DNA from: Acidobacteria bacterium Mor1
Lineage (GTDB): Bacteria; Acidobacteriota; Polarisedimenticolia; Polarisedimenticolales; Polarisedimenticolaceae
Assembly: GCA_001664505.1 (NCBI GenBank)
Contig: CP011806.1
Location: 5,323,873-5,387,872 of the forward strand
Direction of reading: 5' to 3'
Length of the DNA: 64,000 nucleotides
The notes beneath the pieces are model-generated. The model worked only from the letters and a program-made list of their open reading frames with translations. It was not told the DNA's origin and did no database searches. The translations under genes and the position numbers were made by a program. Below are positions 1-64,000 of this stretch, in pieces (position 1 is the stretch's first letter; each line of letters begins with the position of its first letter).

Positions 1-1
1 T

Positions 2-331
2 CGACGAGCCCTTGCCACCACCGCGGTCTTCGCGATGGTAACCGTCTCGCTGCTGTTGCCTCAAACCGGCGCAGCCGGGCCTGGCGAGGTCGCGATCGTC
101 AGCCATTCCGTACAGGGTAACGTAGTCCTGGTCGACCTCGAAAACCGAGGAAAACGGGCGAAAAACGTGGTTCTCACGGTGACCGTCAAGCTAGGCAACG
201 GCGTGACGGTGGTCGGCAAAAAGCCGGCCTCGGTCCCGAAAGGGCAGTCCGTGGTCGTGCCCATCGGCTTCATCGCCCCGGTCAACGGGGTCAACGAGAT
301 GAAGATCAACGAGGAGCACGATCCCTTCTAG
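2..331 (+). CDS. Partial secreted hypothetical protein (5' end outside window)
   Basis: The reading frame is open from base 2, so the gene almost certainly begins upstream. The first in-window ATG (base 35) lies inside what looks like a signal peptide: an Arg-Arg start, a hydrophobic run through VSLLLPQ, and an Ala-rich cleavage region near GAAG. The mature part, about 80 residues, is Val-rich with alternating hydrophobic residues and a PKGQSVVVPIGF stretch, as in a small beta-sandwich of the CARDB or Ig-like kind. I recognise no family with certainty and assign no function. It ends 75 bases before the giant regulator at 407. Confidence 0.6.
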   Translation, partial: RRALATTAVFAMVTVSLLLPQTGAAGPGEVAIVSHSVQGNVVLVDLENRGKRAKNVVLTVTVKLGNGVTVVGKKPASVPKGQSVVVPIGFIAPVNGVNEMKINEEHDPF

Positions 332-349
332 TCCCGAAAGGTGTCCATA

Positions 350-364
350 GTCTCAAACTGAGAC
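350..364. promoter_or_regulatory. Perfect inverted repeat upstream of the kinase/sigma-54 regulator
   Basis: GTCTCA-AAC-TGAGAC is a perfect 6+6 base dyad with a 3-base centre, 43 to 57 bases upstream of the start at 407. Short dyads of this form are typical operators of Fis-type HTH sigma-54 activators. The adjacent gene encodes such a protein, so autoregulation is a reasonable inference. I did not find a convincing sigma-54 -24/-12 element between the dyad and the gene. Confidence 0.4.
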
Positions 365-406
365 AAACTAGTTCCGGAAGCTCGGCGTCGGCCGTAGACT
401 TGTTCT

Positions 407-3400
407 ATGGCCGGCGCCGTTTCCTTTTCCGGACGTTTCAAGCCCATCCGTCGCCTGGGTGAAGGTGGGGCAGGTGAAGTCTGGCTCGTTGAGGACACCC
501 TGCAGCCCGGGCGCCGCCTGGCGCTGAAGAGACTCCTCCGTGCCGAGCCGGAGCGTCTCGACGAGCTTCGCTCGGAGTTCAGTCTTCTGGGCTCGCTGAG
601 CCACCCCAACCTCGTCCGAGTCTTCGACTTTCATCCGGCGGCCGACGAGGCTGCCTACTTCACCATGGAGTGGGTCGACGGCCCGGACCTGGTTCAGGCC
701 ATCGCCGAGCAGGGTCCCCAAGCACTTCCGGGACTGGCCGATGAGGCGTTGCGCGCGCTGGCTTTCCTGCATCAGTTCGGCGTGGTCCACCGGGACCTCA
801 AGCCGGGGAACGTCCTGGTGCGCCGGGAGCCGCGACTTGGGCGCCGAGTGGCGCTCCTCGACTTCGGCCTCGCGCAGCGTCGAGGTGTTCCGGGGGACGG
901 TGAGCCGGGGCTGGCAGGAACGATTCCCTACCTCGCTCCCGAGTTACTCGACGACCCGACCCCGTCGGCGCGATCTGATCTTTACGGGCTGGGTGCGGTG
1001 TTGTTCGAAGGGCTGAGTGGGAAGCCACCGATCACTCCGGCGGAACCGGCAGCGATGTTCGAGCAACTCCGCTCGGGGGATCGAACCGCGTACGTCCCGT
1101 CAGCCGACCTCGAGAGCCGGCTCCTCGAATGGATCGAACTGCTCCTGGCGCCGCCCGGCGATCGGCCCGGCAGTGCTGCGGCAGCTCTTGCGTCGCTGAA
1201 CAGCATCGTGGGAACCGACTTTTCACTGGATGACCCCGTCGAGCGACGGTCTCGCCTGCAGTCCGGTGAGCCTATCGGCCGCTCCGGACAACTCGATGAC
1301 CTGCTACCACAGGTCGAACGCCGTCGAGTTGTCTGGGTAACCGGAGCCGCGGGCATGGGGAAGACACGGCTACTGAGTTGGCTCCGCACCCAGGCCGCCC
1401 GTCGCGGGATGCCTGTCGAGCAGGCCCGTTGCGGAGAGGGGCACGGCAAGGACGAGGAGTTGGCAGCCTGGTTGGCGCAGCGTTTCGGCCAGGCCGTGGT
1501 CCTGTTGGACGACGCCGAACAGGCCGGCCCGCGGGTGTCGGAGCAGATTGATCGGATTCTCTCGGGAGCTGCTCCTGAGAGCTTTGCACTGGTCGTCGCT
1601 ATCGACCCGGGCTCGATTGCGAACCAGGGGCTCGAGCGCCGTCTCTCCCAGGCAGGCCTGGCTCCGATGTCGGCGCAGATTGCATTGAAACCTCTCGGGC
1701 ACTCCGAACTTCGACAGCTGATCGAACGGGCCACGGGGAGCGAGCAGGTCGGCAACGTGCAGACCGACTGGCTCCAAGAGCAAACCGAAGGAGTCCCGCT
1801 ATTTGCAGAGACCCTTCTGGTGGATCGGGTCTGGGAGCGCCGGGACCGGGTAGAAGTGCCTGAGACCCTCGAACAGGCGGTCGGAGCGCGCTTCCTGGCG
1901 CAGGGCAGTCTGTGTCGCCGGTTCCTTCTAGAGCTCGCCCTGCTCCAGGGGCCGGCAACGCTGGGACAGATCGTTTCAGCAGGACGCCTCGGACAAGAGG
2001 AAGCCCTGGCGGGCTCGGCCGAGGCCGAAGCGTCCGGCCTCGTTCGGCGGCATGGTGGGGTATTCGAGTTGGCGTCTCGCGTCCTGCTGGATGCCATCGT
2101 GTCCCGCCTGGCTTCCGAGGACTTGGAGGGGCGGCTCCCCGGAGTGTTGGGCGCCCTCGCAGACCTTCCCGAACCCCAGCGATTTTTCCGCGAGTTTCGA
2201 GTCCAGAGAATCTTCGGCAATGACGACGCGGCCATAGCGGCCGCTCTGCGAGGCCTCGACGGACTGGATCCAGCCAACGAGGCCGCGCGGCTCGCGGAAA
2301 TACTGCGCGCAGCACTGATGTTGATGCCCGGCTCCGATCCACGCCGGGCGGACCTTCGTGGCCGTCTCGGTGAAGCGCTGATGCGTCTGGGCAGGGGGCG
2401 TGACGCTGCGCGGTCTTTCGGAGCGGCTCGCTACTTGACGCAAGACCTTCGGGGGAAGATCCGTTGGGCGTTGAGACAAGCCAGGGCGTGTGTGGCGGCC
2501 GGCCGCGTGAAGGCCGGGTGCCGTATCGGTGAGTCCGCCCGGGCGAGAGCTCGTGAGCTCGGGGATCACCGTCTCGAGGCTCGCGCGGAGCTAGCACTTG
2601 GTGCCGCGTACGGTCGTGCCTATCTGGATGACGCTGCCCTGGAGAGTTTCGATCAAGCGGTGACGGGACTGCGTCAGGATGGAAGCTCCAGGGAGCTCGC
2701 GGAGGCGCTTCACTATCTAGGCTTCATCGAATCACGAAAGGCACGAGAGGACGCGAGCGCACGGTTGATCGAGGCGCGAGATATGTATCTCGCCCTGGGC
2801 GAGGAATCGGCGGCCATTCAGGTGCTGATCGCGATCGGTACTCATTGGGCCCAGCTGGGAAAGCAAGATCAGGCTCAGCAGGCCTACGAAGAAGCGATTG
2901 ATCGGGCTCGAGCCCTCGACGACGCGGCGAACTTACGCTACGCACTCAACCAACTTCAGCTTCTCGAGCTGAATCGGGAGCGGTTCGACCGGGCCCGAAA
3001 CCGGTGCGCGGAGATCGAATCGATCGCGCTACGTGACGGCGACTTGTCCCACGCGCTGAGAGCACGCAACATCTGGGCTGAAGCGACGTTGAATCTGGGA
3101 GGTGCTGTTGAGGCCGCAGCGGATCTTCGAGATGCGATCCGGTCCTACGTGACAGGGTCCGACCACTCGCGGAGTGATCTGTCCTACGCGACTCTGGCCG
3201 AGTGCCTCTGCCGAGTGCCCGATCCCCCGGCGTCGGAGATCCGGGAGATCACTCACCGTTTCCTCGAACACACCCGCGACAAAGCCAATCATCGCTCGCG
3301 ACTGTCGGCCCTGGTTCTCGAGGCGGAACGCTGTCAACTGTTGGGAGAGGATCAGGACCTGATCCCCGCGCTGATCGCGGAGTATCTGGATCTGGTTTCC

Positions 3401-5236
3401 AAGGGACGTGAGGCCCACGCGCTGAGGTTGACGGCGCGGATGCATCTGGTCGCTGCGAATCACTGGATTGCGAAAGGCCGTTCCGAGGACGCAGAGGCTT
3501 CCGCAAAGGCCGCGATCGAACTCGCGGAGCAGGGCGATCAACTCGGACTGTCCGCCCTCGGATATGCCGCGGCGGCGCGGGTGTTCGCCGCCCAGGGACG
3601 GGACTCCGATGCAGCGAAGCTTCTGGATACGGCGGCCGAGCATCTGCAGCGGGCCGCGGAGCGTATCGAGGACCCGGATCTGCGCGCCGACTTCCTGGCG
3701 CGCCCCGACTTCAAGTCGATCCGTAGCCTGGACGGCGCTTCCGCCGGTGCGGCCGATCCGCAGGTGCTTGCGCTCTACGACATGGTTCGTGCGCTTAACG
3801 AGGAGCCGGATCCACAGAAGATGCTCGAGTCGATCCTGGACAAGGCGCTGGCCGTGGTCCAGGCCGAGCGCGGGATGATCCTGCTGCGCAACGAGGACAG
3901 CAATCGCTTTCATGTGCATCTCGCGCGCAACCTGGAGCAGGAGACGATCCAGGATGTCGAGGCCTTCAGCGCCAGCGTCGTCGAGCGCGCCGGCGGCGGC
4001 GAAGCGGTGTTGGCCATCGACGCCGGGGAAGACGACCGCTTCAGCGCCCTGAAGAGCGTACACCTCCACGGGATCCGCTCCTTGATGTGCGTGCCGCTGC
4101 GCTCCCGCGGCAAGATCGTCGGCGCCGTCTACGTCGACAGCCGGAGCACCGGAGCGTTGTTCACCTCCGACGATCTCGAGTTCATCGAGGCCTTCGCCGA
4201 CCACGCGGCGCTGGCGCTGCAGAACGCACGGGAGCGGCAGCGTCTCGAAGGGGAGAACCGGAAGCTCAGGGAAGCGGTGACCCGCAGCGCTCACTTCGAC
4301 AACATCGTGGGCGCGTCGCCGGCGATGGAAGAGGTCTTTCTGACCCTGGGGCGCGTCGCCGGTTCCGAGTTGCCGGTGTTGATCCACGGGGAGAGCGGCA
4401 CCGGCAAGGAGCTGGCTGCCCGGGCGGTCCACTACAACAGCGCCCGCCGGGATGCCCCGTTCGTTTCCGAGAGCTGCGCCGCCGTTCCGTCGGAGTTGAT
4501 GGAGAGCACCCTCTTCGGCCACCGCAAGGGGGCGTTCACCGGCGCCATTGCCGATCACCGCGGTCTGTTCCAGCAGGCCGACGGCGGCACGCTGTTCCTC
4601 GACGAGGTCGGGGACATGCCTCAGGAGATGCAGGCGCGCTTGCTTCGGGTGCTACAGGAGCGGGAGGTGCGCCCCATCGGCGGCGAGCGGGCGATTCCGG
4701 TCGATGTGCGCATCGTGACCGCGACGCACCGCGACCTGCTCAAGGATGTGGCCGAGGGCGAGTTCCGGGAGGACCTGCTCTACCGTCTGCGCGTTCTGGT
4801 GGTTGAGCTGCCTCCGCTACGGGAGCGCGTGGGGGATGTTCCGCTCCTGGTGCATCGTTTCCTCGAGCAGGAAGCGACCTCACTCGGGCGCCGGATCCCT
4901 ACGGTCAGCCCCGACGTGATGCGGTTGCTCGAACGTTACCGCTGGCCCGGAAACGTGCGGGAGCTTCAGAACTACGTCCAGCGCCTGACGCTACTCGCGG
5001 GGCCCAATGACGTGACCCTGCCTGTGTTGCGGTCGGCACCGGACATCTGGGCCGAGCTCTCGGTGGATGCGGACAGCACCGACAACGAGAGCCGCTTCTC
5101 GCTGGCGCGGAACGAGAAAGAGCGCATCGAGCAAGCCCTCGAGGCGGCCGGCGGCAACCGCACACGAGCGGCCAAGCTGCTGGGAATCGGACGCGCGACC
5201 CTCTACCGCAAGATGCAGCAGTACCGGCTGGAGTGA
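407..5236 (+). CDS. Ser/Thr kinase - AAA ATPase - TPR - GAF - sigma-54 AAA+ - Fis HTH fusion regulator
   Basis: This 1609-residue protein joins an STK module to a sigma-54 enhancer-binding protein. In order: a PknB-type kinase (about 8-275; glycine loop GEGGAGEV, ALK lysine, HRDLKPGN near 127, DFG near 150); a STAND/AAA_16-like ATPase (Walker A GAAGMGKTR near 310, Walker B-like VVLLDDAE); TPR-type helical repeats (about 590-1100); GAF (about 1125-1275); sigma-54 AAA+ (about 1300-1540; Walker A GESGTGKE near 1327, intact GAFTGA loop, Walker B GGTLFLDE); and a Fis-type HTH at the C terminus (GGNRTRAAKLLGI). Kinase catalytic residues look intact. By family, the C-terminal half should bind DNA and drive open-complex formation at sigma-54 promoters. 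How the kinase and GAF gate it is inference. It converges on a paralogue lacking the kinase (5541-9014). Confidence 0.93.
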   Translation: MAGAVSFSGRFKPIRRLGEGGAGEVWLVEDTLQPGRRLALKRLLRAEPERLDELRSEFSLLGSLSHPNLVRVFDFHPAADEAAYFTMEWVDGPDLVQAIAEQGPQALPGLADEALRALAFLHQFGVVHRDLKPGNVLVRREPRLGRRVALLDFGLAQRRGVPGDGEPGLAGTIPYLAPELLDDPTPSARSDLYGLGAVLFEGLSGKPPITPAEPAAMFEQLRSGDRTAYVPSADLESRLLEWIELLLAPPGDRPGSAAAALASLNSIVGTDFSLDDPVERRSRLQSGEPIGRSGQLDDLLPQVERRRVVWVTGAAGMGKTRLLSWLRTQAARRGMPVEQARCGEGHGKDEELAAWLAQRFGQAVVLLDDAEQAGPRVSEQIDRILSGAAPESFALVVAIDPGSIANQGLERRLSQAGLAPMSAQIALKPLGHSELRQLIERATGSEQVGNVQTDWLQEQTEGVPLFAETLLVDRVWERRDRVEVPETLEQAVGARFLAQGSLCRRFLLELALLQGPATLGQIVSAGRLGQEEALAGSAEAEASGLVRRHGGVFELASRVLLDAIVSRLASEDLEGRLPGVLGALADLPEPQRFFREFRVQRIFGNDDAAIAAALRGLDGLDPANEAARLAEILRAALMLMPGSDPRRADLRGRLGEALMRLGRGRDAARSFGAARYLTQDLRGKIRWALRQARACVAAGRVKAGCRIGESARARARELGDHRLEARAELALGAAYGRAYLDDAALESFDQAVTGLRQDGSSRELAEALHYLGFIESRKAREDASARLIEARDMYLALGEESAAIQVLIAIGTHWAQLGKQDQAQQAYEEAIDRARALDDAANLRYALNQLQLLELNRERFDRARNRCAEIESIALRDGDLSHALRARNIWAEATLNLGGAVEAAADLRDAIRSYVTGSDHSRSDLSYATLAECLCRVPDPPASEIREITHRFLEHTRDKANHRSRLSALVLEAERCQLLGEDQDLIPALIAEYLDLVSKGREAHALRLTARMHLVAANHWIAKGRSEDAEASAKAAIELAEQGDQLGLSALGYAAAARVFAAQGRDSDAAKLLDTAAEHLQRAAERIEDPDLRADFLARPDFKSIRSLDGASAGAADPQVLALYDMVRALNEEPDPQKMLESILDKALAVVQAERGMILLRNEDSNRFHVHLARNLEQETIQDVEAFSASVVERAGGGEAVLAIDAGEDDRFSALKSVHLHGIRSLMCVPLRSRGKIVGAVYVDSRSTGALFTSDDLEFIEAFADHAALALQNARERQRLEGENRKLREAVTRSAHFDNIVGASPAMEEVFLTLGRVAGSELPVLIHGESGTGKELAARAVHYNSARRDAPFVSESCAAVPSELMESTLFGHRKGAFTGAIADHRGLFQQADGGTLFLDEVGDMPQEMQARLLRVLQEREVRPIGGERAIPVDVRIVTATHRDLLKDVAEGEFREDLLYRLRVLVVELPPLRERVGDVPLLVHRFLEQEATSLGRRIPTVSPDVMRLLERYRWPGNVRELQNYVQRLTLLAGPNDVTLPVLRSAPDIWAELSVDADSTDNESRFSLARNEKERIEQALEAAGGNRTRAAKLLGIGRATLYRKMQQYRLE

Positions 5237-5540
5237 CCCGGCCAGGGTTGACTGTCTGTGGGGGGGGTAAAGAGAGGCGCCCGCCGGCCGGGACCTGTTA
5301 AATGCCGACGAGCGCCAGGAGGCTCGGCACACCATCGGGGGGGGAATGAGGTGCCGGGCTTTGCAACTTCGAGTCCGTCGCGCGATCGACGTCCTCAACG
5401 CCCTAATCTAGGTTTCGACCCTGGGGATGCAAGGGCAAAATTCGTAATGTCTATATGCGGGCGGGAAGGGCGCTGAGCAGGGCTCAGGAGGCCTCTCAGC
5501 GGCTCAGGAGTCCCTTTCGGCGCGGTCCGGAGCCCCTGGC
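5237..5540. other. Intergenic region between convergent regulators
   Basis: These 304 bases lie between the stops of two convergent giant regulators. I see no credible gene. The region contains CCCGGCC (5237-5243) facing GGCCGGG (5286-5292), a G-run, and near its right end three copies of GGCTCAGGAG. No clear stem followed by a T-run was found, so termination here is not resolved from sequence. Confidence 0.5.
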
Positions 5541-5547
5541 TCAGGAG
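5481..5547. repeat. Three direct copies of GGCTCAGGAG
   Basis: Identical decamers lie at 5481-5490, 5501-5510 and 5538-5547. The third copy includes the stop codon of the minus-strand regulator that ends at 5541. They may be remnants of duplication of that gene's 3' end or binding sites. The sequence alone does not decide. Confidence 0.4.
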
Positions 5548-8500
5548 AGCCCGTAGCGCTGGATCTTGCGGTAGATGGTGGCCTTGGAGATGCCGAGCAT
5601 CTCGGCGGCTCGCAGGCGGTTCCCGCCCGAGGCGATCAGGGCGCGCTGGATCTGCTCCCGTTCGCTGTTGAGCAGGCTGACCGGGGCGTTGGTGCGCTCG
5701 CCGCCGAGCATGGTGCGGAGCTCCGGGTCGGCCTTGACGGTGTCGAGGCTCAGACTCAGGCCGTCGCCCAGGACGAACAGCCGCTGGATCACGTTGTGTA
5801 GCTGGCGAATGTTCCCCGGCCAGCCGTACTGCTCCATCGCCTGCAGAAGTTCCGGGTCGATCTCGGGAATGCTGCGGCCGGCTTCCTCGGCCACTCGGCG
5901 CACGAAATGCTGAACCAGGAGCGCGACGTCCCCGTGCCGTTCCCGCAGCGGGGGCAGCTTGACCACCAGGACCTTCAGCCGGAACAGCAGGTCCTGGCGG
6001 AAGCGGCCGGCCCGGACCTCTTGTTCGAGGTTTCGGTTGGTCGCGGCCAGGACGCGCACGTTCACCTTGAGGGTCCCGGTGCCGCCCAGGCGGCGAACCT
6101 CGTTCTCGTTGAGCACCCGCAGCAGCTTGGCCTGCATCGCGAGCGACGTCTCGCCGATCTCGTCGAGGAACAGCGTACCCTCGTGGGCGTTCTCGAACAG
6201 GCCGGGCATCGAACGTTCGGCGCCGGAGAAGGCACCCTTCTCATGCCCGAACAGCTCTCGTTCCAGCAGGGAGTCGGGTAGGGCCGCGCAGTTCTCCGAG
6301 AGGAACACCCGGCGCCGGCGCGGGCCGAGGCCGTGGAGCGCCCGGGCGACCAGTTCCTTTCCGGTGCCGCTCTCTCCCTCGATCAACACCGGAAGCGAAC
6401 TGGGTGCGAGGGTGTCCATCAGGTCGAAGACCCGTTGGATCTCGGCGGACTTGCCGACCATGCCGGCGAAGTGGGTCCGCTCTTCGGCCTGGTGGGCGAG
6501 CTGCCGGTTCTCCCGGGTCAACGCGTCCAGGCGGTTTGCGTTCTGCAAGGCAACGGCGGCGTGATCGGCGAAGGCCTCGAGGAACTGCAGATCTTGCTGG
6601 GTGAAGGGCGTGCGTCCCTGCCGGCTGTCCAGATAGACCGTGCCGATCAGCGTGCCGTGGGCTCGGAGCGGCACGCACATCATCGAGCGGATCCCGAACA
6701 GGCTGACGCTGCGCAGATCGCGGAAGCGCCCGTCCTCCTGGGCGTCCACCGCGAGGAGCGACTTGCCGCCGGCCGCCTGGTCGACGATCCCGCGGCTGTA
6801 TTCCAGGGCGTCCCGTTCGGTCTCCGGTTCGAGGTGGGTTGCCGCACTGATCCGTAGCTCGCCGCTCTCCGGCTCACGCAGCAGGATCATGCTTCGTTCG
6901 GCTCCGACGGTGCGGAGCGCCATCTCGAGAATCGACTCCAGCAACTGCTGAGGATCGGTTTCGGAATTGAGTGCCCGGATCATCTCGAACAACGCGTTGA
7001 GCCGCGGGTCCCGGACCCGTCCGGCGAAGGTCCGCGGCCGCCGCAGTTCCTTGATGGCGCTGCGCTCCAGAATCGAGCGGCGGACCTCGGCGTCTTCGAT
7101 CAGGGAGCAGGCATCGTCGACCAGATCCTGGGCCCGGGCGGTGGCCCGGTCGGCGTCGGCGCGTCGGCCCAGCCGCACCGCGGCCTGGGCCCGCAAGGTG
7201 TGGGCGGCGATCTGTTCCCAGATCAGCCGGGCCTGCTCCGCTTCCAGCCGGGCCCGGCTGGCGCTTTCCAGTGCCTGGTCCAGGTCTCCGCGATGGAGCT
7301 GGCGGGTGGCCTGGGCCAGCGCGGCCCGCACCCGGAGCGAAGCGGTCCAGTCTCCGCCCAGTTGGGTCGCCAACCGTTCCAGCTCGTGAGCGGTGGACTC
7401 GAACGGATCGTTGTTGCCCGGCAGTGCGCAGCGTTCCAGCTCGACGGTCAAGCCGAACAGCAGCGCCTCCGGTTCCTGGGCGTTTCGCAGCGTGGCCAAT
7501 CCGTCGACGTTGAGGTCCCGCCGCAGGGCCTCCTGCTCCGGCTCGACCTCGTAGAGCGCCTGGGCCAACAGCAGGCGGGCGATGCCGGTGTAGGCCTCGG
7601 TTCCTTCCGGCGTATCCGCGAGCAGTTCCCGTAGACCGTCGATGGCGGCCACCGCCTGTCCGGCTCGGAGTTGAAGCTCCGCGAGGCCGCAGGCGGTCAG
7701 CGCCTGGAGCGTGCCGATACCGGTACTGGCGGCGGTGCGCCGGGCGTCGTGTGCGTAGGTCAGTGCGTGGTCGAGTTGCCCCCGTCCCGCGGAGATGCCG
7801 GCGAGCAGGTAGCGGACGAGGACCCAGGTCGGCGCCAGGGTCGCGCTTCCGTCGGACGCCTCGGCCAGGCGCGCATCGGCGTCATCCCGTCGCCCGTCGG
7901 CCGCCGCGGCGAGGACCCGCAGCGCTTCCGCCCGGGCGATCTCCTCTCGGGCGTCGCTCTCCGACAGGGCGGCGACCGCCTCCTGCAGGAGCCCGTCGAC
8001 ATCGGTATCGCTCTGCTTCCAACGCACCACGGCGAGGATCCGCCGTACGGCGGCAACGAGCTCCGGCGACACCGGCCGTTTTCCGCTGTGGGTCAGAGCG
8101 TCGCCGAGCAGCCGCTGCGCCTGATCGAGCCATCCGAGCCGAATCAGCGCACGGGCCTGGGCACAGGCGGCCATGATGCGGGTTTCGTCGACCCGGGAGC
8201 GCCGGGCCAGGGTCATTGCTTTCTCGGCGGCTTCGCGGGCTCGGGCCGGCCGGCCGGCCCGAGTGAGGGCCAGGGACTGGCGACAAAGAATCTCCGCCCG
8301 TTCCGCGACCGACGAGGCCAGCACCAGGGCGGCGCCCAGAGCACGTACACAATCGGCATAACGTCCCGCGCGCCAGAGCGCCGTCGCCTGATGCATGCGC
8401 AGCACCCTGCGCCGGGAGTCCCGGCGTTCGATGTGGCGCAGCGCAAACGCGAAACGATCGGCGGCGATCGCGGGATCGCCGCGACGGAGCTCCCGTTGGG

Positions 8501-9014
8501 CATCGCGGATCGCGAACTCGGCGGCCCGCACCGGGTTGCCCGCCCGGCTCCACAGCATCGAGAGCGAGCGGGAGGGCGCCTGGGCGCCCCGTGAGGCCAG
8601 CAGCGCCTCGGCGGCCCGGGCGGCGAAGGCGCTCAGCGCGGCTTCGTCCAGTTCGGGAGCCCGGTAACGCCGGCCATCCCGTTCGGCCACGCTCCAGCAC
8701 TCTCCGTCGAGGCGTGCCAGCTCTTTGGGCAGGATCTCCTCGACCGCCTTGCGGGCGGCCTTCTCGTCCAGGCCGCTGGCCGGCAGGAGCTCTTCGGTGG
8801 TGGCGCCGTCGCCGAGTAGGTGCAGGGCGGTCAGCCAGGCGCCGGCGGCGTCGGAGAGGGCCGGCAGGGCCGTGGTTTCCTCCGGACGTGGCGGGGAGGC
8901 CGAGGTTCGGGGCTTCGCGGCACAGAGGAGTGCCCAGCGGTCACGATAATCCGCCTCGGCGTGGAGCAGCTCGTCGGCGAGGGCCCACAGGTCCGCGTTG
9001 ACACCCCCGTTCAT
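5541..9014 (-). CDS. TPR - GAF - sigma-54 AAA+ - Fis HTH transcriptional activator
   Basis: This 1157-residue sigma-54-dependent activator is paralogous over its C-terminal half to the fusion at 407-5236 but has no kinase or second ATPase. Residues about 100-620 are Ala/Arg/Leu-rich helical repeats of MalT/TPR type. GAF follows at about 670-815. The AAA+ domain has Walker A GESGTGKE near 878, Walker B EGTLFLDE and the sigma-contact loop as GAFSGA instead of GAFTGA. A Fis-type HTH ([13 protein letters not shown]) ends the protein. The ATG at 9014 has no Shine-Dalgarno sequence, and a TATACT -10 element ends only 6 bases upstream, so the mRNA may be leaderless. It is a one-component sensor: no receiver domain is present, and the GAF domain is the probable ligand site. 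Confidence 0.93.
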
Positions 9015-9020
9015 GGTTCA

Positions 9021-9026
9021 AGTATA
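9021..9026 (-). promoter_or_regulatory. Candidate -10 element placing the start of transcription at the ATG
   Basis: On the minus strand, TATACT is followed by six bases and then the ATG at 9014. Initiation about seven bases after a -10 element would fall on the start codon itself, giving a leaderless mRNA. This agrees with the absence of a ribosome binding site. No -35 hexamer with 16-18 base spacing is convincing. Confidence 0.4.
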
Positions 9027-9064
9027 CGGGCGCCTCGGGGACAATCCGTTACCATCTGGGTGAG

Positions 9065-9814
9065 ATGTCAGAGGAATTCGAGCCTTTCGGCGGGACCCGG
9101 CAGGGCCCCGGTGCCCAGCCGACCCGGCGTGAGCAGCTGGTGACCCAGTGGGTCACGATTGCCGAGGTTTGCGTCGCGTTGATCATGGGGTTCGCCCTGA
9201 CGTTTGCTGCCATGTTGCCCCTGTTCGGTCTGCTCGACATCGATTTCAAGGACAACGTGGCGGTGATCGCCTTCTTGCTGCCGATCCAGGCGCTGATCTT
9301 CTCTGGGCTTGCCTGGGTTCTGTCCCGCGATCGCGTCCCGCAGGACGTTCTTCCCGCTCCCCGGTCACCGCTCTTTTCCATCGGATTCGGTGTTGCGGTC
9401 GGAGGGTTGGGCTACGTCGTGGAAACCGGAGCGTTGTGGCTACTGGAGCAGGTAGATTTCACGTCCAGCGAGCAGCCGTGGGTCGCTGGTGTCTTCGACG
9501 ATCCGAGCAGTTGGTGGAAGATATTCCCCTTGATCGTGGTCGTCGGCCCCGTCGCTGAAGAGTTGTTCTTTCGGGCCTACGCCTTCAGGCACCTGTTGAC
9601 CCGAGTCGGTGCGCCGGTCGCATATCTGCTCTCGTCCTTGCTGTTCGCTCTCTCGCACGGCAACCCGTCGGGCATTCCTGCATACACGATCCTGGCGCTG
9701 TTTCTTGCATGGTCCTATCGCCGCAGCGGGTCGCTCTGGACGCCGGTGGTCGCTCACGTGGTGCACAACGCCATCGTGGTGATTACATATTTGTACCTCG
9801 GCGTCGACGGGTAG
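9065..9814 (+). CDS. CPBP/CAAX-type intramembrane metalloprotease
   Basis: This 249-residue polytopic protein is of the ABI/CPBP (PF02517) family, related to Rce1. The conserved motifs are all present: EELFFR near 164-169, FALSH near 195-199 and the HxxHN-type element HVVHN near 232-236. Together these form the metal site within the membrane. Hydrophobic segments begin at about residue 30 (ALIMGFALTFAAMLPLFGLL) and recur through the C terminus. The N-terminal 25 residues are polar, with a TRREQLVTQW stretch. The start has GGGTGAG directly upstream. The 50-base gap to the divergent regulator at 9014 implies closely packed or overlapping promoters. Bacterial members are often linked to bacteriocin immunity or membrane-protein processing. 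No partner here points to a substrate. Confidence 0.88.
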   Translation: MSEEFEPFGGTRQGPGAQPTRREQLVTQWVTIAEVCVALIMGFALTFAAMLPLFGLLDIDFKDNVAVIAFLLPIQALIFSGLAWVLSRDRVPQDVLPAPRSPLFSIGFGVAVGGLGYVVETGALWLLEQVDFTSSEQPWVAGVFDDPSSWWKIFPLIVVVGPVAEELFFRAYAFRHLLTRVGAPVAYLLSSLLFALSHGNPSGIPAYTILALFLAWSYRRSGSLWTPVVAHVVHNAIVVITYLYLGVDG

Positions 9815-9925
9815 GTCCGCCCGCGCAACCGGAAAGTGATCTCGATATTGCGACCGCCGGTTTGCTCCCGTAAATCAAACAGGTGTAAGGGCCCCGATAG
9901 GCACATCGAGGTTCTGACGACGGGG

Positions 9926-10465
9926 ATGGGCGCGATGAATACTGGAACCAACAAGCAACGTTGCCGCAAGGCGGTGCCGCTGAGCACCGACTGGGATCCG
10001 ATTGCCGAGGCACGCTCCCGCAAGCCGGTCGAGCGGCCGATGACCGGCGAGGCGGAGCGGGCGGCCGCAATCCTCGACGGCCGAGCGGATTTCGAGGCGA
10101 GAATCCTGCGCACCCTGCAGCGGGGTGTGGTGGTGTTGAGTGTGGCCCGGCCGGTGGAAGTCACCGCCGAGAACGCGTTGGACTTCCTCCGCGCGCTTCG
10201 CGAACGCAGCGAAGGGGACCGCCTGGTCGTCCTCGACGCCATCGAGATCCGCCACATCGAGAACGACGGGATGGATGCCTTGCTGGATCTGCAGGACACG
10301 CTGGTCCGCTGCGGCGGCGGGTTCGCGCTGGCGCGCCCCAGCTCCCTCGTGGCCGAGGTGCTGCACCTGGCCGGGCTCGACTGTCAGATCAAGATCTACC
10401 CGACCCTTCCGACCGCCATCGATCGCCTGTTGCTGGAATCCGAGGGCGAGACTACCTGGTCGTAG
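9926..10465 (+). CDS. STAS-domain protein (anti-sigma antagonist-like), degenerate phosphosite
   Basis: A 179-residue protein. I prefer the ATG at 9926 over the in-frame codon at 9836, because the intervening codons are not protein-like. A second ATG is at 9935. The STAS fold covers about residues 60-170: VVLSVARPVEV for strand 1, LVVLDAIEIRHIENDGMDALLDL for the loop and helix, and GGFALARPSSLVAEVLHLAG near the end. In SpoIIAA-type antagonists the loop reads like DSSG, with a phosphorylated serine. Here it is ENDG, so the usual kinase switch residue is missing. Its role may therefore be structural or constitutive. The N-terminal 55 residues are basic and unassigned. The stop overlaps that of the next, convergent gene by 14 bases. 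Confidence 0.75.
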   Translation: MGAMNTGTNKQRCRKAVPLSTDWDPIAEARSRKPVERPMTGEAERAAAILDGRADFEARILRTLQRGVVVLSVARPVEVTAENALDFLRALRERSEGDRLVVLDAIEIRHIENDGMDALLDLQDTLVRCGGGFALARPSSLVAEVLHLAGLDCQIKIYPTLPTAIDRLLLESEGETTWS

Positions 10466-11846
10466 CCGGCGTCTGCGGCCCCGGCGTGAGCGGGTGACGC
10501 AGCGCAAAGGCGAAGCGGCGGTCCTCGGGCTTCTCGTTTTCCCAGGACAGCTCCCGCCGGAAGGCGATCTCGAGTCCGGCGCGATCCTCCGCCGTACGCA
10601 GCACCCACTCATCGTTGGGGCAGACCCGGGAAGGGGCGCTTCTGCTGCCGAGCAGCCCGGCACCCGTATCGCCGTTCAGGCGAGCCTGTCGAACCAGCAA
10701 CACCTCGCGGGTCAGTTCTTCCTGGAGTTCCAGGTGTACCAGCCGCAGCACGGTGCCGTCGAAGGAGGGCATCATGTTGTCGCCGAAAGCGTTCCACCAG
10801 GCACCTTCGGGGGAGAGGTCGATCTCGAACAGGTCGAGATCCCGATCGCACAGGTAGTCCAGCTTCGAGAGCTGCTCCAGGCTGCGGCGCAGTCGATCGC
10901 TGCTGTCGGCGGTGCAGAGGCGCACGTAGGGGCGACCGACCCGGCCGAGGAGCCGGTCGAAGGTGCGTCCCAGGTGGGTGTACGCGATGCGCTCTTCGTC
11001 TCCGATGGCCAGGAGCGAGCAACCCTCGTAGCGGATCGCCGTCTCGAGGCCGGCCCGGTGGTCCAGCCCCTCCAGTCGAGAGATCCAGCGGCCCGGGTCG
11101 ACGTCGATCTGCCGCAGGCTCACGGCGAGCCGGCTATCGATGGTGTAGCTCATCAGCTGGCAGATCAGGATCGGTTCGTCGCGCAATGCCCGATTGAGCT
11201 GCCAGGCGGCGTCGAGATAGCCGGCGGCCCTCTCCGAGCGTCCGCGATCCTGCTCGATCAGCGCCAGACCGGCGAACAGCCGTTGGAGGTTCATGTGTGC
11301 CAGGAGGTTGGGGATCGGCCCGCTATAGACTTCGGCCAGGTCCAGCTCCCAGCGGGCGGGCTCGCCGGAGCGGAGGGCGCGGACCAGCGCGTCGAGGGTT
11401 TGGCTGTTCTCGTCGGCCCAGGTGAGCAAGGTCTGCGGCGGGTCGGAACGGCGTCCTTCGGTCGCCCGGTCCCAGTAGTCGCTGGCCTCATGCCAGGCGC
11501 GGTAGCCCCCTACACGCGGGGGCGGGGGGCCGGAGCGGGGCGCCTGTTCCCGCTCTTGCCGGCGATAGCGGGGCGTCAGATCGTAGTCGCCCCCCAGCTC
11601 TCCGGAGAGTTTCTCGAGGGTCCGTGCGGTGGCGTTGGCCTCCCGGGAGGGGTACTCTCGTTCCAGGTCGTCGAGACCGCCGAGGGTTTCTTCCCAGCCC
11701 TGCTGAGCGGTCTCGTAACGATGGGTCCCCAGCGAGCCCACGATCGCCAGCAGAATCGCCAGCGATCCGACGATCAGTACCGTGATCACCAGCAAGGGCT
11801 TGATCAGGCTGAAGCGTAGATTGAAGAGTGGTTTTTCCCAGTCCAT
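10452..11846 (-). CDS. Single-pass membrane protein of unknown function
   Basis: A 464-residue protein. I choose the ATG at 11846 because GAGGA lies just upstream and the coding signal weakens before it. A short cytoplasmic start (MDWEKPLFNLRFSLIKP) is followed by one strong membrane segment at about 15-36 and a large, probably extracytoplasmic domain. That domain has a proline-rich basic stretch near 90-110 (RSGPPPPRVG) and then helical, Leu/Arg/Asp-rich sequence that resembles tetratricopeptide-like packing but matches no family I know. I see no catalytic motif and assign no function. Confidence 0.7.
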   Translation of the reverse strand: MDWEKPLFNLRFSLIKPLLVITVLIVGSLAILLAIVGSLGTHRYETAQQGWEETLGGLDDLEREYPSREANATARTLEKLSGELGGDYDLTPRYRRQEREQAPRSGPPPPRVGGYRAWHEASDYWDRATEGRRSDPPQTLLTWADENSQTLDALVRALRSGEPARWELDLAEVYSGPIPNLLAHMNLQRLFAGLALIEQDRGRSERAAGYLDAAWQLNRALRDEPILICQLMSYTIDSRLAVSLRQIDVDPGRWISRLEGLDHRAGLETAIRYEGCSLLAIGDEERIAYTHLGRTFDRLLGRVGRPYVRLCTADSSDRLRRSLEQLSKLDYLCDRDLDLFEIDLSPEGAWWNAFGDNMMPSFDGTVLRLVHLELQEELTREVLLVRQARLNGDTGAGLLGSRSAPSRVCPNDEWVLRTAEDRAGLEIAFRRELSWENEKPEDRRFAFALRHPLTPGPQTPATTR

Positions 11847-11929
11847 CGTCGTCCTCGGCAGGTGGTACGGAACAAACCCTCCCGGCATCTACTTGCCCGG
11901 ACGGGTTGATTTGCCCAAACTGAGAAGGA

Positions 11930-11945
11930 GGGGTGTGGGCACCCC
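11930..11945 (+). other. Hairpin beside the ribosome binding site
   Basis: GGGGTG-TGGG-CACCCC forms a perfect 6-base-pair stem with a 4-base loop. It sits two bases before the CGGAGG ribosome binding site of the gene starting at 11958. Its position could influence translation initiation, although chance hairpins are frequent at this base composition. Confidence 0.35.
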
Positions 11946-11957
11946 CCGGAGGCAACG

Positions 11958-12755
11958 ATGACGAAATTGAAAACGGCCGTCATTTCGACCATTCTGCTGC
12001 TCCTCTGCGGAGGGGTAACCCAAGCGGAAGAGATGCCGCCTGCCGAAGAAGAGATGAAGGCGGCGCACCATGTGCGCTTCTACCTCGGTGGCAACGTGCG
12101 GACCACGGCGACGATGACCGTCGAATCCGCCGATGGGGATTCGACGGAGTCCCAGTTCGTGCTGTTCCGCTACGATGTCGACGATGAAGACGACGGCGAT
12201 CAAAAGCTGTTGGCCTACTTCACCGGAGGCCCCGCGGAAGGACGTTCGCTACTGGTCTACAAGCATGCGCGAGCGGTGGATGAAGGTTGGGTCTACGAGC
12301 CTGAACTCGGTGCCGAACAGTCGGTGCCTGCCGACGCCCGCACTCCCTTCTTCGGGTCCCACGTCTACTGGGAAGATGTGGTCGGCCGTCCGGTCGATGC
12401 CGACGAGCACGTGCTGGAGAACCGCGCGCTGACCTACGACACCTTGCTCAGCACGCCGCGTGACCCGGGCAGCGTCGAGTTCGACTACTACACGACCAAG
12501 ATTCACCGGCAGCGGGAAGCGCCGATGCTGGTCCGCTACTACAAGGACGACGAGGTCTACCGCGAAGTGGACACCCGCACGGTGCACCGCATCCAGGGCT
12601 ACGACACCCTCATCCGGATCGAGGTGCGCGACCTGGAGTCCGGCGGCAAGACGACCCTGTATCTCGACGGCACCCAGTACGACGTCGACGGCCTCGACGA
12701 GACGCTGTTTGCCCGTGAGGCTCTGCGCGGGGCGCCCAGCGAACTGATGCCGTGA
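11958..12755 (+). CDS. LolA-like outer-membrane lipoprotein-sorting family protein
   Basis: A 265-residue secreted protein. It has a Lys-containing n-region and hydrophobic core (TAVISTILLLLCGGV), with cleavage after TQA near residue 23. The mature sequence follows the PF17131-type LolA-like order: an extended strand-rich start (TATMTVESADGDSTES), a line of the form KLLAYFTGGPAEGRSLLVYKH, a WVYEPELG strand, then a FFGSHVYWEDV segment matching the family's GSDFSYEDL-type region. A C-terminal half with VRYYKDDEVYREVD and YDTLIRIEV follows. Such proteins are periplasmic, with a lipid-binding half-barrel. GGAGG precedes the ATG. The stop overlaps the GTG start of the next gene (GTGA), so the two are translationally coupled. 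Confidence 0.68.
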   Translation: MTKLKTAVISTILLLLCGGVTQAEEMPPAEEEMKAAHHVRFYLGGNVRTTATMTVESADGDSTESQFVLFRYDVDDEDDGDQKLLAYFTGGPAEGRSLLVYKHARAVDEGWVYEPELGAEQSVPADARTPFFGSHVYWEDVVGRPVDADEHVLENRALTYDTLLSTPRDPGSVEFDYYTTKIHRQREAPMLVRYYKDDEVYREVDTRTVHRIQGYDTLIRIEVRDLESGGKTTLYLDGTQYDVDGLDETLFAREALRGAPSELMP

Positions 12756-13168
12756 TCGAGATCCCCGGGGGGCCGTCGATTCCGGAGACGGAGCTCGAGT
12801 TTGCCGCCTCCCGCAGTAGTGGGCCGGGCGGACAGCACGCGAACAAGGTGTCGAGCCGCATGACCCTGCGTTGGGATGTGCGCAACTCACCCAGCGTCGA
12901 CGACGCTCAGCGCGCCCGCATCGAAGAACGCCTGGCGACCCGGGTCACCCGGGAGGGTGTGCTGGTGATGCACGCCCAGAAGCACCGCAGCCAGTCCGCC
13001 AACCGGGAACTGTTGCTTGAGCGCTTCGCCGAGGTGTTGGGCACGGCGTTCGTGCGGCGCAAGCCGCGGCGCCGCACCCGGCCGAGCCGGGCTTCCAAAG
13101 AGCGGCGATTGCGCGACAAGAAGCGTCGCGCCGAGGTGAAACAGGGCCGTGGCCGCTACGACGGGTAG
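12752..13168 (+). CDS. arfB: Alternative ribosome-rescue factor ArfB (GGQ-type peptidyl-tRNA hydrolase)
   Basis: A 138-residue class I release factor-like protein. The catalytic GGQ is at residues 26-28 within SSGPGGQHANKV, the same position as in E. coli ArfB. It is followed by SSRMTLRWDV and a QKHRSQSANR stretch. The C-terminal tail (about 95-138) is very basic (RRKPRRRTRPSRASKERRL), as needed to occupy the empty mRNA channel of a stalled ribosome. It lacks the codon-recognition domain of true release factors. The GTG start overlaps the preceding TGA by one shared GTGA, an odd partnership between ribosome rescue and a periplasmic lipid-carrier homologue. Length and motif order are normal for the family. 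Confidence 0.93.
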   Translation: MIEIPGGPSIPETELEFAASRSSGPGGQHANKVSSRMTLRWDVRNSPSVDDAQRARIEERLATRVTREGVLVMHAQKHRSQSANRELLLERFAEVLGTAFVRRKPRRRTRPSRASKERRLRDKKRRAEVKQGRGRYDG

Positions 13169-13192
13169 TCGCCGCAGTTCGGCTCCGTGCTG

Positions 13193-13420
13193 CTAACGGA
13201 CCACGTCGAGCAGGGTGCCGGTGGTCTCGCTGGCTGCCTTGACCACGTCGACGCCGGCGTTCACCGCCGCCTCCTGAACGGTCAGATCGACCAGCTGTTC
13301 GGCGATTCGTTCCGGCGCGGGCAGTACCTCCGCCGCCAGCTTGCCCGCCGTTTCCTTGAACTGGTCCAGGGATTGCCGCAGCCCGTTGGTTGCCGCATGT
13401 AGGGACGCTCCTTCGATCAT
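13193..13420 (-). CDS. Small protein resembling fused ends of a flagellar rod/hook protein
   Basis: A 75-residue protein with a strong GGAGGT ribosome binding site directly before the ATG at 13420. The N terminus (ASLHAATNGLRQSLDQF) resembles the N-terminal helix of flagellar rod and hook proteins. The C terminus (EAAVNAGVDVVKAASETTGTLLDVV) resembles their C-terminal helix, whose usual form is Q-x-AF-x-AN-x-K-VI-x-TADEM-x-G-x-LLD. The central domain of a real axial protein is missing. No other flagellar gene is in the window. Similar orphan mini-proteins occur in other bacteria, but I know no proven function. Confidence 0.65.
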   Translation of the reverse strand: MIEGASLHAATNGLRQSLDQFKETAGKLAAEVLPAPERIAEQLVDLTVQEAAVNAGVDVVKAASETTGTLLDVVR

Positions 13421-13603
13421 GGGACCTCCATCGGAAGACTGCCGGTTCGCGCGTCTTATCGGCCGCCGGGGCCGGGTTCTAGAGGCCGATTGTCGTAAGC
13501 CCAGTCGCTTTTTGCCCATGTTTTCCGGGCTCGTGCGCTTGAGGTGAGGCCCGCCCCTGGATAGAGTGACGGTTCTGCAATCCCGCCGGAGAAGGAACCG
13601 TCG

Positions 13604-14854
13604 ATGACCCAGAAGCACCTGTCGATTCTGTTGCTGATCGCCGCTGCCACCCTGCCCGCTGCCGCCGGGGTGATGGAGCTGCCCCTGGGCGATCCCGAAC
13701 GCCGCGACCGCCAGGTCGAGTTGGTCCTCGATGGGATCGTCGACACCCACAAGGGGGATGCGATCTCGCCCGATGCCCTGGCCGCCCGGCTGGACGGCGT
13801 TTCGCTGGTCCTGTTCGGCGAGTCCCACACCAGCATGCCGGTGCACCGGGCTCAGCTGCGGTTGATCCGCGCCCTGAACGAGCGTGGCCGGTCTGTGATG
13901 ATCGGTCTCGAGATGTACCCGGCCACGGAGCAGGAGCACCTCGACCGCTGGTCCCGGGGCTACATGACCGAGGAGGGTTTCGTCGAGGACTCCGAGTGGT
14001 ACCGCAGCTGGGGCTATCACTGGGGTTACTACCGGGACATCTTCCTCTACGCCCGCGAGCACCGGATTCCGATGCACGCCGTCAACGTGCCGCCCAAGAT
14101 CGTCCGCGCCGTGCGCGAAAAAGGGTACGACGGACTGTCCGAGGAAGAGGCGGCGTTCGTTCCCGGCGAGGTGGACTCCCAGAGCGCCGACCACCTGCGG
14201 TTGTTCAAGGCCTTCTTCGAAGATGCGGACTTCCATAACTCGATGTCCGACGAGCAGTGGCAGTCGATGCTCGACGCCCAGTGCCTGTGGGATGCGGCGA
14301 TGTCCCACAACGCGATCAAGGCGCTGGAGGCCAGCGAGGCGGAGCGTCCGGTGATGGTCGTGCTCGTCGGATCGGGGCACCTGGCCTATGACCTGGGTCT
14401 CCAGCGGCAGGCGCGCCAGTGGTTCGACGGGCCGATCGCCACGGTGATCCCCGAGCCTGTGGTCGACTCCGGCGAGACGACCCCGAAGAAGGTTCAGGCC
14501 TCCTACGCCGACTTCCTCTGGGGGCTTCCCGAGGAACGTGAGCCGCTCTACCCCTACTTCGGGGCGTCGACGCGGCTGAGCGACGACGAGCAGCGGGAGG
14601 TGGTGTTCGTCGCCCCCGAGTCGGTGGCCGCTCTGAGCGGCCTGCAGGTGGGCGATGTAGTGCTTTCGCTCAAGGGGCAGACGATCGACAGCAAGCTGCG
14701 GATGAACCGGGTGCTGGCGTCCCTGGAGTGGGGGGACTCGGTTCCCGTCAAGGTGCGGCGGGGCGAGGAAACGTTGGAGCTGACGGCCCACTTCCGGCGG
14801 ACCCTTCCTTCGGACGATGACGACGAGGGTGAGTCGGCGGAGGATGGGGAATGA
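13604..14854 (+). CDS. ChaN/Tiki-superfamily secreted protein with C-terminal PDZ domain
   Basis: A 416-residue exported protein with signal peptide MTQKHLSILLLIAAATLPAAAG. Residues about 40-290 match the ChaN (haem-binding uptake, Tiki superfamily) core: LVLFGESHTSMPVHRAQLRLI, then VMIGLEMYPATEQ, a Trp/Tyr-rich EWYRSWGYHWGYYRDIF segment, MHAVNVPPKIV, and a late VVLVGSGHLAYDLG. The paired GESH and GSGH motifs are the family's metal or haem-site hallmarks. A PDZ domain follows at about 335-395 (VAALSGLQVGDVVLSLKGQ). An acidic tail (SDDDDEGESAEDGE) ends the protein. GGAGAAGGAA precedes the ATG. The stop overlaps the next start (ATGA), so it is coupled to the peptidase fusion. A periplasmic role in haem handling or peptide cleavage is inferred. 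Confidence 0.85.
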   Translation: MTQKHLSILLLIAAATLPAAAGVMELPLGDPERRDRQVELVLDGIVDTHKGDAISPDALAARLDGVSLVLFGESHTSMPVHRAQLRLIRALNERGRSVMIGLEMYPATEQEHLDRWSRGYMTEEGFVEDSEWYRSWGYHWGYYRDIFLYAREHRIPMHAVNVPPKIVRAVREKGYDGLSEEEAAFVPGEVDSQSADHLRLFKAFFEDADFHNSMSDEQWQSMLDAQCLWDAAMSHNAIKALEASEAERPVMVVLVGSGHLAYDLGLQRQARQWFDGPIATVIPEPVVDSGETTPKKVQASYADFLWGLPEEREPLYPYFGASTRLSDDEQREVVFVAPESVAALSGLQVGDVVLSLKGQTIDSKLRMNRVLASLEWGDSVPVKVRRGEETLELTAHFRRTLPSDDDDEGESAEDGE

Positions 14855-17800
14855 ACCGGATCCGGCCTCTCGCTGCCGCGCTTGCTGCCCTGTTCGCCGC
14901 GGCGACGATCGCCCAGGCCGCCGAACCGGCTCCCCGGCACCATCGCCTGGAGGTCACCCTCGACCCGGCGACCCACTCCATCGAGGTGGTCGATCGGATC
15001 ACCTTGCCCGAGGCCGTAGAGAGCGTCGAGTTCCTGCTCCTCGACGGCCTCGAGGTCGAAGCCGCCGCAGGCGCGCTGGAGCGCCTCGAGGGGCGGGGCA
15101 CCGGGATCTACGACGGCGAGGCGGCGGTCGATCTGGCCCGCTACCGGGCCCGCGTCGACGGGAATGCGCTGGAGCTGCGCTATCACGGCGTGATCGATTT
15201 TTCGTTGTCCGACCCCCGGGAGGAATACACCCGCGGGTTTCGAGAGACCGCCGGCTACATCGGCGCAGATGGCGTCTACCTGGCGGCAGGGACCTTCTGG
15301 GTGCCCTATTTCGGCTCGGGCTTGATCACCTTCGACCTCAGCGTCTCTCAGCCCGAAGGTTGGCACGTGATCAGTCAAGGGGAGGGCACCTCCCGCGGTG
15401 ACGACGGCCGCGCACGCTGGAACACCGGCGCGCCGATGGAAGAGGTGCACCTGGTCGGCGGCCCGTTGATCCGTTACCGGGATACCGCCGGTGCCGTCGA
15501 GGCGCTGGTCTACCTGCGGGAGCAGGACGAGGGTCTGGCCCGCAGCTACCTGACCGCCACCGCCCAGTACGTCGAGATGTACCGGGGGTTGATCGGGCGC
15601 TATCCCTACGGCAAGTTCGCGCTGGTCGAGAACTTCTGGGAGACCGGCTACGGCATGCCGTCGTTCACCCTGCTCGGCTCCCAGGTGATTCGTTTCCCGT
15701 TCATCCTCGCGTCGTCGTACCCCCACGAGATCCTGCACAACTGGTGGGGCAACTCGGTGTTCGTCGACTACGAACGGGGCAACTGGTGCGAGGGGTTGAC
15801 CGCCTACATGGCGGACCATCTGATCCAGGAGCAGCGCGGCAAGGGCTGGGAGTACCGACGCAACACGTTGCAGAAGTACCGCAACTACGTCCAGGCTTCC
15901 CGGGACTTCCCGCTGGTCGAGTTCACCAACCGCCACAGCGCCGCCACCGAGGCGGTGGGCTACGGCAAGTCGCTGATGGGTTTTCACATGATCCGCCGGC
16001 GGCTGGGTGACGAGAAGTTCGTCCGTGCGCTTTCCGGGGTCTATCGAAAGTTCAACGGCAAGCGCGCCTCCTTCGACGATCTGCAGGCGGCCTTCGAGGA
16101 GGAGTCGGAGGAGGACCTCGGCTGGTTGTTCGAGCCCTGGTTGTTGCGGGCCGGAGCGCCCTCGCTCTCGCTCTCCGCCGAGGCGGCGGTCTCGGGTGAT
16201 GACTGGACGCTGAGCGGAGTGCTGTCCCAGGCTCACGACAGCCCGGAATGGACGATGGATGTGCCGCTGGCGGTGGTTACCGATGCGGGCACCGAGATGC
16301 ACAGCGTCCGGTTGGAAGGGCGGGATACTTCGTTCGAGTTGGAGCTGGCCGCCCGGCCTCGTCTGGTCCAGGCCGATCCGCTGTTCGATCTGTTCCGGTT
16401 GTTGGATCCCCGTGAGGTGCCTCCTTCGATCGGGCAACTATTCGGTGCTCCGGAGGTCCTGGCGGTGTTGCCCTCGGCCGAGGGGGCCGAGCAGGTAGCC
16501 CGCTACCGCCGGCTGATGGAAGGCTGGCAGGCCGACAGCCACGCCATCGAGATCAAGCTGGACCGTGAGGTCGAATCGCTGCCGGGCGATCGCCCGGTCT
16601 GGGTGCTCGGCGTCGACAACATCCACCGGCCGCAAACCGATCTGAAACTCGAGGGTAGCTCGGTGTCGGTCTACGGGGACCGCTACGCCGCGGCCGGTCA
16701 TTCCTGGGTCGATATTCTGCGGCATCCCGCCGATCCGGCGCTGGCCGTGGGCTGGCTCGTGGTTCAGCCCCCCGAGGCGTTCCCGGGGATGGGCCGCAAG
16801 CTCCCGCACTACGGCAAGTACTCCTACCTGGCCTTCGCCGGCGACGAGCCGTCCAACGTGGCCAAGGGCCAGAAGGATGTGGTCGATTCGCCGCTACGGG
16901 TCGATCTGGCAACAGGGGAGCCGGCTCCGGCGATGGAGCTGGAGGCCCGAATGGCGCTGGCGGAACTGCCGCCGGTGTTCTCCGAGGCGAAGCTGCGTGA
17001 ACACGTCACCTGGCTCGCCGATCCGGCTCGGGAGGGACGCGGCGTGGGTACCCAGGGCCTCGACGCTGCCGCCGAGTACATCGCCGAACGTTTCAAGCAG
17101 GCGGGATTGAAGCCGGCGGGAGACGGCGGGAGCTACTTCCAGGCCTTCACCGTCGAGGGACCCGACGGCCCCACCGAGGTGCGCAACGTGATCGGGTCGC
17201 TGTCCGGCAGCGACCCGGCGATGAACGGACAGTCGTCGATCCTGATCGCCCACTACGATCATCTCGGTTTCGGCTGGCCTGACGTACGGGAGGGCTTCCA
17301 GGGACAGATCCATCCCGGAGCGGACGACAACGCCAGCGGCGTGGCGGTGATGCTCGAGGTCGCGACCGCCATGGCATCCGAGGGTGGCGGGGCACGCACC
17401 ATGCTGTTCGTGGCCTCGGCCGCCGAGGAGGCCGGGAAGCTCGGAGCCGAGCACTTCGTCGAACACATGCCCGCCGGGCTTCAGCGGGACAAGATCCTCG
17501 GCGCCGTCAACATCGACAGCGTCGGCCGCCTGTTCGACGGGAAGCTGTCGGTACTCGCGACCGACACCGCCTACGAGTGGCAGCACATCTTCCGCGGCGT
17601 CAGCTACGTGACCGGTGTCGAGAGCAAGAACGTGCCCGGCCTGTTTGACGCTTCGGACCAGGGGAGCTTCATCTCGCGGGGTGTTCCGGCGGTGCAGCTC
17701 TTCACCCAGCCCCACGATGACTACCACCGGCCCGGCGATACCGCCGACAAGATCGACTACGCCGGCCTGGTCAAGGTCGCGACCTTCCTCAAGGAGACCG

Positions 17801-18162
17801 CGGCGTACCTGGTCAGTCGTCCCGAGCCGATGAAGGTGACGATTCCCGGTGTCGAGACGGCCGGGGCGGAAGAAGCCCCGGCACGGCCCCGCGGCGGACG
17901 CCGGGTCAGCTTCGGCGCGTTGCCGGACTTCGGCTTCCCGGGGCCGGGCGTGAAGTTCCAGAACGTCACCGCCGGTTCGCCGGCGGAGAAGGCAGGCTTC
18001 GAGCCGGGGGACGTGCTGCTGTCGGTCGACGGGAAGGAGATCGCCGGCCTCCGGGCCTTCTCCGACCTGCTCAAGACCTTGGCGCCGGGGCAGACCGTGC
18101 AGGCGGTGCTGCAGCGGGGCGAACAAAGGCTGGAGAAGCAGGTCACGGTCCAAGCTCGCTAG
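14851..18162 (+). CDS. Secreted M1-like / M28 / PDZ fusion peptidase
   Basis: A 1103-residue secreted protein with a signal peptide ending near residue 23. Residues about 30-520 are an M1 (gluzincin) domain: HEILH near 292, then GNWCEGL, with 17 residues between the second His and Glu instead of the usual 18. The GxMEN exopeptidase motif is replaced by GYGMPSF. Residues about 700-1000 are an M28 (Zn carboxy/aminopeptidase) domain with all metal ligands: IAHYDHLG near 798, GADDNASG, AEEAGKLGAEH, NIDSVGR and the final PHDDYHRPGDT. A PDZ domain ends the protein (about 1030-1098). Two peptidase active sites in one chain suggest sequential degradation of peptides. The M1 part's exopeptidase specificity is uncertain given the missing motif. 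Confidence 0.92.
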   Translation: MNRIRPLAAALAALFAAATIAQAAEPAPRHHRLEVTLDPATHSIEVVDRITLPEAVESVEFLLLDGLEVEAAAGALERLEGRGTGIYDGEAAVDLARYRARVDGNALELRYHGVIDFSLSDPREEYTRGFRETAGYIGADGVYLAAGTFWVPYFGSGLITFDLSVSQPEGWHVISQGEGTSRGDDGRARWNTGAPMEEVHLVGGPLIRYRDTAGAVEALVYLREQDEGLARSYLTATAQYVEMYRGLIGRYPYGKFALVENFWETGYGMPSFTLLGSQVIRFPFILASSYPHEILHNWWGNSVFVDYERGNWCEGLTAYMADHLIQEQRGKGWEYRRNTLQKYRNYVQASRDFPLVEFTNRHSAATEAVGYGKSLMGFHMIRRRLGDEKFVRALSGVYRKFNGKRASFDDLQAAFEEESEEDLGWLFEPWLLRAGAPSLSLSAEAAVSGDDWTLSGVLSQAHDSPEWTMDVPLAVVTDAGTEMHSVRLEGRDTSFELELAARPRLVQADPLFDLFRLLDPREVPPSIGQLFGAPEVLAVLPSAEGAEQVARYRRLMEGWQADSHAIEIKLDREVESLPGDRPVWVLGVDNIHRPQTDLKLEGSSVSVYGDRYAAAGHSWVDILRHPADPALAVGWLVVQPPEAFPGMGRKLPHYGKYSYLAFAGDEPSNVAKGQKDVVDSPLRVDLATGEPAPAMELEARMALAELPPVFSEAKLREHVTWLADPAREGRGVGTQGLDAAAEYIAERFKQAGLKPAGDGGSYFQAFTVEGPDGPTEVRNVIGSLSGSDPAMNGQSSILIAHYDHLGFGWPDVREGFQGQIHPGADDNASGVAVMLEVATAMASEGGGARTMLFVASAAEEAGKLGAEHFVEHMPAGLQRDKILGAVNIDSVGRLFDGKLSVLATDTAYEWQHIFRGVSYVTGVESKNVPGLFDASDQGSFISRGVPAVQLFTQPHDDYHRPGDTADKIDYAGLVKVATFLKETAAYLVSRPEPMKVTIPGVETAGAEEAPARPRGGRRVSFGALPDFGFPGPGVKFQNVTAGSPAEKAGFEPGDVLLSVDGKEIAGLRAFSDLLKTLAPGQTVQAVLQRGEQRLEKQVTVQAR

Positions 18163-18202
18163 GGCGATCCCGGCTCCAGGTTCGCGAACGGCGCGGGGTG
18201 GG

Positions 18203-19393
18203 CTACCAGCGGGTCTTGCGGTCTCTTACCCGCGGTTCGCGCTCTCCTCGCGGCATGTTCCCGAGCCTCGGCCGGTGCCGGACTTTCAGGCCCCGCTTCT
18301 TCAGCTTGATCCGGACCTTGCGCATCACCTCGTCCTGTTCCCAGCTCGGATCGAAGTGAATGCGGTAGTAGGCGCGGGCGTCGCGCATGACCGTGTCCCC
18401 GATGCCCAGCCGCCGGGAATCGACCAGGGCGAGCCCCCCGGTCAGGTCGGCCAGGGAGTGAAGGGTGTCGTGCAGGTCGGCATCCAACGTGCGGGAGCGC
18501 GTGCGCCCCTCCTCCGGTTGGGCATCCGGAGGGGCTATCCCGGGGACATCCACCGGATACAGGGTGAACCCGGTGCGGTTCGCCGCGTCGATCACCTGTT
18601 GGAAGATCCGCACCCCCTGACGATCGTCGACCACCGGGTTGTCGTTGCCGGCTCCGTAGACGAACCTCGACGGCGAGGCGGGCCAACCTCCGGACAGCAA
18701 GATCGCGACCTTGCGCCCCGGAGCGTCGGCGTAGTCCAGCAGGGAGTCGGTGACGGCGGTGGAGATGTTCTGAAGCCAGGAGACCAGCATCCGGCTACGG
18801 TCGTCGAGAGCGTGCGGGTTGTTCGGACTGCTGCGGATGCCGAGCCGTCCGGGGGCAGGGTTGCCGCGGGTCATCTCGACGCCGGTGAGGATCCCCTCGG
18901 CCGGCCGGGTCCTGGCGTTCTGCAGGAGATCCGGCAGGTTCTCCGGGGTCACCCAATCGCTCAGCGCCTCGGTCATGCCGCCGTCGAAAGCCACGACCGC
19001 CACCCGGTCCTCGGTTCCCAGGGACTCCAGCTGGGATTCCAACCGGTCCAGTATTCGGTCGCGTTCCCGGCGCCGGTTGAAGTGCTCGTCGATGAAGATC
19101 AGCACGTGGACGCCCGCTTCGGACCGCGCCTGGGCATCCTCCGAACCGGCGGCGACAGCGAGCCTGCCGTCACGAATCTCCTGAACGGCGGTCACGGCGT
19201 AGTCGCGCTTGCCGATCTTCAGCTCGAAGTCTTCAGCGCTCAGGCCGGAGACCGGGTTGCCCTTCTTGTCGGTGACCACCACCTCGATGGCGCCGGGTCG
19301 TCCGTCGGCCCGGTTGGCGCCGGAGTCCGACGCCAGGGACACGGTCAGGGAGAGTGCTGAGGCCGTGGCGAGTGTCAGCATCCATCGGATCAA
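18203..19393 (-). CDS. VWFA-domain secreted protein (acidobacterial type), second of a pair
   Basis: A 396-residue protein. Translation probably starts at TTG 19393, with GGGAGG just upstream, only 2 bases after the stop of its paralogue. A signal peptide (about 1-22) is followed by a short beta domain typical of this group (IEVVVTDKKGNPVSGLSAEDFELKIGKRDY) and a von Willebrand A-like domain (VHVLIFIDEHFNRRRERDRILDRL) in which the usual DxSxS MIDAS is only partly kept (FIDEHFN). Later LLSGGWPASPS and FTLYPVDVPG are shared with the neighbour. The C terminus is basic with Arg-rich segments. These proteins are abundant in Acidobacteriota. The function is unproven, probably adhesion or scaffolding in the periplasm or at the surface. 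Confidence 0.85.
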   Translation of the reverse strand: MIRWMLTLATASALSLTVSLASDSGANRADGRPGAIEVVVTDKKGNPVSGLSAEDFELKIGKRDYAVTAVQEIRDGRLAVAAGSEDAQARSEAGVHVLIFIDEHFNRRRERDRILDRLESQLESLGTEDRVAVVAFDGGMTEALSDWVTPENLPDLLQNARTRPAEGILTGVEMTRGNPAPGRLGIRSSPNNPHALDDRSRMLVSWLQNISTAVTDSLLDYADAPGRKVAILLSGGWPASPSRFVYGAGNDNPVVDDRQGVRIFQQVIDAANRTGFTLYPVDVPGIAPPDAQPEEGRTRSRTLDADLHDTLHSLADLTGGLALVDSRRLGIGDTVMRDARAYYRIHFDPSWEQDEVMRKVRIKLKKRGLKVRHRPRLGNMPRGEREPRVRDRKTRW

Positions 19394-19395
19394 GA

Positions 19396-20925
19396 CTACC
19401 TCCCGCGCTTCTTGCTCCTGGGGTCGATGGAAGTGCGCGCCACGAAGAGCGCATCTCCCACGGTATCGTGAAGGGTCAGGATCAGCCGCTGCTGTCTGGA
19501 GCGCAGTTCGATCTCGGTGGAAAAGGTCGATTCCGCGCCGGGATCCGGAAGGGCCGGGCCGTTGATCACCACCGGAATCGGAGCGATGTCATTGCGGTCT
19601 CCGCGATTGTCCAGCACGGCGACCCGGAGTTCGAGCAGCGCTTGATGCCCCTCGGGGCCCGGAAGCATCACGACCTGGTCCATCGGGATCTGCATGTCCA
19701 CCGTCACCCGTGTGCGCCGCTTGACCTTGCGGGGTTCGCCGAACCGAGCTTCGAGCGGTAGGGCGCCCGGGACCCGGTCGAACATCAACGCCGCCTCGGC
19801 CATGATCGTGCGCTCCGTGCTCTTGGACCGGTCGATGAAGTCCCGGCGTGTCCGAACCTCGAGCCCCGGCCGAAGCACCTCCAGTTTCACCCGGTGAAGC
19901 TGGTTGTCCTGCTTCCAGTCCGGGGTGAAACCGATCCAGTAGTACGAGCGAGTATCTTCGATCGCCTTGCGTCCCGAGGCGAGGCGGGCCCCATCGAGCA
20001 GGGCCTTGCCACCGGTCCGCTCTGCCAGGGTCGCCAGGGTGTCGTGGGGCGCCAGGTCGATGACCGGGACCGACGGATCCCGGTTGTCGGCGCTGGTCAT
20101 TGCCGACGCCCGGCCGGGAAGGTCCACCGGGTAGAGGGTGTAGCCCAGAAGGTTGGCGGTGTCTCCGACGGTCTCCACGGCTTGCCGCCCGGCGATGTGG
20201 AAGCGGCCGCCGACCGGCCACCCTCCGGACAGCAGCAGAGCCGCCTTGCGGCCCCTGGGTTCGGAGAAGCTCCGCAGGGTCGAGCGCAGCGCCGTCCAGA
20301 GATCGTCAAGCAGACGCAGCCGCTCTACCCGGCCGACGTTCTCGGTGCCGCCGAGGCTGCGCAGGCGCGCCTGGGTGGCGAGTCCGTAGGATTTCCGTTT
20401 CTTGGCCTGATTGAAGGCCTCGTCGATCGCGCCGGAGATCGGCTGCCAGTCGGCGATCATTTCTACCGTACGCCCGTCGTAGGCGACGAGAGCGACTCGG
20501 TCGTCAGGCTTCAGCTCCCGGAACTGTTCGAGCAGCCGGTCGAGCACCAGGTTCCGGTCCCGGTGGATCCCGAACATGTCGTCGATGAATACCAGGTAGT
20601 GGGTCGGGACCGGAGCTCCTTCGGGAGCGCCCGGTGCGCCGGCCACATCGCTGCGTTCGGTGATGTCGAGCGCGATCCCGTCGTGGATCTCGCTGAAGTA
20701 TTTGATCGGGATGATGTTCCCGCCGACGCGGAGCTGAAAGTCTTCGGGACCCAGGCCCTGAACCCGGTTGCCCTGTTTATCGACGACGACGGCCTCGAGA
20801 TTGACCGACCGGACCTCGAGTTTTTCCGTCAGACCGCTGCGCTTGGGGTCTTGCGCCCAGGAGATCCCCGGGAGTGCAGTCGCGCAGAGAAGTAGCGGTA
20901 GCAGCAGGCGGATAAGCGAAGTCAC
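19396..20925 (-). CDS. VWFA-domain secreted protein (acidobacterial type), first of a pair
   Basis: A 509-residue paralogue of the next gene downstream, with a GTG start. The signal peptide MTSLIRLLLPLLLCATALPGISWAQ is clear. It has the same opening beta domain (NLEAVVVDKQGNRVQGLGPEDFQLRVGG), a VWFA-like domain starting THYLVFIDDMFGIHRDRNLVLDRL, an AALLLSGGWPVGG strand and YTLYPVDLPGRAS. It then extends about 110 residues further, with a beta-rich C-terminal module (RTRVTVDMQIPMDQ, ELRVAVLDNRGD, STEIELRSRQQRLILTLHD) that the shorter copy lacks. The 2-base intergenic spacing marks a two-gene operon created by tandem duplication. Confidence 0.86.
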   Translation of the reverse strand: MTSLIRLLLPLLLCATALPGISWAQDPKRSGLTEKLEVRSVNLEAVVVDKQGNRVQGLGPEDFQLRVGGNIIPIKYFSEIHDGIALDITERSDVAGAPGAPEGAPVPTHYLVFIDDMFGIHRDRNLVLDRLLEQFRELKPDDRVALVAYDGRTVEMIADWQPISGAIDEAFNQAKKRKSYGLATQARLRSLGGTENVGRVERLRLLDDLWTALRSTLRSFSEPRGRKAALLLSGGWPVGGRFHIAGRQAVETVGDTANLLGYTLYPVDLPGRASAMTSADNRDPSVPVIDLAPHDTLATLAERTGGKALLDGARLASGRKAIEDTRSYYWIGFTPDWKQDNQLHRVKLEVLRPGLEVRTRRDFIDRSKSTERTIMAEAALMFDRVPGALPLEARFGEPRKVKRRTRVTVDMQIPMDQVVMLPGPEGHQALLELRVAVLDNRGDRNDIAPIPVVINGPALPDPGAESTFSTEIELRSRQQRLILTLHDTVGDALFVARTSIDPRSKKRGR

Positions 20926-20985
20926 GGTGCCCCCCGAAGCCGGGGAAAATCCCGGCGCTCCCCTCGATTTGACCCAGCTTAACGG

Positions 20986-21015
20986 GGGTGGCGGGCGGCG
21001 GCAATCCCGCCACCC
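20986..21015 (-). terminator. Strong stem-loop downstream of the metzincin gene
   Basis: GGGTGGCGGG (20986-20995) and CCCGCCACCC (21006-21015) form a perfect 10-base-pair stem with a 10-base loop, 14 bases beyond the stop of the minus-strand gene ending at 21029. No T-run follows, so it is a GC-rich stem-type terminator or mRNA 3'-end stabiliser. Confidence 0.6.
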
Positions 21016-21028
21016 GCCAATTTGGGCA

Positions 21029-23617
21029 TCAGGGGCAGACCGTGGCGTCCTGGGTCGCCACGCAAACCGACGTCGAGACCGGCCGCTCGCTGCCCGAGGA
21101 GTCGGGGCCGTAGCTGCCCTCGGCGGTCGTCGAGGTCGGGACCACCAGGTAGTAGCGGCTGCCCGCGCCGGGGACCAGGCCGCTGAACGAGGTCGCGCCG
21201 GCGGTGGTGCACTCGGTCGCCGTGTGGCTGTAGTAGGAGCCGATCACGCCCTCGTGAATCGTGTAGTCGCTGGCGCCAACGCCGCAGCTGGCGCCCCAGC
21301 TCAGATCGAGCCACGCGGGGTTGGCGTTCTTGTCCACCTGCAGCGAGGCGATCTCACCCGGGATGCCCGCGGCCGCATCGGCGGCGACCAGTAGCGAGTA
21401 GTCCTCGACCTGGCCGAACTCGATGTTCTCGCACGGCGAGCTGATCGAGGAGAAGTCCGAGAGGACGCGCATGCGCAACGCGGTTTCGCGTACGGCGCTG
21501 GTCGGCACGCTGATGCTGCCGCTGTGGTTCTCCAGCATGTTGATCGATTCGAAGGCCAGCTCGCCGGCCTCGAGGATGCCGTCATTGTCCCAGTCGACGT
21601 AGACCCGCACGTTCTCGTTGTTCGAGGGGCCGGTGGTCACCGAGATCGGGTAGCTCTGGCCGGCTTCGAGGCCGGCCATGTCGCTGCAGGTGAAGTTCTC
21701 CTGCAGGGGATCCCCCTCGGTGTTGGTATCGGTGGTCTTGTTCAGGCCGGCCAGGGTCACGTTGATCAGGCCGATGCGGCAGCAGTTGTTGTGACCGGCG
21801 AAGGTCGGGTTGCAAGAAGCGCTGACCGGGGCGTCGGCTACGGCGATGAAGTTGTCCTTGGTCTCGGTGCTGCCGCCGTTCTCGTCGGTCGCCTGCAGCG
21901 AAACCGTGTAGAGGCCCTGGGAGGTGTAGTTGTGAGCGGGGTTGCGGACCGTGGAGCTACCGCTGTCTCCGAAGTTCCAAAGCCAGCTGTTGGGGCCGTT
22001 GGTCGAGAGATCGGTGAAGTTGACCGTGGCCGAGCTGCCGCAGTTCATCGTCGGCGCAGCGGTGAAATCAGGCACCGGCGGGTCGACGCAGCTGTAGTTC
22101 TGCATGCCGGATTGGCCGCAGCCGCTGAAACCCGAGGAGTGGTTGACGATATCGGCCCCGCCCTGAACGTCGGCGGTGGACAGGTTGCGGCTGGTCGTGC
22201 CCTGGGTCAGCGAGAAGTACATCACGTCACTGGTGTCGTTGATGTGGTTGTGCTGGACGTGGTGCCCCAGCTCGTGGAGAGCCACCGAGTAGAAGTCGCT
22301 GTCGAAGATGCCGATACCGCCGGGGCTGGCGCCGTAGTACCAGTTGACTCCGTCGGTGCCGTTGCGCCGGAACACGATGTCCATGCCGGTCACCCGCCAG
22401 GTGTCGCCGCCGCAACTCGAGAAGTAGCTGGTGGCGCGGCCGAGCACTCCCGAGGGCAGCGCGGTGGTGTCGCTGTCGAACGCGGCAATGTTGACGCCGT
22501 CGTCGACCGGTGCGGCGATAGTCGTAGTGCCGTCCACATCGACGTTCCAGTCGGAGCTGCAGTTCCAGTCGGAGATCGCGTCCTCGAATCGGGCGGTGGC
22601 GTCGGGGATCGTGGTGATGTCGACGCCGTTGTTGGCGGTGCTGGTGGAGTACTTGTAAGTCACGCCGCCGCGGCCGTTGAGGTCCAGCGTCTTGATCCGG
22701 TAGATCTGGCCGCCGCTATTGATCGAGTTGAGGCCGTACTGGATGGTCAGATCCGACGAGGACTGGAAGTCCTGGCCCGAGGAGTTGCGCACGATGATGC
22801 GGCCCGTTCCGGCGCTGACGCCGTTGACCCGGGAGGGCACCAGGACCTGAATCTGGGTGTTGCTCCACGAGACCACGTGCTCCGGGTCGATCGAGCCGAA
22901 ACTCCCGCCCTGGCCGTCGTCGGCGTCGTCGAAGAAGACCGTGGCGGGCCCGGTGTTGGTGCCGAAGTTGTTGCCGTTGATCGTCAGGACTTCGAGGACG
23001 CCCGCACGGACGGTGGTCGGCGTGAAGTTGGTGATCGTTTCGAGGTTCGCAGAACTTCCCGGAGCGGTCTGCTCCAGGTGAGCCGGCACGAAGGGGGCGA
23101 TCTCGGTCAACGGGGCGCCTGTTTGTTCGCGCACCACATCGAACAGTTCGCTCGCCACGTCCCGGTAGGTGTGGAACGGATCTTGCGCCTGACCGTCGGA
23201 CAGGTACTGCACGAAGCTCTGGACGCTGGCCTCCGGGACATAGGCTCGTTCGAGCCCTGCGTAGGCTTTCCTGGAGGTGAGAAAGAAGAGCCCGGCGGCC
23301 CCCGCATGGAGGTCCAGCGACGGGTGGACCACGTGAAGGGACCCGTCGAACTCTCCGCCGGGGGTGACCACGGTCAGGTCGCGCAGGGTATCCAGCGGGC
23401 TCGCATCCAGCTTCAGCGCCTTGGACACGGCGAGGCGGTGGGCGGTGTAGATCAGGCCGTCGTCTTCGTTGCGGAAGGGGGTGGATTCCACTACCCGCGC
23501 TTCGACGATGAGCGAGGCCTGTTCGATCCGCTGGTCAAGCGGAACCTCGCGGATCATGCCGAAGCTGGAGACGAAGGACAGAGACAGAAAGGCGGTCAGC
23601 AGGATTCGTTGACGCAT
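21029..23617 (-). CDS. Secreted metzincin-type metalloprotease with IPT/TIG, PKD and GEVED domains
   Basis: An 862-residue exported protein with signal peptide MRQRILLTAFLSLSFVSSFG. Domains in order: an N-terminal propeptide-like region; IPT/TIG (about 195-290, TPTTVRAGVLEVLTINGNNFG); a matrixin-like catalytic domain with HELGHHVQHNH near 448-458, that is HExxHxxxxxH with Gln where metzincins usually have Gly, and a Met-turn-like DVMYFS after it; a PKD domain (VNFTDLSTNGPNSWLWNFGD); a GEVED domain (VYVDWDNDGILEAGELAF and FGQVEDYSLLV); and an Fn3-like end (PAWLDLSWGASCG). Paired cysteines are frequent after residue 500, which fits extracellular folding. It should degrade extracellular protein. 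Specificity is unknown. Confidence 0.9.
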   Translation of the reverse strand: MRQRILLTAFLSLSFVSSFGMIREVPLDQRIEQASLIVEARVVESTPFRNEDDGLIYTAHRLAVSKALKLDASPLDTLRDLTVVTPGGEFDGSLHVVHPSLDLHAGAAGLFFLTSRKAYAGLERAYVPEASVQSFVQYLSDGQAQDPFHTYRDVASELFDVVREQTGAPLTEIAPFVPAHLEQTAPGSSANLETITNFTPTTVRAGVLEVLTINGNNFGTNTGPATVFFDDADDGQGGSFGSIDPEHVVSWSNTQIQVLVPSRVNGVSAGTGRIIVRNSSGQDFQSSSDLTIQYGLNSINSGGQIYRIKTLDLNGRGGVTYKYSTSTANNGVDITTIPDATARFEDAISDWNCSSDWNVDVDGTTTIAAPVDDGVNIAAFDSDTTALPSGVLGRATSYFSSCGGDTWRVTGMDIVFRRNGTDGVNWYYGASPGGIGIFDSDFYSVALHELGHHVQHNHINDTSDVMYFSLTQGTTSRNLSTADVQGGADIVNHSSGFSGCGQSGMQNYSCVDPPVPDFTAAPTMNCGSSATVNFTDLSTNGPNSWLWNFGDSGSSTVRNPAHNYTSQGLYTVSLQATDENGGSTETKDNFIAVADAPVSASCNPTFAGHNNCCRIGLINVTLAGLNKTTDTNTEGDPLQENFTCSDMAGLEAGQSYPISVTTGPSNNENVRVYVDWDNDGILEAGELAFESINMLENHSGSISVPTSAVRETALRMRVLSDFSSISSPCENIEFGQVEDYSLLVAADAAAGIPGEIASLQVDKNANPAWLDLSWGASCGVGASDYTIHEGVIGSYYSHTATECTTAGATSFSGLVPGAGSRYYLVVPTSTTAEGSYGPDSSGSERPVSTSVCVATQDATVCP

Positions 23618-23723
23618 CAGACTCCCCCGAGAGCTCAGACGTAGCGTTCCGGATCAGCTTATCCGATCTGACGTTACGTCGAGTTCACCGGGGAGGCCGT
23701 GGGGAAGTAACGCATCCGGCCTC

Positions 23724-23757
23724 AAAAAAACGAAGGGCCGGTTTCAGGGGCCTGAAC
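23724..23757 (-). terminator. Possible terminator of the redoxin gene
   Basis: Reading the minus strand leftward, a dyad containing TTCAGG and CCTGAA (23743-23756) and a GGCC-rich stretch precede a run of seven T (A-run 23724-23730 on plus), about 70 to 100 bases past the stop at 23825. The stem is imperfect, so this is tentative. Confidence 0.35.
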
Positions 23758-23824
23758 GAGAGGTTCCCGCGACCAAACGGATGCGGCAGGTTGCGTTATT
23801 TTCGTTGCCGTCGCGGCGGGCGTT

Positions 23825-24409
23825 CTATTTCGGTCCGGCCTCCGGGCCGGGCTCGGCCAGCAACTGGTCGATGACCCGTTCGGCGGCAGCGGGGTCAAAG
23901 CCGCCGAAGCGAGTCCAGCGCAGACGGCCCTGCTTGTCCACGATGACGACCTGGGGCGTTCCCCGGGTGCGGTAGCGCTTCATCGTCAGAGGGGTCTCGT
24001 CGTCGTCGGGACCGTAGGCGTCGATCCCCACCGAATGGGTCAACTGGTGATCGGCGAGGTAGTCGCGCAGGCGGGTCACGGTCTGGTGCCCGTGACCCTC
24101 GAACACGCTGTGGATCGAGACGAGCCGGATGTCGTCCCGTTCTCCGTAGAGCCTGTCCCAGCGCCGGAACAGGGGACGGGAGAACCTGGTGCAGCCGGGG
24201 CACCAGAGCTGGAAGAACTCGATCAAGACCACCCGGCCGCGGTTGTCCTCCAGGCTCCCGGGGTCGCCGTTGAGCCACTCGGACACTTCCCACTCCGGGG
24301 CGGGGACCGGCGCCGCCGGCCGGGTCGCGGCTCCGTAAGCCGTTCCGCCGAGAACGAGAGTCAGGATGAACATCGCCGGGGCCGTTACGTATCGGGTCGA
24401 AGGTCGCAT
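23825..24409 (-). CDS. Secreted thioredoxin-like (TlpA/redoxin-type) protein
   Basis: A 194-residue protein. The ATG at 24409 has GGAGA upstream and begins a signal peptide or membrane anchor (MFILTLVLGGTAYGAA). The thioredoxin fold starts near residue 58 (GRVVLIEFFQLWCPGCTRF) with the redox pair CPGC at 70-73. It continues with a TlpA/AhpC-type insert (VSIHSVFEGHG), the ThiF-like GIDAYGP segment, the cis-proline strand RTRGTPQVVIVDKQGRLRW and a final Gly-rich helix. The protein is probably periplasmic, either a reductant for cytochrome or copper-protein cysteines or a general thiol-disulphide exchanger. It is a canonical Cys enzyme, in contrast to the selenoprotein redoxin at 54477-55226. 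Confidence 0.87.
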   Translation of the reverse strand: MRPSTRYVTAPAMFILTLVLGGTAYGAATRPAAPVPAPEWEVSEWLNGDPGSLEDNRGRVVLIEFFQLWCPGCTRFSRPLFRRWDRLYGERDDIRLVSIHSVFEGHGHQTVTRLRDYLADHQLTHSVGIDAYGPDDDETPLTMKRYRTRGTPQVVIVDKQGRLRWTRFGGFDPAAAERVIDQLLAEPGPEAGPK

Positions 24410-24521
24410 GCTGGAGTCTCCGTGGTGGACAGGGTCGTCAACAGCCTGATCCGGCGCTTCATTCCCGGGGCCCCGCCTCGATTCGACGAGCAAAGGGTCG
24501 CCGTTGCGCCATAATCGAAGC

Positions 24522-25370
24522 ATGTCGATCCTGGGCAGCCTGGAACCGGCCTTCGCCTACCAGTCGGGCGGGGTGCTGCTGCATACCCGCCGGGTGGGGC
24601 GCGGCCCACGGGTGGTGCTGCTTCACGGAGGCCCGGGGCTGGACCACCACGTCATGCTGCCGTTGGCGCTGCCCCTGGCCGAGCGATTCGAGGTCTGGAT
24701 CCCGGATCTTCCCGGCCACGGCCATTCGCATGAGGGGGACGGTGGACTGCCGGATCTCACCAGCCTCGTCGAGCGGACCACTCGCTGGGTGGCGGATCTG
24801 GAGCCTGCCCCCGACCTGCTGATCGGCCACTCCCTGGGAGCGTGGTTGGTGCGCAGCATGGTCGCCCGTTGCCGTTCGCGGCCCCGGGCGGCGGTGTTGA
24901 TGGCGCCGCCGGTTCCCGAACCCGAGGCGATGGACATGCGCCGTGCCCGCTCCTGGGCCGGGGCGCGGCGGGGGCGCCGCCCGGCCCGTGGCGGGGAACT
25001 GGCCCGGGAGTTCCTGGAAGTCTGCGGCGCCGAGGTCGACGGCGAGTTGTCGCCGGCATTCGTCGAGTCGATTCGCAGCTCCCGGTTGCGAGACGCGACC
25101 TCGTACACCGCGCTGCTGGGCCAGTTCCGGCGCGCGCTGCGAGAACCGCTGTCGCCCTGGAAGGGGGAGTGTCCGGTGTTGCTTCTGACTGGGGATGCCG
25201 ACTCCCTCTGTAGCCGGAAACAGGTCGAGGGGCTCGCGGCGATCACGCCGGCCTCGGCGGTGCGGTTCGTCTCCGGTGCGGGACACGTGCTGTTTTCGGC
25301 AGACGTGGATCCGGTGGTCGGGCCGATCGTCGACTTCTGGGAGCGGACTCAGCGCTCGAAGATGAAGTAG
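24522..25370 (+). CDS. Alpha/beta-hydrolase
   Basis: A 282-residue alpha/beta-hydrolase fold enzyme. The oxyanion-hole motif HGGPG is at 35-39, the DLPGHGHS strand-turn near 62, and the nucleophile elbow GHSLG at 102-106 (Ser104). LLTGDADSLC probably supplies the acidic residue and GAGHVLF the catalytic His near the C terminus. The HGGPG form is shared with prolyl iminopeptidase-like and esterase members, so the substrate is unclear. A cap region rich in Arg (ARRGRRPARGGELARE) lies at about 148-170. The start could also be the TTG at 24504. The 3' end overlaps the convergent methyltransferase by 22 bases. Confidence 0.85.
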   Translation: MSILGSLEPAFAYQSGGVLLHTRRVGRGPRVVLLHGGPGLDHHVMLPLALPLAERFEVWIPDLPGHGHSHEGDGGLPDLTSLVERTTRWVADLEPAPDLLIGHSLGAWLVRSMVARCRSRPRAAVLMAPPVPEPEAMDMRRARSWAGARRGRRPARGGELAREFLEVCGAEVDGELSPAFVESIRSSRLRDATSYTALLGQFRRALREPLSPWKGECPVLLLTGDADSLCSRKQVEGLAAITPASAVRFVSGAGHVLFSADVDPVVGPIVDFWERTQRSKMK

Positions 25371-26128
25371 ATCCAGGGGACCTCGACCTGCTGGTCGGCA
25401 TCGATCCGCCGGCGCACCCGCTCCAGCAGCCGGTCGCGACCGATCTCGTCGAGATGTTCGGTCAGGGGACCGATCATCGCCGGGATCGACATCAGCTCGA
25501 AGAGCTCCCCCTGATTTGCCTCGTAGACCAGTCGACGGGCCTCGAGCAGGCGGAAGCCGCTTTCGGAGCCCCGGGTGCGCAGATGCTCGGGATCGACCAG
25601 CGTCGGTTGGCCGCCGAAGCTGCGCCCGGACTCCCGTTCGATCTCGGTGATCAGCGCGGCCTGGATCGGGTGAATCGTCGACGTCTCGCCCTGCACCCGC
25701 TCGGCGGGGACGTTGAAGACGAAGCGGCTGCCCTCCGGCGCGTGCGAGGCCAGGGCCCGGAAGACGGCTCCTGCCGAGGGGAACTGCCAGAACGCTGCGC
25801 AGCAGACCACTCGCTGGAACGGCCCCGGCAGGCCCTCCAGTTCCGAGGCGGGGGTGCGGACGAAGCTTGCCCGGGGGTCGTGGACGTTGGCCTGGGCGAC
25901 CCGGATCATCGCCTCGGAGGCGTCGATGCCGACGATTTCGGCCCGGGCGGGCATGGCCCGCAGGCAGGCCAGCACCGTGGCGCCGGTACCGCAGGCCAGG
26001 TCGAGGATGTGGTCGGCCTGCTCCAGCTCGGCCAGCTCGACCAGGCGCCGGTTGAGCCATTCGTAGACCGAACGTTCGCGAACGAACAGGTCGTAGATCT
26101 CGGCGTTGAGCGCGGAGTTCCAATCCAT
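25349..26128 (-). CDS. Class I SAM-dependent methyltransferase
   Basis: A 259-residue methyltransferase of the Rossmann type. Motif I ILDLACGTGA at 41-50 binds S-adenosylmethionine, the acidic end of strand 2 is VGIDASEAMI, and motif IV lies in VVCCAAFWQFPSAGAVF. The opening region (LNAEIYDLFVRERSVYEWLNRRL) is a helical lid typical of UbiE/type-11-like members. The C-terminal part is Arg/Glu-rich with LERVRRRIDADQQV. No substrate-specific signature is recognised. It is convergent with the preceding hydrolase, so the two are not one operon. Confidence 0.87.
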   Translation of the reverse strand: MDWNSALNAEIYDLFVRERSVYEWLNRRLVELAELEQADHILDLACGTGATVLACLRAMPARAEIVGIDASEAMIRVAQANVHDPRASFVRTPASELEGLPGPFQRVVCCAAFWQFPSAGAVFRALASHAPEGSRFVFNVPAERVQGETSTIHPIQAALITEIERESGRSFGGQPTLVDPEHLRTRGSESGFRLLEARRLVYEANQGELFELMSIPAMIGPLTEHLDEIGRDRLLERVRRRIDADQQVEVPWIYFIFER

Positions 26129-26202
26129 GGGGCGGATGTTAGCAATCCGGCCGGGGGAGGCACAACGGGCGTGGGCGCGGTGCCGGGATCGGGCGGCGTT
26201 GC

Positions 26203-26625
26203 CTAGTCGACGTGCTGGCGCCTCTTCTCGGCGACCCCCTGGGCCACGATCTCCCGCAGCACGTCCAGGTCCACGTCGGACAGCCGCTTGACGTAGAGGC
26301 AGGCCTTGCCGGTGGAATGCTTGCCCAGCTTCTTCAGCAGGTGGATCTTGCCGCCGCCGAACCCGCTCATCACGTAGAGCGTCAGCGCCTGCTTGCGCGG
26401 CGAGAAACCGGTGAGCATCCAGTCACCTTCCTGCCCGCTGGCGTAGCGGTAGTGGTAGCTGCCGAAACCGATGATCGAAGCGCCCCACATCATCGGTGGT
26501 TCGCCGGTGATCTCCTGCATCATCTCGAGCAGGGTGAAGCTATCGGCCCGCTTCTGCTCGTCGGCCACCGTCTTCAGGAACGCCTTGACGTTTCCGGGAT
26601 TGCGCTTGGTCTTGAGTCCGCCCAT
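26203..26625 (-). CDS. DUF1801 domain protein
   Basis: A 140-residue cytoplasmic protein of the DUF1801 (YdhG-like) family. The ATG at 26625 has GGAGGATCCCG directly before it, the best start in this stretch. Family features visible are PMMWGASIIGFGSYHYRY at about 47-64, the GFSPRKQALTLYVM strand and GKHSTGKACLYVKRLSDVDL near the C terminus. The domain is a small alpha/beta sandwich of unknown biochemical role, seen across bacteria. It lies 74 bases downstream of the methyltransferase start on the same strand, but with its own signals. Confidence 0.85.
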   Translation of the reverse strand: MGGLKTKRNPGNVKAFLKTVADEQKRADSFTLLEMMQEITGEPPMMWGASIIGFGSYHYRYASGQEGDWMLTGFSPRKQALTLYVMSGFGGGKIHLLKKLGKHSTGKACLYVKRLSDVDLDVLREIVAQGVAEKRRQHVD

Positions 26626-26683
26626 CGGGATCCTCCATGCCGTGAGGCGCGAGTATAGCCGCATGGAGGGGGCCGGGTGGGAC

Positions 26684-26717
26684 CCGTGGCGGGTATGGTC
26701 GAGCCCCGCCGCCACGG
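26684..26717 (-). terminator. Stem-loop downstream of the small secreted protein gene
   Basis: CCGTGGCGG (26684-26692) and CCGCCACGG (26709-26717) make a 9-base-pair stem with a 16-base loop, 62 bases past the stop at 26779 on the minus strand. There is no T-run. It is a plausible 3'-end hairpin, not proven to terminate. Confidence 0.4.
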
Positions 26718-26778
26718 TGTCCGTTCATGCGCTGCGCCGGGGGACGCGACAGCGCGTGAGAAGTCGCGTCAAACGGGG

Positions 26779-27132
26779 CTAGGACAGGATGATGCCCTTG
26801 GCCTTGCCTGCCAGGTAGAGCTGGACCAGTTCCTTGCCGCCGTCGGAGGTCGGCTTGTAGACGAGTTCGTCGCGGCGGATCTTGCCCGGGGCATCGACCA
26901 TCTTGCCCTTGGCGGAGGCGATCATCTTTTTGCCTTTGTACAGCTGGAGTTCGGCGGAGCCGCCGTTCTCGACGATCTTGACCTTGTAGCTGCCGGCCTT
27001 GAGCGCCTTGCCGGCCAGGGTCGTCTTGCCGTCGACCTTGATCCAGTGGTTGTCGGCCAGAGCCGGGGTCGCAAGCAGGGCAGCAGCGATCATCAGGATG
27101 GCGGCGGTACGGACCATGGTGTGCTTCAACAT
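26779..27132 (-). CDS. Small secreted protein of unknown function
   Basis: A 117-residue protein. Two start codons compete, ATG 27138 and ATG 27132. I prefer 27132 because GGAG then lies 8 bases away, against 2 for the first. The signal peptide is clear (TAAILMIAAALLATPALA, cleavage before DNHW). The mature part, about 90 residues, is Lys/Gly-rich and predicted to be all beta (HWIKVDGKTTLAGKALKAG, YKVKIVENGGSAELQLYKG). It recalls small periplasmic beta-barrel or beta-sandwich proteins, but I match no family. Note the many Lys residues relative to neighbours, giving a basic mature protein. Confidence 0.75.
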   Translation of the reverse strand: MLKHTMVRTAAILMIAAALLATPALADNHWIKVDGKTTLAGKALKAGSYKVKIVENGGSAELQLYKGKKMIASAKGKMVDAPGKIRRDELVYKPTSDGGKELVQLYLAGKAKGIILS

Positions 27133-27356
27133 GCGCATCTCTCCTTCGCCTCGTGGCGTGGTTGCCCTCCTCTCGCAAGCTACAACGCGGCAAATCGAGA
27201 ACTGTTGCGCGGCACCGGGGGCTTTTACGTTCTTTTTCAACGAGTGGCCGAGGGCTTACATCGCGCTCCAGGGCGGCGGTCGTCCCTGGCCTTCCCAGGG
27301 GGCGCAGAGGCGCCCGGTTTGGGTATGATCGGCTTCTGACCAAGGGGAGGATCGCG

Positions 27357-28733
27357 ATGCGTGTGCTGAAGTTCGTGGCCGTTCTTGCGTGTTTGACGGC
27401 GGTCGCCGTGGGAAACGTCGTTGCCTGTGAGGAGGACTCGCCTGCGATGCGCTGGGTCCGCACCATCGAGGCCCTGGACTGGGACGGTCTCCACGACCTG
27501 CTGGACGAGAACGCGACCTATCACGACCCGACCATGGAGTTCTTCGACCGGGAGGCGATCGAGCTCGCCGGCCGGGACGCGATCCGCGATTTCTGGCGCA
27601 AGGCGTCGGAGGACAGCGGCACCAGGAACCTGCGCTACACGGTGAACAACTGCTTCACCGCCGGAGCGACCACCGTTCTCGACCTGGATCTTTCCATCGA
27701 AGTTGCCGGGGAGTACTGGAACGTGGCGCTGGAACACCTTTCCCTTACGGGTACCCAGCGCACCGTCATTAGGGTCGATGGAGACCGCATCGTCGAGGTT
27801 TCGGATCTGGTGGACTACGGGGCGGCGGTCGCGGATATCGACCGCCTGCGCGAGAGCTGCGGCGCGGTGCGGCCCGAGGGCGGCGCACGGGTCGGCCCGG
27901 CGCCGGAACCGACCATGGGGCAGGTCCTCGAGTGTTCGAGTGCCGCCGACTGGCGGCGCCCGGATCCGGAGAACGTGCTGTATCTGCAACTCGACAGTGG
28001 CCGGGTCGTGATGGAGCTGGCTCCGGACTTCGCGCCGAACCATGTCGCCAACATCCGCACCCTGGTGCGGGAGGGTTTCTTCGACGGGCTGGCGATCATT
28101 CGCAGCCAGGAGAACTACGTGGTGCAGTGGGGGGACCCCGCGGATGGCCAGGAAGGGGCCCGTTCCCTGGGGAGCGCCGCGGCCAAACTCGTGGGGGAGT
28201 ATTTTCGTCCTGCCGCGGGACTGGACTTTCACGGGATCGAGAGCCGCGACGCCTACGCCGATGAGGTCGGTTTTGTCGCCGGCTTTCCCGTGGGCCGGGA
28301 CGGCGCCGGCGGCCGCGCCTGGCTGGCTCACTGTTACGCCAGTCTCGGCGCCGGCCGGGACGTCGCCTCCGACAGCGGCAACGGCGCCCAGCTCTACGTG
28401 GTTACCGGTCACGCGCCACGCCATCTGGACCGCAACGTGACGCTGGTCGGCCGGGTCATTCAGGGGATGGAGCATTTCACGACCCTGCCCCGGGGCACGG
28501 GAACACTCGGTTTCTTCGAAGACCCCGCCGACAACGTGCCGATCCGGTCGATCCGCCTCGAAGCCGACGTGCCCGAGAGTGAGCGCAGCTCCCTGGAATT
28601 GCTGCGCACCGACACCGGAACCTTCCGGCGTTTCGTCGACGCCCGGCGCAACCGGCGCGAGGGCTGGTTCCTGGATTCGGTGGGCCGGGTCGGACTTTGC
28701 AACGTGCCGCTGCCGGTGCGGGAGGCGCGCTAA
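27357..28733 (+). CDS. Secreted SnoaL-like / cyclophilin-type peptidyl-prolyl isomerase fusion
   Basis: A 458-residue exported protein with GGGGAGG before the ATG and a signal peptide (LKFVAVLACLTAVAVGNVVA). Residues about 25-140 look like a SnoaL/NTF2-like fold (MRWVRTIEALDWDGLHDLLD, a DENATYHDPTMEF strand, IRDFWRKA). Residues about 200-400 are a cyclophilin domain: LYLQLDSGRVVMELAPDFAP, the NIRTLVREGFFDGLAIIR segment and GAQLYVVTG near the end. The catalytic Arg region reads FDGLAIIRSQENYVVQWGD, where classical enzymes have FHRVIxxFMxQGGD, so the core is divergent. The C terminus adds about 40 Arg-rich residues. A periplasmic foldase joined to a small-ligand or dimerisation domain is inferred. 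Confidence 0.82.
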   Translation: MRVLKFVAVLACLTAVAVGNVVACEEDSPAMRWVRTIEALDWDGLHDLLDENATYHDPTMEFFDREAIELAGRDAIRDFWRKASEDSGTRNLRYTVNNCFTAGATTVLDLDLSIEVAGEYWNVALEHLSLTGTQRTVIRVDGDRIVEVSDLVDYGAAVADIDRLRESCGAVRPEGGARVGPAPEPTMGQVLECSSAADWRRPDPENVLYLQLDSGRVVMELAPDFAPNHVANIRTLVREGFFDGLAIIRSQENYVVQWGDPADGQEGARSLGSAAAKLVGEYFRPAAGLDFHGIESRDAYADEVGFVAGFPVGRDGAGGRAWLAHCYASLGAGRDVASDSGNGAQLYVVTGHAPRHLDRNVTLVGRVIQGMEHFTTLPRGTGTLGFFEDPADNVPIRSIRLEADVPESERSSLELLRTDTGTFRRFVDARRNRREGWFLDSVGRVGLCNVPLPVREAR

Positions 28734-28801
28734 ACGTCGTAGTCCCTCCGCAACAGCGGGTGTAGACTCGGATCAATTCCGATCGCATGAAGGGGGCTAC
28801 C

Positions 28802-30202
28802 ATGCATCACCGCCGGCGCGGGACCACCGCTCTATCGTTCTGGGTCGCACTCTTTTGGAGCTTCGGCGCGACCTGTGCCCAGGAGCTTCGCTGGGAGCAG
28901 CTGACCATCTCGGGGCCGCCGGCTTCGGTCGCCCCGAAGAGTGTCTTCGACCCGCTTCGCGGCGTGCACGTCCTCTTCGGAGGCACCACCCCGTCCGGCC
29001 GCCACCTTTCGGACACCTGGGAGTTCGATGGTGAGTCGTGGACGCGGATCGCGACCTCGACGGTTCCGCCGGGGCGCCGTGGCCACGTCATGGCCTTCGA
29101 CCGCGCCAGGGGAGTGGTGGTGATGTTCGGAGGTGGGCCGGGATACCTCTCGGACACCTGGGAATACGACGGCTCCGACTGGACCCGAATTGCGACCCCG
29201 ACCGTGCCGCCGGGAAACTGGCAGCAGGCGATGGCCTACGATCCGATCCGCGAGGTCATGGTGATGTTCGGTGGCCAGGTTTCAGGCGGGAGGAATACGA
29301 ACGCAACCTGGGAGTACGACGGCTTCGATTGGCGTCCCGTGGCGGTCTCCGGCCCCCAGGCTCGCAAGGGGCCGGCGATGGCCTGGAGTGAGGAACTCGG
29401 AGGGGTCCTGCTATTCGGCGGCGCTACCGGGTTCGATGTTTTCGGCGATCTGAACGACACCTGGAAGTTCGATGGGAGAAACTGGACCCGCATCCGGCCG
29501 AGCCTGGGCCCGTCAATCCGCGGCGAGCACGGCATGGTGGGCCTGTCTCGCGCAGACGGCGTGCTGCTGTTCGGCGGCTTCCAGGGCGACCGATTGACCA
29601 CGTTCCGCGTCCTCGGAGATCTGTGGCGTTTTCGCCAGGGCACCTGGGAGCCGGTTGCGTCTTCCAACTTGCCGTCGCCACGGAATCTGTTCGCCATGAG
29701 CTTTGACCCGCTGCGAAAGCAGGTGTTGGTCCATGGGGGGCGGGTGACGAGGACACAGTACGTCGATGAGACCTGGGTGCTCAACTTCCCCCGGTCCGCT
29801 TCGGAGTTTGCCTCGCTCTCCCCGCGCTTCGTGCGCGCACGATTGGGAGAGCCGGGGGGCGAGGGTTTTCGCGCAGCAATCGCGTTCGAGCTCGACCCGG
29901 GCAGCGACGGAATCGACCCGGCCCGTGAGTCGATCGTGATCGCCTTCGGCCCCTTCGAGACCGAGATCCCCGCCGGTTCCCTGGACTGCGTCGAGGGAAG
30001 CTGTCGTCTGGGGCCTGGTTACGAGCCGGTTCGGGAGCTCGTGGTCACCGAGTCCGAGTTGCTGCTGGACGTTCAGGGTCTGGACCTCAGCGGCCTGGCC
30101 AACCCCGTGAGTCTCGCGGTTGCCATCGGTAACGACTCGGGGAGCGCCACGTTGCGGCTTTCCGGCTCGCTGGTGGCGGGGGAGACACCCGGCGTTCAGT
30201 GA
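28802..30202 (+). CDS. Secreted Kelch-repeat beta-propeller protein
   Basis: A 466-residue exported protein. I take the ATG at 28802, preceded by AAGGGGG, over that at 28787. The signal peptide ends near AQE. Repeats of the Kelch/galactose-oxidase type fill residues about 40-330. Each carries a V-x-MFGG turn and a DTWE-[FY]-DG-x-W strand, for example VLFGGTTP, DTWEYDGSDWTRIA, VMVMFGG and LLFGG, five to six in all, enough for a propeller. The C-terminal 130 residues are an unrelated beta domain with Asp/Glu-rich segments. The role is unknown, probably surface or periplasmic binding. No oxidase metal ligands are apparent. Confidence 0.82.
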   Translation: MHHRRRGTTALSFWVALFWSFGATCAQELRWEQLTISGPPASVAPKSVFDPLRGVHVLFGGTTPSGRHLSDTWEFDGESWTRIATSTVPPGRRGHVMAFDRARGVVVMFGGGPGYLSDTWEYDGSDWTRIATPTVPPGNWQQAMAYDPIREVMVMFGGQVSGGRNTNATWEYDGFDWRPVAVSGPQARKGPAMAWSEELGGVLLFGGATGFDVFGDLNDTWKFDGRNWTRIRPSLGPSIRGEHGMVGLSRADGVLLFGGFQGDRLTTFRVLGDLWRFRQGTWEPVASSNLPSPRNLFAMSFDPLRKQVLVHGGRVTRTQYVDETWVLNFPRSASEFASLSPRFVRARLGEPGGEGFRAAIAFELDPGSDGIDPARESIVIAFGPFETEIPAGSLDCVEGSCRLGPGYEPVRELVVTESELLLDVQGLDLSGLANPVSLAVAIGNDSGSATLRLSGSLVAGETPGVQ

Positions 30203-30327
30203 GCCGCTCTCTTCTCGGGGTTATCTCGGGTTTCCAGTCTTGGTGTTCGTATATGTTCGGATAAATCCCTTGAAATCCGAATCCTCTCGGCGTATTCACT
30301 CCGCCAAACCGACGAGAGGAGACATCC

Positions 30328-31785
30328 ATGGGATCCGACCTGCGCCGTATCGAGCTTCTCGAGCTCCTGGATCGATTGCTCCAGTCCTGGTGGACCGTGG
30401 TCGCCGGGGTCGCTCTGGGCCTTGCCGGCGGCCTGATCGCCCTGAACCAAACCCCGGCGGTCTATGAGGCTGCGACGTCGGTTCTCGTCGTGACGAGCGG
30501 ATTGCCCGCCGCCGCCGAGGATCGGAACATCGAGCGGGAGTTGCCCCTTCGGGTGGCGACTCTGGAAGAGTCAGTAGTTCGGGGAGCCCCCGACGTTGCT
30601 GCACTTCTGGATCACGCCGAGTTCCGTTTCGCTCGTTCGGTGTTCGAGGTCCGCTATCGGAACGGTGCTGCAGCCGCTGCTCGGGATGGTGCAGATCGAA
30701 TTGCTCGGGCCTACGTCGTTGCACAGGCAGAGGAAGCGGGGCGACATGCGCGGGAGCGTATTCGCGTGCTCGAGCAGATTGCAGAGCGGTTGCGGAAAGA
30801 ACTCGACGTCCGCGAGCAGCGAATCGCCGAGTTCCGCTCGGGCCAGATGGGGTACTCCGAAGAGGAACAGGGTCGGCAACTCGATGCAGCGCGCGTGGAG
30901 CTGGCCGGGGTCGTTGCCTCGCTTGAAGCGAAGCAGCAGATCCTGGAGTCGATGATTCGTGCAGACGACGTAACGCCAACGCCGCAGTCGAGGACGCGCG
31001 GGGAGTTCTCCGAAGCGGCCCCACCCGAGTCTCCCGAAGTCGCCGCTCTGCAACAGGAACTCGAGCAACTCCGGGAGCGCTACGTCGACGGGCATCCCGA
31101 CATCCAGGCCCTGCTGCGCAGAATCGAGCGCGCGAAGAGACGCCACGTCGAGCAGTTGCAGGCAGGGGAGGCCGGGTCAAAGCCCGAGCGGATCCGGCTG
31201 ACCGATTCGATGATCAACATGACGCGAGGGAACGATCGTCTCGAAGATCGACGGATGGGTCTCGAACGGGAGATCATGGCCCTAAAGAAACGGATTGAAG
31301 GGCTTCGGGGCGACATCGCCGAACACCAGCGGGCGCTGGCTCATGGCCCCGAGCGTCAGCGACGCCTTGGAGAACTCAGCGAAGGCGTGCGCGTCATGCG
31401 GTTGCAGTATGAACAACATCTGGCGCGTCTAGAGCAGGAGCGGAACGCCCAGCTGATTCTCGACGAGGAGCAGGGGACGCGCTTCGAGGTTCTCGCCGCA
31501 GCCCCGTTGCCCGATGCACCGATCCACCCGTCGGTTTCGCTCTACCTCGGCGGGGGCGTCCTCTGTGGACTACTGTTGTTCGTCGGCCCCTTGTCGTTGC
31601 GCGAGCTCTGGCGCCCGATCGTTCGCTCCTCCAGGGGGTTGGCGTTGCTCGACGATCTTCCGGTGCTCACATCGATTCCTCGGGTGAATACTCCCTCGAC
31701 CCTGCGGCGTCTGTGCCATCTCCGCAACTTCTCGCTCTCGACGGCAGCGATCCTGTTGCTGGCAGCCGTCGTCAAGTTGCAGTAA
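30328..31785 (+). CDS. Wzz/GumC-like polysaccharide chain-length or export protein
   Basis: A 485-residue inner-membrane protein with two membrane segments, near 20-42 (WWTVVAGVALGLAGGLIAL) and near 395-415 (VSLYLGGGVLCGLLLFVG), enclosing a long coiled-coil region at about 120-360. This is the layout of polysaccharide co-polymerases. The N-terminal periplasmic part (TPAVYEAATSVLVVT) matches the family's opening. No C-terminal tyrosine-kinase domain is fused. It ends in a hydrophobic tail (LSTAAILLLAAVVKL) with no BY-kinase partner nearby. GAGGAG precedes the ATG. The next gene, a Ser/Thr kinase, follows after 39 bases. No glycan-assembly cluster is in the window, so the cognate polysaccharide is unknown. 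Confidence 0.82.
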   Translation: MGSDLRRIELLELLDRLLQSWWTVVAGVALGLAGGLIALNQTPAVYEAATSVLVVTSGLPAAAEDRNIERELPLRVATLEESVVRGAPDVAALLDHAEFRFARSVFEVRYRNGAAAAARDGADRIARAYVVAQAEEAGRHARERIRVLEQIAERLRKELDVREQRIAEFRSGQMGYSEEEQGRQLDAARVELAGVVASLEAKQQILESMIRADDVTPTPQSRTRGEFSEAAPPESPEVAALQQELEQLRERYVDGHPDIQALLRRIERAKRRHVEQLQAGEAGSKPERIRLTDSMINMTRGNDRLEDRRMGLEREIMALKKRIEGLRGDIAEHQRALAHGPERQRRLGELSEGVRVMRLQYEQHLARLEQERNAQLILDEEQGTRFEVLAAAPLPDAPIHPSVSLYLGGGVLCGLLLFVGPLSLRELWRPIVRSSRGLALLDDLPVLTSIPRVNTPSTLRRLCHLRNFSLSTAAILLLAAVVKLQ

Positions 31786-31824
31786 GGCCGGGCACTACGC
31801 GGGAGGACGGGATACCCTGATCCG

Positions 31825-34482
31825 ATGAGCCACCCACCGGACAACGCGCGGGTCCTCGAACTGTTCAACGCGGTGCTGGAACTCACACCCGAGCAGCGCG
31901 ACACGTTCCTGCAGGAGGCCTGTGGCGGCGACGAAGTGCTGTTGGGTCAGGTCCACGACCTGATTCGAGACCACGATGCGGCGCGCACGACCTCGGTCGT
32001 CGCCCACCCTCCCGGCCGCAACCCGGAGTCCATCGGCCCCTACAAGGTGCTGGAACGCTTGGGCGAAGGAGGGATGGGGGTGGTCTTCCTCGCCGAGCAG
32101 TCTCAGCCGGTGCGCCGTCGGGTGGCGATCAAGGTCATTCGCGGGGAACTGGTGACCCGGGAGATGGTCGCCCGCTTTCAGGTCGAGCGGGACGCATTGG
32201 CGCGGATGGATCATCCGGGGATCTCCCGGATCCTCGACGCCGGCGAGACCGAGGAGGGCAACCCCTACTTCGTGATGGAGCACGTCGCCGGCGTGCCGTT
32301 CCTCGAGTACTGCGATGCCGGCCGGCTCGGGATCGAGGAGCGGCTGCGGTTGTTCGTCGAGGTGTGCAACGCCGTGCAGCATGCGCATCAACGCGGCGTG
32401 ATTCATCGGGACATCAAGCCGTCCAACGTGCTGGTCACCGAACAGGACGGCAAAGCGGTGCCCAAGGTGATCGACTTCGGCGTGGCCAAGGCGACCCATC
32501 AGCCTCTCGGAGAGTTGACCGTCCACACCCGGGCCGGCGGCCTGGTCGGGACCCCGGAGTACATGAGCCCCGAGCAGGCCAAGGCCACACCGCTGGATGT
32601 CGACACCCGGGCCGATGTGTACGCGCTGGGGGTGCTGCTCTATCAGCTCCTCACCGGGAGCCTGCCGTTCCGCTTTGCCCCGACGGCGGACCTCGCAGAG
32701 ATCCAGCGGGTGATCGCCGAACGGGACCCGGACTCACCGAGCACCCGGGTCCGCATCGAAGGCAACGCTGCCGCCGCGGCGTGCAGGGCCACCGGCGTCA
32801 GCGCCCTGGCGCGGCGGCTGCGCGGCGACCTGGACTGGATCACCCTCAAGGCGTTGGAGAAGGAACGTGGTCGCCGCTACGGGTCCGCGTCGGAACTGGG
32901 GGCCGACGTCAACCGCTACCTGGCGATGGATCCGGTTTCCGCCGGTCCTCCCAGCTTCTTCTACCGGCTGCGCAAGCTCGTGCGGAGGCACAAGCTGGAA
33001 GCCGCGTTCGTCGGGTTGCTGATGGTGCTTCTGGCCGGCTTTGCTCTGCGCGAACGGATCCAGGCGTCGCGCATCGCCCGAGAGGCGGCGACGACCCAGG
33101 CGGTTTCCGACTTTCTCGTCGACCTGTTCGAAGTTGCCGACCCCAATGAGGCACGCGGCAACCGGGTGACCGCCCGAGAGATCCTCGATCGGGGCGCCAT
33201 CGAGGTGCGGCGCCGGCTCGAGGACCAGCCGGTGGTCGGTTCCCGGCTGCTCGGCGTCATCGGCAACGTCTATTCGAATCTCGGCCTGTGGACTCGTGCC
33301 GAACCGTTGTTGCTGCAGTCCTACGAGCAACGCCTCGAAGCCCAGGGCCCGGCTCATCCGGACACCCTGAGGTCTCGGGCGGACCTGGCGAAGCTCTACG
33401 GCCGGTTGGGACGCTACGACGAGGCGGAGTCGATCCAACGGGAGATTCTGGAGACACGCCGCCGGGTGCTAGGCGCGGAGGATCCGGAGACCCTGCGTGG
33501 GATGGTGGCGCTGGGAGATACCCTGCGCCGTCTGTCACGCTACGACGAAGCGGAGTCGTTGTTCGCCGCGGCGTTGGATGCCCAGCGTTTGCAGCTGGGA
33601 GAAACGCATCCCGATGCCCTGGACAGCCTGCTCAGCATGGCGTTCTTGCGTCAGGCCCAGGGGCAGTACGACGAGGCTCTCGAGTTGGCCCGGGAGGCGC
33701 TGGAACTGCACGCGTCTTCCCTGGGCCGGGACCATCCGGCGACGTTCATGGCGATGGACGTGGTCGCGATGCTCCATACCAATCACGGCGCTTACGCCGA
33801 GGCTGCCGAGGTTCACCGCGAGATCCTGGAGTTACGCCGCGAGGTGATGGGCTCCGAGCATCCGTCGGTGTTCAACACCCTCAACAATCTGGCGAACACA
33901 CACTCCTACCGGGGTGAGTTCGAGGCCGCGGAACCGCTCTACCAGGAAGCTCTTGAAGCCCAGCGTCGCCTGGTGGGCGCCGATCATCCCGATACCCTCA
34001 ACACTCTGGACAACCTGGCCGCCCTGGCTCTGGTGACGAAGAACTACGGGCTGGCCGAGGTGCTGTTGCTCGACGCGGTCGAGAGTCGCCGCCGGGTCAA
34101 CGGTCCGAGGCACAGCGACACCCTGCTGGCCATGGGCAACCTCGCCGTGCTGCGCCGCTCTCAGGAACAATTCACCGAGGCGGAATCGCTCTACCTTCAG
34201 ATCCTGGAGGGCCAGCGGCAGACGCTGGGTGAGGACCACCCGGACACCGCGCTCACCATCCACGGCCTGGCCTGTGTCCTGCGCGAACTGGTCCGCGAGG
34301 AGGAATCCGACCGGCTGTTCCGCCAGGCGCAAAAGGTGTTTGACGCGCGGTTCGAACCGGCCCATCCCTGGCCGGTCGAGAACCTCAAGCAGCACTCCAT
34401 CCTGTTGCGCAACATGAAACGGGATGTCGAGGCCGAGGAGATGGAGCGGCGGGTTTTCGCCCTGATGGACTCGTCGGAGTAG
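31825..34482 (+). CDS. Transmembrane Ser/Thr protein kinase with TPR sensor domain
   Basis: An 885-residue PknB-like kinase. An N-terminal helical segment (LFNAVLELTPEQRDTFLQEA), usual in acidobacterial and planctomycete kinases, precedes the catalytic domain at about 70-350: GEGGMGVVF loop, VAIKVI lysine, [27 protein letters not shown]. All key residues are intact. A single membrane segment lies at about 393-410 (AAFVGLLMVLLAGFAL). Residues about 440-870 hold regular 42-residue Kinesin-light-chain-type TPRs (RYDEAESL, HPDTLNTLDNLA), presumably extracytoplasmic. It is likely to sense a peptide or protein partner outside and phosphorylate cytoplasmic targets. It belongs to the same family as the gene at 48614-50980 but has no adjacent sigma factor. 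Confidence 0.94.
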   Translation: MSHPPDNARVLELFNAVLELTPEQRDTFLQEACGGDEVLLGQVHDLIRDHDAARTTSVVAHPPGRNPESIGPYKVLERLGEGGMGVVFLAEQSQPVRRRVAIKVIRGELVTREMVARFQVERDALARMDHPGISRILDAGETEEGNPYFVMEHVAGVPFLEYCDAGRLGIEERLRLFVEVCNAVQHAHQRGVIHRDIKPSNVLVTEQDGKAVPKVIDFGVAKATHQPLGELTVHTRAGGLVGTPEYMSPEQAKATPLDVDTRADVYALGVLLYQLLTGSLPFRFAPTADLAEIQRVIAERDPDSPSTRVRIEGNAAAAACRATGVSALARRLRGDLDWITLKALEKERGRRYGSASELGADVNRYLAMDPVSAGPPSFFYRLRKLVRRHKLEAAFVGLLMVLLAGFALRERIQASRIAREAATTQAVSDFLVDLFEVADPNEARGNRVTAREILDRGAIEVRRRLEDQPVVGSRLLGVIGNVYSNLGLWTRAEPLLLQSYEQRLEAQGPAHPDTLRSRADLAKLYGRLGRYDEAESIQREILETRRRVLGAEDPETLRGMVALGDTLRRLSRYDEAESLFAAALDAQRLQLGETHPDALDSLLSMAFLRQAQGQYDEALELAREALELHASSLGRDHPATFMAMDVVAMLHTNHGAYAEAAEVHREILELRREVMGSEHPSVFNTLNNLANTHSYRGEFEAAEPLYQEALEAQRRLVGADHPDTLNTLDNLAALALVTKNYGLAEVLLLDAVESRRRVNGPRHSDTLLAMGNLAVLRRSQEQFTEAESLYLQILEGQRQTLGEDHPDTALTIHGLACVLRELVREEESDRLFRQAQKVFDARFEPAHPWPVENLKQHSILLRNMKRDVEAEEMERRVFALMDSSE

Positions 34483-34492
34483 GGCCGGCGTC

Positions 34493-35643
<1,151 letters not shown>

Positions 35644-35647
<4 letters not shown>

Positions 35648-36627
35648 TCCCGCAGCTCCCGGCCGGTCAGTTCGGTGAAGACCTCTTCCAGGCTCGGTGC
35701 TTCGACCCGCAGACCCTCGATCTCGGCGCCGGAGACCCGCACCCGTTCGAGCACCGAGGGGAGTTCCGCCGCGACGTCGTGGAGGGTGCCGCGCAGCACG
35801 CCGCCCTCGAGGGCGAACCCGTCGAGGGGGAGCGCGGCGGGGGCGTGGGAGAGGGTGATCGTGACCCGGCGTTCGCCGAGGATCGTATGTGCGGCCAGTT
35901 CGGCGAGGGTTCCCTCGGCGCGCACCTGGCCCCGGTCGAGGATCAGCATCCGGTCGCAGCGGGACTCGATCTCGTCAAGCTGGTGGCTGCTCTGGAGCAG
36001 GGACGCGCCCCGGGCGCGCAGGCCGTCGAGCATGGTCCAGATCCGCTGACGCCCCTGGGGGTCGACGCCGACCGTCGGCTCATCGAGCAGAACCACCTTC
36101 GGTTGGTGCAGCACTCCGCAGGCGATATTGAGCCGGCGCTTCATCCCCTCGGAGAACTGACGCACCGGTACTGCGGCCCGGGAAGCGAGCCCGGTCCAGT
36201 CCAGCGCCCATTCGATGCGCTCGGCCAGTTGGGGTGGCCGCACACCGTGAAGACGGCCGAAGACATCCAGGTTTTCCCGGGCGGTCAACATCGGGTAGAG
36301 CGCAAGTTCCTGGGGGACCAGTCCGAGACCCGCACCGGCGCTGCCGCGCCCCTCGACCCGTGTTCCGAACAGGGCGATCACGCCGGCGTCCAGGGACTGA
36401 AGCCCGGAGATCGAGCGCATCAGGGTGGTCTTGCCGGCCCCGTTGGGGCCGATCAGGCCGATCCATTCCCCGGGGTGAAGGGTCAGGTCGACCCCGTCCA
36501 GCGCCTGGAGATCGCCGTACCGCTTGCGGGCCCGGTGGACCCGCAGCGCGGCCGACGCATCGGTCAGGCCGTCCGGCCCTTCCAGGGAACCGGCTGACCG
36601 AAGGTCTGCTTGAGGAGTGCGAACCAT
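35644..36627 (-). CDS. ABC transporter ATP-binding protein
   Basis: A 327-residue ABC-2-type ATPase: Walker [10 protein letters not shown] near 66, Q-loop VPQELALYP, signature FSEGMKRRL, Walker [14 protein letters not shown] and the H-loop SSHQLDEIE. About 100 extra residues at the C terminus ([14 protein letters not shown] onward) form the accessory domain seen in exporters of the DrrA/NatA group. The only ATG is at 36627, which overlaps the glycosyltransferase gene by 64 bases. A CTG further in (GGAAGGG upstream) is conceivable, since the domain proper begins near residue 30. It pairs with the permease through an ATGA overlap. Confidence 0.92.
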
Positions 36628-37685
36628 TGAATTGCCAGTAGCCCCAGGATTCCGAACGGATGAAGTATCGCCCCGATCCACGATTGTCCGAAGCGCAGGG
36701 CCAGTCCGAAGCGGGTGGCAAACGCCAACCCCGTTCCGGCCAGCGCCCAGCCTAGCACCGTCGGTATGCCGGCAGCTGCGGCGACGCCGGCCAGCAGCAG
36801 CGGCAACACCTGTCCGCCGAACAACAGCACCGTCCACGGCAGGATACCGCCGGGGGACGCCATGCCCTCGGTGGCGTTCTTGGCCAGGCCGCTCCAGACG
36901 GCGGCGGCCGAGTCGTACATCCGGCAGTCGGCGATGTCGGTGGCGTCGAACAGGTCGGTGGGCCGGCCGGCCTTGCGGAAGGCCCGGGGCAGGGTAATGC
37001 CGTCGTGGCGCGAACTCCGGATGGCCGCATGACCGCCGGACGCGAGATAGCCGCTGCGCCGGACCGCCATCAACTGGCCGCAGCCCGCCGAGTAGGCCGG
37101 CTGGGTCGTGAAGCGCACGCCGGGGAAGGGTAGGAAGCCGAGCAACACGAAGTGAATCAATGGCAGCAGCATGCGTTCGGCAAGGCTGCCCGTGATCTGG
37201 CGGGGCACGCCGCTTAGCAGGTCGAGGCCGCGCTTCTCCATCAGGCCGGCGATGCGGGACAGCGCGTCCGGCTTCAGCGTGACGTCGGCGTCGACGAACA
37301 GCATCAAATCGTGCCTGGCCTCGAGGGCCAGCGCCGCGCAGGCATGCTGCTTACCGCACCACCCGGCCGGCAGCGCCGGCGCACGGGCAAGGCGTACTCT
37401 CGGATCTTCCCGGGAGATACGGTTGACGATCTCGGCTGTACGGTCGGTCGAGGCGTCGTCCATCACGACCACTTCGAGGTCGACCCCGCGGCTCTGCCGC
37501 AGGGCCGCCAACGCACGTCCGATGGTTCGTTCCTCGTCCCGCGCAGGAATCAGCACCGAGATGCCGTGCCGGGCTCCGGCGGTCGCTCTCGGCGCGCTGC
37601 GGTAGAAAAGCAGGTTGAGGGCGACCATGCTGCAGGGGATCGCGGCGAGGATGAAGGCGGCGACGGCGAGGATCTCGAGGGTCAT
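36564..37685 (-). CDS. Carotenoid-type glycosyltransferase (CrtQ/CruC-like, GT2)
   Basis: A 373-residue membrane-bound family-2 glycosyltransferase. It begins with a membrane helix (ILAVAAFILAAIPCSMVAL), then the GT-A core: ISVLIPARDEERTIGRAL, VVVMDDASTDRTAEI, GWCGKQHACAAL and the metal-binding LFVDADVTL. Three or four C-terminal helices follow, and the tail VPWKGR is also seen at the end of Staphylococcus CrtQ (VEWKGR). Position between an acyltransferase and two carotenoid oxidoreductases supports transfer of a sugar to a C30 carotenoid acid. The start overlaps the acyltransferase stop (ATGA). A hopanoid-type GT2 was considered, but the context favours carotenoid. Confidence 0.85.
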   Translation of the reverse strand: MTLEILAVAAFILAAIPCSMVALNLLFYRSAPRATAGARHGISVLIPARDEERTIGRALAALRQSRGVDLEVVVMDDASTDRTAEIVNRISREDPRVRLARAPALPAGWCGKQHACAALALEARHDLMLFVDADVTLKPDALSRIAGLMEKRGLDLLSGVPRQITGSLAERMLLPLIHFVLLGFLPFPGVRFTTQPAYSAGCGQLMAVRRSGYLASGGHAAIRSSRHDGITLPRAFRKAGRPTDLFDATDIADCRMYDSAAAVWSGLAKNATEGMASPGGILPWTVLLFGGQVLPLLLAGVAAAAGIPTVLGWALAGTGLAFATRFGLALRFGQSWIGAILHPFGILGLLAIQWFALLKQTFGQPVPWKGRTA

Positions 37686-38524
37686 TCCCGCTTCTCCTCA
37701 TGGCGCGGGTCGAAGTGCTTTCCCTGGGCCATGGCGCGCAGGCGACGCCAGGCATCGTAGACCCCGCCGACCCCCCGCTTGCCGTCGATCAGCAGGTCGA
37801 AGGCCTTGGGATCCCGGCGTTGGGCCATCCGCGCGAGGGTGTTCTGGTTCTCCTCGAGTGCTTCCTCGAATACGCCTCGCAGGTCCCGGGCGTGTCCCGC
37901 CGGCGTTTCCGGTTGGTGCACCGGAGCGCCGAAGCGAACCAGGACCTCGGGCCGGGGCTCATTCCAGAAGACGTACTCGATGGCCAGGGGAATCGCCGAG
38001 AGGTCGGGAACTCGTTGGGCGAGATGGGCGATTCCCGGCGCCAGCTTGACCGGGCGCTCACGGGCGTCGGTGAACTTGCCCTCGGCGGTGACCCAGAGCG
38101 ACGCTTTCGGGCGAGCGAGCACGGCGCGTCCGGTGTTCAGGAAGTCGATGGCGCCGCGGCGGGAGTCCCGCTCGACGGGGAAGGCACCGAGCTTGCGGAA
38201 GAAGCGGTACTTCTCCAGGGCCTTGGCATCCATCGGCCCGTAACCCTGGTGGCCCGGGTAGAAGTGGGAGCAGAGCACCATGAACAGCACCGGATCCCAC
38301 CAGGATGCGTGGTTGGAGTAGAAGAGGGTCGGACCGTCGAGGCTCTCGGGGGGGAGGCCGTCCCAGGCGATCCGCACGCCGGTAAAGCGCCTGGCGAAGA
38401 AGCGCCGCAGGTAGATCACGAACCAGCGATAGAGCCGAGGAGAAAACTCGAGCGGCACCGCGGGGATCGCCTCAGGCTTCTCCCCGCGGCCGTCGCCGGG
38501 TCTCTTGACCGCGGCGAGTTTCAC
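37682..38524 (-). CDS. PlsC-type acyltransferase, probable carotenoid glycoside acyltransferase (CrtO/CruD-like)
   Basis: A 280-residue acyltransferase. The HX4D catalytic motif appears as NHASWWD near residue 85. A GYGPMDAKALEKYRFFRKLGAFPVERDS stretch carries the second block, and LWVTAEGKFTD the third. The C-terminal half holds a coiled Glu/Arg region and is longer than in plain glycerolipid PlsC enzymes. In staphyloxanthin and chlorobactene-glucoside-laurate pathways a comparable enzyme (CrtO, CruD) esterifies the sugar. Linkage by 4-base overlaps on both sides to the glycosyltransferase and to CrtP supports that role here. A phospholipid role cannot be excluded from sequence alone. Confidence 0.82.
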   Translation of the reverse strand: MKLAAVKRPGDGRGEKPEAIPAVPLEFSPRLYRWFVIYLRRFFARRFTGVRIAWDGLPPESLDGPTLFYSNHASWWDPVLFMVLCSHFYPGHQGYGPMDAKALEKYRFFRKLGAFPVERDSRRGAIDFLNTGRAVLARPKASLWVTAEGKFTDARERPVKLAPGIAHLAQRVPDLSAIPLAIEYVFWNEPRPEVLVRFGAPVHQPETPAGHARDLRGVFEEALEENQNTLARMAQRRDPKAFDLLIDGKRGVGGVYDAWRRLRAMAQGKHFDPRHEEKRE

Positions 38525-40092
38525 CGCACTGCACTCCTCAGAACCTGCTCGGCGTCGCCGCCGGCCAGGGGCGTTTTCGAGGCGACGCCGTCCTGGTCGA
38601 GGGTATCGGCGGCGATCCAGCCGGACATCAGCGCCATCGGCATGCCCGGCCCCGGGTGCGCGGAGCCGCCGGCGAGGTACAGGCCCTCGATGTCGCGGCT
38701 GCGGTTGCCCGGTTTGAAGGCTCCGTTGAAGGTGCCGTGGCTGGCCAGTCCGTAGATCGCGCCACGGAGCACGCGGTAGCGCTCGTGGATGTCCTGGGGC
38801 GTCAGCGCCCGGTCGACGACGATACGGTCTTCGATGTCGTCCATGCCGGCGACCCGCTTGAGCTTGTCCAGGATGACCTTGCGGTAGGCGGGGTACATCG
38901 CCGACCAGTCCTGGCCGTCGCGCAGGTACGGAGCGTGGACAAGCACGTACAGCGCTTCTCCACCCTCGGGAGCGACTTCGGGTTCCGAGCGGGCGGGGGC
39001 GGCCACGTAGCAGGTCGGGTCCGGCGCCGGGACACCCTCGCCGTAGATCGCTTCGAACTCCGCCTCAGGATCCTCGGAGAAGACGAAGTTGTGGTGCAGC
39101 AGGTGATCGTATCCCTGCTTGAGTCCGAGGTAGAGCACGACGCCGGAGCAGGCCGGCTCGTACTTGCGCCGGCCCATGAAGCGGGTACCGACGTCGCCGT
39201 TGATCAATTCCTTGTGGGTGCGCACCGTGTCCATGTTGGAGACGACCGCCGAGACCGGAATGGTCTCTCCCCGGTGGGTGACCACGCCGGTGGTCCGGCC
39301 GTCCTTGGTCTCGATCCGGTCGATGCCGGTGGAGTGACGCATCTCGACGCCCAGTTCGGTGGCCAGCTTGGCCAGGGCGACCGGAACCGCGCGGGTGCCG
39401 CCGCGGGGGTACCAGACGCCCCCTTCGGTTTGCATGTGGGCGATGCTGCAGAGCACCGCCGGCGAGTTGTAGGGCGAAGAGCCGACGTACTGGGTGAAGT
39501 GGTCCAACATCTGGGCGACCCGGTCGTCGCCGATCCGCGAGCGGATCGTTCCGGCGACGGTGCGCCCCATGCGCAGGGCGGCCACGTCGCTCAGGGTCGA
39601 CAAGCTCAGGCTGCCGCGGAAGTTCATCGTGTCCGTGAAGTCCTCGACCGACTTCCAGAAGAAGAACTTCTCGGAGATGCCGTGGAGCCGTTCGGACAGT
39701 TCGATGAAGCGCTTGTACCCGGCGGCGACCTGCTCGCCGGCGTAGTGCTGCAGCTCGCCGGTCATCTTCTCGATGTGCTCGTGAAGATCCAGTACCGAGC
39801 CGTCCTCGAAGAAGCAGCGCCACTGCGGGTCGAGACGGATCAGGTCCAGTTCGCGGTGCAGGTCCCGGCCGGACTCGCCGAAGATGCGCTCGAGCACCCG
39901 CGGTACGGTCAGGATCGTCGGGCCCATGTCGAAGCGGAAGCCGTCTTCTTCGAGCACCGCGGCCTTGCCGCCGAACCAGGGGTTCTTCTCCAGCAAGGTC
40001 ACCTGATAGCCCCGGGCGGCCAGGGTGCAGGCGGCCGCGAGGCCTCCCAGTCCGCCACCAATCACAGCAACTCGTTCATCTCGGTTCGTCAT
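38521..40092 (-). CDS. crtP: CrtP-like carotenoid terminal oxygenase (CrtI-family flavoprotein)
   Basis: A 523-residue FAD protein of the phytoene-desaturase superfamily. The dinucleotide fold GGGLGG is at 12-17, followed by FGGKAAVLEEDGFRFDMGPT. Diagnostic stretches resemble Staphylococcus CrtP (4,4'-diaponeurosporene oxygenase) more than CrtN: FTQYVGSSPYNSPAVL, LHHNFVFSEDPE, LRGAIYGLASHG and the C-terminal FAD motif GGSAHPGPGMPMAL. By that homology it would oxidise the terminal methyl group to an aldehyde, feeding the aldehyde dehydrogenase encoded just upstream. The start has GAGGG upstream, 8 bases after the dehydrogenase stop. The assignment as CrtP rather than a C40 desaturase rests on motif comparison from memory. 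Confidence 0.84.
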   Translation of the reverse strand: MTNRDERVAVIGGGLGGLAAACTLAARGYQVTLLEKNPWFGGKAAVLEEDGFRFDMGPTILTVPRVLERIFGESGRDLHRELDLIRLDPQWRCFFEDGSVLDLHEHIEKMTGELQHYAGEQVAAGYKRFIELSERLHGISEKFFFWKSVEDFTDTMNFRGSLSLSTLSDVAALRMGRTVAGTIRSRIGDDRVAQMLDHFTQYVGSSPYNSPAVLCSIAHMQTEGGVWYPRGGTRAVPVALAKLATELGVEMRHSTGIDRIETKDGRTTGVVTHRGETIPVSAVVSNMDTVRTHKELINGDVGTRFMGRRKYEPACSGVVLYLGLKQGYDHLLHHNFVFSEDPEAEFEAIYGEGVPAPDPTCYVAAPARSEPEVAPEGGEALYVLVHAPYLRDGQDWSAMYPAYRKVILDKLKRVAGMDDIEDRIVVDRALTPQDIHERYRVLRGAIYGLASHGTFNGAFKPGNRSRDIEGLYLAGGSAHPGPGMPMALMSGWIAADTLDQDGVASKTPLAGGDAEQVLRSAVR

Positions 40093-40100
40093 CGTTTCCC

Positions 40101-41558
40101 TCACTTGCGACCCGCCCGGGCGATCACGGTCTTCAGAAGCTCGATCCATCCACGAACGCGCATGCCGGGACTGCCGTGGGCAGCCCGGGCGTACGCGCTG
40201 AAAAGTCTAGTCTCGTCGCCGACCGGCGGATCCAGGTGCGGACGTCCGCGTCCGCTCCGGGTGCTGACCGCCTTGGTCCGCGTCAGTTCCAGCAGCCCCT
40301 CGGCACCGCGAGTCACGCCGAAGCCGCTCAGTCCGCTGCCGCCGAAGGGGAGGCGGGGGTCGGCTGTCGGCACGACGGCGTCGTTGATCACCACCACGCC
40401 GGCGCGGATCCGCTGTGCCAATGCCCGGGCACCGGCTTCCCCGCCGAACACCGTCGCGCCCAGGGCGTAGGGGCACTCCGAGTCGCGAATCAGCGCCTGC
40501 TCGTCACCCTGGACCGGGATGACCGAGATCAGCGGCAGCATCAGGTTGGCGGAGAGCAGGGGAGAGCCGACCGGTACGCCGTCGACGACCGTCGGCGCCA
40601 TCGTATCCTGTTCGTCGATGCCGCCGCAGACGACCTGGGCGCCATCCCGTTCTGCTTCGGAGAGCCAGCCCCGAAGCTTCCCGGCCATTGCGGCCGGGAT
40701 CGGGACTCGTTCGGCGTTACGGACCTCTGCCGCCAGGTGTTCGACCATCCCCTGGTGAATATCCTGATGCACGAACATACGGCGGGGGCCGATGCAGGTC
40801 GCACCCCCGTTGAGTTTCAGCGCGAAGGCGAGGGAGCGTGCGGTCAGCTTCAGGTCGGCGTCGTTGCGCACGAAGACCGCGTCGCAGCCGGAGAGCTCCA
40901 TGGTTGCCGGGGTTGCCGAGCCGGCCAACCGGCTGAGCACGGTCTGACCGGTTGCGAGGGAGCCGGTAAGCAAGACCTTGTCGACACCCGCCTCGATCGC
41001 GGTTTCGGCTGCTTCCACCGACTCGTCGAGAATCGTCAGGGTCCCCGGGGGCAGACCGGCGTCCTGCAGCCAGCCTGCCAGCAGACGCATCGGCGCCGAA
41101 CATCCCGGAGCCGGTTTGACCAGCACGCTGTTGCCTGCGGTCAGCGCCTGGAGCAACTGAACACCGGGCAGGAACAGCGGGTAGTTGGAGGGTGCGAGGA
41201 TCAGCACCAGGCCCAGAGGTTCCCGCAGGATCTCGAGGCGGGTTCCGGCGAGCCAGGCGGGGCGCCCGCGGCGCTCGGTCCTCGGGGCGAGGAGCGCGGC
41301 GGCCCGCCGCTCGAGGAACTTGCAGGCGTCGGCCAGGGGGAGCACCTCGGCGGTCAAGGTGTCGGGCACCGGGCGGCGATCGACGCTGGCGGCCAGAGTC
41401 TCGGCATCCTCGGCGATACGGCGGCGCAGCCGCTCGACCACCCGAAGCCGCTCGGCAATCGAATCCCGTCTCCAGCGTCTGCCGGCGGCGCGAGCCGAGC
41501 GGATCAGGTCGTCGAAGGCTTTGCGGCTCATCGACTCGATGGAGACCGGTTCGATCAT
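40101..41558 (-). CDS. Aldehyde dehydrogenase, probable 4,4'-diaponeurosporenal/diapolycopenal dehydrogenase
   Basis: A 485-residue NAD(P)-dependent aldehyde dehydrogenase: [17 protein letters not shown] with the Asn of the oxyanion site, [12 protein letters not shown] for cofactor binding, [11 protein letters not shown] near 195, catalytic Glu in TMELSGCD near 220, and nucleophile Cys in GATCIGPRR near 253. The protein is shorter than generic family members at the N terminus and belongs to the membrane-associated group that includes AldH/CrtNc of C30 carotenoid pathways. It overlaps crtN's stop (ATGA) and is followed by crtP. The predicted reaction is carotenoid aldehyde to carboxylic acid, the acceptor for the glycosyltransferase. 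Confidence 0.87.
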
Positions 41559-43126
41559 CGTGCGTTGGCTACCGATCGTGCGGGAGCGAGTTCCGGCGCT
41601 TCGGCGGCCGGGGTGACCTGTTCACGGTAATCCGCGACGCCGAGATCCCGGCTCAGCAGTTCCGAGCTGATCTTGGCCGACTCGAAGATGACCGGCAGGC
41701 CGCTTCCCGGGTGGGTGCCGCCGCCGACCAGGTAGACCCCTTCGAGATCCTCGAAGCGGTTGCGGGGGCGCATGTGCAGCATCTGGTCGAGTGAGTGGGC
41801 CAGGTTGAAGGTCGCGCCCTTGTAGATCCGCTGCTCGTGCTGCCAACCGGCAGGGGTCAGCACCTTCTCGTAGCGGATCCGGGACTCCACGTCCTCGAGG
41901 CCGATCTTCTCCAGCTGCTTGAGCACCAGCGAGCGGAAGCGCGGGGTTTCGACGGACCAGTCCACGTTGGGATGCTGGTGGGTCACCGGGACCAGCACGT
42001 AGAGGCTGGACATTCCCGGGGGCGCCATGGCCGGGTCGGTGACGCAGGGGTTCTGCACGTAGAACGAGGGGTTGTCCGACAGCACGTGCCGCTTCTCGAT
42101 GTCCTTGAGGTTCTGCTGGTAGTCCCGGGTCAGGAAGATGTTGTGGTGGTCGAGCTTTTCCTCCCGACCGGTGATGCCCAGGTACATCATGAAGGTCGAG
42201 CAGGAGTACTTCTTCTTTTTCAGCTTGCGGTCGGTCCAGCGCTTGCGCAGCCGGTCGGGGACCAGCCGGCTCATCGCGGCGGCGAAGTCGGCGTTGATCA
42301 CCATGGCGTCGCCACGGTAGATGCCTTCGGGGGTGCGCACGCCGACCGCTCGGCGGCCCTCGAAGAGAATCTCTTCAACCGGTTCGTTGAGCCGGATGTC
42401 GACCCCCTGATCGGTCGCGACACGGGCCATGGCCCGGGACACCGCGCCGCAGCCACCCTTGGGGTGGTAGACGCCGTGCTCGTACTCGAGGAACGCCAGG
42501 ATCGTGAACAGGCTGGGGCACTGATAGGGGGACATGCCCAGGTACTTGCTCTGGAACGAGAAGGCCAGCCGGATGCGCGGGTCGCGGAACCAGCGGCCGA
42601 GGTCGCGGTCGACGCTTTGATGGGGGCGCACCAGCGGAAGAATCTTGGGGGATATGCGCAGTAGATCGCGCCAGCTGTTGAACGGAGACTCGAGAATCGG
42701 CTTGAACGCCTCGAGCTTGGCCCGGTTGTCGGCGACGTAGCGGTCCAGACCGTCGGCATCGCCGGGGGAGAGTCTCGCGATCTCCGCCCGGAAGCGGCCC
42801 ATGTCCGAGGTCGCGGTCAGTTCGCCGCCGTCCTCGAAGGTCAAGCGGTAGTGCTTGTCCAGGCGAATCAGGTCGACCTCTTCGTCAAGGTTCCGGCCGC
42901 AGGCCTCGAAGATCGAGCGCAGGACCTGGGGATAGAGAAAGAAGGTCGGTCCGAGATCGAACTTGAAGCCGTCCTGTTCCAGCGTGGAGGTTCGCCCCCC
43001 GACCTGGTCCTGGCGTTCGACCACGGTTACTTCGAAGCCGGCTCTGGACAGCAGCATGGCGCTGGCCAGGCCCCCCGGCCCCGCTCCTACGACGATCACC
43101 CGTTTCCCGTTGGCTGCGTTATTCAC
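41555..43126 (-). CDS. crtN: CrtN-like C30 carotenoid desaturase (diapophytoene/squalene-type)
   Basis: A 523-residue FAD-dependent desaturase. GAGPGG is at 14-19 and the [15 protein letters not shown] segment follows. [26 protein letters not shown] and the end [12 protein letters not shown] match the pattern of 4,4'-diapophytoene desaturase CrtN. No crtM (diapophytoene synthase) is present in the window, so the substrate may be squalene or diapophytoene made elsewhere, as in bacteria using HpnCDE. The start is GTG at 43126, with GAGGAG five bases upstream; the nearer ATG is out of frame and hits a stop at once. This is the first gene of the operon and lies just behind a good promoter. Confidence 0.86.
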
Positions 43127-43185
43127 GACATCTCCTCAGGCTGAGTCCTGCGCCGGGCAGCTCCCCAGTGCGCCCGACCCCGATC

Positions 43186-43213
43186 ATTCTAGCTTCTGTC
43201 CAGAAAGTGACAA
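43186..43213 (-). promoter_or_regulatory. Sigma-70-type promoter of the carotenoid operon
   Basis: On the minus strand, -35 TTGTCA (43213-43208) and -10 TAGAAT (43191-43186) are separated by 16 bases. Initiation would fall near 43179, leaving a leader of about 53 bases before the crtN GTG. The region is visibly AT-richer than its surroundings. Confidence 0.65.
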
Positions 43214-43229
43214 GAATTTTTTCTGGACA
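43197..43229. promoter_or_regulatory. Perfect inverted repeat overlapping the crt promoter
   Basis: TGTCCAGAAA (43197-43206) and TTTCTGGACA (43220-43229) are perfect 10-base arms around a 13-base centre. The -35 box lies in the centre and one arm fills the -35/-10 spacer, a position suited to a repressor or a spacer-distorting activator such as a MerR/CarH-type regulator. No regulator gene is adjacent. The site lies 165 to 197 bases upstream of the divergent radical SAM gene and could also act on it. Confidence 0.55.
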
Positions 43230-43393
43230 AAGCCGTATCAAGTGAGTCGTTTGGCGAAAATTTTGCGAAAATGAATTCCTCTGTCGACTCTTTGTTCGTG
43301 TCGTGAAGGGTTTCGGTCCAGATCGGGGTCTGGATTCGGCCCGGGATGATTTTAAGCCAGAGAATGGGGCGAGCAGAGCGCTAGACTGCCCCC

Positions 43394-44266
43394 ATGCGTT
43401 ACGAAGGGACCGTCTACCGGCCGCCCAGCGAGGCGGATGCATTCATCCTGCAGGCCACCATCGGTTGCTCCTGGAACGCCTGCACGTACTGCGACATGTA
43501 CCGGGCGAAGCAATTCCGGGTGCGCGACATGTCCGAGGTCCTCGCGGACATCGAGGAGGTCCGGCAGGCGGCCGGGGACCAGGTGGACAAGGTCTTCGTT
43601 GCCGACGGCGACGCCCTGGTGATGGAGCTGGGCCACTGGCGGGAGATCCTGGATGCGTGCCGCGAGGCGTTTCCGCGGCTCCGCCGGGTGAGTTGCTATG
43701 CCACGGCGATGAACCTCAAGGCCAAGTCCGTCGAAGAACTGAAGTCGCTGCGGGAGTGGGGTCTGCGCCTCTGCTACATCGGGCCGGAGTCGGGGGACGA
43801 CCCGACCATGAAGAAGATCGCCAAGGGGGCCGGGTTCGACGACCATGCCGAGGCCGCCCGCCGGGCTCACGAAGCGGGGCTCAAGCTCTCGGCGATCTTC
43901 CTGCTGGGAGCCGGCGGTGTCGAGCGCAGCCAGGAGCACGCTCGGGCGTCGGCGGAGCTGGCGACGGCGATGAACCCGCGCTTCGTCTCCCTGCTGACCC
44001 TGACGGTGATTCCGGGGACTCCGATTGCCAAACTTCAGGAGCGAGGCAAGTTCACCCTGCCGGGGGTCGAGGCCCTGCTGCGTGAACTTCGGACCTTCGT
44101 TGCGCACGCCGAGCCGCGGGATGCGATCTTCCGCACCAACCACGCGTCGAACTACTTGCCGCTCTCCGGACGCTTGCCCAGGGACCGGGAGCGGATCGTC
44201 GGGGTCGTCGATGCAGCCCTGGGCGGAGACGCGCCGCTACGGCCGGAGTGGGCCCGGGGGCTCTGA
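43394..44266 (+). CDS. Radical SAM protein
   Basis: A 290-residue radical SAM enzyme. The iron-sulphur motif is GCSWNACTYC, with cysteines at 25, 30 and 33, a CX4CX2C spacing that differs by one from the classical CX3CX2C but is usual for the group with a GCSWNxCxFC signature. DKVFVADGDALVMELGHWREIL and a conserved GPESGDDPTMKKIAKG segment follow, then LSAIFLLGAGGVERSQEH. These belong to the B12-independent Elp3/NifB-like radical SAM core. No accessory domain is fused. The substrate is unknown. It is transcribed divergently from the carotenoid operon, so a role in the pigment pathway is possible but not shown. Confidence 0.87.
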   Translation: MRYEGTVYRPPSEADAFILQATIGCSWNACTYCDMYRAKQFRVRDMSEVLADIEEVRQAAGDQVDKVFVADGDALVMELGHWREILDACREAFPRLRRVSCYATAMNLKAKSVEELKSLREWGLRLCYIGPESGDDPTMKKIAKGAGFDDHAEAARRAHEAGLKLSAIFLLGAGGVERSQEHARASAELATAMNPRFVSLLTLTVIPGTPIAKLQERGKFTLPGVEALLRELRTFVAHAEPRDAIFRTNHASNYLPLSGRLPRDRERIVGVVDAALGGDAPLRPEWARGL

Positions 44267-44290
44267 CCGCGGGTGGCGCGGCCGCAGCCG

Positions 44291-44755
44291 CTACCAACCC
44301 AGGGTGCCGGGTCCGCCCTTGAACGGGCCGCGCAGGTCCTCGGTGATCCACCCGCCGTAGAAGTCTCCTTCCTGGGGCTTGACCCGTTCGTCGTCAACGA
44401 AACAGGCGTCCATCTTCCCGGCGTAGAACGAGAGGTAGCCCGCCATCGCCTCGAACCCGCGGGTCGGCTCCGGATAGGCCCAGGCGGCATGGCCGGCGGT
44501 GCGACCGTCGACGGTGACGTCGAAGTAGCGGGCCAGCCCCTTGAACTCGCAGTAGCTGCTGCTGGGCGATTCGGTCAGGTACTCCATCCGCACATCCTCG
44601 GGGGGCACGTAGTAGGCGGGAGGATGGCTGGTCTCGAGCACCCGGTAGGCCCGGGCCGTGTCCAGAAGCAACACGCCGTTGAATTCGATGCGCAGCCTGC
44701 GGCCGGTGGGCTCCAGCCGTGGCGGACGGGGATAGTCCCAGACGGATTCGCTCAT
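44291..44755 (-). CDS. DUF427 domain protein
   Basis: A 154-residue protein consisting of a DUF427 (PF04248) domain: VWDYPRPPRLEPTGRRLRIEFNG at the start, YYVPPEDVRMEYL near the middle, SSYCEFKGLARYFDV and AAWAYPEPTRGFEAMAGYLSFY later, all characteristic. The fold is a small mostly-beta domain of unknown activity. The ATG at 44755 is the only start giving the normal length. The 3' end lies 24 bases from the convergent radical SAM stop. Confidence 0.88.
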   Translation of the reverse strand: MSESVWDYPRPPRLEPTGRRLRIEFNGVLLLDTARAYRVLETSHPPAYYVPPEDVRMEYLTESPSSSYCEFKGLARYFDVTVDGRTAGHAAWAYPEPTRGFEAMAGYLSFYAGKMDACFVDDERVKPQEGDFYGGWITEDLRGPFKGGPGTLGW

Positions 44756-44815
44756 GTGTCGAGCGTAGCAGGGTCGCGCCACCCGGGCGGGCCGGGCCGG
44801 TAGAGGCTCCCGGGG

Positions 44816-45154
44816 CTAGTTGTCTTCCCCGGGTTTGTAGACCGCGGGGAAGGGCATCAGGTTGCTCTCGCTGTCGGACCGCTGGGAAATGCGGCTCTGT
44901 CCTTCTTTTTCGACCTGATCGATGCGGACCACCGCGTGCATCGGCACGAAGAAGCGGCGTACGCCCTTGAACTCGTTGCGCAGCCTTTCCTCGGAGGGAT
45001 CGACAACCACCTGAGTCGTCTGACCGAAGAGCAGGCCCTCGATCTCGACGAAGCCCATCATGCCGCCCTGGGTGACCGACTCGCAGTAGATCTCGTAGAT
45101 CTGGCCGCGGTTGTAGAAGATCACCTTGTAGCGCGTTTCGGTCTTTTCGCTCAT
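44816..45154 (-). CDS. DUF1820 family protein
   Basis: A 112-residue cytoplasmic protein of the DUF1820 family (PF08850): YKVIFYNRGQIYEIYCESV, GFVEIEGLLFGQ, VVVDPSEERLRNEF and the RFFVPMHAVVRIDQVEKEG core are all typical, and length is normal. The C-terminal tail is polar (ESNLMPFPAVYKPGEDN). Its biochemical role is unknown. It shares a 101-base divergent intergenic region with tspO. Confidence 0.88.
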   Translation of the reverse strand: MSEKTETRYKVIFYNRGQIYEIYCESVTQGGMMGFVEIEGLLFGQTTQVVVDPSEERLRNEFKGVRRFFVPMHAVVRIDQVEKEGQSRISQRSDSESNLMPFPAVYKPGEDN

Positions 45155-45255
45155 GGCCGTTCGCTCACCTCGCTGCTAACCATAGTTCAGGGGCTCGCGC
45201 CGGCACAAGCCGCGGCCCCGTCCTCCCGGAGTCACCGAGCGCAAGGAGAAGCCTA

Positions 45256-45765
45256 ATGCAGGCCACCAACGCCGAAGCCCCTGCCGAGTCCTTCGGCCGC
45301 AGTCTTGTTGCCCTCGTGGTCGCTGTCCTGGCTTGTCTGGGGATCGGCGGAGCGGGGTCGGCGTTGACCAACGTTTCGGTCAAGACCTGGTATCCCACGT
45401 TGACCAAGCCATCCTGGAATCCACCCGACGCGGCCTTTCCGATCGTCTGGACCACTCTGTTCGTGATGATGGGGATCTCCGCATGGCTTGTCTGGCGCCG
45501 GCGCCGGCTGGTCCGCGTCGACCGGGCGCTGATCCTGTTCGCCGTGCAGCTGGCGCTCAACATCGCCTGGTCGGCGTTGTTCTTCACCCTGCGCAACCCG
45601 GGTCTGGCCTTCGCAGAGATCCTGATGCTGTGGGTGATGATTGCGGCGACGGCCGCGGCCTTCTTCAAGGTGTCCCGGCTCGCCGGGTGGCTGCTGGTGC
45701 CCTACCTCGCCTGGGTCGGCTTTGCTGCGGTGCTGAACTTCACGATCTGGCGGCTGAACAGCTAG
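45256..45765 (+). CDS. tspO: TspO/MBR tryptophan-rich sensory protein
   Basis: A 169-residue five-helix membrane protein of the TspO/MBR family. Family marks visible include SVKTWYPTLTKPSWNPPDAAFPIVWT near the first loop, NIAWSALFFTLRNPGLA in the middle and PYLAWVGFAAVLNFTIWRLN at the end. AAGGAG precedes the ATG. TspO binds tetrapyrroles and modulates photosynthesis and carotenoid gene expression in Rhodobacter. Here it lies about 2 kb from the carotenoid operon, which makes a related stress or porphyrin role attractive but unproven. A strong stem-loop follows its stop. Confidence 0.93.
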   Translation: MQATNAEAPAESFGRSLVALVVAVLACLGIGGAGSALTNVSVKTWYPTLTKPSWNPPDAAFPIVWTTLFVMMGISAWLVWRRRRLVRVDRALILFAVQLALNIAWSALFFTLRNPGLAFAEILMLWVMIAATAAAFFKVSRLAGWLLVPYLAWVGFAAVLNFTIWRLNS

Positions 45766-45790
45766 CGGGCCCGGATTGCTCCGGGCCCGC
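45765..45790. terminator. Bidirectional stem-loop between tspO and the S8 peptidase
   Basis: GCGGGCCCGG (45765-45774) and CCGGGCCCGC (45781-45790) form a perfect 10-base-pair stem with loop ATTGCT, starting on the last base of the tspO stop. Two convergent genes end here. The T-tract is weak on both strands, so it is a GC-stem terminator. Confidence 0.72.
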
Positions 45791-45818
45791 GCCGTTCCTT
45801 GATCGCCGGTCGAGTCGG

Positions 45819-47780
45819 CTAGTCGTCGAGGCTGCCGGGCATCGCGTCACCCCAGAGCACGCCGTCGCCCCAGAAGACACCATCGCCCCAGAACACGCCT
45901 TCTGCCCAGAGGATGCCGTCGGCGAACAGCAGCCCGTCGCCCCAGAGCAGCCCGTCGCCCCAGAAGACGCCGTCGCCCCAGAAGACGCCGTCGGCCAGCA
46001 GCAGCCCATCGGCGAAGAGCAATCCGTCGGCCCAGAGGATGCCGTCGGCGCTGAGCGAGCTGTCGGCGAACAGCAGCCCGTCACCCCAGAAAACGCCGTC
46101 GCCCATCAGGATGCCGTCGGCCCAGAACACGCCGTCCGCCCACAGGGTGCCGTCGGCGAACAGCAGCCCATCGGCGAAGAGCAGGCCGTCAGCCAGCAGC
46201 AGTCCGTCGGCAAAGAGCAGGCCGTCCGCCCAGAGGATGCCGTCGGCCAGCAGGAGTCCGTCGGCGAAGAGCAGTCCGTCGCCCCAGAAGACTCCGTCGC
46301 CCCACAGCATGCCGTCGGTCCAGAGCGCGGTGTCGCCGAAGATCGGATCGTCGCCGTAGATCGAGTCGTAACCGCTGAGCAGCATCGGGCGGCCGTTTTC
46401 GTAGCGCAGCAAGTAGAGAGCGATGCCTTCGGGGGTGCGGGCCATCAGCGGCGAACTGCTGTTGAAGCGCTGGACGAAGGCCTCGGCCTCGGCTTCACCT
46501 TCCAGCAGTTCGATGGCGGCCTCGATGTCCATCATGCCGGCGCCCCGCTGCAGCACGTCGATGTCGGCCCGCTTCTCGGCGGACTTCATCAGCGCCGCCT
46601 TGATGCCGTCGTTGGTCAGCTGCGGCTGCGCCTCGAGCAGGAGCGCCGCGGCGCCGCTGGCGAAGGCGGTGGACATGCTGGTTCCGGAGAGTTCGATGCC
46701 TTCCTCGCTGAGTCGCTCGGGGAACATCTCGACCATGGTGGAGCCGCTGGCTGCCGGAGCGACGATACGGTTGCCGGGAGCCACCAGATCCGGTTTGACC
46801 ACCAGGTCGCCGTAGGAGGGGCCCTGGCTCGAGTAGGTGGTCATGATGTCGTCGCCCCGGGTGATGGTGCCGAGGTCGTTGAAGGCGCCGACGGTCAGGA
46901 CCGACGGATCGTTACCGGGAGCGTTGATGGTGAACCGCCCGTCGCGGCCGCGGTTGCCGGCAGAGGCGATGACGGTCAGGCCGGACTGCCAGGCGCGGCG
47001 CACGGCGACGTTGACGGGATCGTAGCGGAAGGACATCTGGGGCGCGTAGCCCAGGGACATGTTGACCACGTCGATGCCGTACTCGTCTTTGTGTTCGATG
47101 GTCCAGTCGACGGCGGCGAGAACGCCCGAGAGGGTGCCGGCGCCTTCGGCGTCGAGCACCTTGATCACGATCAGATTGACGTCGGGGGCCACGCCGTTGG
47201 GCGCGCCGATGATGCCGGCGAGATGGGTTCCGTGGCCGTGTTCGTCGTGGGCGTTGCCGTCGGGGTCCACGAAATCGACCCGGGCCAGCACGCGGCTCTC
47301 GTCGAGCGCCTCTCCGGGGTTGAGTCCGCTGTCGATCAGGGCGACGGTCACCCCACGGCCGGTCACGTCGAAGCGTTCCCGGGCGATGTCGCCGTTGCTC
47401 GCCGCGACCGCCACATCCAGGTTGGCGTGGAGCGCGCGGTCGGCGGTGATCGAGAGCACGTCGTCCCGGGCGGCCAGGCGGCGGATCTGCGACGGGGTCA
47501 TGCGGGCCGACGCGGCGTCGATGCGCTCGCGGAAGTTGCCGGCGGCCACGAGGCGGTGGGCGTCGTCGGCGGCGCCCTGCTTGAACTGAACCACCACAGG
47601 CAGCGCTTGCTCGACGGTCACGGCGGCGCGGGAGGCGCGTCCGGTGTTGGCTTCTGCCCGGGAGAGCTGTTCCTGGAGTTCGATGCCGATGCGGGCTTCA
47701 GCCTGGACGGCGGTCACGGCCAATGCCGCGAGGATCAGGGTGGTGAAGGTACGGGTCAGGGTCCGGATCATCTTCTTCAT
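45819..47780 (-). CDS. Secreted S8 (subtilisin-type) peptidase with C-terminal hexapeptide repeat array
   Basis: A 653-residue subtilase. The ATG at 47780 has AGGAGGAAGCC before it and starts a signal peptide (LTRTFTTLILAALAVTAVQA). An I9-like propeptide region precedes the catalytic domain: Asp in VALIDSGLNPG, His in DEHGHGTHLAGI and Ser in GTSMSTAFASGAA. The last 170 residues are unlike any normal subtilase C terminus: 27 tandem six-residue units of the form [VIL]-[LF]-[WFL]-[GA]-D-G (45843-46328), with two degenerate units before them. The periodicity suggests a beta-solenoid or surface-attachment stalk. The gene is divergent from the ECF sigma factor at 47919. Confidence 0.93.
   Translation of the reverse strand: MKKMIRTLTRTFTTLILAALAVTAVQAEARIGIELQEQLSRAEANTGRASRAAVTVEQALPVVVQFKQGAADDAHRLVAAGNFRERIDAASARMTPSQIRRLAARDDVLSITADRALHANLDVAVAASNGDIARERFDVTGRGVTVALIDSGLNPGEALDESRVLARVDFVDPDGNAHDEHGHGTHLAGIIGAPNGVAPDVNLIVIKVLDAEGAGTLSGVLAAVDWTIEHKDEYGIDVVNMSLGYAPQMSFRYDPVNVAVRRAWQSGLTVIASAGNRGRDGRFTINAPGNDPSVLTVGAFNDLGTITRGDDIMTTYSSQGPSYGDLVVKPDLVAPGNRIVAPAASGSTMVEMFPERLSEEGIELSGTSMSTAFASGAAALLLEAQPQLTNDGIKAALMKSAEKRADIDVLQRGAGMMDIEAAIELLEGEAEAEAFVQRFNSSSPLMARTPEGIALYLLRYENGRPMLLSGYDSIYGDDPIFGDTALWTDGMLWGDGVFWGDGLLFADGLLLADGILWADGLLFADGLLLADGLLFADGLLFADGTLWADGVFWADGILMGDGVFWGDGLLFADSSLSADGILWADGLLFADGLLLADGVFWGDGVFWGDGLLWGDGLLFADGILWAEGVFWGDGVFWGDGVLWGDAMPGSLDD
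45843..46328 (-). repeat. 27 tandem 18-base repeats encoding WGDG/FADG hexapeptides
   Basis: In-frame tandem 18-base units encode six-residue repeats whose positions 5-6 are almost always Asp-Gly, position 4 Gly or Ala and position 3 Trp, Phe or Leu. Two classes alternate, a VFWGDG/VLWGDG type and an LLFADG/LLLADG/ILWADG type. Exceptions are ILMGDG, LLFADS, SLSADG and ILWAEG. Two more degenerate units extend to about 46364. Copy number may vary between strains. Confidence 0.9.
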
Positions 47781-47918
47781 GGCTTCCTCCTGCTTGTTTT
47801 CCCTCGAGCCTCGCGGCCGTCGGGGTGCTGTTTTCGCGTTCACCCCCCTTCTGCAGGAAGCGCCCGTGCCGGGTTACAGGGCCGCAGGATTTTTTTCGGA
47901 CTTTGGTAGGATTCGCCC

Positions 47919-48641
47919 ATGAACGGCGAAAAACCGGGCAATTTCCCGCAAACACGCTGGAGTCTGGTGCTGGCCGCGGGGGATGCGGAGAACCCCAGGA
48001 CCCGTCTGGCGCTGTCGGATCTGTGCGAGGCCTATTGGGAGCCGCTCTACGCGTTCCTGCGGCGCAAGGGCAACGACCCCGACCGCGCCTCCGATCTGGT
48101 GCAGGGGTTCTTTGCCCGTTTCCTCGCCGGAAACTACCTGAGCCGCGCCGATGCGGAGAAGGGGAAGTTCCGCACCTACCTGCTGTCGTCGCTGACCCAC
48201 CACCTGATCAACGAGAAGGAGCGGGAGCGTGCCCAGAAGCGGGGAGGAGGGGAGGCGCCTCTGTCCCTCGACGTCGAGGGTGCCGAGCAGCGCTACCTCG
48301 ATGAACCGGCCCAGCACCTTACGCCGGAGCGGCTCTACGAACGGACCTGGGTGCTCGGCCAGCTCGACCGGGTGGTGGACCGTCTCAAAGAGGAGTACGC
48401 GTCCTCGGGCCGGGGCGCCGTGTTCGACGCCATCGCGGTGTACCTGACGCCGGCAGGCGGTCCCTCCTACGCAGACACCGCCCGGGACGCGGGGATGAAC
48501 GAGAGCGCGGTCAAGGTCGCGGTCCACCGTTTGAGAAAGCGCTATCGGGAGGCGCTGCGGGAGGAGATCGCCTCGACCGTCGAGACCGAGACCGAGATCG
48601 ACGGAGAGATCGCCTACCTGCTCTCGGTGCTGGCCGACTGA
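47919..48641 (+). CDS. ECF-type RNA polymerase sigma factor
   Basis: A 240-residue sigma factor of the large-ECF kind found in Planctomycetes and Acidobacteriota. Region 2 lies at about 30-110 ([46 protein letters not shown]) and region 4 at about 170-225 ([31 protein letters not shown]). No anti-sigma gene is adjacent. Instead a TPR Ser/Thr kinase is encoded convergently, overlapping by 28 bases. Several ECF groups are known to be activated by kinase phosphorylation in such pairs, so the kinase at 48614 is the probable control. TAGGA precedes the ATG. Confidence 0.9.
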
Positions 48642-50980
48642 GGCCTGGCTCGCTCCAGCCGCGCCAGCGTTCGTTCGCTCTGCGCGACCAAGGACGCAAA
48701 GCGCGGGTGACTGCGGATCGGCTCGAGGTCGGAGTCCTGCTTCATGAGTTCGGGGCGGGCCCAGCCGGCGTCCACCGATTGCTTCAGCCGTTCGATCGCC
48801 TGCTGCGGTTCACCGCGGAGCGATTCGTAGCAGGCCATGTTGTAGAGCACGGTTTGTACGTTGGGATGGGTCGGGCCGTGGACCCGGGTCATCGACTCCA
48901 GCGCTTCGGTGTAGAGCGGCTCCGCCTCGTCCCAGCGTTGAAGCGACTGGTAGATGTAGGCCAGGTTGCTGATCGAGCGCATGGTCGCGGGGTGCTCGTC
49001 CCCCTGGACCTTGCGCCGCGCCGCCAGGGCGTCCTCGAACATCGGCACCGCATCGTTGACCCGGCCCTGGCGGAAGTAGAACCGGGCCAGGTTGTTGAGG
49101 TAGTCGATGGTCTCGGGGTGATCGTCGCCGTGGCGCTGCCGCTGAGCTTCGAGGGACTCGAGGTAGAGCGGTTCGGCTTCGTCGGGGCGGCCGACATCGT
49201 CGTAGAGCACGGCGAGACTGTTCATCAGGCGAAGCAGCGCTTGATCGCCGGGGGGCAGCAGGCGCTTCAGTCCCTCGTAGGATTCGAGGTACAGCGGTTC
49301 GGCCTCTTCGAACCGCTGCTGTTGGCGGTAGACGAAGCCGAGCCGATCCATGGTCGAGAGGGTGTGCCTGTGGTCGTCGCCCAGGACCCGGCGTTGGGTC
49401 TCGAGGGTCTCGGTAAACAGGCGTTCCGCTTCGGCCAGTTCCCCCTGGCCGAATCTGGTGGCGGCGAGCTGCGCCCGGGCGTCGAGGGTCTTGAGGTGCT
49501 CCTGCCCCAGGCTGTGCTCGAAGGTTTCCAGCGCCTGCTCGATCAAGGGCGACGCCTGATCGAAGAGTCCCAGGTGGGCGTAGACCTCGGACATGGTGAA
49601 CATCAGTTCGCCGCGAGTCTCCGGTTGGTCGACGAGCATCGTGTCGATCCGGGCGGCGCCGCTATCCAGCACCTCCCGTGCGGTGATGCTGTTGCCGCGA
49701 GCTTCGCTGGGGCGCGACACCCGGAAGAGTTCCTTCAAGAAGTCGGAGACCTGTCCCTTGGCTTCTGCCTCGGCCCGGGCCCTGGCCTCTGCGGCCACCG
49801 CACGTTGTTCGGCCCGCTGGGCTCGCACCATGCCGACGGTCGCGGCAATCGCGCCACTGACCAACGCCAACAGCACCAGGGTGCCTGCCAGGACGCCGAC
49901 CCGGTGGCGCCGCATCGCCTTGCCCAGGCGGTAGCTCAATCCCGGAGGCCCGGCCAGGACCGGTTCACCCTTGCGGAAACGGTCGATCTCGGCGGCCAGC
50001 TCCGAGGGGGTGCCGTAGCGCCGGGTGCGGTCCTTTTCCAGGGTGCGCATCACGATCCAGTCCAGGTCGCCGCGCAGCCGCCGGGCCAGCGATCCCGGGT
50101 CGGTGCGCCGTGACCGGGCGATCTTCGCGTCGAGCTTGCTGGCCCGGGTGCTGGGGCGGGGCGGATCGGTTTCGCGAATCATCTGCCGCATCGCGTCCCA
50201 GCCGGCTTCCCGCAGCTCCTTGGACTCGAAGGGCAGACGCCCCACCAGCAGTTCGTAGAGCAGCACTCCGAGGGAGTACACGTCGGTGCGGGTGTCGACG
50301 TCGAGTTCCGATCGCTCGGCTTGCTCGGGGCTCATGTATTCCGGCGTGCCGATCTGCTGCCCGAGTTCGGTGTAGACCGTGTGTTCGGTGAGCCGCTGGG
50401 CGGTGGCCTTGGCCACGCCGAAGTCGATGACCTTGGGGGTCGGTTTGCCGTCGCTCATCGAGACCAGCACGTTGGACGGCTTGAGGTCCCGGTGAATCAC
50501 CCCCTTGTGGTGGGCGTGCTGCACCGCGTCGCAGACCCGCACGAACAGGTTCAACCGTTCGTCGGTGCTCAGCCGTTCCCGGTCGCAATACTCGGTGATC
50601 GGAACGCCGGGGACCAGCTCCATGACGAAGAAGGGGCGGCCGTTCTTCGTCGCCCCCGCGTCGAGCACCCGGGCGATGTTGGGGTGCTCCATCAACGCCA
50701 GCGCCTGACGCTCCGCCTCGAACCGGGCGATGACCTCCCGGGTATCCATCCCGCGCTTGATCAACTTGAGGGCGACACGCCGCTGCACAGGGCGCAGCTG
50801 TTCGGCCTCGTAGACCTCGCCCATGCCCCCTTCGCCGACCTTGCTCAGCAGGCGGTAGTTGCCGATCTCCCGGGGTGCATCGTCGACGGCGCCCTGGAGC
50901 AGGCAGTGGGGGCAGATACCGCCGGCGCGTCCGGAGGCGGGGAGGTCCTTTCCGCAGTCAGGACATCGTTCGCTTTCCAT
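48614..50980 (-). CDS. Transmembrane Ser/Thr protein kinase with zinc ribbon and TPRs
   Basis: A 788-residue kinase. It opens with a zinc-ribbon-like Cys pair set (CPDCGKDL at 5-12, CPHCLL at about 23-28). The kinase domain (about 40-320) is complete: [47 protein letters not shown] membrane helix lies at about 357-378 ([18 protein letters not shown]). TPRs of about 42 residues fill residues about 430-740 ([16 protein letters not shown] is the last). It is related to the kinase at 31825, which has a different N-terminal region. The 3' end overlaps the ECF sigma gene by 28 bases, tying the two genes together evolutionarily. Confidence 0.94.
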
Positions 50981-51154
50981 CGGCGAATTCTACAACCGAA
51001 CCGGTGTGCTCCCGTCGGCCGATGGGGCGGTGAGAGCCGCGGAACTTCGGAGATGTCGCCGAAGATTGCACTATTCGCGGAATGAGGCAGAGCCTGCGAG
51101 CGAAAGTGTGCCGCCAGGAGGACACTGGTGGCGGTCGTTCTCCAGCCCGCGGCT

Positions 51155-54100
51155 TTACTGGACGCGTAACCCCTCGGGGGCGTCCGGCGTCGTCGGTCCG
51201 GTGCCGCCGCCGACCTGGGTTTCGTTGGAGTATCCGCCCTCGCCGCCGGCTGCATCGATCGCGGTGACCCGGTAGTACCAGGTGCCCGCGGCGACGTTGT
51301 CGCTGAAACCGGCGTTGGAGGTCGTACCTACCTGGGTGAACCCACTGCCCGCCGTCGAGCTTCGATAGACCGCGTAGCCGGTGACGTCGCTCTCCAGGCT
51401 CGCGTCCCAGCTCAGGTCGATCCGGTTGCCGTTGCGATTGCCGCTGAGTCCGGTGAGTGCTGCCGGGAAGTCGTCGATCTCGGCGACCCAGACCTGGGCG
51501 GTGCCCTGAGAGATGTTGGGCGTGCGCACCCAGACGATTCGATCGCCCTGAATGTGCGGGTCGTTGTCTTCCAGCAGGCTGCGGGTGACCCGCCGTTCCT
51601 CGTCGAAGGTCAGGTCGTAGAGGAATACGTCCCACTGGCCGGTGGAGTGCCGCTGGTCGCGCCAGACCACCTTGTCGCCGTAGAGATGCGGGCGGCCCTG
51701 GGTGCCCGGCGCGTTGCTGACCACCCGCTCCTGCCCGCTGGCCAGGTCGTACAGATAGATGTCGGTGGAGCCGGTGCGGCTGTCGCCGTAGACCACCTGC
51801 TGCTCGTAGATGTCGGGATGCAGCGTCTGTCCGACCCCGCCGAGGTTGAGGTCGGTCTCGACGCCGGTGGCCAGGTTCTTGACGCTGATGCCGAATGGAG
51901 CGTCGTTGTTGAGGTAGACCATGCGGTCGCCCCAGATGGCCGGCGCTTCCTGCTGGCCGCCGAAGGTGAGCTGCTGGTTCTGGCCGGTGGAAAGATCGTG
52001 GCCCCAGATATGGGCCTGACCGAGACCGGCCCGGGCATCGACCCAGACGATCCGGTCGCCGAAGACGTCGGGGGTGACCTCGGCGGAGAAGCCGTCGGTG
52101 ATCTCCGTCTCCTGGTCCGAGGCCAGGTCGTAGTGGGAGATGTCGTAGGTATCGACCGGGTCCGGGGTCTCGAACAGATCGGCCCAGACGATCGAGTCCC
52201 CCTGGATCATCGGCGCGATCTCCACGCCGACGCGGCTGGTCACCTGGCGCTCCTGATCGGCGGCCAGGTCGTAGATGTAGATGTCCGGGAAGTCCCGCAG
52301 ATTGCGCTCATCGGCCCAGGCGATGCGGTCACCCCAGATCGTGGCGTTGTACTTGCGGCCCGCTGCGCTGGTCAGTTCCCGGGACTCGAAGCGGTAGGAG
52401 TAGGCCTCCACCGGGCGCACGGTGCGATTGTTCTGTTCGAAGTACTCGGCAACCTGATTGCCCCGGTCGACCACGGCGTAGAGGGTGCGGCGTCCCCGGG
52501 AGGGGAGGTCGATCAGGATCTGCCGGGTCACGGCGGATCCCGCCCCCAGGTTGGAGAGGGTGTCGCTGTAGAGCAAGGTGCCGCCGGCACCCGGGTCTCC
52601 GTCGAAGACTTCGAGAGTGACGTTGCTCGCGCCTTGCTGGCCGGCGTTGCGTGCGGTGACCGTCACCGGGAGCGGCGCTCCTACCGCGACGGTGGCCTTG
52701 CCCACCTGCAGGTCGGCGATCAGCTCGACCCGGTTGGCTGCGGCGTCGGCCTGCTGCACTGCGCGGAAGGCGTTGATCCGGCCCCAACCGAACAGATCGT
52801 CGAAACCGCCGCTCCCCAGGTCGTCGGCCGAGGCCTGAATCACCGCCCGGACCATCTCGTTGGAGAGATCGGGCTGCTGCGACAGCACCAGGGCGGCCAG
52901 ACCGCTGACGTGGGCGGCGGCGAAGGAGGTGCCGCCGTCCCGGTAGTAGCGGTCGCCGACCCGCTGGAACACGACGCTCTGGTTCTGGGCGGAGAGGGTC
53001 GAGAGAATGTTCAGGTGGTTGAAATTCGGATCGCCGACGTTGTCGTCGGACCCGGGGGCGGTGACGTCCAGGTTGAAGCCGAAATTCGAGGCGAAGTAGA
53101 TCCGGTCGTCGTGCTGCACGGCGCCGACCGCGATGGTCTGATCGAGGCACGCGGGGAAGCTGGCCAGATCGTCGTTGAGCTGGGAGATGTCGTTGGCGCA
53201 GTCGCCGATCTCGCTGCCGGAGTTGCCGGCCGAAACGACGATCACCGCGCCGAGGCCGTGGGCGTAGGCGATGGCGTCCCGCAAAGCCTGAGGCGCCTCT
53301 CCCTTGTTCGACAGGCTGATGTTGATCACGTCGGCGCCGTTGTCCGCGGCGTAGGTGATGCCCTGGATCAGCGCGGTCAGGTTGGTCGCTCCGGTGTCGG
53401 TGGAGACCTTGACCGCCATCAGCTGTACCTGCCAGACCATGCCCGCGATCCCGGTTCCGTTGTCGCCGACGGCGCCGATGACTCCGGCCATCAACGTGCC
53501 GTGCTGGAAGCGGTCGGTCACGTCGTTGTTGTTGAGGGCGAAGTTCCAGCCGGAGACGTCGTCGACGTAGCCGTTGCCGTCGTCGTCGACGCCGTTCCCC
53601 GGAGTTTCGCCGGGGTTGTTCCAGGCGTTGCCGGCCAGGTCCTCGTGGGCGAAATCGATGCCGCTGTCGATCACGGCGACGACCAGGTTCGGGTCGCCGG
53701 TCTGGAGATCCCAGGCCCGGTCGGCCTCGATGTTCTGCAGGCGCCACAGGTCGGGATAGGTCTGCCCCCACGCGCCGCTGCTCCAGCTTCCGTCCTGTTC
53801 CGGGTCGGCGTAGGTGTCGTCAGGGACGGCGTCGAGATGCAGCGCCACGTTGGCCTCGGCGTGGCGCACCTCGGGAAGCTCCCGGAGATGTTTGGCGACC
53901 CTGGCCGGGTCGATGTCGGTGGCGAAGCTGACCTTGCCCCAGCGAGCCAACGCCGGCATCTGCGGTTGCCGCGGGGCGCGGCCGCTGCGGCGGGTGAAGG
54001 TCGCGCGCACGGCGGCTTCCGATTGGGGCACGCGGAACAGTCGTTGGCCGGGGCCGAAACCGTAGGCCTCGAGTTCCGGGTATCGCGCCTGAATCTGGCT

Positions 54101-54301
54101 CCAACTCACGCCGTCATGAAGCTGGATCAGCACCTCGCCGGGTGCGGCCTCGGCGCCCCTGGCCGCGGGTGCGTTGTTTCCGGGCAGGGGAGTGTCGCCG
54201 GCGGCGCCGAGGGGCGCCCATAGAACAAGGAGCGTCAGCAGCAGTACCGACTGCCGTGCGGCTCGTTCTTGCCTGGATGCTCCCGGTCGGCTGGCGCTCA
54301 T
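51155..54301 (-). CDS. Secreted S8 peptidase with CARDB, seven-repeat propeller and Fn3 domains
   Basis: A 1048-residue exported subtilase (ATG 54301; a GTG at 54328 is possible). After a signal peptide and a propeptide region comes the catalytic domain, with Asp in AVIDSGIDFAHEDLAGN, His in RFQHGTLMAGVIG and Ser in GGTSFAAAHVSGLAAL. A CARDB-like segment follows (DLQVGKATVAVGAPLPVTV). Then come seven repeats of about 40 residues of the TolB/WD40-like kind (GDRIVWVD, IYIYDLAADQERQV, GDKVVWRD), enough to close a propeller. An Fn3 domain (RIDLSWDASLESDVTGYAVYR) ends the protein. It probably degrades extracellular protein, with the C-terminal modules giving adhesion. Confidence 0.92.
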   Translation of the reverse strand: MSASRPGASRQERAARQSVLLLTLLVLWAPLGAAGDTPLPGNNAPAARGAEAAPGEVLIQLHDGVSWSQIQARYPELEAYGFGPGQRLFRVPQSEAAVRATFTRRSGRAPRQPQMPALARWGKVSFATDIDPARVAKHLRELPEVRHAEANVALHLDAVPDDTYADPEQDGSWSSGAWGQTYPDLWRLQNIEADRAWDLQTGDPNLVVAVIDSGIDFAHEDLAGNAWNNPGETPGNGVDDDGNGYVDDVSGWNFALNNNDVTDRFQHGTLMAGVIGAVGDNGTGIAGMVWQVQLMAVKVSTDTGATNLTALIQGITYAADNGADVINISLSNKGEAPQALRDAIAYAHGLGAVIVVSAGNSGSEIGDCANDISQLNDDLASFPACLDQTIAVGAVQHDDRIYFASNFGFNLDVTAPGSDDNVGDPNFNHLNILSTLSAQNQSVVFQRVGDRYYRDGGTSFAAAHVSGLAALVLSQQPDLSNEMVRAVIQASADDLGSGGFDDLFGWGRINAFRAVQQADAAANRVELIADLQVGKATVAVGAPLPVTVTARNAGQQGASNVTLEVFDGDPGAGGTLLYSDTLSNLGAGSAVTRQILIDLPSRGRRTLYAVVDRGNQVAEYFEQNNRTVRPVEAYSYRFESRELTSAAGRKYNATIWGDRIAWADERNLRDFPDIYIYDLAADQERQVTSRVGVEIAPMIQGDSIVWADLFETPDPVDTYDISHYDLASDQETEITDGFSAEVTPDVFGDRIVWVDARAGLGQAHIWGHDLSTGQNQQLTFGGQQEAPAIWGDRMVYLNNDAPFGISVKNLATGVETDLNLGGVGQTLHPDIYEQQVVYGDSRTGSTDIYLYDLASGQERVVSNAPGTQGRPHLYGDKVVWRDQRHSTGQWDVFLYDLTFDEERRVTRSLLEDNDPHIQGDRIVWVRTPNISQGTAQVWVAEIDDFPAALTGLSGNRNGNRIDLSWDASLESDVTGYAVYRSSTAGSGFTQVGTTSNAGFSDNVAAGTWYYRVTAIDAAGGEGGYSNETQVGGGTGPTTPDAPEGLRVQ

Positions 54302-54476
54302 GCTTGCCCCTACCCCGAATAGTCCCACTCGTCCAAAAATCTAGGGAATCTACCCTGATCTCTGCAACAGCGATGCCGCCGGTTCGGCGGCCACCCCGGG
54401 CCGGGGCGCGTAGAGAATACCCGTTTCGTGATCGAAAGTACCGGGTCAGACCTTCCCGGGGGTGCCCGGCGGTGGC

Positions 54477-55226
54477 TCAGCGCAATTCGGCCAGGATCGT
54501 CTCGGGGCGGACCCGGACGCGCCAGTTGTCGGTCAGCTCCCGCCAGGTGACGTCGCGCTGCTCGTCGAGGATGAAGACCGCGGGCCGGGAGATATCGGTG
54601 TCGGGCAGCCCGTCCTCGTGAAGCAACCCGAGTTTGCCGATCAACTCCAGGTTCGGATCGCACAGGACGGGGAAGTCGTAGCCCTGGGCCTCGATCGCCT
54701 CCCGCGATTCTTCGGGGTTGTCGGCGCTGACCGCGACCACCTCGGCGCCCAGGCTGCGGATCTCATCGATGCGTGACTGCAAACCTTGCAGTTCGGAGAG
54801 GCAGAACGGTCACCAGTAGCCGCGGTAGAACACCAGCACCACCTTGCGGCCGTCGAAGCTCGCCAGGTCGAAGGACTCGCCCCGGTGGGTTTGGAGGCTG
54901 AAGTTCTCGATCCGCGAGACTCCCGCTGCGGTTTCTCCCGTAGGCATCTGATAGCTCAAGACGAAGACGTAGAAACCGAACAGGCCGAGGAACCCGACCG
55001 ACAGCAGGGTGCCGAGTATGCCGAAGATCTTCGAGGCCAGGCGGCGGCCCTGGCCGAAGGCTCCGAACAGGCCTGCCAGGGAGAGAGCGACACCGAGTAG
55101 CGCCAGCGGCAGGTTGAGCCAGGGGAAGTCCCGCAGCGCAGGGATCGCGGCAAAGACCATGAAGTAGCTGATTACCGCGGCGAGGGTGACCAGCGGGCCG
55201 AGCCAGATGAAGTGCAGCCGGCTCAC
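54477..55226 (-). CDS. Membrane-anchored selenoprotein redoxin (in-frame TGA read as Sec139)
   Basis: The frame from GTG 55226 to TGA 54477 is interrupted only by TGA 54810-54812. Read through, it encodes 249 residues. Three membrane segments (about 10-30, 38-56, 67-90) precede a peroxiredoxin/AhpC-TSA-like domain. Its active site is FYRGYW-U-PFC, where U is the TGA codon at position 139 and C is 142, exactly where homologues have Cys (usually YRGxWCPFC). The fold continues intact after the codon (EVVAVSADNPEESREAI, RPAVFILDEQRDV). A hairpin 18 bases downstream resembles a bacterial SECIS. The GTG overlaps the ccoS stop (GTGA), coupling it to the cbb3 oxidase operon, so a role in redox handling of oxidase cysteines or copper sites is likely. 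Confidence 0.88.
54777..54791 (-). promoter_or_regulatory. Bacterial SECIS-like hairpin after the selenocysteine codon
   Basis: CTGCA-AGGTT-TGCAG forms a 5-base-pair stem (6 with the flanking A and T of the loop) starting 18 bases after the TGA. The loop carries GGU, with its GU about 26 bases from the codon. This is within the 16-37 base range described for bSECIS elements and close in form to the E. coli fdhF loop AGGUCU. Confidence 0.75.
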
Positions 55227-55393
55227 GGTGCCTTGGGCTTTCCGCTATCCGGATCCTGATCGTCGTGCAGCACCCGCATCGCCGGAGTCTCCATGTCGTC
55301 GAACTGGCCGGCCCGCGCCGCCCAGACGTAGGCGACCACGGCGATTCCGGCCATCAACAGAGCCAGCGGAAACAGGATGTAGAGCACTTCCAT
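55223..55393 (-). CDS. ccoS: cbb3 oxidase maturation protein CcoS
   Basis: A 56-residue membrane protein too short for routine ORF thresholds. It starts MEVLYILFPLALLMAGIAVV, the CcoS/FixS hallmark of a single helix, followed by AYVWAARAGQFDD and a charged tail (DDQDPDSGKPKAP). GGGAG precedes the ATG. It lies 21 bases after ccoI and overlaps the selenoprotein GTG start by GTGA. CcoS is needed to insert haem and copper into CcoN. Family identity is clear from the FxYxWAxxxGQFDD-type centre. Confidence 0.93.
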   Translation of the reverse strand: MEVLYILFPLALLMAGIAVVAYVWAARAGQFDDMETPAMRVLHDDQDPDSGKPKAP

Positions 55394-55414
55394 GGTGTCC
55401 GCTCCCAGGCGAGT

Positions 55415-57847
55415 CTAGAAGGTGCGCGAACGATACGACAACGTGACCACCGTCAGTGAGCTGATCGGCATCAGCACCGCCGCGATCAGCGGGTTGATCA
55501 ACCCCGCCACGGCCAGACCGCCGGTGACCAGATTGTACGCCAGCGAGGCCGCCATGTTGCGGCGAACCACGCCCATGGCTCGCCGGGAGCCGTCGATCAG
55601 CTCGACCAGCGGCGCGAGCCCGGGGCGGCTCAGATAGACGTCGGCGGCGCTCAGGCTGGCCTCGGCACCCCCCTGGACCGCCACGCCGACGTCGGCCGCC
55701 GAGAGGGCCGCGGTGTCGTTGACCCCGTCGCCGACCATGATCAGGGAGCCTTCGTCCCGGCGCAGAGCCTGGACGTGGCGGGCCTTGTCTTCCGGGGCGA
55801 CCCGCCCGTGAACCGCCTCATCCTCGAGGCCCAGGGTGCGGCCGATCGCCCGGGCGACCCGGGGATCGTCGCCGGAGATCATGCCCAGGTCGAAGCCCCG
55901 TTCCCGCAGGGCTTCCAGGGCGCCTGCCGCATCGGCTCGCAACGGGTCGCCGATTCCGGCGACGGAGACGACCTCCCCGTCCACGGCAATGCAGACCGGG
56001 GAGAGACCGGAAGCGATGACGTCACGCTCCCAGCCGGCTGCCCGAGAGGGGAGGCCGTCCGGCGCGGTGAAGGTGGCGCTTCCGATGCGTACTTCCCGGC
56101 CTTCGCAGCGGCCCGCGACCCCTTCGCCCGGGGCGTAGCGGATCCCCGAGCAGGCCACCGGGGCGCCGGCGCGCTCCCGTCCGGCCTCGACGAACGCGTG
56201 GGCGATCGGGTGGGCGACGCCCAGTTCCAGGGCGGCCGCGTAGCGGATGGTGTCGCGATCACCATGCAGCTCGATGAGCTCGGTGCGTCCTTCGGTCAGG
56301 GTGCCGGTCTTGTCCAGCAGCAGCCGGCCGTGGCGTGCCAGGGTTTCGATGGCCTCGCCCCCCTTGATCAGGATTCCCTTGCGGGCCGCCCGGCCGATGG
56401 CCGCGACCAGGGCCAAGGGCGTGGCGAGGCCGAGGGCGCAGGGGCAGGTCACGATCAGGAGGGCGATGGCGTTCTCTACCGCCGCGTCGGGGTCGACCCA
56501 CCACCAGCCGAGTAGCGTCGCCGCGGCCACGCTGAGCACCACCAGAACGAAGCGGTGGGCCACACGGTCGGCCAGGCGCACGACGCGCGGACGGTCCCGG
56601 GCGAAGGACTCGACCAGGTTCATCAGCCGTCCGACCCGGGTCTCCGCGCCGGTGCTGTCGACCCGGATGCGCAAGGGGGAGCCGAGGTTGGTCGTACCGG
56701 CGAAGACCCGGTCCCCGGGTTCGACGTTGACCGGCTCCGATTCACCGCTGAGCAGGGACAGGTCGAGACTCGAACGCCCGTCCTGGACTTCGCCGTCGCC
56801 GGGGATGCTCTCTCCGGGCAGCACCTCGACCCGGTCACCGGATTCGAGTGCCTCGACCGGGACATCCTCCAGGGAGCCGTTCCGCTGCACCCGATGCACG
56901 ACCCCGGGGGTCAACCCGTAGAGCAGGGCGACGGCATCGTGGGCCGCGTGTTGCTGGCGCTGCATCACGTAGCGTCCGACCAGCAGCAGGAAGATCACCG
57001 CGGTCAACGACTCGAAGTAGGTTTCCCCGGCGCCGCGCACGGTGTTGACCGCACCCCAGATCGTCCCGGCGGCCAGGGCCAGCGCAACCGGCAGATCCAT
57101 GTGCATCACGCCGGTACGGATCGACGCCCGGGCGCCGGCGAAGAAGGTGCGGCCGGGCCAGATCACCGCCAGCAGCGTCAGCCCCAACCCCGACCAGCGG
57201 AACAGTTCCCGGTACTCCGCCTCCATCCGGTCGAACATCCCGGCGAAGAGGGCGAAGGACATCAACATCACGTTGGCCGCGAGAGCTCCAGCCACGGCCA
57301 TACGCACCAGCAGACGGCGGGATTCCCTGCGGCGGATCTCGTCGAGGGGGGAGCCGACGTAGGGACGCGGCGTGTAGCCCAGGGAATCGAGGGTCTCGGC
57401 GATCCGGGACAGCCCGACCCGGGAGGGATCCCAGACGACCTGGGCACGCTTGCGGCCGAAATCGACCTGGATCGAGTTGATCCCGTCGACGACCCGGGGC
57501 GTGTGCTCGATCAGCCAGATGCAGGCAGCGCAGTGCATGCCCTCGAGTTGCAGCTCGATGCGCCGCAGGTTGCCGGGAAGCTCTTCGACGTGGCGCTGTT
57601 GAAAGGCGTCATGGTCGAAGGTGGCGAAGCTGCCCCCATCGGGGTTGGCCTGCAGGCCGGCTTCTTCGTCTCCCCGAAGCGAGTAGTAGCGGTCGAGGCC
57701 GAAGCCGCGGATGGTCTCGTAGACTGCGCGGCAGCCGGCACAGCAGAACTGGTGTTCCGCTTCGGCATCGTAGAGACCGGCCGGAACCGGCAGCCCGCAA
57801 TGATCGCAGGCGTCGGGAGCCAGCGGCTCCTGGCGCAGCACGCTCAC
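55415..57847 (-). CDS. ccoI: Copper-transporting P1B-type ATPase CcoI
   Basis: An 810-residue heavy-metal ATPase for cbb3 assembly. N-terminal metal-binding cysteines occur as CDHCGLP near 14, CCAGC near 37, and an HMA domain with MHCAAC near 105. The transmembrane copper site is TCPCALG near 467. The P-type catalytic motifs are DKTGT near 514, a TGES-type loop as LSGESEP, and GDGVND near 703. The start is GTG 57847, overlapping the SafE gene stop by four bases; a second GTG at 57841 is possible. CcoI supplies copper to CcoN across the inner membrane. Confidence 0.93.
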   Translation of the reverse strand: MSVLRQEPLAPDACDHCGLPVPAGLYDAEAEHQFCCAGCRAVYETIRGFGLDRYYSLRGDEEAGLQANPDGGSFATFDHDAFQQRHVEELPGNLRRIELQLEGMHCAACIWLIEHTPRVVDGINSIQVDFGRKRAQVVWDPSRVGLSRIAETLDSLGYTPRPYVGSPLDEIRRRESRRLLVRMAVAGALAANVMLMSFALFAGMFDRMEAEYRELFRWSGLGLTLLAVIWPGRTFFAGARASIRTGVMHMDLPVALALAAGTIWGAVNTVRGAGETYFESLTAVIFLLLVGRYVMQRQQHAAHDAVALLYGLTPGVVHRVQRNGSLEDVPVEALESGDRVEVLPGESIPGDGEVQDGRSSLDLSLLSGESEPVNVEPGDRVFAGTTNLGSPLRIRVDSTGAETRVGRLMNLVESFARDRPRVVRLADRVAHRFVLVVLSVAAATLLGWWWVDPDAAVENAIALLIVTCPCALGLATPLALVAAIGRAARKGILIKGGEAIETLARHGRLLLDKTGTLTEGRTELIELHGDRDTIRYAAALELGVAHPIAHAFVEAGRERAGAPVACSGIRYAPGEGVAGRCEGREVRIGSATFTAPDGLPSRAAGWERDVIASGLSPVCIAVDGEVVSVAGIGDPLRADAAGALEALRERGFDLGMISGDDPRVARAIGRTLGLEDEAVHGRVAPEDKARHVQALRRDEGSLIMVGDGVNDTAALSAADVGVAVQGGAEASLSAADVYLSRPGLAPLVELIDGSRRAMGVVRRNMAASLAYNLVTGGLAVAGLINPLIAAVLMPISSLTVVTLSYRSRTF

Positions 57848-58566
57848 CGTTGGCTCGCACAGCAGGATGGGGCGGCGTGGATGTCGACCGGTTCGGCGGC
57901 GCGCAGCGGCGGCATGTCGAATCGAGAGGAGATGGTCAGCAATCCGACCACCACAAGCGCGGTCGCCGTCAGCGCCGGAACGAAGCGCAGCGCCGGCCCG
58001 GCAAGGCGGCGGGCCAGCACGCCCAGAGCGGTCAGGACCGGCAGGGTGCCCAGCCAGAAGGCGACCATCAGGGCCGCGCCGTTCCAGGCCGATCCGCTGC
58101 CTGCCGCGGTCACGACGAAGGCGTAGAGCCAGCCGCAGGGCAGCAGGGTCGACGCCGCGCCGATCGCCAGGGCCCGGGGCATCGGAGGCACGCCCTCGAG
58201 GGAACGGTGAACGGCGGCGGACAGCCGGCGCAGAAACCCGGGAGGTTGGAAACGCGCCAGCCGTATTCCCGACAGGCGCAGCAACGACACCAGTCCGAAG
58301 GCGACCATCGCCCCGCCGGCCGCGGCCAGAGCCAGACGCTGCACGCCGAACACCGCGCCGCCGAAGTCGAGAGCGGAGCCGACCACCCCGGCCACGAGCC
58401 CCAGGGCGGTGTAGCTCAGCAGGCGCCCACCGTGGTACACCGCGACCCGACCGGCCGAGGGGCCGCGGGTACCCACGGCAAAGGCGACGAAGGGCCCGCA
58501 CATTCCGGCGCAGTGCAGCGAGCCGGTCAGGCTCGCGACCAGTACCGTGAGGAACAGTGCGGTCAT
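57844..58566 (-). CDS. Sulfite-exporter TauE/SafE-like membrane protein (cco cluster)
   Basis: A 240-residue six-helix membrane protein. The opening SLTGSLHCAGMCGPFVAFAVG, with Cys residues at the first helix end, is the signature of the SafE-like (DUF2202-type) subfamily that sits in cbb3 oxidase clusters between ccoH and ccoI. SLLRLSGIRL and a CGWLYAFVV stretch follow. It is transcribed within the cco operon with 4-base overlaps on both sides. Its function is unproven. Copper or sulphur-compound handling during assembly is commonly suggested. Confidence 0.87.
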   Translation of the reverse strand: MTALFLTVLVASLTGSLHCAGMCGPFVAFAVGTRGPSAGRVAVYHGGRLLSYTALGLVAGVVGSALDFGGAVFGVQRLALAAAGGAMVAFGLVSLLRLSGIRLARFQPPGFLRRLSAAVHRSLEGVPPMPRALAIGAASTLLPCGWLYAFVVTAAGSGSAWNGAALMVAFWLGTLPVLTALGVLARRLAGPALRFVPALTATALVVVGLLTISSRFDMPPLRAAEPVDIHAAPSCCASQR

Positions 58567-59060
58567 TGCCGTGCGTCCCGAGGTTCGGTCACGACGCTCT
58601 TGCGGAAGCGGTCGACGTAGAGGTCATCCCCCCGTTCGATCCGCACCCGGAATTCCCAGACGCCGGCACGTTGCAGGGGAAGCAGGTCGCTGTAGAGACC
58701 GTCTCCTTGATGAGGAAGCTCCCAGCCCCGGAGGTCGCCGAGCCGGGCGTTGTGGAACCCTTCCAGGTGCACGCGGGCATCGTCGATCGCCGCGCCCAGT
58801 TCATCGACCGCTTCCAGGCGCAGTTCGACCTGGCCACGGGTCGTCGCCGGCAGAGCCCGTAGCTTGACCTCCCAGCCGAGGGCCTCGCTTTGTTGCCGTT
58901 CCCGCTTGAGGGCATCCCACTCCAACGCCTTGCGTTCGTATTCGGGCTCCAGGGCGAAGGACGGGTCGCTGGAGGCGATGACGATCATGGCCGCCTGGAT
59001 ACCCACCGACAGCAGCAGCAGACCCACGACCAGGCCGATCCAGACTCTTCCGTTGTTCAT
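58563..59060 (-). CDS. ccoH: cbb3 oxidase accessory protein CcoH (FixH)
   Basis: A 165-residue protein with a single N-terminal membrane helix (VWIGLVVGLLLLSVGIQAA) and a beta-sandwich domain in the periplasm. The FixH-like sequence includes SDPSFALEPEYERKALEWD just after the helix. RIERGDDLYVDRFRKSVV ends it. Its start overlaps the ccoG stop (ATGA). FixH/CcoH stabilises the oxidase complex and helps insert CcoP. Sequence conservation in this family is low, so the helix position and operon order weigh in the call. Confidence 0.88.
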   Translation of the reverse strand: MNNGRVWIGLVVGLLLLSVGIQAAMIVIASSDPSFALEPEYERKALEWDALKRERQQSEALGWEVKLRALPATTRGQVELRLEAVDELGAAIDDARVHLEGFHNARLGDLRGWELPHQGDGLYSDLLPLQRAGVWEFRVRIERGDDLYVDRFRKSVVTEPRDARQ

Positions 59061-60478
59061 CGTGTGCCTCCCTGCGGCATGTTGCCGCGGTTGCCGCCGG
59101 AGTAGAGCGGCCCCATCAGGTGGTGGGGGAAATTGCGGTCGAATTCGGCGCCGTCCTCGACACGGACGCCGATGTCGGCGCGGCCCTCGGCGAACCGGTC
59201 CGGCGCGACGGTCAGGTGCAGGGTGATCTGGCCCGAGGCTCCCGGTTCCAGCAGCAGCGGCAGGTCGCCGCTCCGTTGTTCCCGGACGCCGTCGACGGTG
59301 ACCCGGTAGCTCCGGGCCGACTCATCCCGGTTGACGATCTTGATCAGCAGGGTGCTGGTGATGTCCCCCGAGGGCAGCACCTGGTAGGGCTGGCCCCGAT
59401 GCCGGAGGAAGGAAACGTCGGCGCTGCCCTTCTTGGCCAGGGTCAGGCTGAACAGGCTTACCAGCACGATCAGCGCCAACGGATAGACCACCACCCGAGC
59501 CCGGAGCAGCCGGGAGCGGCCTTCTTCCATCGCCTGCTGGGAGCTGTAGCGGATCAGGCCGCGGGGCTTGCCCACCTTGTCCATGATCGTGTCGCAGGCG
59601 TCGATGCACTGAGCGCAACCGATGCACTCGAGCTGCAGGCCGTCGCGGATATCGATGCCGGTGGGGCAGGTGACGACGCAGGCCTTGCAGTCGATGCAGT
59701 CTCCGGTACTTGCCGGAGCGTCTTTCTTGAGCTTGCCCCGGGGTTCCCCCCGTTTCACGTCATACCCGATGATCAGCGATTGACGATCGAGCAGCACCGA
59801 CTGGAAGCGGCCGTAGGGGCAAGCCAGGGTGCACATCTGCTCACGGAAGAAGCAGAAGTCGATCATCATCAGCAGCGTCGTTCCAGCCATCACCAGAAAG
59901 GCCGCCGGATGAGACAGCGGGCTCTGCCGCACCCACTGAGCCAGGGTCTCCACCCCGACGAAATAGGCCAGGAACACGTGGGCCAGGAACATCGAGATCA
60001 GGAGAAAGGTCAGGTACTTGCCGATAGCACGTGGGGCGCTCAGCGGGACCCGGCCGCCGGACTTGTAGTGCTTGCCGTCGAAGAAGCGCTCCACCGGCCG
60101 GTAGACCAGCTCCATGTAGACCGTCTGGGGGCAGCCCCACCCGCACCACACCCGGCCGAAGAGCGCCGTCAGCAGGAAGATCGTGACGAAGATCGTCAGC
60201 AGCAGGAAGGCCAGCAACAGGGTGTCGGTGGGCAGGAAGGTGCGGCCGAAGAAGGTGAACTGCCGGTTCGGCAGATCGAGCAGCATCGCCGGCTTGCCGT
60301 TGATGCGGATATAGGGCAATGCCGCGAACAGAACGATCAGGGCATACCCGACCGCCTTGCGCCCGATCAGGAATCGTCCCGGGGAGAGGCGCGGACGGAG
60401 CCAGCGGCGCGATCCGTCCTTGTTCAAGGTCGCCAGGACCCGCTCTTCGGCGGTTGGGATCGAGTGTGGGTTGCTCAT
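59057..60478 (-). CDS. ccoG: cbb3 oxidase accessory iron-sulphur protein CcoG (FixG)
   Basis: A 473-residue membrane ferredoxin-like protein. Five hydrophobic segments include AVGYALIVLFAALPYIRI near the start. The GRVWCGWGCPQTVYMEL motif lies between segments two and three, and 4Fe-4S cysteines are seen in CIDCKACVVTCPTG and CIGCAQCIDACD. A C-terminal periplasmic beta domain completes it (TVDGVREQRSGDLPL). CcoG reduces copper for CcoN maturation. The start is uncertain. The ATG at 60478 is used here; a GTG at 60496 has no better ribosome binding site. Confidence 0.93.
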   Translation of the reverse strand: MSNPHSIPTAEERVLATLNKDGSRRWLRPRLSPGRFLIGRKAVGYALIVLFAALPYIRINGKPAMLLDLPNRQFTFFGRTFLPTDTLLLAFLLLTIFVTIFLLTALFGRVWCGWGCPQTVYMELVYRPVERFFDGKHYKSGGRVPLSAPRAIGKYLTFLLISMFLAHVFLAYFVGVETLAQWVRQSPLSHPAAFLVMAGTTLLMMIDFCFFREQMCTLACPYGRFQSVLLDRQSLIIGYDVKRGEPRGKLKKDAPASTGDCIDCKACVVTCPTGIDIRDGLQLECIGCAQCIDACDTIMDKVGKPRGLIRYSSQQAMEEGRSRLLRARVVVYPLALIVLVSLFSLTLAKKGSADVSFLRHRGQPYQVLPSGDITSTLLIKIVNRDESARSYRVTVDGVREQRSGDLPLLLEPGASGQITLHLTVAPDRFAEGRADIGVRVEDGAEFDRNFPHHLMGPLYSGGNRGNMPQGGTR

Positions 60479-60573
60479 GGTGCGACTCGCTTCCACCTCG
60501 AGGGGAGCGGCGTCGCGCGTCGCCGCTCCCGGTTCTTGTCAAACGGTGTACAGGCGTGGCCGGGCCCGCCTGC

Positions 60574-61182
60574 TTACTCGCCGGCGTTCTCGTCGATGCC
60601 GGCGGCCGACGCTGCGGGCCAGGCGGGAATCGGATCGCCCTCGGGCGCCTTGCCCGGCAGCGGGTTCTCGCGGAGATGGGCCACGTAGGAGCTGACCAGC
60701 ACCAACTGGGTTTCGGTGAACTGGTCTCCCCAGGCAGGCATGCCCTTGGTGGTGATCCCGGTGCGGATCACCTCGGCAATGTCGGTGACCCCCTTGACGT
60801 TCTTCCAGTGATCGTCGGTCAGGTTGGGCCCGACACTGCCGGAACCGTCCGCCAGGTGGCACTGGGAGCACTTGCCCTTGAACAGGCCCTTCATCGCCAG
60901 CATGGCGTTCTCGTCTTCCATCATCCGCAGGATCGTCGGTTCGTCGACGCTGAGGTCCCCGTAGGTAGCCAGCAGCTTCTCGGCGTAGGCCGCCTGCTCG
61001 GCTTCCAGGGCGTCGAGGATCGAGGGGCCGTTGCCGATGTGGTACCAGAGCACGTAGGGGAAGGCGAACAGGGCCGACAGGACGAACATCCAGACCCACC
61101 AGGCGGGCATCGGGTTGTCGTACTCGCGGATCCCGTCGTACTCGTGATCGAACAGCTTGTCGTGATAAGGCTCTTCGGCCAT
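60574..61182 (-). CDS. ccoP: cbb3 cytochrome oxidase subunit III, CcoP-like (mono-haem)
   Basis: A 202-residue membrane-anchored cytochrome c. GGAGGAACCC precedes the ATG. A CcoP N terminus is recognisable (YDGIREYDNPMPAWWVWMFVLS, then a helix), followed by one c-type haem site CSQCH at 105-109 and a distal Met in TTKGMPAWG. Typical CcoP has two haem c sites; this one has a single site. The C terminus is Ala/Pro-rich. CcoP passes electrons from a soluble cytochrome to CcoO and CcoN. Confidence 0.92.
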   Translation of the reverse strand: MAEEPYHDKLFDHEYDGIREYDNPMPAWWVWMFVLSALFAFPYVLWYHIGNGPSILDALEAEQAAYAEKLLATYGDLSVDEPTILRMMEDENAMLAMKGLFKGKCSQCHLADGSGSVGPNLTDDHWKNVKGVTDIAEVIRTGITTKGMPAWGDQFTETQLVLVSSYVAHLRENPLPGKAPEGDPIPAWPAASAAGIDENAGE

Positions 61183-61193
61183 GGGTTCCTCCG

Positions 61194-61393
61194 CTACTCC
61201 GGACGGGTGGCGTGGTCGACGCCTTGGGGTTCGTCTTCCAGCGGGATGCGTGATGCGCGCTGGAACATTTTCGATTTGCTGAAGCAGAGCCACAGCACCA
61301 GGCCGGTGAAGGAGATGAAGAAGACCAGCATCAGCACGGTCTTGATCTGGGTCACCGCGGACTCGGTAATGGCCAGGAGGGCGATGGCGGCGT

Positions 61394-61397
<4 letters not shown>
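61194..61397 (-). CDS. ccoQ: cbb3 oxidase subunit CcoQ-like
   Basis: A 67-residue single-helix protein (TQIKTVLMLVFFISFTGLVLWLCF) with a polar C-terminal tail (SKMFQRASRIPLEDEPQG), as in CcoQ/FixQ subunits. The hydrophobic core and the RASRIPLED tail support the call, but short membrane proteins are weakly conserved. The ATG overlaps the ccoNO stop (ATGA). CcoQ stabilises the CcoNOP complex. Confidence 0.85.
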
Positions 61398-63649
<2,252 letters not shown>

Positions 63650-64000
63650 CGGACTCGTTTCCTCCCCGTCGAAAACACCTTGATTCCGAGGCGCCCCGGG
63701 ACCCTTCGACCCGCCCGGGGAACGTCAAAATAGCGACGAAACAGGGGGCTTCCTCGGGGCAAAAGGGATGGACTCGATCTACTTTCAGCTCGTTCGGGCG
63801 CGGCGGGAAACCGGCGGGTTTGCTATTCGCCGAACCGGTCCCGGCCCCGTGGTGCGAACGGTTTTCGTTCGCTCCTGAATTCGGCTCTCAGGTCGGAATG
63901 GTTATTGGGTCGCAGTCGCTAGCGAGAACGCCGCGGGCAGGCCGAAACTCCGACCGGATTGGTCTCGTTTGGACAGGCGGGGCTGCTGCGGATCAGGCCG
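63650..64000. other. Region upstream of the cbb3 operon, no gene seen
   Basis: These 351 bases hold no credible coding region. They contain the leader of the oxidase operon with GGAGG near 63661, a CCCCGGG/CCCGGGG dyad near 63693-63720, and a perfect hairpin at 63854-63872. I looked for an FNR-type TTGAT-N4-ATCAA box and a sigma-54 promoter and saw neither. Base composition is lower in GC than the genes. Confidence 0.5.
63854..63872. other. Perfect hairpin far upstream of ccoNO
   Basis: GCGAACG and CGTTCGC form a 7-base-pair stem around loop GTTTT. No T-run follows on either strand. It may be a terminator of a gene beyond the window edge or a regulatory site. Confidence 0.35.

Follow-up and report, generated by a model that had tools for sequence, protein, structure and literature searches.

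The last gene of a cbb3 oxidase cluster in Acidobacteria bacterium Mor1 almost certainly encodes a membrane-anchored redox protein whose selenocysteine (Sec), as judged from comparison with its relatives, has been kept across a whole bacterial phylum. In the reading that we favour and hold to be quite probable, the product is a three-helix Prx-like UxxC selenoprotein, presumably a periplasm-facing oxidoreductase, whose gene was taken into the cbb3 operon in this lineage. The gene occupies positions 54477..55226 of the 64,000-nucleotide stretch analysed here (the window) and is read from the minus strand (55226 to 54477). Its 250 codons, not counting the stop, specify three predicted membrane helices (54954..55211; model residues 6-27, 35-55 and 58-91), a linker and an AhpC-TSA/redoxin domain with the sequence WUPFC.

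Translation is assigned to a GTG start at 55226, with the first four bases, GTGA, overlapping the TGA stop of ccoS. After 138 codons the frame meets a TGA at 54812-54810 (codon 139) in the context ...FYRGYW-U-PFC..., followed by the codon for Cys142 (54801..54803), the second redox residue of the UxxC motif, and continues for about 110 further codons to a second TGA (54476-54474), the stop codon of the gene. When the first TGA is read as a residue, the joined protein scores 98.8 bits against PF00578 (AhpC-TSA; cut-off 26), and the segment 5' of the TGA alone reaches 22 bits and stays under the cut-off. The protein therefore combines a UxxC motif with a PF00578 score above the cut-off, the two features of the Prx-like UxxC thiol:disulfide oxidoreductases. 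The initial annotation had already described the GTG start inside the ccoS stop, the in-frame TGA with its frame running on, the three helices and the likely misannotation as two fragments wherever the TGA is taken for a stop, and our analysis agrees on each of these points. Neither a sigma-70-like promoter within 54250-55450 nor a terminator-like site 3' of the gene in the same interval was found.

The finished host genome (5.985 Mb) carries the complete machinery whose presence had been proposed as a check: a tRNA-Sec with the anticodon TCA (UCA), selA (516 bits, cut-off 268), selB (330 bits, cut-off 242) and selD (358 bits), the last with an in-frame TGA of its own. A first contig scan returned Cys-type relatives because its active-site pattern encodes Cys, and the unbiased test came from whole-genome searches reading through stops. 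Across 396 genomes of the phylum, such searches gave matches in 98, most of them with exactly one TGA. The TGA lies at exactly the position of codon 139 in 23 of the 25 members with the three-helix N-terminus (window counted), and the remaining two have a Cys codon there (TGC or TGT), so that the alignment returned the Cys homologues for which it had been suggested. None of the 25 lacks the second Cys of UxxC, and conservation of the UGA extends down to about 25-30% identity. A UGA at a conserved Cys position together with Cys homologues is the pattern by which bacterial UGA-decoded selenoproteins are recognised. Within the window's own class, which was searched completely and reading through stops, 11 of 41 genomes contain the gene, every one with TGA. 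One homologue, L118 (G082:C292), has membrane and redoxin parts that match in different frames; this shift before the UGA domain is a frameshift or an assembly error.

Among the Sec-gene genomes tested, selB was detected in 20 of 21. The exception, G343 (L101, L124), has the UGA gene and the conserved hairpin described below; its assembly is 93% complete and lies in 820 contigs, and the missing selB is thus probably missing sequence. As for the two Cys-type genomes, G148 is without selB and G385 has it. In the close pair G007/G008, dN/dS is about 0.09 downstream of the TGA and 0.14 upstream, values which indicate that the segment after the UGA is under purifying selection. Taken on these comparisons, UGA139 is almost certainly decoded as Sec by the organism's own SelA, SelB, SelD and tRNA-Sec, with the help of a downstream hairpin.

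That hairpin, ACUGCAA-GGU-UUGCAGU (54776..54792, minus strand), places its loop 24 nt beyond the UGA. The bSECIS model, as outlined in the relevant part of PMC13188914, comprises a loop of 3-9 nt, a stem of 4-16 bp, a G within the first two bases of the loop, a distance of 16-37 nt from the UGA and an MFE <= -7.5. The window hairpin fits this geometry, at -6.4 kcal/mol for the hairpin alone and -12.5 kcal/mol for the 58-nt fold from the UGA. Each of the 24 Sec genes studied, which are related and hence not 24 independent cases, carries a hairpin at a distance of 16-24 nt from the UGA, with a G within the first two bases of its loop. Over these genes the mean hairpin energy is -7.0 kcal/mol, compared with -2.8±0.5 kcal/mol for synonymous recodings (0/1000 as low), and the two natural Cys genes have a hairpin of at most -1.6 kcal/mol or none. 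The hairpin is thus highly significant across the family, although unexceptional in the window gene by itself (p=0.23 against synonymous recodings). When the region 3' of the UGA was folded without constraints, no significant signal emerged against shuffles or synonymous recodings (z 0.06 for the window, mean z -0.4 across genes), because the energy of a whole region ignores where the hairpin lies; the decisive test is the one constrained by position and loop rules. Consequently, the bSECIS-like hairpin noted earlier at a suitable distance stands, and the proposed fold of the bases after the TGA bears it out family-wide under these constraints, though neither as a plain fold nor for the window gene on its own. 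Rfam SECIS_1 and a cmscan of the whole window returned no matches, a null result that is uninformative, since SECIS_1 matched in 0 of 14 control genomes too.

The Sec genes fall into two hairpin layouts, with the loop either 24 nt (clade A) or 16 nt (clade B) after the UGA. Clade A, comprising the window, its family and three other genomes, is recovered with good support as a single group in the gene tree and has the hairpin CUGCAA-GGU-UUGCAG, the core of which is base-identical in six genomes whose proteins are only 41-50% identical to that of the window; within the clade, G005 has a divergent hairpin. The clade A hairpin uses codons that are rare in the host genome (GGT 8%, TTG 7%). In clade B the hairpin CUCCG-AGUUA-CGGAG shows double compensatory changes, and covariation is 0.271 compared with 0.137±0.032 after shuffling (0/500 as high). 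The two conserved layouts lend themselves naturally to a comparison of SelB recognition. A broken gene, with the TGA as a genuine stop and a mere relic beyond it, is what standard annotation alone would read here, but the same TGA in 22 relatives, the purifying selection 3' of it, the constraint on the hairpin and the complete Sec machinery of the host all speak against such decay. We give this reading practically no credence, as the conserved position of the TGA refutes it.

The host genome and the window hold further features of interest. A second UGA redoxin of the host genome, L018 (G000:C1:4541381-4541662, minus strand), has an apparent signal peptide, the motif FYRGGW-U-PYC and, at 21 nt from the UGA, the hairpin GACAGUUG-GGU-CAACUGUC (E -8.6; p 0.03 relative to synonymous recodings). 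A PrxQ/Bcp-type peroxiredoxin, L021 (G000:C1:5924691-5924942, minus strand), has Sec at its peroxidatic position (STPGU). Elsewhere in the window, an S8-type peptidase (45819-47843) ends in a C-terminal part in which an 18-base unit, encoding a hexapeptide repeat of the LLFADG/VFWGDG type, recurs about 26 times.

The initial annotation had placed the Sec at the peroxidatic Cys of an AhpC/TSA-like domain, an assignment that our alignments to PrxQ-type proteins of the same genome and to solved peroxiredoxins overturn. In these, the Thr of PxxxTxxC is matched by Sec139 and the peroxidatic Cys by Cys142, so the Sec lies three residues earlier, as the first redox residue of a thioredoxin-type WUxxC. 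The peroxiredoxin Pro is replaced by Arg and the peroxiredoxin Arg by Pro, and this Pro lines up, by alignment position only, with the Pro of the TlpA/ResA-like paralogues L022 and L024. With Sec at the Thr position, Cys142 at the peroxidatic position and Arg changed to Pro, the site W-U-P-F-C resembles a thioredoxin WCxxC in which Sec takes the leading place. The protein accordingly has the CxxC-type site of ResA/TlpA proteins and, by alignment position alone, their cis-Pro, and it falls outside the peroxiredoxins, which are defined by PxxxT/SxxC and a catalytic Arg. Membership of the Sco/SenC family was likewise rejected, with PF02630 at 14.5 bits (cut-off 22.8).

On this evidence the window protein is probably a thiol:disulfide oxidoreductase for which peroxidase activity is possible; we keep the latter because the domain is closest to peroxiredoxins in overall sequence and fold (BcpB, AhpE). 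A membrane-bound Sec peroxidase, working on the outer face and clearing H2O2 or lipid peroxides there, would suit the best Pfam and fold matches, which are of the peroxiredoxin type, the position of Cys142 at the peroxidatic site and the high peroxide reactivity that Sec would confer. Yet the active-site Pro, Thr and Arg of peroxiredoxins have become R, U and P, and a WUxxC site with a cis-Pro is the pattern of a disulfide oxidoreductase, so that we consider a peroxidase of this kind unlikely, if deserving of some weight. In overall fold the matches include peroxiredoxins and ResA alike.

For the oxidoreductase that we prefer, hydropathy and charge, the only basis for the topology, suggest an orientation: the N-terminus and the second loop (GQGRRLASK) are positively charged, which by the positive-inside rule would place the N-terminus inside and the redoxin domain on the outer, periplasmic face. 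There the Sec selenolate would be the attacking group, directed at a disulfide or else at a peroxide or sulfenic acid; Cys142 would then resolve the adduct to form a Sec-Cys selenenylsulfide that a DsbD/CcdA-type electron carrier may re-reduce. With Pro at the thioredoxin cis-Pro position, the W-U-P-F-C site would work in the manner of ResA/TlpA. The protein may serve the phylum as a whole in a house-keeping redox role that has no fixed partner gene; in the window lineage its gene would have been inserted behind ccoS and co-transcribed with the cbb3 cluster, as the 4-base overlap suggests. Such co-transcription would express redoxin and oxidase together, but would be no proof that the redoxin acts on the oxidase.

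Profile matches confirm that the gene closes a cbb3 operon in the window, as had been proposed, in the order ccoNO (fused)-Q-P-G-H-safE-I-S, all on the minus strand. The cluster comprises the fused ccoN-ccoO (61394..63649; NF011053, 1208 bits), a ccoQ-like small membrane protein (61194..61397; PF05545 (FixQ), 22.5 bits, below the cut-off of 29), a ccoP-like c-type cytochrome (60574..61239; TIGR00782, 79.6 bits, below the cut-off of 180), ccoG (59057..60496; TIGR02745, 432 bits), ccoH (FixH; 58563..59060; PF05751), the DsbD_2 or 'safE' membrane protein (57844..58566; PF13386, 131 bits), with cysteines in HCAGMC and LPCGW, the copper P-type ATPase gene ccoI (55415..57844; HMA and ATPase-cat_bd domains) and ccoS (55223..55393; TIGR00847, 61.7 bits), whose stop overlaps the selenoprotein start by 4 bases. 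The 'safE' protein, with its two membrane Cys motifs, is retained in the cbb3 operons of four relatives, and possibly is an electron carrier to periplasmic thiols. A search for FNR-type boxes gave one match with a mismatch, which is not upstream of the cbb3 operon.

The position of the gene and the three membrane helices had led to the proposal of a selenium-dependent step in cbb3 maturation or copper delivery. As a dedicated maturation factor, the Sec redoxin would reduce the heme-site cysteines of apo-cytochromes or a CuB copper chaperone in a TlpA/ScoI-like manner, fed by the operon's DsbD_2 protein; the 4-base overlap with ccoS, a UxxC domain that would face the periplasm and that DsbD_2 protein, with its membrane cysteines, all agree with such a role. 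The relatives do not follow. No cbb3 operon was found in 23 other homologue neighbourhoods (up to about 9 kb per side, several ended by contig ends), where the sole match to an operon protein is a weak CcoG-like one (E 1e-6) in L103, and no neighbour gene is conserved across the loci, the multi-locus clusters being kinases, regulators and shadow reading frames. A CcoNO match is absent from 14 of the 18 other Sec-gene genomes tested; in the remaining four (G007, G008, G343 and G139) a cbb3 oxidase exists elsewhere in the genome, on a different contig from the Sec gene in G007, G008 and G343. In the other direction, a cbb3 operon without the Sec gene occurs in G006 (same family; CcoNO 76% identity) and in G002 (same order; CcoNO 69% identity). 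The cbb3 operons of G002, G006, G007 and G008 share the gene order of the window, but nothing redoxin-like directly follows ccoS in any of the four, where the next genes are unrelated; the ccoS-redoxin junction is therefore peculiar to the window genome among the genomes compared.

Since the UGA gene is kept in many genomes without detectable cbb3 and the relatives' ccoS has no redoxin behind it, a dedicated cbb3 role is not supported by these comparisons and we regard it as improbable; the position behind the cbb3 genes is probably not a general role of the protein. Co-expression with the operon is likely from the 4-base overlap, and a lineage-specific cbb3 link, in favour of which gene position is the one argument, is possible. 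Its more specific form, a recruitment into cbb3 biogenesis in which the operon's DsbD_2 would pass electrons to the periplasmic UxxC redoxin and so keep heme- or copper-site thiols reduced, has in our estimate a slim chance of being correct; if true, an aerobic terminal oxidase would become selenium-dependent. A partial literature search found no link between a selenoprotein of this kind and cbb3. The case also illustrates how an appealing operon story from a single genome can fail once relatives are checked.

The protein preferred here, a Prx-like UxxC oxidoreductase, has counterparts among known systems. Prx-like thiol:disulfide oxidoreductase selenoproteins that combine UxxC/UxxU with PF00578 have been predicted as a class before, according to the sections of PMC13188914 and PMC9312934 that treat them and, under the name 'Prx-like 1', the corresponding section of PMC2398784. 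Like the window protein, they are described there with an AhpC-TSA domain with UxxC and a bSECIS directly downstream; the sections of the three papers on these proteins mention no N-terminal membrane helices, of which the window protein has three. With ResA/TlpA it has in common a WCxxC-type site, the cis-Pro position, a membrane tether and, presumably, the extracytoplasmic side, and it differs in having Sec in place of the first Cys, three helices where they have a single anchor, and an oxidase linkage that is not conserved. PrxQ/Bcp and AhpE resemble it in overall fold (TM-score by target length about 0.82-0.85) and have a Cys at the position of its second Cys, whereas the window protein lacks the Pro/Thr/Arg of the peroxidase site and has its Sec three residues earlier. 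Sco/SenC copper chaperones share the thioredoxin-like fold, but the PF02630 match is weak and under the cut-off.

Measured against these descriptions, as far as they extend, the three-helix membrane form is a new addition to the known UxxC selenoproteins. An annotation that stops at the UGA misses this branch, which would add to the UxxC selenoproteins a membrane-anchored and probably periplasm-facing form conserved across the phylum.
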